Shown piece by piece: positions 1 through 42,268 of a DNA stretch of 42,268 nt; the stretch's first letter is position 1; each line of letters begins with the position of its first letter. The position numbers and the translations under genes are program-made. A model generated the notes under the pieces. The model ran no database searches. It had not been told where the DNA came from and saw only the letters and a list, made by a program, of their open reading frames with translations. This DNA is from a virus: positions 1 to 42,268 of the IMG/VR virus record IMGVR_UViG_3300044678_000938. One strand, given 5' to 3'.

Positions 1-661
1 AAGAATAGAGTGCGCCCGATCCTCCGGCCATGGCTTTACCACCATACAATGCCATTGTATCATAAACGTGGTTATTAACAATTAACGGAATATTTGCTTG
101 GCCCAATTTAAGAGTAAGCATTCTAAAGGCTCCCTTAACAAGAGCGGCCTTTGTCATATCTCGGGTATCTTTTTCAGCTAGAGTGTCGCTGATTTCTTTG
201 TTTGTAGATAGATTCCCTAAAGAATCAAGAACCATAATGCAAGGATTTCGCTCACTCTCCGGTGTTTTGGTGTAAATATCCACCGCTTTAAGAGCTTTCT
301 GTCTGAATTCCTCAATAGTAACCAAACGAATAATAGCAATTCTGTTTACATCAAGATTTCTCTCAACTAACATTTTTTTGGTTATCGCATGTTCTGTATC
401 AAAATAGAGGCAGATTCCTTTGGGGTTTTTGTCTAAGAAATTTCTAACGACAGAAAGTGCGATGAATGTTTTGCCCGAAGCTTGGGGTGCTCCTAACATA
501 CTAATTTTATTCTGAGATATTCCACCAAAAATGGAACCAGAAATTAAAGCATTGAGAACATAAGATCCAGTATCAACAAAGGTTTCATTTTCAGTAATAT
601 CCGCTGCCACAGCCGCATACTCGGCTCCAAAATCTTTTACTACGCTTTTAAGAAAGTCCAT
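1..661 (-). CDS. uvsX: UvsX RecA-like recombinase (C-terminal part cut by window edge)
   Basis: This is the strand-exchange recombinase of T4-like phages. It coats single-stranded DNA and drives recombination-dependent replication with UvsY and UvsW. The frame starts at ATG 661 and stays open to position 1, giving about 220 N-terminal residues of a protein that is usually near 390. A Walker A loop GAPQASGKT lies at residues 57-65, and the Walker B-like strand CIMVLDSLGN (D146) fits UvsX. The segment IPLIVNNHVYDTMALYGG near residues 191-208 matches the conserved core of the family. The start lies 4 nt after the polymerase stop, so the two genes are probably cotranscribed. The 3' end is outside the window. 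Confidence 0.95.
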   Translation of the reverse strand, partial: MDFLKSVVKDFGAEYAAVAADITENETFVDTGSYVLNALISGSIFGGISQNKISMLGAPQASGKTFIALSVVRNFLDKNPKGICLYFDTEHAITKKMLVERNLDVNRIAIIRLVTIEEFRQKALKAVDIYTKTPESERNPCIMVLDSLGNLSTNKEISDTLAEKDTRDMTKAALVKGAFRMLTLKLGQANIPLIVNNHVYDTMALYGGKAMAGGSGALYS

Positions 662-665
662 AAGT

Positions 666-3170
666 TTATGTAAATAATTCGTCTAAGGTATAAGTTTTTT
701 CTGTTCGCCATCCAATAACATCCAGAATTTTTGTTAATGGTTGTAAAAAAGATAATTCAAATTGCTTTTGATAATCAACAAATTTTACGAGTCCTAATTC
801 AGTTGGAAATCTTTGAACAAAACCAACAACATCCTCTTTTAATGGATTTGGTTCCTTCAAATAACAATACTTAAGATTCTCCCCATTTTTTATGATTGGA
901 TATTTGTTTAGAAGATTCTTATCCGTTATTTGTTTATTATAAAGAATCGCTGCTCTCGCTTGAATTGGGGTGCGTTTGATGTATGTAGTGGTTGGACTCT
1001 TCCATTTATCAACATCACTAACCCGTCGTGGAAAAGAAATATCTTCTGGTGGTAAAGCGAAGAATTCTTCTTTAAATTCTTTGACAAACTTAATAAGATC
1101 CTCCTCTTCTTTGTTCATAATAATCTTGAATGCCTCTTTCACTCGGTTTCTACAAATTGCAGGGACAGAGGTTTTAACAGCCTCAATACCGCTAATTTTA
1201 ATTTTTGGTTCTGAGTATCGTACACCCTCATTATCCCATACGTTAAGAATGTAATTTTTCTTGGCTTTCCATAATCCAGAAGAGCAGATTTTCTCTCTCT
1301 TCATATGAAGATGGTTTTCAAAGGCATTTGTTCTTTGAGTAAAGCTAATAAAAATATCGTCAATAACACCTTGAATTTGATTATCACAGATTGAACAGAG
1401 AAAATTGATAACTTCCGTCTCCGTTGGTTCCTTATCTTTGAATATCTTATTAACGATTGGTTCTAGATGTAAAAAATTTGAATCCGTGTCGACGGCCTGG
1501 ACATAATCCTGTGAATCACCAACAAGTCTTTGTAAATAAGCATTCAGATTCTTTTCCACTGTTTTAATGACAGCCTGACCAGAATAAGTAATTGCCTCAG
1601 CGTTGCGAATATCGTAAAATCTAAAAGCGTTATTACCCAAGCTTCCATAAGCTGAGTTTAAGCATTGTTTTTTAGATTCTTGGAGAATTCTATAAGTAGC
1701 AACAAGCTCTTCTAGTTCAGTTGTCGGATTTTGCTCATACTCTTTTTGGAACTCCAACATTTTTTTCTTGTAAATGATTCGCTCATTGAACATTTCTTCC
1801 ATAATTCTAGGAAGAAATCCTTGTTGGTTCTTATAATACATTGAACCGTTGGCACAAATGGTATAGTTTTTATGCTCTGGTTTTACTTCAAAAGTATCAT
1901 CCACAATGTTATCAACCGAAACGTAAGAGTTCGGTGTTTGAACAAGAGTTTCTGGACTGATGTTAAAGGTTCTAATAAGAGACGGATACAGGGACGAGAT
2001 ATCAAAAGATACAATCCATTTAAACTTACCTGGACAAGGTTCTTTTACATAAGCACCTGAGTATTTCTCATTCTTTTCTTGTGGCGAGGATTTTACCGGA
2101 ATGATAATATTCTTCGCTAGAAGATGATTATAAATGATCGCATCCCACATTCTTCCTTGTGAAAGAGTGTCTTCTGGATTCACTTTAGAGTCCATAGCTA
2201 GGGTTACGGATAACTGGATGAGTCGTAGCTTCTTCTCCAGTTTATCAATAAGAACAGTATCAACAATGTTATATTCTACAAACAGATTCCAGTTTTTGGT
2301 ATAGAAGTCTGCAAAGGTATCATATTCCTCGTGGTCTAATTTTGATTCATTAAGAACCTCTTTTGCTACAGTGTCAAGCTTGTTGTTCTCAACACCAATG
2401 CCGGCGTACTTTTTGAAGAAAGGGAGGTAGTCAATCGTGTTAACACCATAGATTTCAAAAGCTTCTTGGGTTTTATCAGTTCTACGGTCTATAATCTCTT
2501 TACTTCTTATGTACTTCCAAGGAGAAAGCATTTTTGCTGCATTTTCACCAAGAGTTTTTTGAATTCGTTTTACAAGATATGGTATATCAAAGGTTTCAAT
2601 GTTCCAACCTGAGACGATTTCAGGGTAAGATTTTTCCCAGAATATCAGAAACTTTGTTAATAATTCCGCCTCGTTCTTACATTCAATATAAGTATTATTT
2701 TCTAATCTTTTATTGAAAGGTCTTGAACCAAAAGTAACCGTTTGTTTTGTTTTATAATCCATCAAAGTGATAAGAAGAATCTGCTCTCTAGCAGACTCAA
2801 CGTCAACACCTCCAAACTCTGATGTAGTCTCAATATCAAGATAATAAGTTTTGATAGAATTCATATCAAACTCTATCTTATCTGGAAACTCATCAGCAAT
2901 ATATTGATAAATTGGATTTTCATTACCGAAGACCTTGAACCCATGAACATCCTTATATTGTTCTAAAAACTTTCTATTATCACTGATCGTTGGTTGTTTT
3001 ACTGGTCGTAAATATTCACCATCAAGACTTTTGAATTTAGTGGGTTCTTTAGATAAAAGATAAAGAGTTGGTTGATACTCTACAATATCACTATATGGAA
3101 CTCCGTCATAACAACCTCTAACAAAAAGTTTATTACCCAGTCTTTTTACGCTTGTGTACCATTTTTTCAT
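666..3170 (-). CDS. 43: DNA polymerase, family B (gp43)
   Basis: This is the replicative polymerase with proofreading exonuclease (834 aa; T4 gp43 has 898). The exonuclease domain shows DIET (D112, E114) and WNIETFDIPYL (189-199). The polymerase domain shows D390 with SLYPS (393-397), the fingers helix KKQCLNSAYG (500-509) and the catalytic DTDS (561-564). The last residues, TLDELF, look like the C-terminal peptide by which T4 polymerase binds its sliding clamp. The gene lies between the Lsm-like pair and uvsX, as in other marine T4-like phages. No intein or intron is visible in it. Confidence 0.98.
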   Translation of the reverse strand: MKKWYTSVKRLGNKLFVRGCYDGVPYSDIVEYQPTLYLLSKEPTKFKSLDGEYLRPVKQPTISDNRKFLEQYKDVHGFKVFGNENPIYQYIADEFPDKIEFDMNSIKTYYLDIETTSEFGGVDVESAREQILLITLMDYKTKQTVTFGSRPFNKRLENNTYIECKNEAELLTKFLIFWEKSYPEIVSGWNIETFDIPYLVKRIQKTLGENAAKMLSPWKYIRSKEIIDRRTDKTQEAFEIYGVNTIDYLPFFKKYAGIGVENNKLDTVAKEVLNESKLDHEEYDTFADFYTKNWNLFVEYNIVDTVLIDKLEKKLRLIQLSVTLAMDSKVNPEDTLSQGRMWDAIIYNHLLAKNIIIPVKSSPQEKNEKYSGAYVKEPCPGKFKWIVSFDISSLYPSLIRTFNISPETLVQTPNSYVSVDNIVDDTFEVKPEHKNYTICANGSMYYKNQQGFLPRIMEEMFNERIIYKKKMLEFQKEYEQNPTTELEELVATYRILQESKKQCLNSAYGSLGNNAFRFYDIRNAEAITYSGQAVIKTVEKNLNAYLQRLVGDSQDYVQAVDTDSNFLHLEPIVNKIFKDKEPTETEVINFLCSICDNQIQGVIDDIFISFTQRTNAFENHLHMKREKICSSGLWKAKKNYILNVWDNEGVRYSEPKIKISGIEAVKTSVPAICRNRVKEAFKIIMNKEEEDLIKFVKEFKEEFFALPPEDISFPRRVSDVDKWKSPTTTYIKRTPIQARAAILYNKQITDKNLLNKYPIIKNGENLKYCYLKEPNPLKEDVVGFVQRFPTELGLVKFVDYQKQFELSFLQPLTKILDVIGWRTEKTYTLDELFT

Positions 3171-3178
3171 TATAAAAC

Positions 3179-3499
3179 TTACTTAATAGCTGTTTCGTAT
3201 AGACTTATCAGTAAAGATGTTGGATCAATGCTTACGAGTATTTTATCAGAATGAATCAAAAAATCGTTATCATTGGTAAACTGAATTAGCCATGGTTTTA
3301 AAACATATTGATCTTCGGAGAATCTATTATGAGTATTTTCCACCAAAAGTGCTGTAGTATTACCACCATTATATTCTAAAACAAAAGGCTCTACTAAGCG
3401 TAAATCTGGATCTCCAATATCCCCAGAGATTCGTTCAAACTGACTGATAATCTTCTTACCGTCAGGAAAGACGAAAATACTAATTTCAAGTTTTTTCAT
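3179..3499 (-). CDS. Lsm/Sm-like small protein, copy 1
   Basis: A 106-aa protein of unknown function. Its plan, a short beta strand after 'DGKKI', then 'PFVLEY', 'PWLIQF' and a final strand ending 'ILVSIDP', matches two other genes in this window (3486-3791 and 11528-11914) and resembles the small Lsm/Sm-type barrel proteins found near replication genes of marine T4-like phages. That fold assignment is inference. The start is placed at ATG 3499 rather than the in-frame ATG at 3514: a GAGGAG Shine-Dalgarno sequence lies 7 nt before 3499 and covers the upstream ATG. It overlaps the preceding gene by 14 nt, so translation is probably coupled. Confidence 0.7.
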   Translation of the reverse strand: MKKLEISIFVFPDGKKIISQFERISGDIGDPDLRLVEPFVLEYNGGNTTALLVENTHNRFSEDQYVLKPWLIQFTNDNDFLIHSDKILVSIDPTSLLISLYETAIK

Positions 3500-3791
3500 T
3501 AAAAGACTCCTCATATAATTTTAACAATTCTTTCGTTGGATCAACAGCCGTGATCATTGCGTCGGGAAAAACTTCTATTCTTGTATCTTTTGTAAATTGA
3601 GGCCATGTTAATAGACTCACTTTAATCTGAATCTGGGTATTATTTTCTCCCCAATCCGAATCAGATCCAGCAATAATTTGCTTTGGATTATTAAAGATAT
3701 ATCCTATAACCTTACGATCTTCATCTCTCCCTTCTAAGAGTTCGGTTATAACATACTCTCCCGTTTTTAAATAAACTAATTTCGTTGACAT
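3486..3791 (-). CDS. Lsm/Sm-like small protein, copy 2
   Basis: A 101-aa protein of unknown function. It begins 'KLVYLKTGEYVI', with a central strand around 'NNPKQII', then 'LLTWPQF' and 'MITAVDP', and a C-terminal helix 'ELLKLYEESF'. The same order of elements occurs in its downstream neighbour and in the gene at 11528-11914, so the three look like diverged paralogues of a small beta-barrel protein. A nucleic-acid-binding role would fit an Lsm-like fold but is not shown by any motif. A sigma70-like promoter (3820-3848) and a GAGGA site about 12 nt upstream of the ATG precede it. Confidence 0.65.
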   Translation of the reverse strand: MSTKLVYLKTGEYVITELLEGRDEDRKVIGYIFNNPKQIIAGSDSDWGENNTQIQIKVSLLTWPQFTKDTRIEVFPDAMITAVDPTKELLKLYEESFNEKT

Positions 3792-3819
3792 GCTAGAGAA
3801 GGTTCCTCAGATCAAACAC

Positions 3820-3848
3820 ACTCTAACACACAACTCTTAATTTGTCAA
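3820..3848 (-). promoter_or_regulatory. Sigma70-type promoter for Lsm-like genes and gp43
   Basis: TTGACA (3843-3848, minus strand), a 17-bp spacer ending in TGT, and a weaker -10 TAGAGT (3820-3825). It belongs to a set of five such promoters in the window. It would transcribe the two Lsm-like genes, gp43 and uvsX, just downstream of the terminator that closes the regA unit. Confidence 0.65.
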
Positions 3849-3913
3849 GCCTGTTTTGATTCTACAAAACTATATTCAAATTGTTGTAAGGTTGTATAAT
3901 TGTTTCCGATTAT

Positions 3914-3956
3914 AAAAAAGTCAGCTTTCTGTTATTTAGCAGAAAGCTTAATGACT
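3914..3956 (-). terminator. Intrinsic terminator after regA spacer
   Basis: On the minus strand a perfect 9-bp stem, AGCTTTCTG paired with CAGAAAGCT (3923-3931 and 3940-3948), has an 8-nt loop. It is extended by an outer AGTC/GACT pairing and followed at once by six T (3919-3914). It should end transcripts of the clamp/clamp-loader/regA operon. Confidence 0.8.
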
Positions 3957-3995
3957 TAGGATTGTCCAGAGACGACGATAATTGGGAGTAGCCCC
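3914..3995 (-). ncRNA. Possible small RNA between regA and Lsm-like genes
   Basis: The 249-base stretch 3792-4040 has no ORF with an ATG on the minus strand. A CATAAATA octamer (4001-4008) is followed about 80 nt later by a strong terminator, which would give a short discrete transcript. Within it GGG/CCC around 3981-3994 can pair. An RNA product is inference only. The octamer also lies in the loop of a GCGATT/AATCGC hairpin, so it may instead be part of a 3' leader structure. Confidence 0.2.
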
Positions 3996-4000
3996 GCGAT

Positions 4001-4008
4001 TATTTATG
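4001..4008 (-). promoter_or_regulatory. Late-promoter-like octamer CATAAATA
   Basis: It matches the NATAAATA late promoter described for T4-like cyanophages. It is far (about 210 nt) from the next gene start and a terminator intervenes, so a coding target is doubtful. Confidence 0.3.
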
Positions 4009-4040
4009 GTCTAATCGCCACCAGAACTGGAAAAAGATCT

Positions 4041-4511
4041 TTAAACGTTTTCATTGCCAGGATCTTTCTGGGTCTTATTACCAATGGTATATTTTGCTTC
4101 TAAGCGATAAACACCTTCAACTTTCTCTTTAAAGCTGACTACTTTGATCTTGTTAAGAGGGCAATAACCATACTTCTCTAATACTTCGGGATTAAGAATC
4201 ACCAGAAGACCCCACTGCTCTAGGAGTCTAGCAGTAGTGGACCGACGCTGCATATCGTCTAGTGTGATTGTAGTCTGTTTACCATCTAGACCGAAAAGCT
4301 CTTTGAAATGGCAAATCCGATAAGGAGAAAGAGTTCCTCTACGACTATGCAGAATATGACAAGACTGATAAAGAACGTTAGTATGTCGGGAAAGAAGGCC
4401 GATTCTTGAGATTGTTTCCCGAATCTTTAAGAAGTCGTCTGGCTCTTTTAATGAAACATAAAGTGGTTCAATTTCATCAAAGGGAATGTAATTTTGATCA
4501 AGGTTACTCAT
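4041..4511 (-). CDS. regA: RegA translational repressor
   Basis: This is a homologue of T4 RegA, which binds start regions of early phage mRNAs and represses translation. The match to T4 RegA is extensive: SLKEPDDFLKIRETISRIG, VLYQSCHIL, HFKELFGLDGKQ, LLEQWGL, VVSFKEK and the end KYTIGN. At 156 aa it is longer than T4 RegA (122), with about 14 extra N-terminal residues before LYVSLKEP and an extra tail after KYTIGN. A TTAGGA Shine-Dalgarno-like sequence precedes the ATG. It is last in the clamp operon (45-44-62-regA), before the terminator at 3914-3956. Confidence 0.95.
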   Translation of the reverse strand: MSNLDQNYIPFDEIEPLYVSLKEPDDFLKIRETISRIGLLSRHTNVLYQSCHILHSRRGTLSPYRICHFKELFGLDGKQTTITLDDMQRRSTTARLLEQWGLLVILNPEVLEKYGYCPLNKIKVVSFKEKVEGVYRLEAKYTIGNKTQKDPGNENV

Positions 4512-4551
4512 AGTTAATTAATCCTAAAGTGTAATAATAAACATAATGTAT

Positions 4552-4926
4552 TTAGAGTTTGCCACCCTTAAATAGCTGGCGTTTGATATCTTGTATCTGT
4601 TCGGTTTCTAATACGGTCAAATACTCTTTTGCTTTTTCTGTGCTAATATTAAAGTATTCTTTAATAAATTCTACGTTAGTGTCTTTTGTTTTTTTAAGAT
4701 ATGGATTGAATCGTTTTTTTCTTGGAACTGCATGTAGTAGAAACTTGTATTGCATAATGGGTTGCATCATGTAGCGTTTATTCAGCTCATTAACAAGCAG
4801 AACTAAACTTCTATCAGCCCCCAGAATTTTGTTTATGATATAATGAGGATAATCAGAAATATGTTCAGATAAATCCTCTTTGGTAAACGTAATAGAATTA
4901 ATCCAATCTTTTAATTCTACAGCCAT
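4552..4926 (-). CDS. 62: Clamp loader small subunit (gp62)
   Basis: Small subunit of the T4-type clamp loader, which with gp44 loads the gp45 ring at primer ends. The protein is short (124 aa from this start; T4 has 187), as in other marine T4-like phages. The family pattern is visible: 'LKDWINSI' at the N-terminus, 'YPHYIINKIL', 'QYKFLL', 'KKRFNPYLKK' and the lysine-rich C-terminus. ATG 4926 gives the usual 10-nt overlap with the gp44 stop (ATG...TAG); a GTG at 4932 would add two residues. The order 45-44-62-regA supports the call. Confidence 0.9.
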   Translation of the reverse strand: MAVELKDWINSITFTKEDLSEHISDYPHYIINKILGADRSLVLLVNELNKRYMMQPIMQYKFLLHAVPRKKRFNPYLKKTKDTNVEFIKEYFNISTEKAKEYLTVLETEQIQDIKRQLFKGGKL

Positions 4927-5849
4927 TGACACTCTGCCATCAACTTTGTAAAACCTGCCATAAGATCTATCTCATTATCTCCGGCGGTTGTGCTCATGTG
5001 ATCATAGAGAATCAAAATTGCTACCGGAATAGAAGGTTTTTCCATCACATCATCCAGACCGTCAAAAACTCTTCGGAGAATAGTGTTCTTATCGTTATCC
5101 ACATTCTCTACAACCCATTTACGAACTTCCATAAACTTCTGTTCTTTCAGATATTTGAAAAGTTGTGTAAGATTAATATCCGTTACATGAGATAGAATAT
5201 TGGTTCCGATAGTTCCACTTTTTGAATGAGTCTGTAGAAGATGTAGAGTTTTTCTAAAATCTGGAAAATGTTTTGCAATAAATTTGACAAGAATTCTATC
5301 ATCATCACAAACAACATTCTCGTCTTCTAAAATCTTTTGAATTTTCTTATAAAACTCATTCATCAAAACGGGTCTTTCTTCAGAAGGAATTCTAAAGATA
5401 ACTGGTGGACAACGAGATTGAATTGGCTCTTTAATGCCATTGAGATTATTACAGGTGAAGATGAATGTACAATTTCTCTGAAACTCCTCAATACATCCTC
5501 TCAGTGCCAACTGCGCATCGTTGGTCATGTTATCACCCTCGTCAATTAGAAGAATCTTTTTACCGGGATTTAACGAGACCGTTGATGCGTAGTTTTTAAC
5601 TTTATTACGAATAATATCAATAGTTCGTTCATCAGAACCATTAATAACCATTATATCCCTCTTTAATTCTTTAGCCAAAGCGCGAATAGTGGCAGTTTTA
5701 CCCCGACCCTTCTCACCAGCCAGAATCATATTGGGAATAGTATTAGAGTCTCTAATATCAATGAATTGCTTCTTAATAGCAACTGGTAAAATACACTCGT
5801 CAATCGTATTCGGAGCGTATTGTTCAACCCACAAATAATCTATTTTCAT
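4917..5849 (-). CDS. 44: Clamp loader large subunit, AAA+ ATPase (gp44)
   Basis: ATPase subunit of the sliding-clamp loader (310 aa; T4 gp44 has 319). Walker A GEKGRGKT is at residues 45-52 and Walker B LLIDEGDN at 100-107. The sensor-1 strand FTCNN (131-135) and the SRC arginine-finger motif (145-147) are typical of clamp loaders. It starts 3 nt after gp45 and overlaps gp62, so the replication accessory proteins are made from one mRNA. Confidence 0.97.
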   Translation of the reverse strand: MKIDYLWVEQYAPNTIDECILPVAIKKQFIDIRDSNTIPNMILAGEKGRGKTATIRALAKELKRDIMVINGSDERTIDIIRNKVKNYASTVSLNPGKKILLIDEGDNMTNDAQLALRGCIEEFQRNCTFIFTCNNLNGIKEPIQSRCPPVIFRIPSEERPVLMNEFYKKIQKILEDENVVCDDDRILVKFIAKHFPDFRKTLHLLQTHSKSGTIGTNILSHVTDINLTQLFKYLKEQKFMEVRKWVVENVDNDKNTILRRVFDGLDDVMEKPSIPVAILILYDHMSTTAGDNEIDLMAGFTKLMAECQWL

Positions 5850-5852
5850 ACA

Positions 5853-6536
5853 TCAACCTTCAAAGGTAGAATCGGGAGACATGGGTAGAACGTAACGAAG
5901 ATTTCTACTGGTGTTTGTCGCCTCTAGCAAAAATGGATTCTTAGAAAGAACAACCTCATAATCTCCAGACATTAAAACAAAACTATCCAGAAATGTTTGA
6001 ATACAGAAAACATCGGTTGTTTTACCTACAACTGTAGTATAAGATGTCATCGTTGGATTATCTTTATGATAAACATTCAGATAGATTTCCCCATCTTCAC
6101 CTTTAAACTCAACAATCCAATGTTTACGGTCAGAATCAAACAAGGACATTTTGGAGATTTTGTCCATTAGTTCCTGAGTTAGATGAAAGCAAACATCCTT
6201 GCTTTTTAGTAGCAATTCTTTATCAGGTGGAATAGCGGTGAGAAAAGAGGTAGATGAGAAGAAATATTTAATCTCACTTCGTCCTTCTTTAATTAGAACA
6301 TAATCCTCATCAGAAAAGACCAATTCAGGATCCTTCAAGATGTTATAGGCTGAAATAAAACTCTTCAGATCATAAAGACCAAATTCCCGCTCAAACGTTT
6401 CTTCTACCGTTGCCTCGGCAAAAACTCTATTATCTTCGCTACGTGTACGAATTCTATTGCCAGGATAGACGACAAGATTTTCGTTAATTCCCCTAAAATT
6501 ATTTAAAATTTCAATTGTGTTTTTAGTTAATTTCAT
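5853..6536 (-). CDS. 45: Sliding clamp (gp45)
   Basis: Processivity ring for the polymerase and, in T4-like phages, the coactivator of late transcription through gp55. Its length of 227 aa is almost that of T4 gp45 (228). The N-terminus 'KLTKNTIEILNNFRGINENL' and the two-domain acidic/beta pattern with 'FGLYDLKSFISA' fit gp45. It lies directly upstream of gp44 and gp62. No strong Shine-Dalgarno sequence is seen before the ATG. Confidence 0.95.
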   Translation of the reverse strand: MKLTKNTIEILNNFRGINENLVVYPGNRIRTRSEDNRVFAEATVEETFEREFGLYDLKSFISAYNILKDPELVFSDEDYVLIKEGRSEIKYFFSSTSFLTAIPPDKELLLKSKDVCFHLTQELMDKISKMSLFDSDRKHWIVEFKGEDGEIYLNVYHKDNPTMTSYTTVVGKTTDVFCIQTFLDSFVLMSGDYEVVLSKNPFLLEATNTSRNLRYVLPMSPDSTFEG

Positions 6537-6587
6537 ACTTTTAATTTCAAAAGTTCAATTTTGTGTTATGTCTTATCTCCTATCAGC

Positions 6588-6884
6588 TCAAGATTCCGTA
6601 TCGTTTTTATTCACAAGCTCAAGATGATTAATAAGAAGAATCGTATAATGTAGAATCTTAAAAAGATCTCGCTTGGGTGTACCTTTTAGATGAAAACGAT
6701 CAATATACTTAGTAATATTACCGGCCAAGAATCCTTCTCGCCTTTCATGTAAGATTCTATCTATAGATTGAAGGCCGTCATTTTCAACATCAACATAATG
6801 CTGCTCGTAGGTACTGGCAACATATTCTTCTAACTCTTTAAGAATCTGTCCTTCGTTGTATTTCCAAATGCTATTTTGAACCAT
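6588..6884 (-). CDS. Small DUF3310/SaV-like protein
   Basis: A 98-aa protein. The central segment 'GFLAGNITKYIDRFHLKGTPKRDLFKILHY' type pattern (about residues 50-82; a Gly-Asn helix, then K-Y-I-x-R, K-G and a D-L-x-K helix) resembles the DUF3310 (SaV-like) family of small phage proteins. Its biochemical role is unknown. It is the first gene after a strong sigma70-type promoter (6935-6963) and lies just upstream of gp45. The family assignment is from motif memory only. Confidence 0.55.
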   Translation of the reverse strand: MVQNSIWKYNEGQILKELEEYVASTYEQHYVDVENDGLQSIDRILHERREGFLAGNITKYIDRFHLKGTPKRDLFKILHYTILLINHLELVNKNDTES

Positions 6885-6897
6885 AATTTATTTCAAT

Positions 6898-6935
6898 AAA
6901 AATACCTGAGGTCCCTTTTAGGAACATCTCAGGTA
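6898..6935 (-). terminator. Terminator hairpin overlapping a promoter
   Basis: On the minus strand TACCTGAG pairs with CTCAGGTA (6928-6935 with 6903-6910). An inner GTTCC/GGGAC stem follows with one U-G pair, then TTTTT (6902-6898). It should stop read-through from the 247-aa gene. Its outermost base is also the last base of the -10 box of the promoter at 6935-6963. Confidence 0.75.
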
Positions 6936-6963
6936 CTATACCACACATTGTCTGGTTTGTCAA
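6935..6963 (-). promoter_or_regulatory. Strong sigma70-type promoter for the clamp operon
   Basis: TTGACA (6958-6963), a 17-bp spacer ending TGTGG, and TATAGT (6935-6940): consensus -35, ideal spacing and an extended TGn -10. It would drive the DUF3310-like gene, gp45, gp44, gp62 and regA. The expected start near 6928 lies at the inner end of the 5' arm of the overlapping terminator, so its own transcripts would lack most of that arm. Confidence 0.85.
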
Positions 6964-6986
6964 GCCCTTTTGGTTTGACCGTATAT

Positions 6987-7730
6987 TCAGAGGTTTTCTT
7001 GGGTTTTAGATAAAGTTTCTAAAATACTACCACGCCAGTCTTCACTCATATTACTCATAATTTGTAGAGCCGAATCTTCGGTATCAGCGAAACCTTTATC
7101 CAGAAGATATTCTAGAACTAGATCATAAGTATCAACATCTTCTTTATATGGACCTCCGACATGTCTCATTGTACCAAAAGCACTTTTTTCTCCTTTGGTT
7201 TTTTTCATACCTCTACCTGCTTCATGATACGACCGCCTTTCACTTGTCTTACCACCAGTAGACATAACAAGAGATGGATCTTGATTTCTTTTTCTGATTT
7301 TTTGTAAGGGTGTTAGATTCGCTTCAGCTTTACCTTCACCAAGATCTTCAGCTTCTTCCTTCATACTCTTGGCAACCCGATCCATACGATCGGCGCGGGC
7401 CATATGACGACTACGGCCAGGACCACTAGAAGGTGCTTCCATTCTGGCTCGGCGGGCCATCATTTCGGCTTTTTTCTTCGGTGACAGCATCATAGCAGAA
7501 GAATCACCATTTCCATATTTACCGTTTTCAGGATCTACTTTTCCACCACAACCACGAATTTCGTCAAGAATACCTTCAATAACGCCATCCTCTAGTTGCT
7601 CATAAATCTCCATTGCTTCATCAGAAGTTTCAGCATAACCTTCAGAAACAAGATAATCAAGAGCTAATTCTTGGTCACTCTTGTAAACGGAAAGATAAGC
7701 CTCATGTAGATTGTTATTATAATCAGACAT
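6987..7730 (-). CDS. Probable virion-associated protein with repeated terminal domain
   Basis: A 247-aa protein of unknown function. The same short helical module occurs twice: near the N-terminus (YLVSEGYAETSDEAMEIYE, about 26-44) and near the C-terminus (YLLDKGFADTEDSALQIM, about 208-225), each followed by an acidic 'I(L)' helix. Between them is a basic stretch rich in Met, Arg, Ala and Lys (about 75-180). Such modules recur in proteins of marine phages, often virion-associated, but that is family knowledge, not shown here. A late-promoter-like octamer 24 nt upstream (7754-7761) fits late expression, unlike the surrounding replication genes. Confidence 0.6.
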   Translation of the reverse strand: MSDYNNNLHEAYLSVYKSDQELALDYLVSEGYAETSDEAMEIYEQLEDGVIEGILDEIRGCGGKVDPENGKYGNGDSSAMMLSPKKKAEMMARRARMEAPSSGPGRSRHMARADRMDRVAKSMKEEAEDLGEGKAEANLTPLQKIRKRNQDPSLVMSTGGKTSERRSYHEAGRGMKKTKGEKSAFGTMRHVGGPYKEDVDTYDLVLEYLLDKGFADTEDSALQIMSNMSEDWRGSILETLSKTQENL

Positions 7731-7753
7731 AGTAATTTTTGAGTTTATTGAAG

Positions 7754-7761
7754 TATTTATT
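7754..7761 (-). promoter_or_regulatory. Late promoter AATAAATA
   Basis: Matches NATAAATA, about 24 nt upstream of the 247-aa gene and overlapping the gp46 stop codon. It would give this gene late expression of its own. Confidence 0.55.
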
Positions 7762-9475
7762 AGTTCTCGGTCTTAACGGTAAAATTACCCTTTTTCTCAA
7801 TACTAATAACTTTATCAAAACGATGATCAATACCATCTCTATGTGAAATAACAAAGACATTAGAATTTTTCATTTCGTCTTTGATGATTTTAAGAAAAGC
7901 GAAGTGTCCCATTTCGTCTAGAGAACCATCAAGAATTTCATCACAAATAAGAAGATTTGTATTGGCTGAATTCTTAAGAGAACTAATGTATCTCCAGGTG
8001 AACAATAATGCTAGATCAACCCGCCTCTTTTGACCTTCTGAAAAATTACCATAAGAGAAGTTCTCAAAAGTCGGAGTCATAATCTGTTCATTGAATTCTG
8101 AATCTAATGTAAAGTTTACATAAAGCTCTAGAAGATTCAAATACTTGGTGATTTGAGAATTGATAATCTTCAGATACTTTTCAATGATTCGGGATTTTAC
8201 ACCAGAGTCCTTAAGTAGTAACTGCACATATTCGTGATTATAAATCTCATCTTTAATTTCTGCAACACCAGTCTTAATCTCGTCAAGATTTTTTACATAT
8301 TCATCCATCTTTTGATGCTCATCGTTTTTACTATTAATAGCATCTGTGATTTTTTTAATTTGTTTGTGTAATTCCTTGATCTGATTCTGTCTTTGTTGTA
8401 TCTGATAATTGTTATAAGAGATTTTTTGATTCAGATCTGTAACTTCTGAAGAAACCTCTCTGAACCGACTCTGTCGTTGAGTTTCTGATTCAATACTTTC
8501 TAATAAGTTATCATACGTCTTCTTAAGACCAGACATTTCTTTTTTAGTTTCTTTTTGCTTTTCCTTTTTGAACTCGGCTTCAATATGTTGTGAACAAGTC
8601 GGACAAGTATCGTTATCTTTGAAGAATTTAAACGTTTCCTTGAGATTCTGGGCTTGGATTGTAAGTTTGGTTTTATCGGACATTAAGACTTTTAACTTAT
8701 CCGATACATCTGTTAGTTCTTCAAGTTTTGTTTGAAGTTCTTGAATTTGACTATTGATAACACTGTTTTCAGTCTGAATAGATTCAACAGATGCAAAGAG
8801 TTGTGTAATAGTATCACTCTTTTCTTGTATGTCGTTTCGGCTTCTTTGTTCTAGATTCTCAATAAAATTCCTCTGCATTTGAATCTTATCTTCACAAGAA
8901 TCTTTTTGTAGATTAAGAATCTTAACACTATCCTTCATTTCTTTGATCTTTTCTTTCACCAGAAGATTCATGGAAGAGAAAAGCTTGATGTCCAGTAAGT
9001 CTTCAATAACCTCTCGTCTATCGGCAGGAACCAATTGCATGAAGGGAATAAACGAACTGGTTCCCAAAATGACAATCTGAACAAAGGTCTTATAAGACAT
9101 TTTGAGAACATTTTCTTCCAACCATTTTTGCTGTTCAATCGCGGAAGAATGTTGATCCAACATCTTTCCGTTTTTGTGAATCTCAAAGATATTTGGTGAT
9201 AATCCTCTTCTAACCATCCACTCGGTTTCACCAATACTAAATTCAATCTCAGCAACGCAATCTTTCTTATTAATATTATTGACTAACTGTGGTAGATTGA
9301 TACTTCTGTAGGCTTTTTTGTACAGTGCAAATGTTATACAGTCTAAGACCGAAGTTTTACCACTAGAGTTAATTCCCTTTATAATAGTCAAATGGTCCTT
9401 ATTGAGGTCATATTCCAGATATTGATTACCAATAGAAAGAAAATTCTTGGCTCGGACTTTCTTAAAAATTATCAT
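7760..9475 (-). CDS. 46: Recombination endonuclease subunit, Rad50-like (gp46)
   Basis: SMC-type ATPase that works with gp47 to process DNA ends for recombination-dependent replication and host DNA degradation. It has 571 aa (T4 gp46 560). Walker A GINSSGKTS is at 34-42. A long coiled coil follows, with the zinc hook CPTC (C291, C294). Further along are a second coil, the ABC signature FSEGQ (478-482) and Walker B LLICDEILD (508-516). It overlaps the 90-aa gene upstream by 4 nt (ATGA). Confidence 0.97.
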   Translation of the reverse strand: MIIFKKVRAKNFLSIGNQYLEYDLNKDHLTIIKGINSSGKTSVLDCITFALYKKAYRSINLPQLVNNINKKDCVAEIEFSIGETEWMVRRGLSPNIFEIHKNGKMLDQHSSAIEQQKWLEENVLKMSYKTFVQIVILGTSSFIPFMQLVPADRREVIEDLLDIKLFSSMNLLVKEKIKEMKDSVKILNLQKDSCEDKIQMQRNFIENLEQRSRNDIQEKSDTITQLFASVESIQTENSVINSQIQELQTKLEELTDVSDKLKVLMSDKTKLTIQAQNLKETFKFFKDNDTCPTCSQHIEAEFKKEKQKETKKEMSGLKKTYDNLLESIESETQRQSRFREVSSEVTDLNQKISYNNYQIQQRQNQIKELHKQIKKITDAINSKNDEHQKMDEYVKNLDEIKTGVAEIKDEIYNHEYVQLLLKDSGVKSRIIEKYLKIINSQITKYLNLLELYVNFTLDSEFNEQIMTPTFENFSYGNFSEGQKRRVDLALLFTWRYISSLKNSANTNLLICDEILDGSLDEMGHFAFLKIIKDEMKNSNVFVISHRDGIDHRFDKVISIEKKGNFTVKTEN

Positions 9476-9744
9476 AAGGTCTCAAATGTATTCGGTGGAA
9501 CAACAAGATCGTAAGGAGTAATAACGCTATAGTTATATCCTAATGTATTCGCGGTTTTTATTAACATATTCTCATCATATTCGGCTATTTCCAATTCGGG
9601 AAGACTCTCTTGGTCTTCTAACATCATTTTATAACGTTCGGCGTCATCATATTCCTCAAAAAAGAGTAGCACCTTTTCGTTATATTCATTGATAACAGAA
9701 AAAGCCCCATTTGTTTTAGTATCCTTAAGCACTATGAGAAACAT
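9472..9744 (-). CDS. DUF3110-like small protein
   Basis: A 90-aa protein between gp47 and gp46. The segment KVLLFFEEYDDAERYKMMLE (about 24-43) closely resembles DUF3110, a small family typical of cyanobacteria and also seen in their phages. Its function is unknown. It is tightly coupled: the start overlaps the gp47 stop by 1 nt (TGATG) and the stop overlaps the gp46 start by 4 nt. This location suggests coexpression with the nuclease, not necessarily a shared complex. Confidence 0.6.
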   Translation of the reverse strand: MFLIVLKDTKTNGAFSVINEYNEKVLLFFEEYDDAERYKMMLEDQESLPELEIAEYDENMLIKTANTLGYNYSVITPYDLVVPPNTFETL

Positions 9745-10781
9745 CAGACCAATTGGTGAACTTCTTGGTAAAGCGTATTGAGAATTCCTTTGATTCTGCT
9801 TTTATCGTAATCGTTATCAAACTCATCAACATATCTGTGCAAAACAGAAATAGTATCTTCCGATTCAACAGTCTCAAATTCCTGCACATCTATTGCCTGA
9901 ACGGCCTGAATGATTTTTAATTCCAGAGGTTGTAACTTATTCAGTTCTGAGACATAATCCTCAAAATGTTTGAAATCGTCAATTCGTCTTACAATAACTT
10001 TTACGATTTTGTTGGTTAGCTCCTGACTCAAAACGAAATCAGAACCGCCTTCGTAATAGATCTGGTAGTGCATCCGAAATGGATTATTGACGTAGTGGTG
10101 ATCAAGGGTTTCAGGAGAGAAAATGGCAAAACCACGCTCGTCATCCACATCGTTAAAATAAAGCTCGTAAGGGTTTCCTATGTAATAGATCTTGCCGTTA
10201 TCTGATCGTGTGTGGTAGTGACCAGAGAACACTTTTTTGAACTTATGAAATACGTCAGAACTTCGTCCGTCTTCCATTACATGACCAACATAAGGAACAA
10301 AACCGTTTAATTCAAGATGACCCATGGCAACGGTTGCTTTTGAGTTTTGGATCTTTTGTATTGTTTCGGCTTCGTTTTCTTTATTGATCCAAGGAATGAA
10401 AAGAATCTGTAGATTGTGAAGAACAACTTCCGTTGTTTCTTTGTAGATTGTGATGTTATCGTATTCTCTAAGAATAAGATCAACAGAACTAATCTTATTT
10501 GTATTTTTTAATTTAGAAGTGTGATTACCAACAATAACATGATGATCAATATTCAATTCTCTTAGACGATCGTAATAATTTCGCTTTGCCCAATCAATTG
10601 CTGTCGGATCTAAGAAATTACGATTATCAAAAGTATCACCCAAGTCAATAAGAGTTTTAATGTTATTCTTTTCTAAGTAAGGAAAGAATATGTTATTGTA
10701 AAATTCAAGAAAGTAATCGTGAAATTGTTTTGAGGTTTTTCTGGCCTGGAAGTGTTGGTCGGTAATTAGAGCTATAGTCAT
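9744..10781 (-). CDS. 47: Recombination endonuclease subunit, Mre11-like (gp47)
   Basis: Metallophosphoesterase nuclease partner of gp46 (345 aa; T4 gp47 339). The five metal-binding motifs are visible: D8 and H10 in 'TDQHF', D49 in 'DLGDTFDNR', N86-H87 in 'VGNHTS', H155 in 'MGHLE' and H188/H190 in 'SGHYHT'. It overlaps gp55 by 4 nt (ATGA), so gp55, gp47, the DUF3110-like gene and gp46 form one operon behind the promoter at 11325-11353. Confidence 0.97.
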   Translation of the reverse strand: MTIALITDQHFQARKTSKQFHDYFLEFYNNIFFPYLEKNNIKTLIDLGDTFDNRNFLDPTAIDWAKRNYYDRLRELNIDHHVIVGNHTSKLKNTNKISSVDLILREYDNITIYKETTEVVLHNLQILFIPWINKENEAETIQKIQNSKATVAMGHLELNGFVPYVGHVMEDGRSSDVFHKFKKVFSGHYHTRSDNGKIYYIGNPYELYFNDVDDERGFAIFSPETLDHHYVNNPFRMHYQIYYEGGSDFVLSQELTNKIVKVIVRRIDDFKHFEDYVSELNKLQPLELKIIQAVQAIDVQEFETVESEDTISVLHRYVDEFDNDYDKSRIKGILNTLYQEVHQLV

Positions 10782-11296
10782 ACTTGTCTCAATCTAGAAA
10801 ATACGTTATCTTTAATGGAATTATAATCGCTATAATTATCGGTTCCAGATCCTTCATCAACCATTACCTCATCATAAGTAAGTCTCTCCAGAATCTTACT
10901 AGCTTTTTCCATTTCTAGTTTTTCTATTTTAATTCTACGAATAAAAGCGTGATAAACAATCTGAGTAATATAGTTGAAAGCATTGATTTTTTTACCTGTT
11001 CTTTCGCTTACAAATTCAGGATTATAATTGTGACAATATCTACAGCAATTTTCAACAGCATCGGAAATTAAATCGTTGACATATGGATAATTAACGAAAT
11101 TTGGACGATATGAGAATCTGGTTGCGATCTTAAGAAAACATTCACCTAAAAATTCTGGGATTCTAGGTCTAGGTTCATCGTTTTCTTTCGCTGCTCTGCA
11201 TAAAGTCGTGTATGCTATAAGAGCATCAGACAAATCTTTATTTGTAACGTAATGTACTGGTTCTCTCTTTTGCTTCATTATACTCGTCGTTATCAT
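10778..11296 (-). CDS. 55: Late sigma factor (gp55)
   Basis: Small sigma-like factor that, with the gp45 clamp, directs host RNA polymerase to phage late promoters. It has 172 aa (T4 gp55 185). The N-terminal 'YVTNKDLSDALI' and the region-2-like segment 'NAFNYITQIVYHAFIRRIKIEKLE' align with T4 gp55, where 'PHAYITQACFNAFVQRIK' occupies the same place. Two in-frame ATGs are possible (11296 and 11278); Shine-Dalgarno signals are weak for both, so the first six residues are uncertain. Many NATAAATA sites in the window are its expected targets. Confidence 0.93.
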   Translation of the reverse strand: MITTSIMKQKREPVHYVTNKDLSDALIAYTTLCRAAKENDEPRPRIPEFLGECFLKIATRFSYRPNFVNYPYVNDLISDAVENCCRYCHNYNPEFVSERTGKKINAFNYITQIVYHAFIRRIKIEKLEMEKASKILERLTYDEVMVDEGSGTDNYSDYNSIKDNVFSRLRQV

Positions 11297-11310
11297 TTAT
11301 TTCTGGCTCT

Positions 11311-11318
11311 TATTTATC
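11311..11318 (-). promoter_or_regulatory. Late-promoter-like octamer GATAAATA before gp55
   Basis: Matches NATAAATA and lies 15 nt upstream of the gp55 start, at the expected transcription start of the sigma70-type promoter. If active, gp55 would reinforce its own gene late in infection. The distance to the ATG is short. Confidence 0.35.
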
Positions 11319-11324
11319 TTGTGT

Positions 11325-11353
11325 ATTATACCACAGTTTTATGAATTTGTCAA
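11325..11353 (-). promoter_or_regulatory. Consensus sigma70 promoter for gp55-47-46
   Basis: TTGACA (11348-11353), a 17-bp spacer ending TGTGG, then TATAAT (11325-11330): perfect consensus with an extended TGn -10. The expected start is about 22 nt before the gp55 ATG. It is divergent from the plus-strand promoter at 11407-11435. Confidence 0.9.
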
Positions 11354-11406
11354 GTGCCTGATTATGCCCGAACAGTGTGCCAGTTAAAATAGCGTCACAA
11401 CAAAAC

Positions 11407-11435
11407 TTGACAAAACGGAAATCCGGGTGTAGAAT
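11407..11435 (+). promoter_or_regulatory. Sigma70-type promoter, plus strand
   Basis: TTGACA (11407-11412), 17 bp, TAGAAT (11430-11435). It faces the row of hairpins at 11442-11528, the antisense strand of the Lsm-like gene at 11528-11914 and, farther on, the plus-strand gene island starting at 11988. It is the only good promoter seen upstream of that island. Confidence 0.7.
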
Positions 11436-11441
11436 CACACA

Positions 11442-11530
11442 CGTTACTGATTCGTAACGGTTAAAATAAATTTTAACTAATTTAAAGATTTGTAACCGGC
11501 GGCGAAGACGCCGATTCCCGAAGGGAATTA
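11442..11530 (+). ncRNA. Candidate structured RNA: four consecutive hairpins
   Basis: Just after the expected start of the 11407 promoter come four perfect inverted repeats in about 87 nt. These are CGTTAC/GTAACG (11442-11459), GTTAAAA/TTTTAAC (11460-11477, loop TAAA), CGGCG/CGCCG (11500-11513, loop AAGA) and ATTCCC/GGGAAT (11514-11528). No ORF occupies 11297-11527. It could be a phage small RNA, a leader of the plus-strand genes or, on the minus strand, the 3' end structure of the Lsm-like gene. The structure is seen; the RNA is inferred. Confidence 0.4.
11513..11530. repeat. Inverted repeat, left copy
   Basis: ATTCCCGAAGGGAATTA at 11514-11530 is itself a hairpin and is the reverse complement of the 17 bases at 11944-11960. 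The two copies flank the Lsm-like gene at 11528-11914; this one includes its stop codon. Confidence 0.6.
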
Positions 11531-11914
11531 TTTGATCCTGTAGATCTTCTCTAGTATCATTCTAGCTTGTTTGATATTTGTGATATATCCTTCACTTCTG
11601 GTGAGATCGTAATTTCCTCTAGTGTTATTACCTTTATTGATATATCTCTTGTAGATGTTAATAAGCTCTTCATCAAAGGATTCAATTACAGTAATGATTC
11701 TAGATTTTTCTATTAAGAAAGTATTTTCATTTGTTAATTTCATCCATGGTTCAACTTTGTAAAAAGAGTGATCTTTATTTAAATCATGCTTAATGATCTT
11801 TATTGGTGTAAATAGTATTAAATATTCTAATCCATTTTCTTCATCTGGAGAAACTAATGAGAATATTTCTTCACCACTAACAAGCTTTACTGTTGCATAA
11901 AACTCTTCATTCAT
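11528..11914 (-). CDS. Lsm/Sm-like small protein, copy 3
   Basis: A 128-aa protein of unknown function. 'YATVKLVSGEEIF', 'LFTPIKII', 'VEPWMKLTNENTFLI' and 'IITVIES' follow the same order as the two Lsm-like genes at 3179-3791, especially the PW motif and the final strand. A basic C-terminal tail of about 40 residues is extra. It stands alone between the gp55 operon and the plus-strand island and is flanked by inverted repeats. No good promoter or Shine-Dalgarno sequence is seen upstream. The plus-strand promoter at 11407 points against it and could give antisense RNA. Confidence 0.6.
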   Translation of the reverse strand: MNEEFYATVKLVSGEEIFSLVSPDEENGLEYLILFTPIKIIKHDLNKDHSFYKVEPWMKLTNENTFLIEKSRIITVIESFDEELINIYKRYINKGNNTRGNYDLTRSEGYITNIKQARMILEKIYRIK

Positions 11915-11943
11915 TAACTTAATAAATTCTTTACAAATCTATT

Positions 11944-11961
11944 TAATTCCCTTCGGGAATT
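11944..11961. repeat. Inverted repeat, right copy
   Basis: AATTCCCTTCGGGAATT (11945-11961) is a perfect 7-bp palindromic hairpin with a TTC centre and is the inverted partner of the repeat at 11513-11530. It lies in the 73-bp gap between the divergent starts of the Lsm-like gene and the first plus-strand gene. Confidence 0.6.
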
Positions 11962-11987
11962 GACTCACTACGTTCGTCACTAACAAT

Positions 11988-12209
11988 ATGCTTTATTATT
12001 ATAAACTAGACGAAACAAGCTTTGTTACTCACGACGGTTATTGTCAATTAGGTATTTTTAACGATCTAGATTTCTTTTTAGCTAACGTTAAAGTAGAATA
12101 TAAAGAAACCTATTGGTTACCAGATACTTTCAATAATCGTTATAAAAGATTAAATTATCAAGTGCATTTAAAACATCAAGGTAAATTAGAAATTAATAAC
12201 AATGATTAG
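11988..12209 (+). CDS. Hypothetical protein, first gene of plus-strand island
   Basis: A 73-aa protein rich in aromatic residues (Tyr, Phe, Trp). I do not recognise a family, and no signal peptide, membrane segment or metal motif is visible. The start at ATG 11988 has no clear Shine-Dalgarno sequence. It overlaps the next gene by 8 nt. As the first of seven overlapping plus-strand genes it probably shares their transcript. Confidence 0.55.
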   Translation: MLYYYKLDETSFVTHDGYCQLGIFNDLDFFLANVKVEYKETYWLPDTFNNRYKRLNYQVHLKHQGKLEINNND

Positions 12210-12417
12210 AAAACGAAAGATAAAACCACCAGTAGCTAGAAAAGTAGAGGAACCAAATCTTTTACCTATTCATTTGTTATTTCCTTTTCATTTATCATAC
12301 AAAGATGGTAAAGAGCAAAAAGAATGTTACTTTAAAGACGAAATAGATCTTAAAAAGCATATTACACGTTATAATATTAAAACGTATGAAGTTAAACCTA
12401 CAGAACCTAAAAATTGA
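12202..12417 (+). CDS. Hypothetical basic protein
   Basis: A 71-aa protein of unknown family with a basic N-terminus (MIRKRKIKPPVARK). The last residues 'YEVKPTEPKN' matter for the DNA: the same stretch, read one frame on, holds the start of the first LRV gene. A similar DNA segment (ATGAAGTT..ACCTACAGA) recurs at 12654. It overlaps the preceding gene by 8 nt and the following one by 32 nt. Confidence 0.5.
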   Translation: MIRKRKIKPPVARKVEEPNLLPIHLLFPFHLSYKDGKEQKECYFKDEIDLKKHITRYNIKTYEVKPTEPKN

Positions 12418-12694
12418 AGATTTAAGCTTAGCAGTAGACCCTTACACATCCCCAGAAACTTTAGATAGTCTGGCTAATGATGAGTGTAATATGGTTCGTT
12501 GTTTTGTTGCAGGAAATCGCTCCACATCTCCAGAGACATTAAAACATCTTGCTAATGATGCTGATTCTCTGGTTCGTGCGAATGTTGCAAGAAATCCTAA
12601 CACTTTCCAATATATCAAAGATTATCTTAAAATTTGTAAATTTATTAAATATTATGAAGTTGGACCTACAGAGCGATTATTGGTTAGCAAATAA
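12386..12694 (+). CDS. LRV/HEAT-like repeat protein 1
   Basis: A 102-aa protein with two complete repeats of about 24 residues. The pattern is T-S-P-E-T-L-x-x-L-A-N-D, then VR and 'VA.N', and it ends in a cap 'NPNTFQYIKDYLKI'. It matches the leucine-rich-repeat-variant (LRV) pattern, a helical HEAT-like solenoid that usually binds other proteins. Binding partners are unknown. It has paralogues at 12654 and 13464. Its final residues 'YYEVGPTERLLVSK' lie over the start of the next LRV gene (41-nt overlap). No Shine-Dalgarno sequence is evident. Confidence 0.65.
   Translation: MKLNLQNLKIEDLSLAVDPYTSPETLDSLANDECNMVRCFVAGNRSTSPETLKHLANDADSLVRANVARNPNTFQYIKDYLKICKFIKYYEVGPTERLLVSK
12608..12658 (+). 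repeat. 51-bp direct repeat, copy 1
   Basis: Identical to 13098-13148 except one A/G difference (12647 and 13137). It encodes the C-terminal cap of LRV protein 1 (QYIKDYLKICKFI) and carries in another frame the ATG of the next gene (12654). Confidence 0.9.
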
Positions 12695-13163
12695 TCCCAA
12701 CACACCAACAAAAATGTTAAATCTTTTGGCGGATTCTAAAGATTGCATTGTTCGTCGTATGGTTGCAAATAATCCCAACACACCGCCAGAAACATTGGAT
12801 CGTATAGCTAATGATGATGATCATTGGTTTCGGTATTATGTTGCACTAAATCCCAACACGTCACCAGAAACCATAGAGCGTCTGGTGAATGATGAGTCTT
12901 CTTATGTTCGTAGTGCGGTTGCACTAAATCCAAACACGTCACCAGAAGCTTTAGAACGTCTGGCTAATGACGTAGATCGGCATCCTCGTCCTGCGGTTGC
13001 ATGGAATCGCAACACGCTACCAGAAACATTAGTTCGTCTGGCTAATGATAAGGATACTGATGTTCGTCATTATCTTACCAATAATCCCTCCACCCCACAA
13101 TATATCAAAGATTATCTTAAAATTTGTAAATTTATTGAATATTATGAATTACCGAATTATTGA
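12654..13163 (+). CDS. LRV/HEAT-like repeat protein 2
   Basis: A 169-aa protein, the largest of the three LRV paralogues. It has about five 24-residue units of the type NPNTPPETLERLANDDD followed by VR and VA, then a C-terminal cap 'STPQYIKDYLKI'. The start is set at ATG 12654 (MKLDLQ), which parallels the start of LRV protein 1 (MKLNLQ). A longer reading from 12549 runs through the middle of that gene in another frame and adds residues without LRV character. It is probably a solenoid binding protein of unknown target. It overlaps the next gene by 20 nt. Confidence 0.65.
   Translation: MKLDLQSDYWLANNPNTPTKMLNLLADSKDCIVRRMVANNPNTPPETLDRIANDDDHWFRYYVALNPNTSPETIERLVNDESSYVRSAVALNPNTSPEALERLANDVDRHPRPAVAWNRNTLPETLVRLANDKDTDVRHYLTNNPSTPQYIKDYLKICKFIEYYELPNY
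13098..13148 (+). repeat. 51-bp direct repeat, copy 2
   Basis: Second copy of the repeat at 12608-12658, 490 bp away. It again encodes an LRV cap and supplies, one frame on, the start codon of the following gene (13144). Confidence 0.9.
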
Positions 13164-13347
13164 AAAAACAGATCTAAATGGAAACATTAAATTTTATCCA
13201 CAACAAAAAAGATTCTTTTTCTTCTGGGTTCCGTTTATCCGAACTGAAGTGTTTCCTGTAGAGATTTGTTATGATTCTCACGAGTCAGCTTTAAAATTTA
13301 TTAATCGTCGCAGAAACCAACCAAAGGAAAAAATTTATTATGTATGA
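13144..13347 (+). CDS. Hypothetical protein
   Basis: A 67-aa protein starting MNYRIIEKTD at ATG 13144, inside the 51-bp repeat. An earlier start at 13045 would read through the LRV gene and is rejected. A cluster of phenylalanines (about residues 22-26) is followed by 'WVPFIRTEVFPVEICYDS'; the C-terminus is basic. I do not recognise the family. It overlaps its neighbours by 20 and 8 nt. Confidence 0.5.
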   Translation: MNYRIIEKTDLNGNIKFYPQQKRFFFFWVPFIRTEVFPVEICYDSHESALKFINRRRNQPKEKIYYV

Positions 13348-13489
13348 TATTATTACTACTGTTTTATTGTGTAATACTGGTAGAGATTTAAGTTGCCTTA
13401 ATAAGAATCTTAATATGTACCCACCGGCTAAAGTTATTTTTGTTTGTGAAAAAAGAGGTGAATGTGTTCAAAAAAATGTTAAAAAATAA
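13340..13489 (+). CDS. Hypothetical small cysteine-containing protein
   Basis: A 49-aa ORF beginning MYDIITTVLLC and ending CVQKNVKK, with four cysteines (11, 19, 36, 42). An AAGGA sequence lies about 11 nt before the ATG. It is supported mainly by position: it fills the gap between the neighbouring genes with short overlaps on both sides. The four cysteines could bind metal or form disulfides, which is speculation. Confidence 0.4.
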   Translation: MYDIITTVLLCNTGRDLSCLNKNLNMYPPAKVIFVCEKRGECVQKNVKK

Positions 13490-13781
13490 TGGTTTTAAGT
13501 TAGAACAAGGTTTGTTGTCCTTTGAAGTTAAGCATAGTTTGGCTAGAAGTTTCACCACATCAACAGAAACCTTAGATCGTTTGGCTAATGATAATGAATG
13601 GTATGTTCGTCGTTGGGTTGCGAGAAATCCCAACACACCACCAGAAACATTAGAACGTCTGGCTAATGATGACGATTTTTATGTTCGTCGTGAGGTTGCA
13701 AGAAATCCTAACACACCACAATACATTAAAACTTATCTTAAAATTAAAAATTATTTGAGTTCTACGGCTACCGTATCATAA
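13464..13781 (+). CDS. LRV/HEAT-like repeat protein 3
   Basis: About 105 aa with two 24-residue LRV units (STETLDRLANDNEWYVRR and PPETLERLANDDDFYVRR) and the cap 'NPNTPQYIKTYLKI'. GTG 13464 is chosen because GAGG lies 5 nt before it; TTG 13440 and ATG 13476 are in frame. The overlap with the preceding ORF is 26 nt. The 3' end runs 31 nt into the convergent uvsW gene, so the final residues (LSSTATVS) are antisense to the end of UvsW. No terminator separates them. Confidence 0.65.
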   Translation: MFKKMLKNNGFKLEQGLLSFEVKHSLARSFTTSTETLDRLANDNEWYVRRWVARNPNTPPETLERLANDDDFYVRREVARNPNTPQYIKTYLKIKNYLSSTATVS

Positions 13782-15214
13782 TCAAAACCTTCTTCGTTAT
13801 AGATCTTAATTCTAGACATAAAATGTTTAAGTGTGTAATTGTTACCGAGATCGTCTGCAATATCGTGAACAATAACTTTTTCTTTTGAAGAGTGTTTTCT
13901 TAAACCTCTTCCTATCGTCTGAAGAATAAGAATTCTACCCTTAACAGAAGACGCTAAAAGAATGTTATGCAGATTCTTTATGTTGACTCCGGTACTAAAG
14001 ATCTTATAAGACGCAATAATAATGGCGTTATTTTCTTGCTCACAAATCTGCCTAACGTTTTCACGAATCTCCACATCTACACCACCATGCAAAAAGAAAA
14101 CCTTTTTGTTCGGATTATTCTTGAGTATGTTGTATAATACTTCACCATGAGTTTCAATACGTGAAAACATGATAAGAGTATTATTGCTTAGTTTACTTGC
14201 ATAATCACAGATAAAATTATTTCTCTTTTCGTTACCGATAAGATATTGAACCTCGTCTTCGTAGCGATCAAACTTTTGGGGTTTATGTTTTAGAACAACA
14301 CATCGGATGTCAAGTTTGGATATTCTACCTCTATCAATTAATTCTTTAGTGTTGGTTGTCCTATAAGATGGACCGAATAATCCTGTGATAGTCAATTCAT
14401 TCGGTTCTTTAGCGTCACCATCGTTTGTGAGTGTTCCAGTAAAACCAAAACGGTATTTAATATCGGGACAATTCTTCATGATATTAATAAGACTTTTAGC
14501 AACTGCCCTATGGCATTCGTCTACGATGACAACATCATATTGCCTAAAGAATGACTTCTCTTTATCATAAATGGATTGAAAAGTTGAAAGATGAACGGGA
14601 TTATCCGAGTTTTTACTTTGACCACTATAAATCATGTGGCAGTATTCTTCTGAATCAAGACCATATTCGGCAAACTCTTTAAAGGTTTGTTTAATCAGAC
14701 TCGTTGTTGGGAAAATGATAAGAATCTTTAATTTCTTTAGAAGATAATATCGTACAATACTGTAAATTTGAAACGTCTTACCTGAAGATGTTGGTGAGAT
14801 AATAGTTTTTCTATTATAGCGAAGACATTCATATGCAGCACGAATTTGGTAATCATCCGGTGTTATATTGGCTTTTTTACCCAGTAAATTAACAAAACCT
14901 TGTATTCCTTCTTCTGATATTTCATCATTGATTTCAAAAGGTAAGCCATATTGCTTATTATCTTTAAACTCGTAAGTTAAATCATGAAGCTTTAATTTGG
15001 CAATAACCTTGTCTAGAAGACCAGCATAAATTTCTCCGGTAGATGTGGAAAGCATACAAATCTTGCCGTCCCATCCACCTCTTTTATAGGCAGGAGAATA
15101 TTTCGCTCCCGGAGAATCAAATTTAAAATATTGAGCCATTTCATAAAGAATATAAGGCTCACAGATTAACTTGATAAAAGTCTCGTTCTTTTTCTGGATA
15201 ATAACATCACTCAT
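13751..15214 (-). CDS. uvsW: UvsW RNA-DNA / branched-DNA helicase
   Basis: Superfamily 2 helicase that unwinds R-loops and branched DNA during the switch to recombination-dependent replication (487 aa; T4 503). Walker A PTSSGKT is at 141-147, the DECH box at 232-235, the GFTGTL motif III near 257-262 and the arginine motif 'QTIGRGLRKHS' near 430. The stop of uvsY overlaps its start by 1 nt. Its 3' end overlaps the plus-strand LRV gene. Confidence 0.96.
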   Translation of the reverse strand: MSDVIIQKKNETFIKLICEPYILYEMAQYFKFDSPGAKYSPAYKRGGWDGKICMLSTSTGEIYAGLLDKVIAKLKLHDLTYEFKDNKQYGLPFEINDEISEEGIQGFVNLLGKKANITPDDYQIRAAYECLRYNRKTIISPTSSGKTFQIYSIVRYYLLKKLKILIIFPTTSLIKQTFKEFAEYGLDSEEYCHMIYSGQSKNSDNPVHLSTFQSIYDKEKSFFRQYDVVIVDECHRAVAKSLINIMKNCPDIKYRFGFTGTLTNDGDAKEPNELTITGLFGPSYRTTNTKELIDRGRISKLDIRCVVLKHKPQKFDRYEDEVQYLIGNEKRNNFICDYASKLSNNTLIMFSRIETHGEVLYNILKNNPNKKVFFLHGGVDVEIRENVRQICEQENNAIIIASYKIFSTGVNIKNLHNILLASSVKGRILILQTIGRGLRKHSSKEKVIVHDIADDLGNNYTLKHFMSRIKIYNEEGFDYDTVAVELK

Positions 15215-15639
15215 TATTGACCTGCGATAAATTTATGCCACTCTAGAGAATCTCTGATCTGGAAAGAGCGATTGTGAATTTGTTTAAGAATATCTTCTAG
15301 GTATTTTATTGTGTGACCATAATAATCTAACATGTATTTTAACTTATTAAGCTCTTCATCAGCATCAATGTAAATGCCAACGTCCGACTTCATGATCTTA
15401 TGAAGAAAAGGTTTTTCTTTATAAACCTGTTCGTCTGCTTTACCAGAATAATATAGCCATTTTTCTTTGTATAGATTCTTATATTCTAACTCTTTTTGTT
15501 TTTTTAAGATAAAAACACGGTTTAGGATCTCATGATATTTACCGTGTAATTGTGGAATTCTTATTGCTTCTTGATGTAAATTATCTGCATCAATAACGGA
15601 ATCTTCTCTCCACAATTGTTCAATTTCACTTTGCTTCAT
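15214..15639 (-). CDS. uvsY: UvsY recombination mediator
   Basis: Loads UvsX onto gp32-covered single-stranded DNA. It has 141 aa (T4 137). Similarity to T4 UvsY includes 'VIDADNLHQEA', 'LYKEKWLYYSGKAD' (T4 ALKARLDYYSGRGD), the central 'DADEELNKLKYMLDYYG' and the final 'SFQIRDSLEWHKFIAG' (T4 AIKHIQDMRAFEAGK). It overlaps the gene before it by 4 nt and uvsW by 1 nt. Confidence 0.93.
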   Translation of the reverse strand: MKQSEIEQLWREDSVIDADNLHQEAIRIPQLHGKYHEILNRVFILKKQKELEYKNLYKEKWLYYSGKADEQVYKEKPFLHKIMKSDVGIYIDADEELNKLKYMLDYYGHTIKYLEDILKQIHNRSFQIRDSLEWHKFIAGQ

Positions 15640-16208
15640 AAAGGATTGCCTTTTCTATCCAAGAATTCAAAGTATGTATATTGGAATTTTACGGTTGCGA
15701 GAAAAGGATCTGGCTTAGAAATGGTGGCATCAAAAACCAGTGGTGTTAGTGTATATGGAAACAAATCATAATATCTGACTTGTAAAGTTATTCGGTTATT
15801 AGAGTTAAGTATTTGAAGAGTTCCATCAGAATAAATGTTGATACCAGAGTTGTATTTTGTATAGTCAACTCTATCAGTATCTTGCAAATCATAAATCTGC
15901 TGAAGAGATTCTGGGAAACTCATTCCCCTAATCCAACGATTAATCTCTATGTAATTTGTTAGGTCTTCATCAACAATAAATCGTAACTCAAAATCATCCA
16001 TTCGTAGTTTATTTCCAGGATGTGGAATATCTCTTCCAATACCTGTACTTTGGGTTGCCAGTGGTATTTGTATTCCTGGAACCGAAGCTGAATTAGCAAA
16101 GAATACTGTTTTTGGTGCCCTTGATAAGGTAAACCGATATTTTGTCGGGTATGAATAATTTCTGTTCTCAATCTGCGTATTGGGTTTGATATAATCGGTT
16201 TCTGGCAT
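15636..16208 (-). CDS. 3: Tail tube terminator (gp3-like)
   Basis: A 190-aa tail protein. 'FANSASVPGIQIPLATQS' and 'DDFELRFIVDEDLTNYIEINRWI' are the hallmarks of the gp19-like tube fold and fit T4 gp3 (176 aa), which caps the tail tube and sheath. In several marine T4-like phages gp3 lies beside uvsY, as here. An alternative is the related tube initiator gp54, which is usually longer. A late-promoter octamer (16227-16234) is 19 nt upstream. Confidence 0.65.
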   Translation of the reverse strand: MPETDYIKPNTQIENRNYSYPTKYRFTLSRAPKTVFFANSASVPGIQIPLATQSTGIGRDIPHPGNKLRMDDFELRFIVDEDLTNYIEINRWIRGMSFPESLQQIYDLQDTDRVDYTKYNSGINIYSDGTLQILNSNNRITLQVRYYDLFPYTLTPLVFDATISKPDPFLATVKFQYTYFEFLDRKGNPL

Positions 16209-16226
16209 ATTGAGTCTTTTATTGTG

Positions 16227-16234
16227 TATTTATG
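16227..16234 (-). promoter_or_regulatory. Late promoter CATAAATA before gp3-like gene
   Basis: Matches NATAAATA, 19 nt before the start at 16208. It abuts the -35 box of the divergent plus-strand promoter of the homing endonuclease (16237), so the two polymerases could compete. Confidence 0.55.
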
Positions 16235-16236
16235 GG

Positions 16237-16265
16237 TTGACAAAGGAGGGAAAGTGTGGTATGCT
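16237..16265 (+). promoter_or_regulatory. Sigma70-type promoter of the homing endonuclease
   Basis: TTGACA (16237-16242), a 17-bp spacer ending TGTGG, then TATGCT (16260-16265). It has the same extended -10 design as the promoters of gp55 and the clamp operon but on the opposite strand. Confidence 0.8.
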
Positions 16266-16296
16266 GCTGCCTTGATGGAATTTCCGAAATATTATC

Positions 16297-17778
16297 GTGG
16301 ACCTGAAGAAAATTATTATTGACAATTGGAAGAACAATCTCTTTATGAGATTATCACTTAATGGTGAGTTGAGGGAAAAGATTATTGCTGAGACTTCTTT
16401 CTTGGATAAGTATTATGATAAAATCCAATTAAGAAGTCGGGCTTATTGTATTAAAAATAATATCACTGAAGAGACATTACCACAATGTAAATGTAACTGT
16501 GGTAAGCCAGCTCTGTTTAATAATAGCGCGGCCATTAAAGGTTTCCGAATTTATTGTAGCCCAGAGTGTCATAGAAAAGATTATAAAGTTAGTGATATAG
16601 CCCTAGAAAAACTTAAAGATTATGATTGGGTTTACGAACAAAGAGTTGTTAAAGAAAAAAGCATTGAAAAGATAGCAGAGGAATTAAAAATATCTACACC
16701 AACTGTGGATAGATGGCTCATCAAGTATGGAATAAGAGATACAATTAAAAGTGTTAGAAGTATTAGAGGGGAAAAATTAAATCAATTAAAAAATAAAGAA
16801 TTTCTCTATGATCTTTATATTAATCAGGGTTATACTATTAGTAATATCAGTTCAAAAATTGGGATATCATCACAAACTTTAATTTCATGGTTAAGAAAAC
16901 ATGATATTCCTATCAAAAAATCTAATGAATACCAAAGAAAGAATACTTTTACAAGTAAATCTGAAAAAGCTATTGGATGTTATTTTAAAAGATATACTGA
17001 TAATTTGATTATTTACAACGATCGTAAAGTTTTGAATGGAAAAGAACTTGATATTTTCGTCCCTGAACTTGGGTTAGCTGTTGAGTATAATGGGATTTAT
17101 TCGCATATCTATCGCCCGCACGAGACCAAGCCTTGTTTGATAAAAGATGAAAATTATCATATAAACAAGACCGATAAAGGGTTAGAAAAAGGTGTCCAAA
17201 TTATTCATTTATTTTCGTCTGAATGGGAAAATAACAATAAAGTTTGTCGTGGATTAATTCGGAGAAAATTATTAAAAAATGATAGAATTAATGCTAATGA
17301 TTGTGTTATTAAATCCGTTAAAACTGGTGTTGCTAATAGATTTCTAAAATATAATTGCATTGAAGCTGAAATATCCGGTAATTTTAATGCTGTAGGTTTA
17401 TATTATGGAAATTGTTTGATCCAGGTTCTTTGTTATGATGATAACACTATTATTAGGAATTGTTATAAAATAGGTATTAGTATTATTTGTGGATTTAAGA
17501 AATTATTAAATTTTATTGAATGGAATCAAAATGAATCAATTTATTATAAAGTTAATCGCCGGTTTTCTAATGGTAATTTATTGAAGAGTTATGGGTTTAT
17601 TTTGTCTGAAATATTATCCCCGAAATATTATTATACTAATAAGTCTTATGATGAATTATTTGCTGCTGATGTTATAGAAAACATTTGTATCGGTAAGGAG
17701 GATTATTGCTTTTATTGTGAAAAATCTCAATACAAAAAGATCTTTGATTGTGGTTATTTGTTGTTTAAACTGCAATAA
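16297..17778 (+). CDS. Free-standing homing endonuclease, EDxHD/Vsr-like
   Basis: A 493-aa protein read against all its neighbours. The N-terminal part has a Cys cluster typical of a zinc module (C64, C66, C68, C87, C91). Two helix-turn-helix units follow (about 117-145 and 172-206). A nuclease core comes next: E223, 'ELDIFVPELGLAVEYNGIYSH' type strand pair with D252 and E263, then H288 and K291. This resembles the very-short-patch-repair-like EDxHD homing endonucleases common in marine T4-like phages. The start is GTG 16297, without a clear Shine-Dalgarno sequence; the first downstream in-frame ATG would lose 16 residues. By eye it is more AT-rich than its neighbours. It sits in the gp23-gp3 gap, a typical mobile-endonuclease site. 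Confidence 0.85.
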   Translation: MDLKKIIIDNWKNNLFMRLSLNGELREKIIAETSFLDKYYDKIQLRSRAYCIKNNITEETLPQCKCNCGKPALFNNSAAIKGFRIYCSPECHRKDYKVSDIALEKLKDYDWVYEQRVVKEKSIEKIAEELKISTPTVDRWLIKYGIRDTIKSVRSIRGEKLNQLKNKEFLYDLYINQGYTISNISSKIGISSQTLISWLRKHDIPIKKSNEYQRKNTFTSKSEKAIGCYFKRYTDNLIIYNDRKVLNGKELDIFVPELGLAVEYNGIYSHIYRPHETKPCLIKDENYHINKTDKGLEKGVQIIHLFSSEWENNNKVCRGLIRRKLLKNDRINANDCVIKSVKTGVANRFLKYNCIEAEISGNFNAVGLYYGNCLIQVLCYDDNTIIRNCYKIGISIICGFKKLLNFIEWNQNESIYYKVNRRFSNGNLLKSYGFILSEILSPKYYYTNKSYDELFAADVIENICIGKEDYCFYCEKSQYKKIFDCGYLLFKLQ

Positions 17779-17803
17779 AAAAGGAGGCCTTTTGAGCCCC
17801 CTT
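17777..17803 (-). terminator. Intrinsic terminator after gp23
   Basis: On the minus strand AAGGGGGC pairs with GCCTCCTT (17796-17803 with 17781-17788; one G-U pair, 7-nt loop), followed by a T run. It ends major capsid transcripts and also lies at the stop codon of the convergent endonuclease gene. Confidence 0.8.
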
Positions 17804-17824
17804 AATGTTATTTGTGGCCTTATA

Positions 17825-19225
17825 TCAGGCTAGGTTGCGAATAGCAACACGACGATAATAGCGGTTGCTATTAGGAATAAGACGACCTAGGCCTTGAGTT
17901 AGTCCTTCGGAGAAAGGATTAGCTACCATTCCATAACGGCTCTTGAAGCCAATTCTAGGTTGAAAACTTTTTGGATCAACAGCACGAACCATTTGAAGGG
18001 GTACATAAGGACAGTAGAAAATACCAGCGTCCATAGGTGACTTACCCTTATAACCAACAACATAATAATGGGTGTTGCTGGTGTTAGCAGCATAGGCATC
18101 AATGTATACTTTAAATTTACCCATCAGAGTACCAGCAAAGAGATTGCCGGTATCATCAACACTAAGATTGGAATTAAGATTAGGAGTATAATCAAGTACA
18201 CCAGCCATAGTTAGCGCAGAGGCTACGTCAGCGGAGCACATGATAATATTACCCTTTCCACGACGAGTACGCTGACTGACAGCGTTGGCATCACGTTCCA
18301 TTTGGAAAATAAGACCCTTAAACTTCTCTACAGACCAACGGCCGTTGGAGTCAATATCAAGGTCAAATACACCAGGAGTAGCAACGTTATTTACAGCACC
18401 TTGTTCGGCCACTCTATAAATGGTACGAATAATCTCACGGTTGATTTCAGCGAGAATCTCAGTGGAAAGAATATTCGCAAGCTCTTGCTCAGCAGAGGCG
18501 TTGTGAATAGCACGAAGATCCTGCATCATCTCTAGGCTGTACTCACCAGCTAGAGCACGGCTCTGAGCCTGTACAGTGACTTTCTCAATAGTGAAAGCCA
18601 TCTCATTGAACTGGTTGGTATCACCATTACCGAGATTCTCAGAATCACCAGTCTCCATACCTTGACCGATGTTATAGGTCTCGGTAGATGTTTCAGTTGG
18701 GTTCAGTAGACCAGGATTGCTACCACGCTGAGTAGTAGTACCGAAACCAGCGGCAGTTGAACCGAAACCAGCAAGGCTAAGGCTGTTGTTCTGACCGGAG
18801 AAAGCGGTATTGACTTCATCGAAGAAAGTCTCAGGACCAGTTTGATTGGTATAACGACTACGCATAGCGAAGATAAGACCAGCGGGGCCAGTCATCGGCT
18901 GTACACCAGCTAGATCATAAGCCACAAGATTAGGCATAGAGCGCCGAATCAGGCTGATTAGAATTGGGTCAAAACCGGCTACAGGGCCAGCATCAGAAGC
19001 ACTACCAGTGAAACCACCAGATGTACCAGCAGCATTAGCTGAGTTGGTAGGGGTTTCCATTAGTAGTTGGCCGGATTCAAATGCGGCGGAATCACGGAGG
19101 AAAACTTCTTGGTTTTCTAGAAGCTGTGCAGTAACTTCACGACGATGACGATCTTTGATTGGTTCTAGTTGATCGGAATTCAGAAGTGGTGCCCACTTTC
19201 GTTGCAGATTTTCTTGTACGAACAT
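17825..19225 (-). CDS. 23: Major capsid protein (gp23)
   Basis: Main shell protein of the head (466 aa; T4 521). The N-terminus 'LQRKWAPLLN' and the fold around 'RRSMPNLVAYDLAGVQPMTGP' are diagnostic of gp23. A gp21 protease site of the type L-x-E is visible at LLME (residue 57), followed by a small Ala/Ser/Gly-rich linker, so the first ~57 residues are probably removed on maturation. An AGAGGT Shine-Dalgarno sequence lies 8 nt before the ATG. No late octamer is seen directly upstream, so it is probably transcribed with gp22 and gp21. Confidence 0.98.
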   Translation of the reverse strand: MFVQENLQRKWAPLLNSDQLEPIKDRHRREVTAQLLENQEVFLRDSAAFESGQLLMETPTNSANAAGTSGGFTGSASDAGPVAGFDPILISLIRRSMPNLVAYDLAGVQPMTGPAGLIFAMRSRYTNQTGPETFFDEVNTAFSGQNNSLSLAGFGSTAAGFGTTTQRGSNPGLLNPTETSTETYNIGQGMETGDSENLGNGDTNQFNEMAFTIEKVTVQAQSRALAGEYSLEMMQDLRAIHNASAEQELANILSTEILAEINREIIRTIYRVAEQGAVNNVATPGVFDLDIDSNGRWSVEKFKGLIFQMERDANAVSQRTRRGKGNIIMCSADVASALTMAGVLDYTPNLNSNLSVDDTGNLFAGTLMGKFKVYIDAYAANTSNTHYYVVGYKGKSPMDAGIFYCPYVPLQMVRAVDPKSFQPRIGFKSRYGMVANPFSEGLTQGLGRLIPNSNRYYRRVAIRNLA

Positions 19226-19271
19226 TTACTTGTACCTCTTAGGTGTGTTTGGGTTTGATTGAATACTAAAA

Positions 19272-20486
19272 TCAGGTGTTAACTCCAATAGCTCTTAGAT
19301 AAGTCTCCATTGCGGGAGAATAATCTGGCTCCTCACGGTATTCAGTACCTTCGGAAAGAGTTTCTAATTGAGCATTTTGGACTCTTGATTTTTGTGGAAA
19401 ATAAGATTCCCGAAGAGTCTCTAATTTCTCACGATATGCGGCTTCACTTTCAAACTCAACACTTTCTGCAAGCGAAGCGAGCTTTTCTTGCTGGGTCATC
19501 GCTAGACCATCAGCAACTTCATCAAAAATCCTATCAGCCACAGACTCAGAAAGTTTCTGAGTTAGCTGCATATTCTTTTCAATTTGCTCGTTGAGTTTAT
19601 CTTCCATTTCATCTAGTTTTTCTACCATATTCTCTACGATGTCATACTTCTCCTCAGGGAGATTTACATGATGATCTTCAAAAAGTTCAAACAGTTTGCC
19701 TAGGAAAGACTCGGCAATCTGTTCTTTAATGCCATACTGAACGGCGAGTTTATTGTCGCTGATCCATTCGTCGGCGACATACTCAAGATAAGCATCCACA
19801 CGCTCTTGAAGTTCAGAAGCAATAACTTCTACTTCCTCAGCAAGGGCAGCCTCATATTGCTCTTCAAGATGTTCACGAATTTCACTAACCTTGGACCGTA
19901 CAGCGGCCTCATAAATTACACGAGTTTTTTCTTTAAACTCTTCAGAAAGACCTTCGCCTTCTACGATGGCATCAACGTCTTCTTCAAAGTTATACTCTTC
20001 TTCAGCAGACTCTTTCATGGACTCTTCTTCGTCCTCTTCTTCTTTTTCTGACTTTTTGGACTTCTTCTTAGGAGCTTCTTCGTCCTCATCTTCGTCCTCG
20101 TCATCCTCTTCTTCTTCTTTCTCTTCCTGAAGCTCTTCTTCGTCTTCCTCTTCTTCGTCTTCTAGGTCTTCTAGATCTTCATCATCTTCATCATAATCTT
20201 CTTTCATTTTCTGCATTGGTTCAGCAGGTTTAGCGTTACGAGTTACAGCGTCAGAAACTCGCTTTAGTCTGGCAGCAGGATCGGCGATTTTATTAGAATC
20301 ATCATCTGGCTTGGAATTCTCTGGAGTAGGACCGCCTAGATCTTCCCAGTTGCCAGTTTGGCCATCAGGAATACCAGTGGTCAGCTTTTTCATAGGTTCA
20401 CCAGCCTTAGCACCGCGATTCACTTGAGTCACTGAATGTGCATTTTTAGCTTCCATTTCACTAAGATTTTGTCTAGTACGAGGCAT
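19272..20486 (-). CDS. 22: Prohead core scaffold (gp22)
   Basis: Internal scaffold of the prohead, later degraded by the gp21 protease. It has 404 aa, longer than T4 gp22 (269), as is common in marine relatives. An acidic run of Asp and Glu extends over about residues 98-160. The C-terminal half is helical and coiled-coil-like with conserved 'EKYDIVENMVEKLDEME'. Its place between gp21 and gp23 supports the call. GGAG lies 6 nt before the ATG and a late octamer AATAAATA (20517-20524) is further upstream. Confidence 0.93.
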   Translation of the reverse strand: MPRTRQNLSEMEAKNAHSVTQVNRGAKAGEPMKKLTTGIPDGQTGNWEDLGGPTPENSKPDDDSNKIADPAARLKRVSDAVTRNAKPAEPMQKMKEDYDEDDEDLEDLEDEEEEDEEELQEEKEEEEDDEDEDEDEEAPKKKSKKSEKEEEDEEESMKESAEEEYNFEEDVDAIVEGEGLSEEFKEKTRVIYEAAVRSKVSEIREHLEEQYEAALAEEVEVIASELQERVDAYLEYVADEWISDNKLAVQYGIKEQIAESFLGKLFELFEDHHVNLPEEKYDIVENMVEKLDEMEDKLNEQIEKNMQLTQKLSESVADRIFDEVADGLAMTQQEKLASLAESVEFESEAAYREKLETLRESYFPQKSRVQNAQLETLSEGTEYREEPDYSPAMETYLRAIGVNT

Positions 20487-20516
20487 GTTTTTCTCCGATT
20501 ACCTGTTTATATTCTG

Positions 20517-20524
20517 TATTTATT
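20517..20524 (-). promoter_or_regulatory. Late promoter AATAAATA before gp22
   Basis: Matches NATAAATA, 31 nt upstream of the gp22 start, and would also serve gp23. Confidence 0.6.
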
Positions 20525-20542
20525 TAGAAATTTTAGTTTTTA

Positions 20543-21193
20543 TCAAATAAGATTTAGATAGTTTTCAAAGTGCATAAGCATTCTCTGCTCATCTAATCTC
20601 CTTGAAACGACATCTTTTTCAATTTTATTCTTAATATTATAAGCAACATACTCCTGTCGCTTAGAATCGTAAAGCCACTCTTTACCTTCATAAATTCCAT
20701 TAACAAAAGCGGCAGCACCAACACTGGGGTCAGCAACAATATCAACGGTTGAGATCATTAGATCATCGCCTACAATATTGTAACCTTCATTATTAGGCCG
20801 AACAGAACCTAGTGCGCGGCTGCTTACACCCAGAACAACACCCTCGTCAATAAGAGACTGTGCAATCTTGCCTAGTGGGGTATTAAGAATTCTTGCTTTC
20901 CCATAAAAATAATTACCTTTCTCTTCAAGATTGGTAATTATGTGTGATACCTTAGTTAAATCAATAGAAGGTGTGCTATTGTGATTCAGTTCACCTAAAG
21001 ATCTTTTTGATTTAATGTAATTTTCATTGTATGTTGAAACGGCATTCCGTAGAGTCCGCATCGGATAGATCCGGTTGTTACGGTTGGGCTTATCACCCAT
21101 CATGAAATTACCCTCAATGTAAAGAGTCTTTTTACCTCCTACATTTTCTTCTAATACTTTTACCGATTCAGCCTCTTCTCTAATAAGTTTCAT
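20543..21193 (-). CDS. 21: Prohead maturation protease (gp21)
   Basis: Protease that cuts gp22, gp23 and other prohead proteins after L/I-x-E. It has 216 aa (T4 212). The family core is clear: 'RNNRIYPMRTL', 'SLGELNH' with candidate catalytic H71, 'LGVSSRALGS' with candidate nucleophile Ser 124/125, and 'STVDIVADPS'. It lies in the canonical place before gp22 and gp23, with a perfect TATAAATA late promoter 24 nt upstream. Confidence 0.96.
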   Translation of the reverse strand: MKLIREEAESVKVLEENVGGKKTLYIEGNFMMGDKPNRNNRIYPMRTLRNAVSTYNENYIKSKRSLGELNHNSTPSIDLTKVSHIITNLEEKGNYFYGKARILNTPLGKIAQSLIDEGVVLGVSSRALGSVRPNNEGYNIVGDDLMISTVDIVADPSVGAAAFVNGIYEGKEWLYDSKRQEYVAYNIKNKIEKDVVSRRLDEQRMLMHFENYLNLI

Positions 21194-21216
21194 TATTGCT
21201 TAAGTTTATTATGAAC

Positions 21217-21224
21217 TATTTATA
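21217..21224 (-). promoter_or_regulatory. Late promoter TATAAATA before gp21
   Basis: An exact match to the T4 late promoter -10 element, 24 nt before the gp21 start. Confidence 0.75.
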
Positions 21225-21238
21225 GAAACGTGTAATTA

Positions 21239-21790
21239 TTAGGCATCTCCTGAAATTTGGACTTGTTGATAATAAATTGCACCAGCATTAACACCGAAAG
21301 CTGAGATCTTTGCAGAAGCTCTTAGATCGGCATCATTAGCGGTATAGCCAGTAACAATACCAGATGAATTATTATCAACGATAATACGTCTTGAGTAAAA
21401 ACCATCAACACCACTAGCTGCGGTCTGAACGTTTGTTACTCTCTTATGGGTAAAATTATAATAACTTTGATTTGGTGAAGTCAGTGAAACATAATCACCA
21501 ATACCAAAAGGTGAGAAAGTTCCTTCAAGAAAGTTTATAATAGTTGTAGCTCCAGTAGTAATACCGGCAACTCGTGCTGATACTGGAGAAAGAGCGAGTG
21601 TATATTGATTATTAGCTACAACGTAATAACTTCCTGATGTGGCACTAGGTTCTGAATCTACTGTAACAAATGCGTTTGCAGTTGGAACGATTCTAAGAGT
21701 ATCACTATAAATTTGAAATGCTTGTGAAGTGGTGGCCGAACCAGCAGAAACAGAAAAAGAACTACCGACACCAACAGGTTTGTGAGCCAT
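21239..21790 (-). CDS. Probable virion protein, unknown
   Basis: A 183-aa protein rich in Ser, Thr, Ala, Gly and Val with predicted beta character and no membrane segment. I do not recognise a family. It lies inside the head-gene operon between the 416-aa virion protein and gp21, so a capsid surface or decoration role is plausible but unproven. The start (MAHKPVG) has no clear Shine-Dalgarno sequence; a CTAAATAA element lies 26 nt upstream. Confidence 0.6.
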   Translation of the reverse strand: MAHKPVGVGSSFSVSAGSATTSQAFQIYSDTLRIVPTANAFVTVDSEPSATSGSYYVVANNQYTLALSPVSARVAGITTGATTIINFLEGTFSPFGIGDYVSLTSPNQSYYNFTHKRVTNVQTAASGVDGFYSRRIIVDNNSSGIVTGYTANDADLRASAKISAFGVNAGAIYYQQVQISGDA

Positions 21791-21815
21791 TTATAATATG
21801 AGTCTAAGTATAATT

Positions 21816-21823
21816 TTATTTAG
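21816..21823 (-). promoter_or_regulatory. Late-promoter variant CTAAATAA
   Basis: Deviates from NATAAATA, but the same octamer lies at the same distance before the gp67-like gene (23919) and gp18 (28511), which suggests a real variant. Confidence 0.3.
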
Positions 21824-21826
21824 GAA

Positions 21827-23077
21827 TTAGCTAATTTCTTTCCATTGTATAGATACACCCACAGTAGCATTATATGATGGGTCAATATTATAAACTCTAA
21901 CAGAAAATATCTCTGAATCTGTTGAATCAAAATTCTGGGCCAGAAAATTCTTCTTGGCTTGTGGTCCAATTTGAGCATTAGCAGAAGCCGCATTGGGAGT
22001 ATTAGCATTTTGACTACTTCCAGCAGCATAACCACCAATAAAGTCCTCATAATAACCCGTTGAAATCCCGGTTGCTGTTTGGTTATATTCAACGGCAGAG
22101 TTCGCGTTTTCAGAAACCCACGTCCCAGTGGTATTAATGCCAACAGAGGAGGGAATTTTTACAACTTCATATTTCACATTAGCCCCAACAGCAAAAACTG
22201 TGAGATTTGTGAGTTTTACGATAACTCTATTCTTTTCACTACCAATAGTATTTTTTAATCTTATTGAAATTACAGGTAAAGAAGAACCCACACTAATACT
22301 TCTTAACGGAGAAGTATGAGACCACTCCATCCCCGTTTCAGTATAACCTCCTTCACTCATAACAGATGCACATATCTGTGAAAAGGACGTAGCAGAACCA
22401 ACCGGACCAGAATTCCTAATTTCACATCTAACAGGAAGATTGGGCATTCTCATGTAAACGGTCTCAAGTTCATTGGAATTATAAAATTCGTGGCAAATTA
22501 TATTCTTTCCGTTAATAGAAAATCCACAACGAACAATGCCAACACCTAACCATTCAAAATCAATAATAAAAAGTTGAGTTTTGGTTATATCCAGAATATA
22601 CCCAGAAGGTGAATTACCGTCAAGAGTATCAATATTCCAATTTTCTTGAGATACTCTTCGTTCGGTTAGGACGTTATTTACATCAGATCTGATTACGAAA
22701 TTAATTTTTTCGTCCGCACCAATCTCAAGAAAAATTCCATTATAATCATCAAAATATCCGGTTCTTTTTATATTATTTGTTTTGGAACCTCTAAAATTGA
22801 TAGAAGAATAAATTAATTGGGATTTTCCTGGTGAGTATGGGTGATAATGTTTTGTTTGATGTATTGCATATGAGCCCGAATCAATTCCGACTTGTAGTGT
22901 AGCGGCAGATTGATTCCTATCATGATAAACAGTTGATCCAGCACCAGACACAACGTTAATAAATTCTGGATTGAGGTAGAAAGAATGTTTATAATCCCCA
23001 AGAGTAAATGGTTCAGAAGTCCTAAGCCGCCCGAAGGCATCCTGCTCTTGTCTGGGTGGTGCGAATAAATGACTCAT
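21827..23077 (-). CDS. Virion structural protein with DAFGRLR motif
   Basis: A 416-aa protein. The N-terminal segment DAFGRLRTSEPFTLGD (about residues 13-28) is a motif shared by structural proteins of many marine phages; the exact virion part is unknown. The rest is beta-rich, with a low-complexity Ala/Asn/Gln stretch near residues 345-370. The start is ATG 23077: GGAG lies 6 nt upstream and the ATGA overlap couples it to the preceding gene. A TTG at 23089 gives four extra residues but covers the ribosome-binding site. Confidence 0.7.
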   Translation of the reverse strand: MSHLFAPPRQEQDAFGRLRTSEPFTLGDYKHSFYLNPEFINVVSGAGSTVYHDRNQSAATLQVGIDSGSYAIHQTKHYHPYSPGKSQLIYSSINFRGSKTNNIKRTGYFDDYNGIFLEIGADEKINFVIRSDVNNVLTERRVSQENWNIDTLDGNSPSGYILDITKTQLFIIDFEWLGVGIVRCGFSINGKNIICHEFYNSNELETVYMRMPNLPVRCEIRNSGPVGSATSFSQICASVMSEGGYTETGMEWSHTSPLRSISVGSSLPVISIRLKNTIGSEKNRVIVKLTNLTVFAVGANVKYEVVKIPSSVGINTTGTWVSENANSAVEYNQTATGISTGYYEDFIGGYAAGSSQNANTPNAASANAQIGPQAKKNFLAQNFDSTDSEIFSVRVYNIDPSYNATVGVSIQWKEIS

Positions 23078-23745
23078 ACGATTCTCCAAGCATTATTTTT
23101 CCATATAAAAGTTAGACTACCATAATCAAAAGCAAGAACGGCCTTATCTCTTCCGTCTATAAGATCCGAATTACTTGGTAGTATTGTGATATATCTGTTC
23201 ATTCCTTTAGAGGCTTCTCCTTTCTCATCCTTTACGATGAAAACTCTTCCTTCTCTATCAGCCTTAGGGAGTGTTATTGTTACAGCCCCAGCATAATCAA
23301 CACCGATGTAATAGTCTCTGTGAGTGACCGAATAAAAAGAAGACGTTACCGTTCTTACCGGCAACGTCATAAAAGCAAGATTCGTTTCTCCCCCACCACC
23401 TAGAGTTGATAGCTGTTGTTGTATTCTTTTTAGAAATAAACTATAATGTTTTTGTAGATCATCAAAACTTACGAATTTTTGATCTAATGGAGTCAAAGGA
23501 TCGTTACCTTGCTTTTTATCCGATGGCTCAGATAATAAACCCAAAGATCTTTCAATAATAGGTGCGACTTCTTCCTTGATTATTGGAATTTCTTTTTTTA
23601 CTTTTCGTTTAGGTTTTTTCTCAGATTCTTCGGATAATTCATTCCACAATAAATTATCAAAGGAGTCTGAAACAAGATTCTCAAACTCCTCTTTTTGTTT
23701 TTTCTTTTCTTCTGATATTAAGTGAAAAAGATCGTTAAGATCCAT
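23074..23745 (-). CDS. Virion protein with coiled-coil N-terminus
   Basis: A 223-aa protein. Residues 1-60 are highly charged and helical, a linker follows, then a helix (about 90-112) and GGGG. The C-terminal beta domain contains 'DYYIGVDYAGAVTITLPKA' and 'SLTFIWKNNAWRIV'. That C-terminal pattern recurs in appendage proteins of marine phages, where it probably forms a small head or spike domain. It is coupled to the next gene by ATGA. Its exact place in the particle is unknown. Confidence 0.6.
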   Translation of the reverse strand: MDLNDLFHLISEEKKKQKEEFENLVSDSFDNLLWNELSEESEKKPKRKVKKEIPIIKEEVAPIIERSLGLLSEPSDKKQGNDPLTPLDQKFVSFDDLQKHYSLFLKRIQQQLSTLGGGGETNLAFMTLPVRTVTSSFYSVTHRDYYIGVDYAGAVTITLPKADREGRVFIVKDEKGEASKGMNRYITILPSNSDLIDGRDKAVLAFDYGSLTFIWKNNAWRIV

Positions 23746-23746
23746 T

Positions 23747-23899
23747 TCACTCTTCTTCTACTTGAAAAAGATTAGATGCTACTTCTGGGCGATATTCGTC
23801 AACTCGCTGCACGGCTTTCATTGTTAATGCGTCTTTAATAGCATCAGAAATCTGTGAAGGAGATTCGTTTTTAAGAATCAGTTGTACTAGGTCTTCCAT
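23747..23899 (-). CDS. 67: Prohead core protein, gp67-like
   Basis: A 50-aa ORF starting MEDLVQLILKNESPSQISDA and ending in acidic EEE. It sits directly after gp20, where T4 has gene 67 (prohead core PIP, MEGLIEAIKSNDLVAARKLF at the same end). The pattern of a short helical start, 'IKDALTMKAVQR' and an acidic tail matches, although it is shorter than T4 gp67 (80 aa). Its stop lies 2 nt before the next gene's ATG. Confidence 0.65.
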   Translation of the reverse strand: MEDLVQLILKNESPSQISDAIKDALTMKAVQRVDEYRPEVASNLFQVEEE

Positions 23900-23918
23900 A
23901 ATTGTTTTTTAGGTAAGG

Positions 23919-23926
23919 TTATTTAG
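23919..23926 (-). promoter_or_regulatory. Late-promoter variant CTAAATAA
   Basis: Located 20 nt before the gp67-like start and overlapping the gp20 stop; the same octamer as at 21816 and 28511. Confidence 0.3.
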
Positions 23927-25596
23927 ATTTCACCACCTTTCGGTGCTTCTACAGCAGATGTATCTACTTTAGGTTCAATGGGTACTTTACCCATATCACT
24001 ATTAATATTATTTCCTGCTGTGACTACTGGCTGACCCGTTTTAGGATCAATTTCTGGCCTGGCTTTTGGATCTGGAATTACACCATTTTTAATTTCTTTT
24101 TTGATTTGTGCGTCCTCTTCCACTATCTCTTGATCAGTCTGTCTCAGAATTTTACGACGAACATAATCTTGTGAAAAATATACACCAATATAAGGTTCGG
24201 CGATTTGAGCAGTATTTAATCTTTCCGATAGAAGTTCAGACTCTTTTAGTTCTGCGAAGTGATTATCGTATAGGAAGTCAAATTGAATATGTTCATTCAT
24301 CACCTTCCAATCTTCAGGAGTGATAATATTTTTTAGAATAAGTTGCGTCTTAAGAAGATCTGTAAAGAGAGTTGAAAATCTTTTTCTTAGACGACCTACG
24401 AATTTTGAGAATTTAACTTCGTCTCTTAGAATCTCGGAAGATCTACCTAGATTAAATCCTGAATCTCCACCAATTCTGGATTCGGGAACATTTAGATCCT
24501 TATAGAGTTTTCTTTGGAAGTAGTTAATATCAGTTAATTCGCCCAAATTTGAGCCCCCAGGAACAATATCCAACTGAGTACCGCGACCACCTTCTCTTCG
24601 GGGGAGGAAGAAGTCATCCATAATACTCATAAACTTCTTATCGTCTCTAATAGTACCATCTGCCGTTGAATATGCAGAACGATTACGATAACGAAGCATA
24701 ACATCACGGAGATATTGTTCAGCTTTTTGCTTTGGTAGATTACCAACATCAATATAAAACACCCGCCTTTCGGAACTACGAAGAAGTCTGTAAATTACTA
24801 GACTATCCTCAATCATTCTTAACTGGTTGAGAGTCTTGGATGCTTTGTTCAGATATGATAATGTGGTTCCTTTATTTCTGTCTACAAGACCGCTAGTACA
24901 ATAAACAACAGAATCTCTAGCGAACTTAACTGTTTTTTCCTGTCCTGCATTCATGTCCTTTGGTGTTCCAACAGGATATGAAGTAGTAGGGGTGTAGATG
25001 AAATACTCTTCCAGCTTGGGGAATTTGTAATTCATCGGATCGGAATCACCGTATTCTTTAACGACTGCCTTATCGTTTTTTACTTTAAGTTCTTGTCGCA
25101 CATAACGCATTTTAAGAGCGTCAATATATCTTAGGTCTAGAATGCCATCTTCAGGCTTTTTAATATCAATAACCTTATGATAATAAAGTCTACCGTCAAC
25201 AAACCAGTTACGATAGATTTCGTGAGCTTTCTTATCAAAGTCTAACAGCTCTAGAATATACTTAAATTCTTTACGGATAGTATTTTTAAGATCTTCACCA
25301 ACGTTTAAATTTGATAGTTCAATTTGAATAGGGCTATCGTTAGTGTCTGATACAATTGCCTCATTTACAATATCTTCAATAGCGGAATCAACTTCTGGAT
25401 GAAGCGACATTTCACGGTATCGTCTGATAAGTTCAAATTCTGTTCTATAGATACCCTCAATGTCAATATATGAACCAAAAAATCCGCTAGTTAGATAAAA
25501 ATCAGACCCGTCCTCATCAGAAGGAGGAACGGGTGATAGTGTACTAGGAGATAATTCTAAATCATCATCAAAAGAAAAACCAAACAAACGAGCCAT
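23923..25596 (-). CDS. 20: Portal vertex protein (gp20)
   Basis: Dodecameric portal through which DNA enters the head (557 aa; T4 524). 'SGFFGSYIDIEG', 'REMSLHPEVDSAIEDIVNEAIV' and 'YIDALKMRYVR' are conserved gp20 segments, as is 'SERRVFYIDVGNLPKQKAEQYL'. The C-terminal tail is rich in Pro, Lys and Asp. A late octamer (25620-25627) is 24 nt upstream. Confidence 0.97.
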   Translation of the reverse strand: MARLFGFSFDDDLELSPSTLSPVPPSDEDGSDFYLTSGFFGSYIDIEGIYRTEFELIRRYREMSLHPEVDSAIEDIVNEAIVSDTNDSPIQIELSNLNVGEDLKNTIRKEFKYILELLDFDKKAHEIYRNWFVDGRLYYHKVIDIKKPEDGILDLRYIDALKMRYVRQELKVKNDKAVVKEYGDSDPMNYKFPKLEEYFIYTPTTSYPVGTPKDMNAGQEKTVKFARDSVVYCTSGLVDRNKGTTLSYLNKASKTLNQLRMIEDSLVIYRLLRSSERRVFYIDVGNLPKQKAEQYLRDVMLRYRNRSAYSTADGTIRDDKKFMSIMDDFFLPRREGGRGTQLDIVPGGSNLGELTDINYFQRKLYKDLNVPESRIGGDSGFNLGRSSEILRDEVKFSKFVGRLRKRFSTLFTDLLKTQLILKNIITPEDWKVMNEHIQFDFLYDNHFAELKESELLSERLNTAQIAEPYIGVYFSQDYVRRKILRQTDQEIVEEDAQIKKEIKNGVIPDPKARPEIDPKTGQPVVTAGNNINSDMGKVPIEPKVDTSAVEAPKGGEI

Positions 25597-25619
25597 AACT
25601 ACTTGTAATTACTACCTTG

Positions 25620-25627
25620 TATTTATT
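25620..25627 (-). promoter_or_regulatory. Late promoter AATAAATA before gp20
   Basis: Matches NATAAATA, 24 nt before the portal gene and overlapping the gp19 stop codon. Confidence 0.6.
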
Positions 25628-26261
25628 AGCGAATAACTAACCCGTTTTGGTCTCCGTCTTCTCCGGCAGTCATATACTGAACCTGGAATTCTACACTAAA
25701 TTCTGCAATGGTATTATCCTGCTCATAAGAAAGAGCCATTTCACCCACATCTGAGGGCCAAATATCATACAGTTTGAATCGTCTTAGTGGACGGATTCCA
25801 ACGTTTCCTACGGCACCGCCAGTAGCGGAGTTTCTTGTTGAGAACCGACCAGCATCAGCACCCCGACCTAATTGATCAACATAAGCATTCACCATATATG
25901 CCGAAGGTGAAGTTGCACCAGTAGCGTTCTCTAGCTTGTTGATACCATTCTGCCACTGCAAAAATGCGTTGTGCAGTTTGAAATCTTCGTCGTTAATAAC
26001 GGTGATAGTCCATGGTGCAAAAGTTCTGTCTCCAGAAACTTTTAGAGCCCGACCACGAAAAGGAACATCAATGGGATTAACGGTTGAACCAGGAATAGCA
26101 GCAGCTTTACATAGAAAATTTAGAGTTCGCGCTTCTTCCTGCCCCCAGGTAATTCCAAGGCTAGTTGGAAAAGTGGGAATACTGACTTCAAAGAGATTAG
26201 GTCTAGTACCACCACCAGCAAGACGCTCTTTAAAGCCAGTAATTGTTCTTAGAGTTGACAT
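25626..26261 (-). CDS. 19: Tail tube protein (gp19)
   Basis: Inner tube of the contractile tail (211 aa; T4 163). 'RPNLFEVSIP', 'FLCKAAAIPGSTVNPIDVPFRG' type pattern, 'TITVINDEDFKLHNAFLQW' and 'LYDIWPSDVGEMALSYEQ' define the gp19 fold. A strong Shine-Dalgarno sequence AAGGAGGA lies 8 nt before the ATG, in line with high expression. Confidence 0.96.
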   Translation of the reverse strand: MSTLRTITGFKERLAGGGTRPNLFEVSIPTFPTSLGITWGQEEARTLNFLCKAAAIPGSTVNPIDVPFRGRALKVSGDRTFAPWTITVINDEDFKLHNAFLQWQNGINKLENATGATSPSAYMVNAYVDQLGRGADAGRFSTRNSATGGAVGNVGIRPLRRFKLYDIWPSDVGEMALSYEQDNTIAEFSVEFQVQYMTAGEDGDQNGLVIR

Positions 26262-26296
26262 TTAATTTATCCTCCTTATTAGATATTTAATAATAA

Positions 26297-28477
26297 TTAA
26301 ACTCTACCAATAACTTCTTCAAAACTTACACCAGTTCTGGTAGCAACATAGGTAAGAGTGATAAAGTTAATAGCCTTAGCAGGTTTGAGGAAGATGTCGC
26401 CTCGGAATTCATTGTTATCAATAATGTCTGGAGTGTTATTACTATCATCGCAAATAACTCGGAAATCAATAAGACCTCGTTTGGCCATCACATCCCGAAG
26501 ATAAGGCTCAACGATATTGATGAAGTTGGAACGAGTGATTTCGTCATTTAGTTCAAAAAGTGTTGCCTGAGCAGTACGCTCCAGAGATTGTTCAACGGTA
26601 AGGAATAGTCTCCGTACATTGATTCTATCAAAAGCAGAAGCATAACCAAGAGCGGTCTTATCACCGTAAAGAAGAATACCAACTCCGGGTTGATTGATAA
26701 TGGAGTTGATTCGCTGTGAATACAGACGATCTCTTTGTGGGCGCTCTGAATTATAGGCTAGTTTGATTGCGCTATTAAGAATACCACGTTGCTGTCCAGC
26801 AGGAGAGAACCAGGGATATGCAAAGATGCTAGTTCTTACACAAAGACCAGCAACGTCAGCGTTGGTTGGAATATAGCGGAACTTATTGTTGAATCGGTCA
26901 AAGGTGTACTTATAGTTGTCATCAAAGACCGCATATGAAGAAGATGCGAGAGGTGCATAGAAAGAAATAATATTTGTAGTCTGAGTGTCTCGGTTGGTTA
27001 CACCAACAACATCATTCTTGTGGGGTGAAATTGTTGCGATACAATCCTTTCGCTGACCTGCGATGGAGATGAGTTCTTGGGCTTTTGCCTGAGACTCGGC
27101 CTTTTCGGTCAAACCAGGCCCCATGATCAAGTAATCGCAAGGGATTTCGTCTCTGTTATTGAACAGACGATACGCCGTGACCAAACTAGCAAGAGTGGCC
27201 TTCAAACCGCTTGTGGCACCGTAATCAGCTCCTCCGCTAAGATTATATGTTACGTTGCCGATAACAGAGAAAGTTTTACTCTGGGTGTCTTGATTCCACT
27301 GACCTTGAGCAGTAGTAATACCGACAAATCCACTAGAGAATCCAGTTTGATAAACTGGTTCATTAGCATTGCTATTATCGGAAGGATCGTCACCGACGTA
27401 AACGTAATTGGAGAATTGAGCAAGATAAGCTTTCCACCAAATCTTCTGAGGGGAATTTACGGCACTGATAGCATCAGTGGCCTTAGAAAGGAAAAGATGT
27501 TTCTCAAGAAGATTACCTTGAATTCCGGTAACAGTGCCAGTGTCATCTACAACGGCAACGTGAATAGCATCGTTTCTTGAATTCCGCTCAGTAGCAAACT
27601 CGCTAGTGATTGGCTTAGGTGCGATTGACTTCCAGTAGATAGTAGTATTTGTTAGATTTAGTTGTTGTTGATCATACCAATCCACAACAGAACTAGCGGC
27701 AAGAGTCTGAGTTGTTTGAGCAACACCAACGGAATCAACAACGGTAATATCGCTACCACTAACGAAAGATGTTAGTGAATCACCTTCTTTATATGTTACG
27801 AGTTGTTCGGCAGTGCTACCAGCAGCTACGCGAGAAACAATTTTAACATCTAGTGAGGTTGATGTTTTACCAGTTACAATAGCCTTAAGATAACCATTAA
27901 AAATGCTAGTTGAACCAACACCAGGAACAACCTGATTGGTAAGAGCAACGGTTACACCCATTCCGATAGCTGTTGAGGTTGCAGTTCCAGCAGAAACGGT
28001 AAGAGTTTGATCGGCCTTATCGTCAATAATGCAAACCTTTAAATTGTTGGCCCAAGAACCAGGATTTTTAGCAGAAAAAATATAATTTGCGATATCGTCT
28101 GAATGATTTAACTCGTAATCATCAAAATTCTTGATTTTGAGAGTTGGTGCGCCGCAGGTTGATACTCCAGAAGCATTACGAATGGCATTTGCATTTACTA
28201 AATTATTATCATCTACACGAACAACCTTCATTACCCCACCATAGGATAAGAAGGAACTAGCACTCATCCAATACTCGTATTGATTATCTGTATTCTGTGG
28301 TTTACCGAAAACATTAATAAGATCTTGTTCAGTAACAATATCAATAGGATCTTCTACTGGGCCTAGGGGAAAAGGGCCGGCAAAAGCACCGATATTATCA
28401 AGTACGTTATCAGCACGCCCTACAGTAAGATCTACCTCTCTGGTAAGAACCCCTGGAGATAATTGAGGTGTCGCCAT
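26297..28477 (-). CDS. 18: Tail sheath protein (gp18)
   Basis: Contractile sheath subunit (726 aa; T4 659). The N-terminus 'SPGVLTREVDLT', 'IGAFAGPFPLGPVEDP' and the C-terminal domain 'ERTAQATLFELNDEITRSNF' with 'VEPYLRDVMAKRGLIDFRVICDD' type sequence are conserved in sheath proteins. A variable Thr/Ser-rich insert lies about residues 150-260. GGAG precedes the ATG by 6 nt. Confidence 0.97.
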   Translation of the reverse strand: MATPQLSPGVLTREVDLTVGRADNVLDNIGAFAGPFPLGPVEDPIDIVTEQDLINVFGKPQNTDNQYEYWMSASSFLSYGGVMKVVRVDDNNLVNANAIRNASGVSTCGAPTLKIKNFDDYELNHSDDIANYIFSAKNPGSWANNLKVCIIDDKADQTLTVSAGTATSTAIGMGVTVALTNQVVPGVGSTSIFNGYLKAIVTGKTSTSLDVKIVSRVAAGSTAEQLVTYKEGDSLTSFVSGSDITVVDSVGVAQTTQTLAASSVVDWYDQQQLNLTNTTIYWKSIAPKPITSEFATERNSRNDAIHVAVVDDTGTVTGIQGNLLEKHLFLSKATDAISAVNSPQKIWWKAYLAQFSNYVYVGDDPSDNSNANEPVYQTGFSSGFVGITTAQGQWNQDTQSKTFSVIGNVTYNLSGGADYGATSGLKATLASLVTAYRLFNNRDEIPCDYLIMGPGLTEKAESQAKAQELISIAGQRKDCIATISPHKNDVVGVTNRDTQTTNIISFYAPLASSSYAVFDDNYKYTFDRFNNKFRYIPTNADVAGLCVRTSIFAYPWFSPAGQQRGILNSAIKLAYNSERPQRDRLYSQRINSIINQPGVGILLYGDKTALGYASAFDRINVRRLFLTVEQSLERTAQATLFELNDEITRSNFINIVEPYLRDVMAKRGLIDFRVICDDSNNTPDIIDNNEFRGDIFLKPAKAINFITLTYVATRTGVSFEEVIGRV

Positions 28478-28510
28478 TTATTACTCCGAAATAATTCAAC
28501 TTGCTAAAAA

Positions 28511-28518
28511 TTATTTAG
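28511..28518 (-). promoter_or_regulatory. Late-promoter variant CTAAATAA before gp18
   Basis: Third copy of this octamer in front of a virion gene, 34 nt upstream of the gp18 start. Confidence 0.35.
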
Positions 28519-28531
28519 GAAAAAGGGCTTT

Positions 28532-30631
28532 TTAGTAATAATTAAAAAGATTTAATAAAGTATTCATCTCTTCATCTTCAACGACTTGCCACATGTCTCC
28601 TGTTTTCTCATCAACAATAACATCTTCCGAGAAAGGAGCAAATCCAAATGGTAATACATCCTCTTCCTCTTTATCTTTTTTCTCAGCCAGAAGCCTTTGT
28701 CTGAGATCAATATCAATAATGTCTTTGAAGTATTGGTTGGTTGTTAGCCATGAGAACATTACAAGACATATTACTAGGTCATCATGTCGTCCTGTCTCAG
28801 CCTCAAAGCTAGCTCCTTTTTGGACGAATGTTGTGAGTTCTGAGAAAATATCTAAATCATTAACCATAAGAATATTCTCTTCAATCAGGGTCTTTAATTT
28901 GAGACACCCAATTTTCTTAATATTTTTTTGCATTTTAACACCAAGTTCATACTTACCCGAGAAATTTTGGCCTACAAATTGACCACTTCTAGATTTTGTT
29001 GAACATAATAACATATTTGGATACTCATCATCAATTAGGTCTTTTGCCACCTGATTACCAATATCATTGACTTCACATAACAGAAATGATTGATTATATT
29101 GAAATGCTACTTCTCTTACAACATCGGAATATAATTCAGGTTTAAGTTCATTATTTTTATATTTCGCAACCACATTATATGGTGGATTGGTTATGTCAAT
29201 TATAACAAAAGCGTGATAGTCTTTTTCAACACCTCTTGCGGTATCAACCATTGTTACATACACATGACCAGCTTTTGGTTCTTCATATACATCAAGACTA
29301 TTTCTTTTTCTTATTGCCTGCTTTGTGGTAATGGCACTTAATTTTGAACCTGAAATAAGCGTCTCAGAAGACCCTAAAAATTCAGTATTAAACTCCTGAT
29401 CAAATGCTTTTTGACCAATATTAGCAATTTGGTCAGCTCTCCACTTTTCGTCTCTACCTGGAACGTCATACCAGTTAATCTCTTGAGGGTGGTATCCATT
29501 CCTGCCTTCTTTAGCATCAACCCAAAGTTTATAAAAATGGTTTATACCGTTTGGTGTACTTGTTACTATAATTTTTGAATTCTTACCAGAAGTAATTGTT
29601 GGGTAAACAGACATCATAAAAGTATTCGCAATTTGCTCCGGCACGAAAGCGTATTCATCTAACATTAGTAGATTATAAGTACCACCACGTACAGCAGAGG
29701 CCGAAGTAGAAGATGCTATAACTTTAGATCCATTTTCTAACTCAAGAGAATGTTTATTACACGATTTTACACCTTGCTGCATCCATTTTGGAAGATTTTC
29801 ATAAGCAGTATGCAATCTTGACATAACATCTTTAGCCGAAGATTGTTTGTTGGCAAGAATTGCAACGGATGTTAATTCGTTGAAGAGTAAATTGTGAACG
29901 ATAAACGAAACAGCAGTTGTAGATTTACCACAATTTTCTGTGGGAATAAAGGACTTACCACATAAGAATACATGATCAAAAGAATCTACGGTTAAACATT
30001 GTACAGGAGTAGAATCTGTGGGCTGAACATCTAATATTTTATGGGTTTTCCTAGTTTTAGGATCAAGAGAATATTCTTTGGGAACCTGTGATTCAATAGT
30101 TTCCAGATAATAACCTTTTGTTTTTAATTCATAAAGGTCTTGTGTTGTTGCGTGTGATTCTTCACCGTTTAAAATAATTCGCCAACCATGTTTAAAGTCT
30201 GCAACGATTGTTTCACCATTAAAAATAACTTTATAGCATTTTGTATTATGAAATACTTCTGTTTTATGGATTACCTGTACTGGATTACCATTATTATCAT
30301 AAACAAAATCACCAATAGCTATATCAAAAAGTTCTTTCCAACCTCCTACCGTTGCTATTGGGGTTTTTATTGACAGTGGCTGTCGTGGTAATTTACATAC
30401 ATTGAATCTATTTTTGTAAAAATTATTGAGCATTTCTTCTTGAAAAGAATATGGCTCAAAATTTACTAAACCGTCATTTTGGTTTACAATTTTAATATAA
30501 TTTCTAGCAAAATAAATCGGGTCCTCTGAACACTTAGCAAGCTCTAAAAGTTGTTCTGGTGTCAGCTCAACTTTAATATTAGATCTTTTAAGAAGCGGAT
30601 TACCGAGATAATGTTCTTCTCTTGATGGCAT
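28532..30631 (-). CDS. 17: Terminase large subunit (gp17) containing an intein
   Basis: Packaging ATPase and nuclease (699 codons, 550 aa after removal of a 149-aa intein; T4 gp17 610). The N-terminal part ends 'VCKLPRQ' at residue 84. The intein takes residues 85-233, and 'CGKSTT' resumes the Walker A loop, so the ATPase exists only after splicing. Further along are Walker B 'LLMLDEYAFV', the coupling motif 'VTSTPNG', and nuclease acids in 'TMVDTARG', 'CEVNDIGN' and 'RHDDLV'. The stop of the preceding gene is 3 nt before the ATG. Confidence 0.97.
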   Translation of the reverse strand: MPSREEHYLGNPLLKRSNIKVELTPEQLLELAKCSEDPIYFARNYIKIVNQNDGLVNFEPYSFQEEMLNNFYKNRFNVCKLPRQPLSIKTPIATVGGWKELFDIAIGDFVYDNNGNPVQVIHKTEVFHNTKCYKVIFNGETIVADFKHGWRIILNGEESHATTQDLYELKTKGYYLETIESQVPKEYSLDPKTRKTHKILDVQPTDSTPVQCLTVDSFDHVFLCGKSFIPTENCGKSTTAVSFIVHNLLFNELTSVAILANKQSSAKDVMSRLHTAYENLPKWMQQGVKSCNKHSLELENGSKVIASSTSASAVRGGTYNLLMLDEYAFVPEQIANTFMMSVYPTITSGKNSKIIVTSTPNGINHFYKLWVDAKEGRNGYHPQEINWYDVPGRDEKWRADQIANIGQKAFDQEFNTEFLGSSETLISGSKLSAITTKQAIRKRNSLDVYEEPKAGHVYVTMVDTARGVEKDYHAFVIIDITNPPYNVVAKYKNNELKPELYSDVVREVAFQYNQSFLLCEVNDIGNQVAKDLIDDEYPNMLLCSTKSRSGQFVGQNFSGKYELGVKMQKNIKKIGCLKLKTLIEENILMVNDLDIFSELTTFVQKGASFEAETGRHDDLVICLVMFSWLTTNQYFKDIIDIDLRQRLLAEKKDKEEEDVLPFGFAPFSEDVIVDEKTGDMWQVVEDEEMNTLLNLFNYY
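29933..30379 (-). other. Class 3 mini-intein in the terminase Walker A loop
   Basis: A protein-splicing element of 149 residues between Gln84 and Cys234 of gp17. The first block reads PLSIKTPIATVGG with Pro, not Cys or Ser, at position 1. Block B is 'VADFKHGW' with H64 and W66. Block F is 'VQCLTVDSFDHVFLCG' with Cys128. Block G is 'FIPTEN' with T147 and terminal N149. W66-C128-T147 is the WCT signature of class 3 inteins, which use the block F Cys as first nucleophile. Cys234 follows as the +1 residue. No LAGLIDADG or HNH domain is present. The penultimate residue is Glu148 instead of the common His. Confidence 0.9.
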
Positions 30632-30634
30632 AAA

Positions 30635-32227
30635 TTAGTTACAATTCCAACGGCGTCTAGCTTTACAAATCGGTTTTTTGGGTTCGGATGAGCAACTAAT
30701 ATTGTGCATTTTCATTTGACCTTCTGACCGACTGCAATAAGATTTACGACGATTTTTTCTTTTACCTGTAGGATTCTTTTCGGTAACAGCGGTCTGTAGT
30801 TTAGAACCGGGATTATCTCTCCGATAAGCCTTTACTGCCTTTTGGCTTAGACCATCAACCTTATCTTTGCGGTTGATTTTCTGCCAGGCTTCCTCTTCAT
30901 TAACTTGAACCAGTGGCATTTTTGGATTCAGTTCGCTCACCCTAAAGCTAATGACTTTAGAGCCAGGATATACTTTTTCAACAGCGGCAAAGATCTCTAG
31001 TCTTTTGGGAATTCTTACTTGAGGGAAGAACATCTGAGTAACAATAATTTTGTTTCTCCAGTTAAGCATAATATTCATTAATTGACCACTTTGAGATTGA
31101 ATTCTTACACCTTCAGGTAGATACTCTTCAGACTTTGTTCCCCAACTATTAGAGCCAACTTTACGACACTTTGAAAGAGCCAAACTTCCATATGCACTAG
31201 GCCAGACATCGTAGCGAGCCTTTACTTTATGATAACAAGCATCTTTTTTTGATTTTTCTTTTTTGGCTTCGTGGATTACTTCTTCGGTTTTAACATAAGT
31301 TGGTTTAGTTGCTCCACTTTTTTCCGGTTGGCTTGGATCCTTTCTATTCTTTCTTTTAAAAGCTCTTTCCTCTTCCTTGTCTGACATATTTCTTGCCATC
31401 TTAGAGCTACCACATTTTGGTGTGGATTTCTGTCCTGGTTGTCTGGCACAAGGAGCGCCTGCATAAGGCCCACCTAATTGAACCCAACCCGGAACCTTTC
31501 TTCCTGTTTTTGGGTCTGTTCCACTTGATTTACTAATCCAATCTCTAAGACTATTATCCCCAGATTTTGTCTCTTCTTTTATAGGTGATTTCTCTACTTT
31601 AGAAAGTTTGGAATAATAATCCGGTCTTTCTGCTAGATGCTGAAGTGCGATGGATTCGGCCTCACTTTTATCTGTGGTGTGTTCCATCTCAACTTTTATT
31701 CCACGCTTCAAAGCTTTCTCAATTCTTTCTGGAGTTGTTTTGTGCTTTTTTGCGATTTCATTGACACTCTTATGGGGCTTCATGTCACAATCACAACCCA
31801 TCTCAGCAAGAATTCTTTCTGTTAGAGTGGATTCTTTAAGTTTTGGTAGATCAACACCTACTTTCTTTTTAACTAATTCTTGATTAGGGAGTTGTTTCCT
31901 CTGAGAATCTGACATTCTTCTGAGTTTGTCAGAACCAACTGCGGGTCTTGATTCTTTATGCTTTTCTGGATTAATACTAAAACTTGACGCTTCGTCTAGC
32001 TCTTCATCCGAACCCAGATACTCAGCAGCAGTATCAATATAATCAGCACATTTTGTGATTTTTGACTGAACCCACGCCGGAAGTTGTTGATCTGATTTGT
32101 TTACTATCTTTCTTAGTTTTGAAACTGATCTCTCAATACTATCCAGCTCAAGCCGAGCCATATAACCTTCATCGTCTTTCTTTTTACCAGACTGAATTTC
32201 TTTATGGTCTTCGGAAAATATTGCCAT
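30635..32227 (-). CDS. Mosaic multidomain protein between terminase genes
   Basis: A 530-aa protein built of short modules that I recognise from marine phage proteins. A helical 'YMARLELDSIE...LPAWVQSKITKCADYIDTA' unit lies at about 22-70. A DUF5661-like 'EHTTDKSEAESIALQHLAERPDYY' type unit is at 182-206. A Cys-containing unit (225-312) has 'VPGWVQLGGPYAGAPCAR'. A 'DACYHKVKARYDVWPSAYGS' unit is at 329-348. A 'LMNIMLNWRNKIIVTQMFFP' unit is at 383-402. A Cys/Arg-rich end (446-530) has 'VTEKNPTGKRKNRRKSYCSR'. Function unknown; a virion or internal-head role is a guess from the late promoter and location. Confidence 0.6.
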   Translation of the reverse strand: MAIFSEDHKEIQSGKKKDDEGYMARLELDSIERSVSKLRKIVNKSDQQLPAWVQSKITKCADYIDTAAEYLGSDEELDEASSFSINPEKHKESRPAVGSDKLRRMSDSQRKQLPNQELVKKKVGVDLPKLKESTLTERILAEMGCDCDMKPHKSVNEIAKKHKTTPERIEKALKRGIKVEMEHTTDKSEAESIALQHLAERPDYYSKLSKVEKSPIKEETKSGDNSLRDWISKSSGTDPKTGRKVPGWVQLGGPYAGAPCARQPGQKSTPKCGSSKMARNMSDKEEERAFKRKNRKDPSQPEKSGATKPTYVKTEEVIHEAKKEKSKKDACYHKVKARYDVWPSAYGSLALSKCRKVGSNSWGTKSEEYLPEGVRIQSQSGQLMNIMLNWRNKIIVTQMFFPQVRIPKRLEIFAAVEKVYPGSKVISFRVSELNPKMPLVQVNEEEAWQKINRKDKVDGLSQKAVKAYRRDNPGSKLQTAVTEKNPTGKRKNRRKSYCSRSEGQMKMHNISCSSEPKKPICKARRRWNCN

Positions 32228-32244
32228 TAGGATACAATTAATAA

Positions 32245-32673
32245 TTATTTATTATTGATTTGTGCTTTTAGCATTTTAATAGCTTCTGCGGTAGTTCCAA
32301 TAAAGACTGCGTTGTTATTTGTTACGTTATTAGTGGTCATCTTTTCAGTCTCCATATCTTTTAACTTGACATGAATATCAATAATTTTCTCTGCGGAATC
32401 AACAGTTTGTTTAATAAGTTGAGCGACGACTTCGTATGCCCTGGCCTGATCTGTTTCTTGTGCCAGTTCAAGAGCACCATCTAGAGCCTCCTGGCTTTTA
32501 GAAATGGTTGCATTAAGAACACCAAAAACATAATCAATGTCTTTGTCAAGTCTTGAAATTTCAGGATTAACAACAACCTCTACTGGAGATTCTTTTACAA
32601 TAGAAGTTTCTTCGGGTGTGGATTCAATACCAAAAGTGGCGTCTAGTTCTTTAAATTTTTTCTGAGTAGCCAT
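32245..32673 (-). CDS. 16: Terminase small subunit (gp16)
   Basis: DNA-recognition subunit of the packaging motor (142 aa; T4 164). The central helices 'ALELAQETDQARAYEVVAQLIKQTVDSAEKI' type sequence and the end 'AVFIGTTAEAIKMLKAQ' fit gp16. It overlaps gp15 by 1 nt (TAATG). In T4 gene 17 follows directly; here a 530-aa gene separates them. Confidence 0.93.
   Translation of the reverse strand: MATQKKFKELDATFGIESTPEETSIVKESPVEVVVNPEISRLDKDIDYVFGVLNATISKSQEALDGALELAQETDQARAYEVVAQLIKQTVDSAEKIIDIHVKLKDMETEKMTTNNVTNNNAVFIGTTAEAIKMLKAQINNK
32246..32253 (-). promoter_or_regulatory. Late promoter AATAAATA before the mosaic gene
   Basis: Matches NATAAATA, 19 nt upstream of the start at 32227, at the end of gp16. 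It would separate expression of the mosaic protein and gp17 from the neck genes. Confidence 0.5.
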
Positions 32674-33677
32674 TATTCAAAAGTTCCTATGAATGAAAAA
32701 GGATCTGAAGGTGGAATTAAATCATCGTCTATAGTAGTAATATTTAATACATCTGAACCTTTAACATGTAATTTTGCCGTTGTATCATATGATGCTCTTG
32801 TTACATTTAAAATGTTTCCGTCTTTAGAATTCACATATAATGTTTCGCCGCTTATTACAATAAAAGACTTTTGGTTGATATTTGTCGCATCTGAAACTTC
32901 AATAATAGTATCCAAAGTTGTTGCATCTTTATTAACTGTAGTGACAACAGTTCCCGTATAATTTCTTGTGGCTTTTGGTGTTACAGTATATCGCACATCT
33001 TCAACCTTATTATCACCAGAAGAATCCCCAGAAATAAAACCAAAGGAAACCTTATCAATAATATTTTTATTCGTATTAGCTGGAGATATTGGAATGAAGA
33101 AGAAAATATCTGCTGTGAATTTTAATGTCCAAATAAGAGATCTTCTTTTTTCAAAATTCCCTTCATAATCATCGGTCATTTCAATATCGGTTAGTGTGAA
33201 AATAATATCCCTCTTCTCATTAATTTCTTCTAATAATACAACACTAACCGTATAACTGGGCCTAAAGTAAGGAAGAATCTGCTCAACAATTTGAAACATA
33301 TCATCCTCAAGTTTAGTAAAAATACCTAATTCAAGATATAAGGTATAAGCAACCGGAAGATATCCAGAACGAGTATTGTTATTAGTATCTCTAGAAATAA
33401 AAGATTGTGTTGCGGTAGTTTGTCTTGCGCTATCATAACGAAGATTAACAATCTCCATTGACATTCTAGGGAGTGTAATCTGAATTGGCTTACTTAAATC
33501 TGGAGATTGTTCTAAGCGTGCTAGAAACTTTTGTGTTGGACCATAGGCAACAGGAACTCTAATGGTTGATACAACATCACCGTCGTCATTTTTATGTTTG
33601 ATGTAGATGTTATTGAATAATGTCCCAAAGGCATAAATTACTCGCCTTAATGATTCGTTATAAAAATGCCGAAACAT
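32673..33677 (-). CDS. 15: Tail sheath terminator (gp15)
   Basis: Caps the tail and joins it to the neck (334 aa; T4 272). 'MFRHFYNESLRR' and 'FTKLEDDMFQIVEQILPYF' match T4 gp15 (MFGYFYNSSFRR; FTRYEDDMFQIVEQILPYF). A C-terminal extension of about 100 residues after 'ADIFFFIPIS' is not in T4 and is beta-rich. Starts and stops overlap its neighbours by 1 nt. Confidence 0.95.
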   Translation of the reverse strand: MFRHFYNESLRRVIYAFGTLFNNIYIKHKNDDGDVVSTIRVPVAYGPTQKFLARLEQSPDLSKPIQITLPRMSMEIVNLRYDSARQTTATQSFISRDTNNNTRSGYLPVAYTLYLELGIFTKLEDDMFQIVEQILPYFRPSYTVSVVLLEEINEKRDIIFTLTDIEMTDDYEGNFEKRRSLIWTLKFTADIFFFIPISPANTNKNIIDKVSFGFISGDSSGDNKVEDVRYTVTPKATRNYTGTVVTTVNKDATTLDTIIEVSDATNINQKSFIVISGETLYVNSKDGNILNVTRASYDTTAKLHVKGSDVLNITTIDDDLIPPSDPFSFIGTFE

Positions 33678-35077
33678 TATATTCTCCCAAAGATGTTATA
33701 TTCCGCATCATCAATAACTTTAGCAGCCTCAATCTGAATATCGTTATTTTGAGCAAAGGGATTTATGGAGACTCCAATCTGTTGATAGTCAGTAACACTC
33801 ATAGTTGTGATTCCCGACTGTATTGTATATTGTGCGCCGGATTCTGTCCCGGTTATAACTTCCCCAGCGACAAAAGATCCAGTCATGTTACCGACTTGAA
33901 GGATATTCGTCGGTTTATCCCATTGCTTCACTCTTGCACTATTACCAGTAATATTTCCACTTACAATTTCATTATAATTGAATGTACCGCTAGCACTACT
34001 TGATGGATTGCCAACAATAATTTCTGGTACGGCAGTATAACCTATACCACCTCTCACTATTCTTATTTGGGTTAAAGCTCCATTTTGAATAACACCTCTT
34101 AAGATAGCTGTAGTGGAAGCAATACCAATAACTGTTATTGTTGGCTCTGCGGTATATCCTGAACCAGGATTTGTTATTGATGTTATACCGAGAACACCAT
34201 CTGCAATAGTTGCCTCTGCAACGGCTCCAACTCCACCACCACCGTAAAATGCTACTGAAGGAGGAACAGTATAACCAAAACCCGGATTAGATATTTCTAC
34301 TCCTTGGACTCTGAATTTAGATTCATCTGGTTCACAAAGGTCCACAATACCTCCGATCATGGTTGCGATACCAGTAGCGGTTATATTTGAAGAAGCTGAA
34401 AATTCAACCGTTGGGGCTCCAGTATATCCTTCACCACGATTTTTTACAATAACACTTGTTACACCACCATTAACAATTGTACCCGTTAATGTTGCTGTTA
34501 TTCCAATACCGATTAATTGATAAATTTCAGTATAGATTTCATTTTTAACAGTCTCATCAATAAAGGAGTATCCAGTATCAATAATTTCATCTTGATATCT
34601 GAAAAGTTCACATCTTAGCCCATAAACATAATTCTTTTGGAGTTGATAAAATGGCGTCTCGTGGTCAACATATTTTATTTCAAACAATCTATCGCCGAGT
34701 GGAAGCCAGATAAGATCACCTTCTTTTGGTCTTGAAGGTAATTCAATATCAGGAATATTCTGGATAAGTGGTGCGATATAATTACTAAAACGTTCTTTTG
34801 AAATGATGAGATTCAAGTCTAGTTCGGGCTTGATACCAAATTTACTTAAAAGAGTTCCAGCACCTTCATATCCTTCGTAGTTGTCAACATAAGCTTCTAA
34901 AGGAAATGCCGATGTAAATTGTGATTCAATAACCTCTCTTATGACCTTTCTTTTTGTTACATAGAGTCTAGGGAGATAATAAATGTCAATACCGTGCATC
35001 CGAATTGATTCATTTATTAAGTCCTGAAGAAGACCTTGTTCAGAATTAGAGCCTTGTAAAAAGAAAGGATTTAACAT
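33677..35077 (-). CDS. 14: Neck protein (gp14) with glycine-tyrosine repeats
   Basis: Head-completion/neck protein. Residues 1-190 are the gp14 domain ('GIDIYYLPRLY', 'RPKEGDLIWLPLGDRLFEIKYV' type segment). T4 gp14 has 256 aa; this has 466. The excess is an array of four repeats of about 40-50 residues centred on G-x-G-Y-T (near 215, 266, 305, 344), then a short C-terminal domain. Similar G-x-G-Y-T units occur in the giant protein at 36296-42268. They may form a beta-rich extension exposed at the neck. Confidence 0.9.
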   Translation of the reverse strand: MLNPFFLQGSNSEQGLLQDLINESIRMHGIDIYYLPRLYVTKRKVIREVIESQFTSAFPLEAYVDNYEGYEGAGTLLSKFGIKPELDLNLIISKERFSNYIAPLIQNIPDIELPSRPKEGDLIWLPLGDRLFEIKYVDHETPFYQLQKNYVYGLRCELFRYQDEIIDTGYSFIDETVKNEIYTEIYQLIGIGITATLTGTIVNGGVTSVIVKNRGEGYTGAPTVEFSASSNITATGIATMIGGIVDLCEPDESKFRVQGVEISNPGFGYTVPPSVAFYGGGGVGAVAEATIADGVLGITSITNPGSGYTAEPTITVIGIASTTAILRGVIQNGALTQIRIVRGGIGYTAVPEIIVGNPSSSASGTFNYNEIVSGNITGNSARVKQWDKPTNILQVGNMTGSFVAGEVITGTESGAQYTIQSGITTMSVTDYQQIGVSINPFAQNNDIQIEAAKVIDDAEYNIFGRI

Positions 35078-35082
35078 TTAAA

Positions 35083-35904
35083 TTAACCAATAAGATCTAA
35101 ACAAGGAAGTTCATAAGTGTTACTCATTTCCTCTCTTATAATATCCAGTTCTCTTTGGGCTCGTTCGTACAATTCAGTTCCATTAAGTTCAACTCCACCA
35201 AGAAGTTTTATGGATTTAAATTTGGACGATAAGTTCTCACCCCATTGCCTCTTAAGAAGTGCAGTAGCATATCTCTTTAGAAAAGAATCGTTCCAGACTT
35301 TGGTTGATTCCGCTGGATCCAAGGCCCTGTAGCACTCAATCAACAGATAAGAACCAACAGACATTGTACTCCAGTCAACATCAATATAAAGCTTCCCTTC
35401 TCTTTTATTGAATCTAATAGGTTTTTCTGTTGATAAAATCCAATCAATATCTTCTAGATATCGTTTAACCATAGTATAGGATAACAGTTCCGTTGAACCC
35501 CAGAAGTATAAATCGTTTAGAAACAACTGATACTTAAGGCTAAACATATTGCTTGAAAGAGTGTTTGTTCCTTCAAACTTGAAAATCTTGGTTACACCAA
35601 AAATATAATCTGGAATTTGGATATAGTTTCTATCTTGTTGGAATGTATAATTTTTTCCCGCACTTGTGGTAGTTGTTATTCCAGGATTGATTCTACCTTT
35701 CGCCCGATCTATGTCTTCTTGGGTGATTTTATACTTTAGGTAAGTGAGTTCAACACCGTCAAAATGGCGCTCTTGAAAATACTGAATCGCATCATCTACC
35801 CTATCTTCTATTTGTTCTTGGGCGATATTTATCTCAAGAACAGGAGCACCAAGAGCCCGTAAGCAATATTGAATAAATTGTTCTCTACTTGCAGGTTGTG
35901 CCAT
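35083..35904 (-). CDS. 13: Neck protein (gp13)
   Basis: Head-completion protein that with gp14 forms the neck (273 aa; T4 309). The N-terminus 'SREQFIQYCLRALGAPVLEINIA' type sequence and 'EDRVDDAIQYFQERHFDGVE' are typical of gp13, as is 'LLKRQWGENLSKF' near the C-terminus. The ATG overlaps the stop of the small gene upstream (TAATG). Confidence 0.94.
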   Translation of the reverse strand: MAQPASREQFIQYCLRALGAPVLEINIAQEQIEDRVDDAIQYFQERHFDGVELTYLKYKITQEDIDRAKGRINPGITTTTSAGKNYTFQQDRNYIQIPDYIFGVTKIFKFEGTNTLSSNMFSLKYQLFLNDLYFWGSTELLSYTMVKRYLEDIDWILSTEKPIRFNKREGKLYIDVDWSTMSVGSYLLIECYRALDPAESTKVWNDSFLKRYATALLKRQWGENLSSKFKSIKLLGGVELNGTELYERAQRELDIIREEMSNTYELPCLDLIG

Positions 35905-36074
35905 TATTTTTTACCTAAGTTTATAATAGATTCTTGTTGTATTAAATAAAGTTTTAAAAAGTCTTTACACACAACCTTAAGGCTATCAATATCATCTAAA
36001 TTATCTATATCTCTAGATAACTTTTCGTAAGTAAACATACGATTCATATCTTCTAGTTTATGATTTTCTAACAT
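35904..36074 (-). CDS. Small hypothetical protein before gp13
   Basis: A 56-aa ORF (MLENHKLEDMNRMFTY... to INLGKK). It overlaps the preceding 78-aa gene by 17 nt and is joined to gp13 by TAATG. Internal ATGs at 36047 and 36038 could shorten it; AGAAG lies just before 36047. It is acidic to neutral and helical, with no recognised family. The tight coupling to gp13 argues that it is translated. Confidence 0.5.
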   Translation of the reverse strand: MLENHKLEDMNRMFTYEKLSRDIDNLDDIDSLKVVCKDFLKLYLIQQESIINLGKK

Positions 36075-36294
36075 CGGATGAAAAAGCTAATAGGAGATTT
36101 TTAATTTCACAAAGATCACTTTTTAAACATTCTATTTCTGTTTGCATTTGGTTAATAGATTGATGTTCGGCCTCTTTTTGTTTTCTCATAAGCAGATATT
36201 TGTTATATTCGCTAGAGTTTGTATTGACGATAGCATTCGTTGAGATATCTCTGGCTAGACTGATATCTGATTCTATGGAAATTAGGTCCGACAT
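36058..36294 (-). CDS. Small coiled-coil protein
   Basis: A 78-aa protein with a likely coiled coil in the C-terminal half ('INQMQTEIECLKSDLCEIKNLLLAF' region, residues 47-71). It follows the giant virion protein by 1 nt. A chaperone or trimerising accessory for that protein is conceivable, but nothing in the sequence shows it. Confidence 0.5.
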   Translation of the reverse strand: MSDLISIESDISLARDISTNAIVNTNSSEYNKYLLMRKQKEAEHQSINQMQTEIECLKSDLCEIKNLLLAFSSDVRKS

Positions 36295-36295
36295 T

Positions 36296-39200
36296 TTATG
36301 CTAGGGCGATGGAACGAATATCATTGACCTTTGGCACATAAGATTGATTTGTTGAAGTAAAGATCAATTTAATCCTAAAGTATCTGAAAGGTGGCAGATT
36401 ATTGGAAGTAAATTCGTACTCCCTAAACTCTTGTGGTTCAAAAGATAGGGTATTACTCTTTTGAGTAAATCTATCAGGAGTTCCATCGTTAAGACTTGAA
36501 TTTACTGTGTTCCCCAAAGAGTCAATATTGCTATAACCTGGGAACAACTCAAAAATTGGATTGGAATTCTCTTCAAGATCAATTGAATAAAGTGCTCTTA
36601 TGTCAGAATATGTGTTAATGTCAGCACTTACATAAAGTTTAAGTGAAGTTGCTGGAATTTCAAGTCTATGAGCTTTAGAAACATAGATAAAAGCATTTTG
36701 ATCTCTTGTTAGAGAGTTTACACGATTATCACCGGCATAATTATCTACAATTTTATTGATTCTGTTGGAAGTGGTGATAATACTGGCTCTTGTTATATCA
36801 ATACAAGGACTGATTCTACTATCTAATGTTGATAGAGTAGTAATAATATTGAATGATTTATTGCCAGGGAGAGAGGTTAGATTGTTAATTTCATTGACTC
36901 TAGAACAGATAATTCTAGGACTATCAAAGTAATTGTATTCACCGAGAGTTATATCAGAATAACCTTTATCTTCAAAGGAAGTCTCTGAACCAGAAACACT
37001 TGTTCCAGAAACACTCCTAACCTTGGCTGTAATGCTAGTATTATTGGGAATGAAAGACTCCAGAGTTGGTGTTATCAGTTCATACGGCATATTTTGTGTT
37101 GCTTTAACTTTGGCCCCACCAGATGATTTACTATCAATAAAATAAATCGCTGGATAAAGACCTGATCCTGTTCTATCGGTAATAACCTTACTGCCTACAG
37201 TTTCTGAACCTTGTGAAACTTTAATTGAATAATAATCTAAACCAATCGGATTGGTGATGGTTGCATCTTCTAGTCTATGAGTTTTATTGATTCTTAACAG
37301 AGAAATTCCACCTAATTCATATTTGTAAACATCAGAATTAATATCATGAGTTAGAGGAATTGTAGAATCAACACCACGGGTGATATTGTTAAGAGATCCC
37401 GTTGTCACCGAAGTATATTTGACAACTTCACCATTAACAATGACGTAACCAGGATTACTTTCGTCTACTGGATATCCTTCAAAGGTTGTAAAGTTGGATG
37501 ATACACTTACAGAAATACTAGATGTTGCCGTATTAGAAAGCTGGGCTGTTAGTTTCGCCGCCTGGGTATCGGGTTCAACATCTGTAACAGTAACATAATT
37601 TAGATCAGAGTGCATTCCATGATTAGAATGTTTTACTCTAAAATGTAGTCCATCGTTTTCAATTTGAATTGGTGCGGTGATTGTTACATTGCCACCAGTT
37701 ATAGCATTAACTTGAGTTGAAATACCGCTGGAATTGAAATAATAAAGGCTATTACCAACACCGACGCCAGTGGAGAAGTTTCCTTGAACATTATCAAGAA
37801 TGATCTCATTGAACTGTGTCACTTGACCGATAGAAATTCTAACGTTTCTACCAAGAGCATTTGCGCCGATTTGAGTTGGTTGTAGAACATCTCCAACCTG
37901 ATAACCAGAACCACTATTAACGATAGTTGCACCAATTGCAACACCATTAGAAATAGTGATGTTCGCTGTTGCGTTTCTACCAGTTCCTGTTACTGGTGAA
38001 AGTGTTACATTGCTATAGGTAAAGCTTCCAGAAGTAGGAGTATAGCCAATACCAGCAGAAGTTACTGTTAATCCACCGTCAGTAGTTCCACCTGTTGCTA
38101 GACCAACCTTAGAAACATAAATGCCTTTCGCACTACTGCTAGGTTGATAAACTGTTTGCCCATATTTAAGATTTGCATCACTTTCGGTAATAGTTACTGC
38201 TAATCCCAATCTTACACGCCTTGAGATAAGATCTAGAGGATTACGTGTTAGTAGAGGAATCTGAGAATTTGCCTCATTTAGGTCAGGATTATAGAAATTA
38301 ACGAAACCGTTTGTTGATGTAAAATCAGCACGATACAGCGTGAACTTAAGATCTTCAAACTGACTTGGAGTCCATGTTGAGGCATTTTGTGACTTAAACA
38401 GTGAGCCTAGAGTAGGTTGAGTTTCTACGATTTTCTTACTGATAGAATCGCGCTCACCGAGTCTTGAGATCCAAACTCTATAAGAAGTTGAGTTGGAGAG
38501 CAGAACCATTGAATACTCTTGCCCAGACTCAATATAAACTGGTGAACTAAACGTGAAAGTTGTAGGAACAGAGCCATCACTGGAGATGTTTACATTATCT
38601 GGATTAAGAGTTACTTCACTGAAAGGTAGAATAGTTTTCGTAGGAGTACCCAATTCCATTGTACGAATTTGGCATCGTACAGGAATAGATACATCCTTTG
38701 ATTCAAAATATACATCTACTTTTGTTAGATAAACTCCAGTAGGATCGTCACAAGAGAAAGATTGTGCTAACGGGTCAATGTATAGTCCAGTGAACACTTC
38801 CTCGGTTTTGGTTTCAGTGAATGTTCTATTGACAACTTTTGCATTTCTAACAGAAAGAACTTTTTCTTGTACTGATTGCCTCTTGCCTTCAGCAAAGAAT
38901 TTTGATTCTGCTGCACTTAGAGGAGTTCCCTTTACTGGGGCATTTGATTGATTGCTTGTTAATTTAAACGTTTTTGTTCCAGCACCAAAAACAGGATTTT
39001 CCGGCACATTAGGATCGGGAATCAAGAAGGATCCAACAATATCACCATTAGCGTCTGTAATTAGGCGGTTGTTGGTAACTCTTGCCTCTGCTTTGCTACT
39101 TTCTCCAATAAGAATGAAACCACTTTGGATTCTACCGTAATAATTCCCCTGTGATTTCAGTGACAATGATGCAGTGTCAACGTTAAGAATTGTGCTGGTT

Positions 39201-42200
39201 GAAGTATAAGAAGTTGGGAGTGTTGTATTACGATATGGTTCAGTCTGATAGATCTCTGATGGTGAATTAAATTTACCATCTTTATGGTTTGGTTGTGCAA
39301 GTCTAAAGGATCCTTCTATGTTAGATCCAAAGCGAACCCGAACAGTCTCACCGATAACAAATGTACCAGAAGTCATAGTAACTTCCAGAAGTTTAGGTGA
39401 ACAATATTTCGTTACGTCAACACCATCAAAGAAAGGATATACTTGAATTCCTTTCTGCATACCAGAACATTTAAATTCAATGTTTCTGGACCGCATATTT
39501 GGTAAAATATCAATGGCTACAACAGAATCACCGAGAGATTTGGTGTCAAAAATTTCTGTAACAATAGTTTGATTGCCGCTTCTACCAAAAATAGCATCTT
39601 TGGCTTCCACGAATAGCCCTCTATTGGGAACAACACCATTGTTTACAGCATCATTAGAAGTGCCAGTCCAACGTGAAGGACCCAATACACGACGGCCCTG
39701 GAATACTGAAGGAACTCCTCTATTAAAACCTCTACCAGGAACCCACCGAGGATTACCATAACCGAGAAGAGACCAAGATCCCCAGATGATAGGACCAATG
39801 CCAGTTTGTGCATTAATCCCACTATCTCTAACCATCCGATTTAATGTGTCAAGATAATCACCTTCAACCTGAATAGTCTTGGGATTTAACCGAACGGTAT
39901 CAACCCAAATATCAGAAGAAGGATTAAGATCAACAGTTCCTTCCCAGAAACTTAAAATATATGGTTGTACATTTTCAACTCTCGTGGCAAAAGGTTGATT
40001 TAACCATTGAATATTATCATATTTTAGTGTAATAATATCTCCTGTCTTTTGAATTCCCTGACCAAGAATATCATCAGTAGCAATACTGGAATAATCAATA
40101 TTGGTTGTTGCACCAACACCCAAAAAGTCCTTAGTGCCAACTACAAGATTAACAGATGAAGTGTAATGAGAAGGTCTCATACCACCATTAATAGGATCAA
40201 CAGAATTTCTTATACCAACGCTTTCTTCTTGTGGTAGAAGTGTTCTAAAGTTATCAACAAAGAAACCTGATTTGAATCTGTTGAGACCAAGATTGGTATT
40301 ATCTGGAATGAACAGATTGGAAGTTTCAGTCTCTAAGAGAGATAGTGTAGTATAAGCCTCTAGATTTTTAATTCTATTTTCAAGTTTAGAGATATCGGAC
40401 ATTTGATATCTCTTATAATCATATTGTGTAATAGACGCTTTTGTGGTATCGTACAAATATGCAGGTAGAAATACTTTAGCGATTTCAATAGAATCGTCTA
40501 CAGCTTGAGGTAATGCTGGCTCATCGGCAGGAACACCTTTTTGTACAACAAAATTGCCGTCCTTATTAAGGAAAATTCTATCTACTCTAGGTTGATAATA
40601 ATTAAAATCTAATACGATACTTTCATCGGATGCCAGAATATTTGATGCTGAGTTTCCAGTTTGGGTGAAGATTCTTCCTTCAAATTCAAACGGAGATCTA
40701 ACATTTTCCTGTACACTAAAGTTGTCAACTCTTGGTCTAATGTCAATAATATCAGTGTTTCTTATTTCATTTTGTGATTGAATATCTTTTCCATAATTAA
40801 AAGTTAGATAAGAAGATGCTGTTGTAACGTCTCCGTTATCTTGGACAGCATAATATAGATTATCAAAATAGATAATAATTTTTGATTGTGGGTCTAACGA
40901 ACCTTGTTTTCTGATGATCTTACTATAATCATAATAGGATTCTCTTTGACCATTATCAAATATAAAGGATTCTGTAATATTTTTGCTGTTATTTGTAATC
41001 TGACTAACGGTAGCTTCTATAGAAGATTCGTTAAATTTTACAATTTCACCAATACGGAATTCTGAGCTATTTTTGTAGATGAATAGAATTTCATCATTAT
41101 CAACAATACCCGCACAGATGGCAACGGCACCACTGGTATTTCCGATAAACTCTTCACCAACAAGAAGAGAAGCTGTGGTGTTATTAGGACTAATATTAGC
41201 CAGAACGATCTTTGGTGCGGAGGGATTTTGTAGATTCTGGGACTCAAAAACTGCATGTACTCTGATAACATCAGGAACATTTAAACAAATTTCTGAGTCT
41301 TGTACTCTAGTACCATAAGGATAGCTACCATAATTCAAATTATCATTACGGGTTGTGGTTCCAATACCTGAGGAAGGTAGGGAAGACTTATCAACAACAA
41401 ATGAATTTACCCGCTTTTTCTGCTTAACTTTAGATTTGACGTTGATTTTTCTCTGAGTTGTTATGAGAATAGAATTTATATCGTTAACGCCTAGACCATT
41501 TACTCTTAGTTGCTTACCGTCAGAAGATATATCAAACTTATCAGAACTTAGGGATTCAATAACTCCAGTAGAACGAATTAAAGAATAACGCTCTTCATCA
41601 TAAGGGAGGAATGTAAAATCTCCATCCGCAGTTAGAGTATTAGTTGAATTCGCAGTAATATTTACCTTATACTGTTTCCTGATACTAAGATTTGACTCCG
41701 ACAGATCAACAATTGAAACATTCTGTCTTGGTAGTGGGGTGTAGAGTCGTGTTTGATCTCCAGAAGAAACACTTGTTTGTACGAGAGTTAGGTCTGTAAG
41801 ATTTGTTGCTGCTACTGGAAGTTTTCCATCATAAACACCAGAAACGGTTGTTACTCCTGTTACAACAAGACTGGTAGATTGGCTATCAGAACTAACAGAT
41901 TTAACCTTGGCTAGTATAGGAAGAGACGATTGTGAAGGTAAAGAGAATCTAACAAGATCATTATTTGAGAAACTATTGATATAATTTAAGCCGTTAATTT
42001 TGATCGTTGCTTCATTAGCGGCTTCGGCCGAAATGGAGCAAATGCCAACAGCGAGAAAATCAGACTGAATAACATCAGCATTGAATACACCAAAAGTAGA
42101 ATTACCATAAACAGACTTAACATTGGAGATACTGTAAGTTGTTACGGCAGTACCAATTCTACTGTTTACGATATTGTTAATTGTGAAAGATTCGTTGTCA

Positions 42201-42268
42201 ACAAATTTTCCGGTAACATTGTAGAGAACAATACTTCTGGAGTTTGAAACTGAAGATTTTAAGTGTCC
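36296..42268 (-). CDS. Giant virion appendage protein, DUF4815-like (5' end beyond window)
   Basis: The frame is open from the right edge to the stop at 36296, giving at least 1990 residues; the true start is outside. A TTG at 41338 is not a credible start because the protein continues upstream with the same beta-rich Ser/Thr/Asn/Val composition. The segment around 40,530-40,600 ('YQPRVDRIFLNKDGNFVVQKG' pattern, 20-residue core) is typical of DUF4815 proteins of marine T4-like phages. A G-x-G-Y region lies near 37,880-38,050. The protein is presumably a baseplate or fibre component; the attachment site is unknown. Confidence 0.8.
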   Translation of the reverse strand, partial: GHLKSSVSNSRSIVLYNVTGKFVDNESFTINNIVNSRIGTAVTTYSISNVKSVYGNSTFGVFNADVIQSDFLAVGICSISAEAANEATIKINGLNYINSFSNNDLVRFSLPSQSSLPILAKVKSVSSDSQSTSLVVTGVTTVSGVYDGKLPVAATNLTDLTLVQTSVSSGDQTRLYTPLPRQNVSIVDLSESNLSIRKQYKVNITANSTNTLTADGDFTFLPYDEERYSLIRSTGVIESLSSDKFDISSDGKQLRVNGLGVNDINSILITTQRKINVKSKVKQKKRVNSFVVDKSSLPSSGIGTTTRNDNLNYGSYPYGTRVQDSEICLNVPDVIRVHAVFESQNLQNPSAPKIVLANISPNNTTASLLVGEEFIGNTSGAVAICAGIVDNDEILFIYKNSSEFRIGEIVKFNESSIEATVSQITNNSKNITESFIFDNGQRESYYDYSKIIRKQGSLDPQSKIIIYFDNLYYAVQDNGDVTTASSYLTFNYGKDIQSQNEIRNTDIIDIRPRVDNFSVQENVRSPFEFEGRIFTQTGNSASNILASDESIVLDFNYYQPRVDRIFLNKDGNFVVQKGVPADEPALPQAVDDSIEIAKVFLPAYLYDTTKASITQYDYKRYQMSDISKLENRIKNLEAYTTLSLLETETSNLFIPDNTNLGLNRFKSGFFVDNFRTLLPQEESVGIRNSVDPINGGMRPSHYTSSVNLVVGTKDFLGVGATTNIDYSSIATDDILGQGIQKTGDIITLKYDNIQWLNQPFATRVENVQPYILSFWEGTVDLNPSSDIWVDTVRLNPKTIQVEGDYLDTLNRMVRDSGINAQTGIGPIIWGSWSLLGYGNPRWVPGRGFNRGVPSVFQGRRVLGPSRWTGTSNDAVNNGVVPNRGLFVEAKDAIFGRSGNQTIVTEIFDTKSLGDSVVAIDILPNMRSRNIEFKCSGMQKGIQVYPFFDGVDVTKYCSPKLLEVTMTSGTFVIGETVRVRFGSNIEGSFRLAQPNHKDGKFNSPSEIYQTEPYRNTTLPTSYTSTSTILNVDTASLSLKSQGNYYGRIQSGFILIGESSKAEARVTNNRLITDANGDIVGSFLIPDPNVPENPVFGAGTKTFKLTSNQSNAPVKGTPLSAAESKFFAEGKRQSVQEKVLSVRNAKVVNRTFTETKTEEVFTGLYIDPLAQSFSCDDPTGVYLTKVDVYFESKDVSIPVRCQIRTMELGTPTKTILPFSEVTLNPDNVNISSDGSVPTTFTFSSPVYIESGQEYSMVLLSNSTSYRVWISRLGERDSISKKIVETQPTLGSLFKSQNASTWTPSQFEDLKFTLYRADFTSTNGFVNFYNPDLNEANSQIPLLTRNPLDLISRRVRLGLAVTITESDANLKYGQTVYQPSSSAKGIYVSKVGLATGGTTDGGLTVTSAGIGYTPTSGSFTYSNVTLSPVTGTGRNATANITISNGVAIGATIVNSGSGYQVGDVLQPTQIGANALGRNVRISIGQVTQFNEIILDNVQGNFSTGVGVGNSLYYFNSSGISTQVNAITGGNVTITAPIQIENDGLHFRVKHSNHGMHSDLNYVTVTDVEPDTQAAKLTAQLSNTATSSISVSVSSNFTTFEGYPVDESNPGYVIVNGEVVKYTSVTTGSLNNITRGVDSTIPLTHDINSDVYKYELGGISLLRINKTHRLEDATITNPIGLDYYSIKVSQGSETVGSKVITDRTGSGLYPAIYFIDSKSSGGAKVKATQNMPYELITPTLESFIPNNTSITAKVRSVSGTSVSGSETSFEDKGYSDITLGEYNYFDSPRIICSRVNEINNLTSLPGNKSFNIITTLSTLDSRISPCIDITRASIITTSNRINKIVDNYAGDNRVNSLTRDQNAFIYVSKAHRLEIPATSLKLYVSADINTYSDIRALYSIDLEENSNPIFELFPGYSNIDSLGNTVNSSLNDGTPDRFTQKSNTLSFEPQEFREYEFTSNNLPPFRYFRIKLIFTSTNQSYVPKVNDIRSIALA

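Follow-up and report, generated by a model that had tools for sequence, protein, structure and literature searches.

The gp17 locus and its insert

The window, by which we mean the whole stretch of 42,268 bases that was analyzed (IMG/VR record IMGVR_UViG_3300044678_000938), has a T4-like gene order: small terminase, a 530-aa protein, gp17, tail sheath, tail tube, portal, head protease, scaffold, and major head protein. That gene order, the Terminase_6N/6C domains and the homology to T4 gp17 place the gp17 product among the T4-type terminase large subunits, and its frame is uninterrupted over all 699 aa (Table 1). The named relatives closest to this gp17 are mostly cyanophages (Kyanoviridae), at ~50-56% identity, which makes a cyanobacterial host likely for the phage.

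Two other genes in the window deserve mention. The 530-aa protein (30635-32227, minus strand), encoded between the small terminase gene and gp17, has PHROG matches that are all of unknown function; in the cyanophages B23 and Bellamy, a hypothetical gene likewise lies directly upstream of gp17. A free-standing homing endonuclease-like gene (16297-17775, plus strand, 493 aa, PHROG homing endonuclease/HNH) is on the strand opposite to gp17, adjoining the major head protein gene and ~11 kb away from gp17.

Table 1. Features of the gp17 locus and of its intein in the window, with the evidence for each.
Feature	Position	Strand	Evidence
Small terminase gene	32245-32673		T4-like neighbour of gp17
gp17-type terminase large subunit precursor, 699 aa (550 aa after excision)	28532..30631	-	Open ORF; T4 gp17 (3ezk) E 7e-85; Pfam Terminase_6N and 6C
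N-extein, 84 aa, C-terminal KLPRQ	30380..30631	-	Aligned to T4 gp17 as far as SRQ
Class 3 mini-intein, 149 aa, without homing endonuclease	29933..30379	-	Sequence match, translation, RQ-site alignment, motif check, fold model, Foldseek
Pro1 (A:1), non-nucleophilic first intein residue	30377..30379	-	Translation, RQ-site alignment
His64 (B:10)	30188..30190	-	Invariant in RQ-site alignment
Trp66 (B:12), W of WCT	30182..30184	-	Invariant in RQ-site alignment
Cys128 (F:4), C of WCT, expected initiating nucleophile	29996..29998	-	Invariant; role by homology (PMC5222942)
Thr147 (G:5), T of WCT	29939..29941	-	Invariant in 12-intein alignment; replaced in L084-L086
Glu148 (G:6), penultimate position, usually His	29936..29938	-	Translation, RQ-site alignment
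Asn149 (G:7), terminal residue, predicted to cyclise	29933..29935	-	Translation, RQ-site alignment
Cys+1 (G:8), predicted second branch point	29930..29932	-	Translation
Gly-Lys of Walker A loop; GK/T site of other gp17 inteins immediately after	29924..29929	-	T4 gp17 alignment, GK/T inteins
C-extein, begins CGKSTTAV, 466 aa + stop	28532..29932	-	Aligned to T4 gp17 from LGKTT

A preliminary description of this DNA, made from the sequence alone, had proposed that 149 residues between LPRQ and CGKST split the ATP-binding P-loop of a T4-like terminase, and its coordinates are borne out; the insert translates as PLSIKTPIAT...SFIPTEN. Marking junctions by a slash, the window reads KLPRQ/PLSIKTPIAT...FIPTEN/CGKSTTAV. 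When T4 gp17 (3ezk) is aligned with phmmer, it covers query residues 4-84 and 234-647 and skips residues 85-233 alone; at the insertion point T4 gp17 reads SRQ/LGKTT. In L018, which at 79% identity is the nearest relative that is free of inteins, KLPRQSGKSTT is unbroken and the DNA is continuous through the site. Relatives without the insert thus have an exact excision junction, both in T4 gp17 and in L018, and the excised protein has the predicted length (699-149 = 550 aa). Removing the intein in silico also gives PRQ[SC]GKST in those relatives with an insert at the same site (RQ-site inteins, below) that have the N-terminal junction on the contig.

A class 3 mini-intein with cysteine at +1

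By sequence, the insert is matched best in the PDB by DnaB inteins of class 3, from M. smegmatis and M. chimaera (E 3.8e-16 to 1.1e-14). By fold, an AlphaFold2 model of the intein built on a 14-sequence alignment (mean pLDDT 95.5) has class 3 DnaB inteins as all of its 7 best Foldseek matches, including 6bs8, 6rix, and 6riy, with 6bs8 leading the list (TM 0.78 by query, 0.92 by target). A model of the 699-aa precursor was of low confidence (pLDDT 57.8) and was not used. The insert has no intein match in NCBIfam and Pfam, but this means little, since sequence, fold, and alignment do identify an intein.

The class 3 assignment of the preliminary description agrees with these matches and with the catalytic positions. 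There is no N-terminal nucleophile, as both translation and alignment verify, and the W-C-T set is complete and accompanied by a Cys at +1, with W66 two residues past H64. In an alignment of 12 RQ-site inteins, in which the other members are 35-49% identical to the window intein, H64, W66, C128, T147, and N149 are among 20 invariant columns, and so are Cys48 and Cys140. W66, C128, and T147 also align with the WCT residues of the M. smegmatis and M. chimaera class 3 inteins. A class 1 reading was dropped in view of Pro1 and the Cys at F:4.

Two residues depart from the textbook pattern. The original definition of class 3 has Ser or Thr at +1, where the window intein has Cys. In 2016, Bvi IcmO was named as the single class 3 intein with Cys+1, and it uses the class 3 pathway (PMC5222942); by 2020 the +1 residue of class 3 was given as Cys, Ser, or Thr (PMC7891396). 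Given that precedent and the wider definition, Cys+1 is a variation and not an exclusion from the class. The penultimate His at G:6, which is common to inteins without defining a class, is here Glu148; mycobacteriophage class 1 inteins often lack it too (PMC5050341).

The absence of an endonuclease domain, also proposed before, holds as well: the 149 residues contain neither a LAGLIDADG motif nor a Pfam endonuclease match, while the same Pfam search does match LAGLIDADG_3 in two relatives (L079 and the GK/T intein of L032). For comparison, 82.5% of 1,701 surveyed class 3 inteins have LAGLIDADG motifs (PMC7891396).

How does the intein compare with those already characterized? M. smegmatis DnaBi1 and M. 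chimaera DnaB1 (6bs8, 6rix) are likewise class 3 mini-inteins of similar size with WCT, but they sit in the DnaB helicase and have the penultimate His, whereas the window intein sits in gp17 and has Glu; the M. smegmatis intein has Ser at +1 (PMC5222942), as opposed to Cys. Bvi IcmO is also a class 3 mini-intein with Cys+1, and it splices via the block F pathway (PMC5222942). Its host protein differs from gp17, and the likeness is drawn from its published description.

P-loop inteins already known in gp17

The window phage is not alone in having a class 3 intein in the gp17 P-loop: such inteins are already known from T4-type gp17. Among named phages they occur in Synechococcus phage B23 (RQCGK/.../TTTT), in the Krischvirus phages Makalu_002 and AV108 (RQLGK/.../TTAV), in a Klebsiella jumbo phage (RQMGK/.../TTVA), and in RaK2, which we matched as a tblastn hit only and whose terminase intein was noted previously (PMC5259590). 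All of those examined are 330-343 aa long, with LAGLIDADG-type motifs and Thr+1, and they are inserted at GK/T, so that the window site RQ/C is three residues upstream of theirs. The B23 intein (MN695335, L002) has its class 3 signature, its T4-type gp17, and its P-loop position in common with the window intein, and at a looser E-value limit it is the top-ranked named-phage match, at 39% identity. The B23 and Krischvirus inteins differ in their GK/T site, their ~330 aa with LAGLIDADG, their Thr+1, and their penultimate His.

The mycobacteriophage inteins TerL1-a and TerL1-b are also P-loop terminase inteins, but not in a T4-type gp17. TerL1-a lies between Lys and Thr, that is, at GK/T (Kelley et al., PMC5050341), and TerL1-b is only one residue from it, so neither is the RQ/C site. 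What is unusual here is the combination of the RQ/C site, Cys+1, the penultimate Glu, and relatives with tandem inteins.

A family of inteins at the RQ site

We searched IMG/VR for the site with an alignment query and with DNA patterns that span the C-terminal junction; since the collection scans were limited to patterns, the contig counts are lower bounds. The RQ/[SC]GK site is filled in at least ~26 further IMG/VR contigs of T4-like gp17, some of them cut off at a contig edge. Complete RQ-site inteins are 144-153 aa long and have no homing endonuclease, with L079 as the sole exception. The L079 intein has an RQ/S site and a class 3 signature in common with the window family, but it is 337 aa long and includes a LAGLIDADG_3 domain. 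Several pattern matches were chance or uninformative on inspection (L050, L065, L066, L067, L076, L078, L080).

Cys occupies +1 in the window, in the group of L032, L056, L059, and L061, and in L084-L086; the other RQ-site inteins have Ser there. At the penultimate position E, Q, H, I, M, and K all occur. Most of the aligned members have a residue other than His, and Glu is found in the window only, among the RQ-site members found. L084, L085, and L086 (IPQKN/CGKST) have lost the Thr at G:5 while keeping the Trp and Cys of WCT; drift of this kind is tolerated in the family, and some members could be inactive.

A tblastn search of three RQ-site inteins against 50,697 named-phage records found no RQ-site intein among the best matches listed, which were GK/T inteins of T4-type phages and inteins in other phage proteins. 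Scanning IMG/VR with the window intein as a single sequence gave no match, and a scan of genome contigs turned up one class 3 intein only, a distant one from an Acidimicrobiia MAG. As far as open-licence papers are concerned, RQ/[CS]GK is a previously unlisted insertion site and family.

Other inteins came up along the way. Another gene has a class 3 intein at HGK/S, which exists at that one site both as a 134-aa mini-intein and in a 330-aa form (L105, L109, L112, and L114 vs. L135). The gp17 of L079 contains a second, class 1-like mini-intein of 147 aa (EYG/CFTHLTT...VVSHN/CEF).

Tandem inteins around Cys-Gly-Lys

Both sites are occupied in five contigs, all distinct IMG/VR records (L032, L033, L034, L035, L056). 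The layout is an RQ mini-intein, the three residues Cys-Gly-Lys, and a LAGLIDADG intein of class 3 at GK/ST (FIPTMN/CGK/ALALDT...FIPTHN/STTAV). In L034 the start of the first intein is missing, and the L056 locus stops just short of the end of the second. In L032, L033, and L035 the gene is one uninterrupted frame of 1,472-1,473 codons, with a third intein in the C-motif (VVS/CVTKDT...LGHQ/TPNG). With only 9 bases between the two P-loop sites, either intein would be expected to disrupt the homing target of the other. Neighbouring inteins are known to interfere in haloarchaeal MCM (PMC10643990). In a brief search of the open-licence literature, we found no precedent for a three-residue extein between two inteins.

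The C-motif intein is also present in L034, and more generally a class 1-like intein at this position (VVS/CVTKDT...NNFLGHQ/TPxG) occurs in L019, L022, L023, L032, L036, L077, and L084. It has Cys1 and a C-terminal Gln, and its length is 440 aa in L019 and L022, reduced to 254 aa in L023 and to 331 aa in L077. The gp17 frame of L077 ends, after QEFE, with SVSSETLIEIEEDGVRKIVTIGEIYANMEE and a stop codon, resembling the short N-fragment of a split intein, perhaps of the AceL-TerL kind.

Evolution of the RQ-site inteins

On the extein tree, the window gp17 is closest to L022 (83% identity) and L024, both of which carry a GK/T intein and not an RQ intein; L018, L019, and L036 have neither. RQ occupancy requires at least five changes on this tree. 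Such a patchy distribution among gp17 alleles suggests that the RQ-site intein is an optional passenger, and its endonuclease-free state suggests that movement, if any, would be by recombination of flanking DNA or by means of the endonuclease of a neighbouring intein.

The intein diverges more than the extein (window vs. L023, dN 0.54 compared with 0.16-0.18). Intein dN/dS ranges over 0.09-0.38 across pairs, although dS is almost saturated in the majority of them. The three low-dS pairs give 0.12-0.26 for the intein, compared with 0.0-0.15 for their flanking exteins. These values fit a splicing domain that is constrained yet evolving faster than gp17.

Was the RQ site entered only once? In a larger intein tree, a single clade of RQ-site mini-inteins is not rejected (p-AU 0.30), while a clade that includes L079 as well is rejected weakly (p-AU 0.042). 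More than one entry into the site is therefore probable, and a single origin of all RQ-site inteins including L079 is unsupported. In a smaller tree with fewer GK/T inteins, the mini-inteins grouped at 86/81, a group that is lost in the larger tree. The window intein has a long branch.

Compatible with all this, the RQ/C insert could be a GK/T class 3 intein that lost its endonuclease and was displaced by 9 bases, as opposed to an independent invasion. The B23 GK/T intein is among the closest named-phage relatives of the window intein, and several GK/T inteins of IMG/VR T4-like gp17 also begin with Pro. We nevertheless regard displacement as a possible but rather improbable origin, because one clade of RQ-site mini-inteins is not rejected, because five contigs hold both inteins together, and because L079 is an RQ-site intein with a LAGLIDADG of its own.

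Proposed splicing and alternative readings

With high probability, the insert is an endonuclease-free class 3 intein, which the gp17 precursor loses by self-excision. RQ-site inteins are probably active, since their catalytic residues are almost invariant and their dN/dS is well below 1. As to the chemistry, we infer that His64 and Trp66 would prime the Gln84-Pro1 bond, and that Cys128 would attack it, forming the branched thioester of block F. Transfer of the acyl group to Cys+1 would follow, from thioester to thioester, as opposed to the usual Ser/Thr ester; Asn149 would cyclise without the usual penultimate His; and an S-to-N shift would restore PRQ-CGKST.

The dependence of packaging on this reaction we infer from where the insert sits. 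The Walker A Lys236 (precursor numbering) lies beyond it, so unspliced gp17 should be inactive: with its Walker A loop split, the precursor should neither bind ATP nor package DNA. Because the insert is in the ATP-binding loop, the packaging motor probably works only once the insert has left. An immobile passenger would in this way be kept and be obliged to go on splicing, in an RQ/[CS]GK family that differs in site from the endonuclease-bearing class 3 inteins at GK/[ST], three residues away, and can coexist with them.

Is the intein more than a passenger? It could be active and retained because slow or redox-sensitive splicing delays the activation of the packaging motor. A split P-loop, thiols at both branch points, and the invariant Cys48 and Cys140 are in line with such a role, and the closest solved relative, the M. 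smegmatis class 3 DnaB intein, is one of two DnaB inteins reported to be stress-responsive (PMC6195587). But gp17 alleles at 79-83% identity either lack the RQ intein (L018, L019) or have a GK/T intein instead (L022, L024), which makes it look optional and not a required control, and we consider this regulatory role unlikely.

Even less probable, to the point that we would be surprised by it, is that the class 3 element is decaying or inactive and that the gp17 is non-functional or cleaved only. The Glu in place of the penultimate His, the Cys+1, and the long branch could be taken as signs of decay, and a class 3 intein pseudogene, Arsp-FB24 Arth_1007, is on record (PMC3196547). Against this stand the open frame, the complete catalytic set, the intact C-extein, and the purifying selection in relatives, and most RQ-site members have another residue in place of the penultimate His anyway. 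Moreover, gp17 is essential in T4. As for readings other than an intein (a structural domain that stays in gp17, an in-frame RNA intron, an assembly artefact), we found no specific support for any of them and give them almost no credence, given the HINT fold, the splicing residues at both edges of the insert, the conservation at the protein level with dN/dS below 1, and the recurrence of the arrangement in many independent contigs.

What the RQ site may mean

Returning to the probably self-excising class 3 intein, a compact natural mini-intein of this class with Cys+1 may find a use in protein engineering, and where a single Cys+1 case was named in 2016, the RQ-site family adds several more candidates. 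The tandem relatives, with their Cys-Gly-Lys spacer, offer a test of minimum extein length and of interference between neighbouring inteins (cf. PMC10643990).

For the phages, the finding is a new insertion site and a largely endonuclease-free intein family in the P-loop of an ATPase whose structure is well studied, the T4-type packaging motor. One can speculate further, and we do so with considerable doubt, that the RQ/[CS]GK mini-inteins are not mere relics but redox- or time-gated packaging switches in T4-like (probably cyano-) phages, which would also shield the gene from the endonuclease-bearing GK/T intein. The gating idea comes from the two thiol branch points and the relaxed penultimate residue, and the protection idea from the way in which the RQ mini-intein interrupts the adjacent GK/T homing site; in the tandem cases, making the P-loop would then require a three-residue extein to be joined at both ends.
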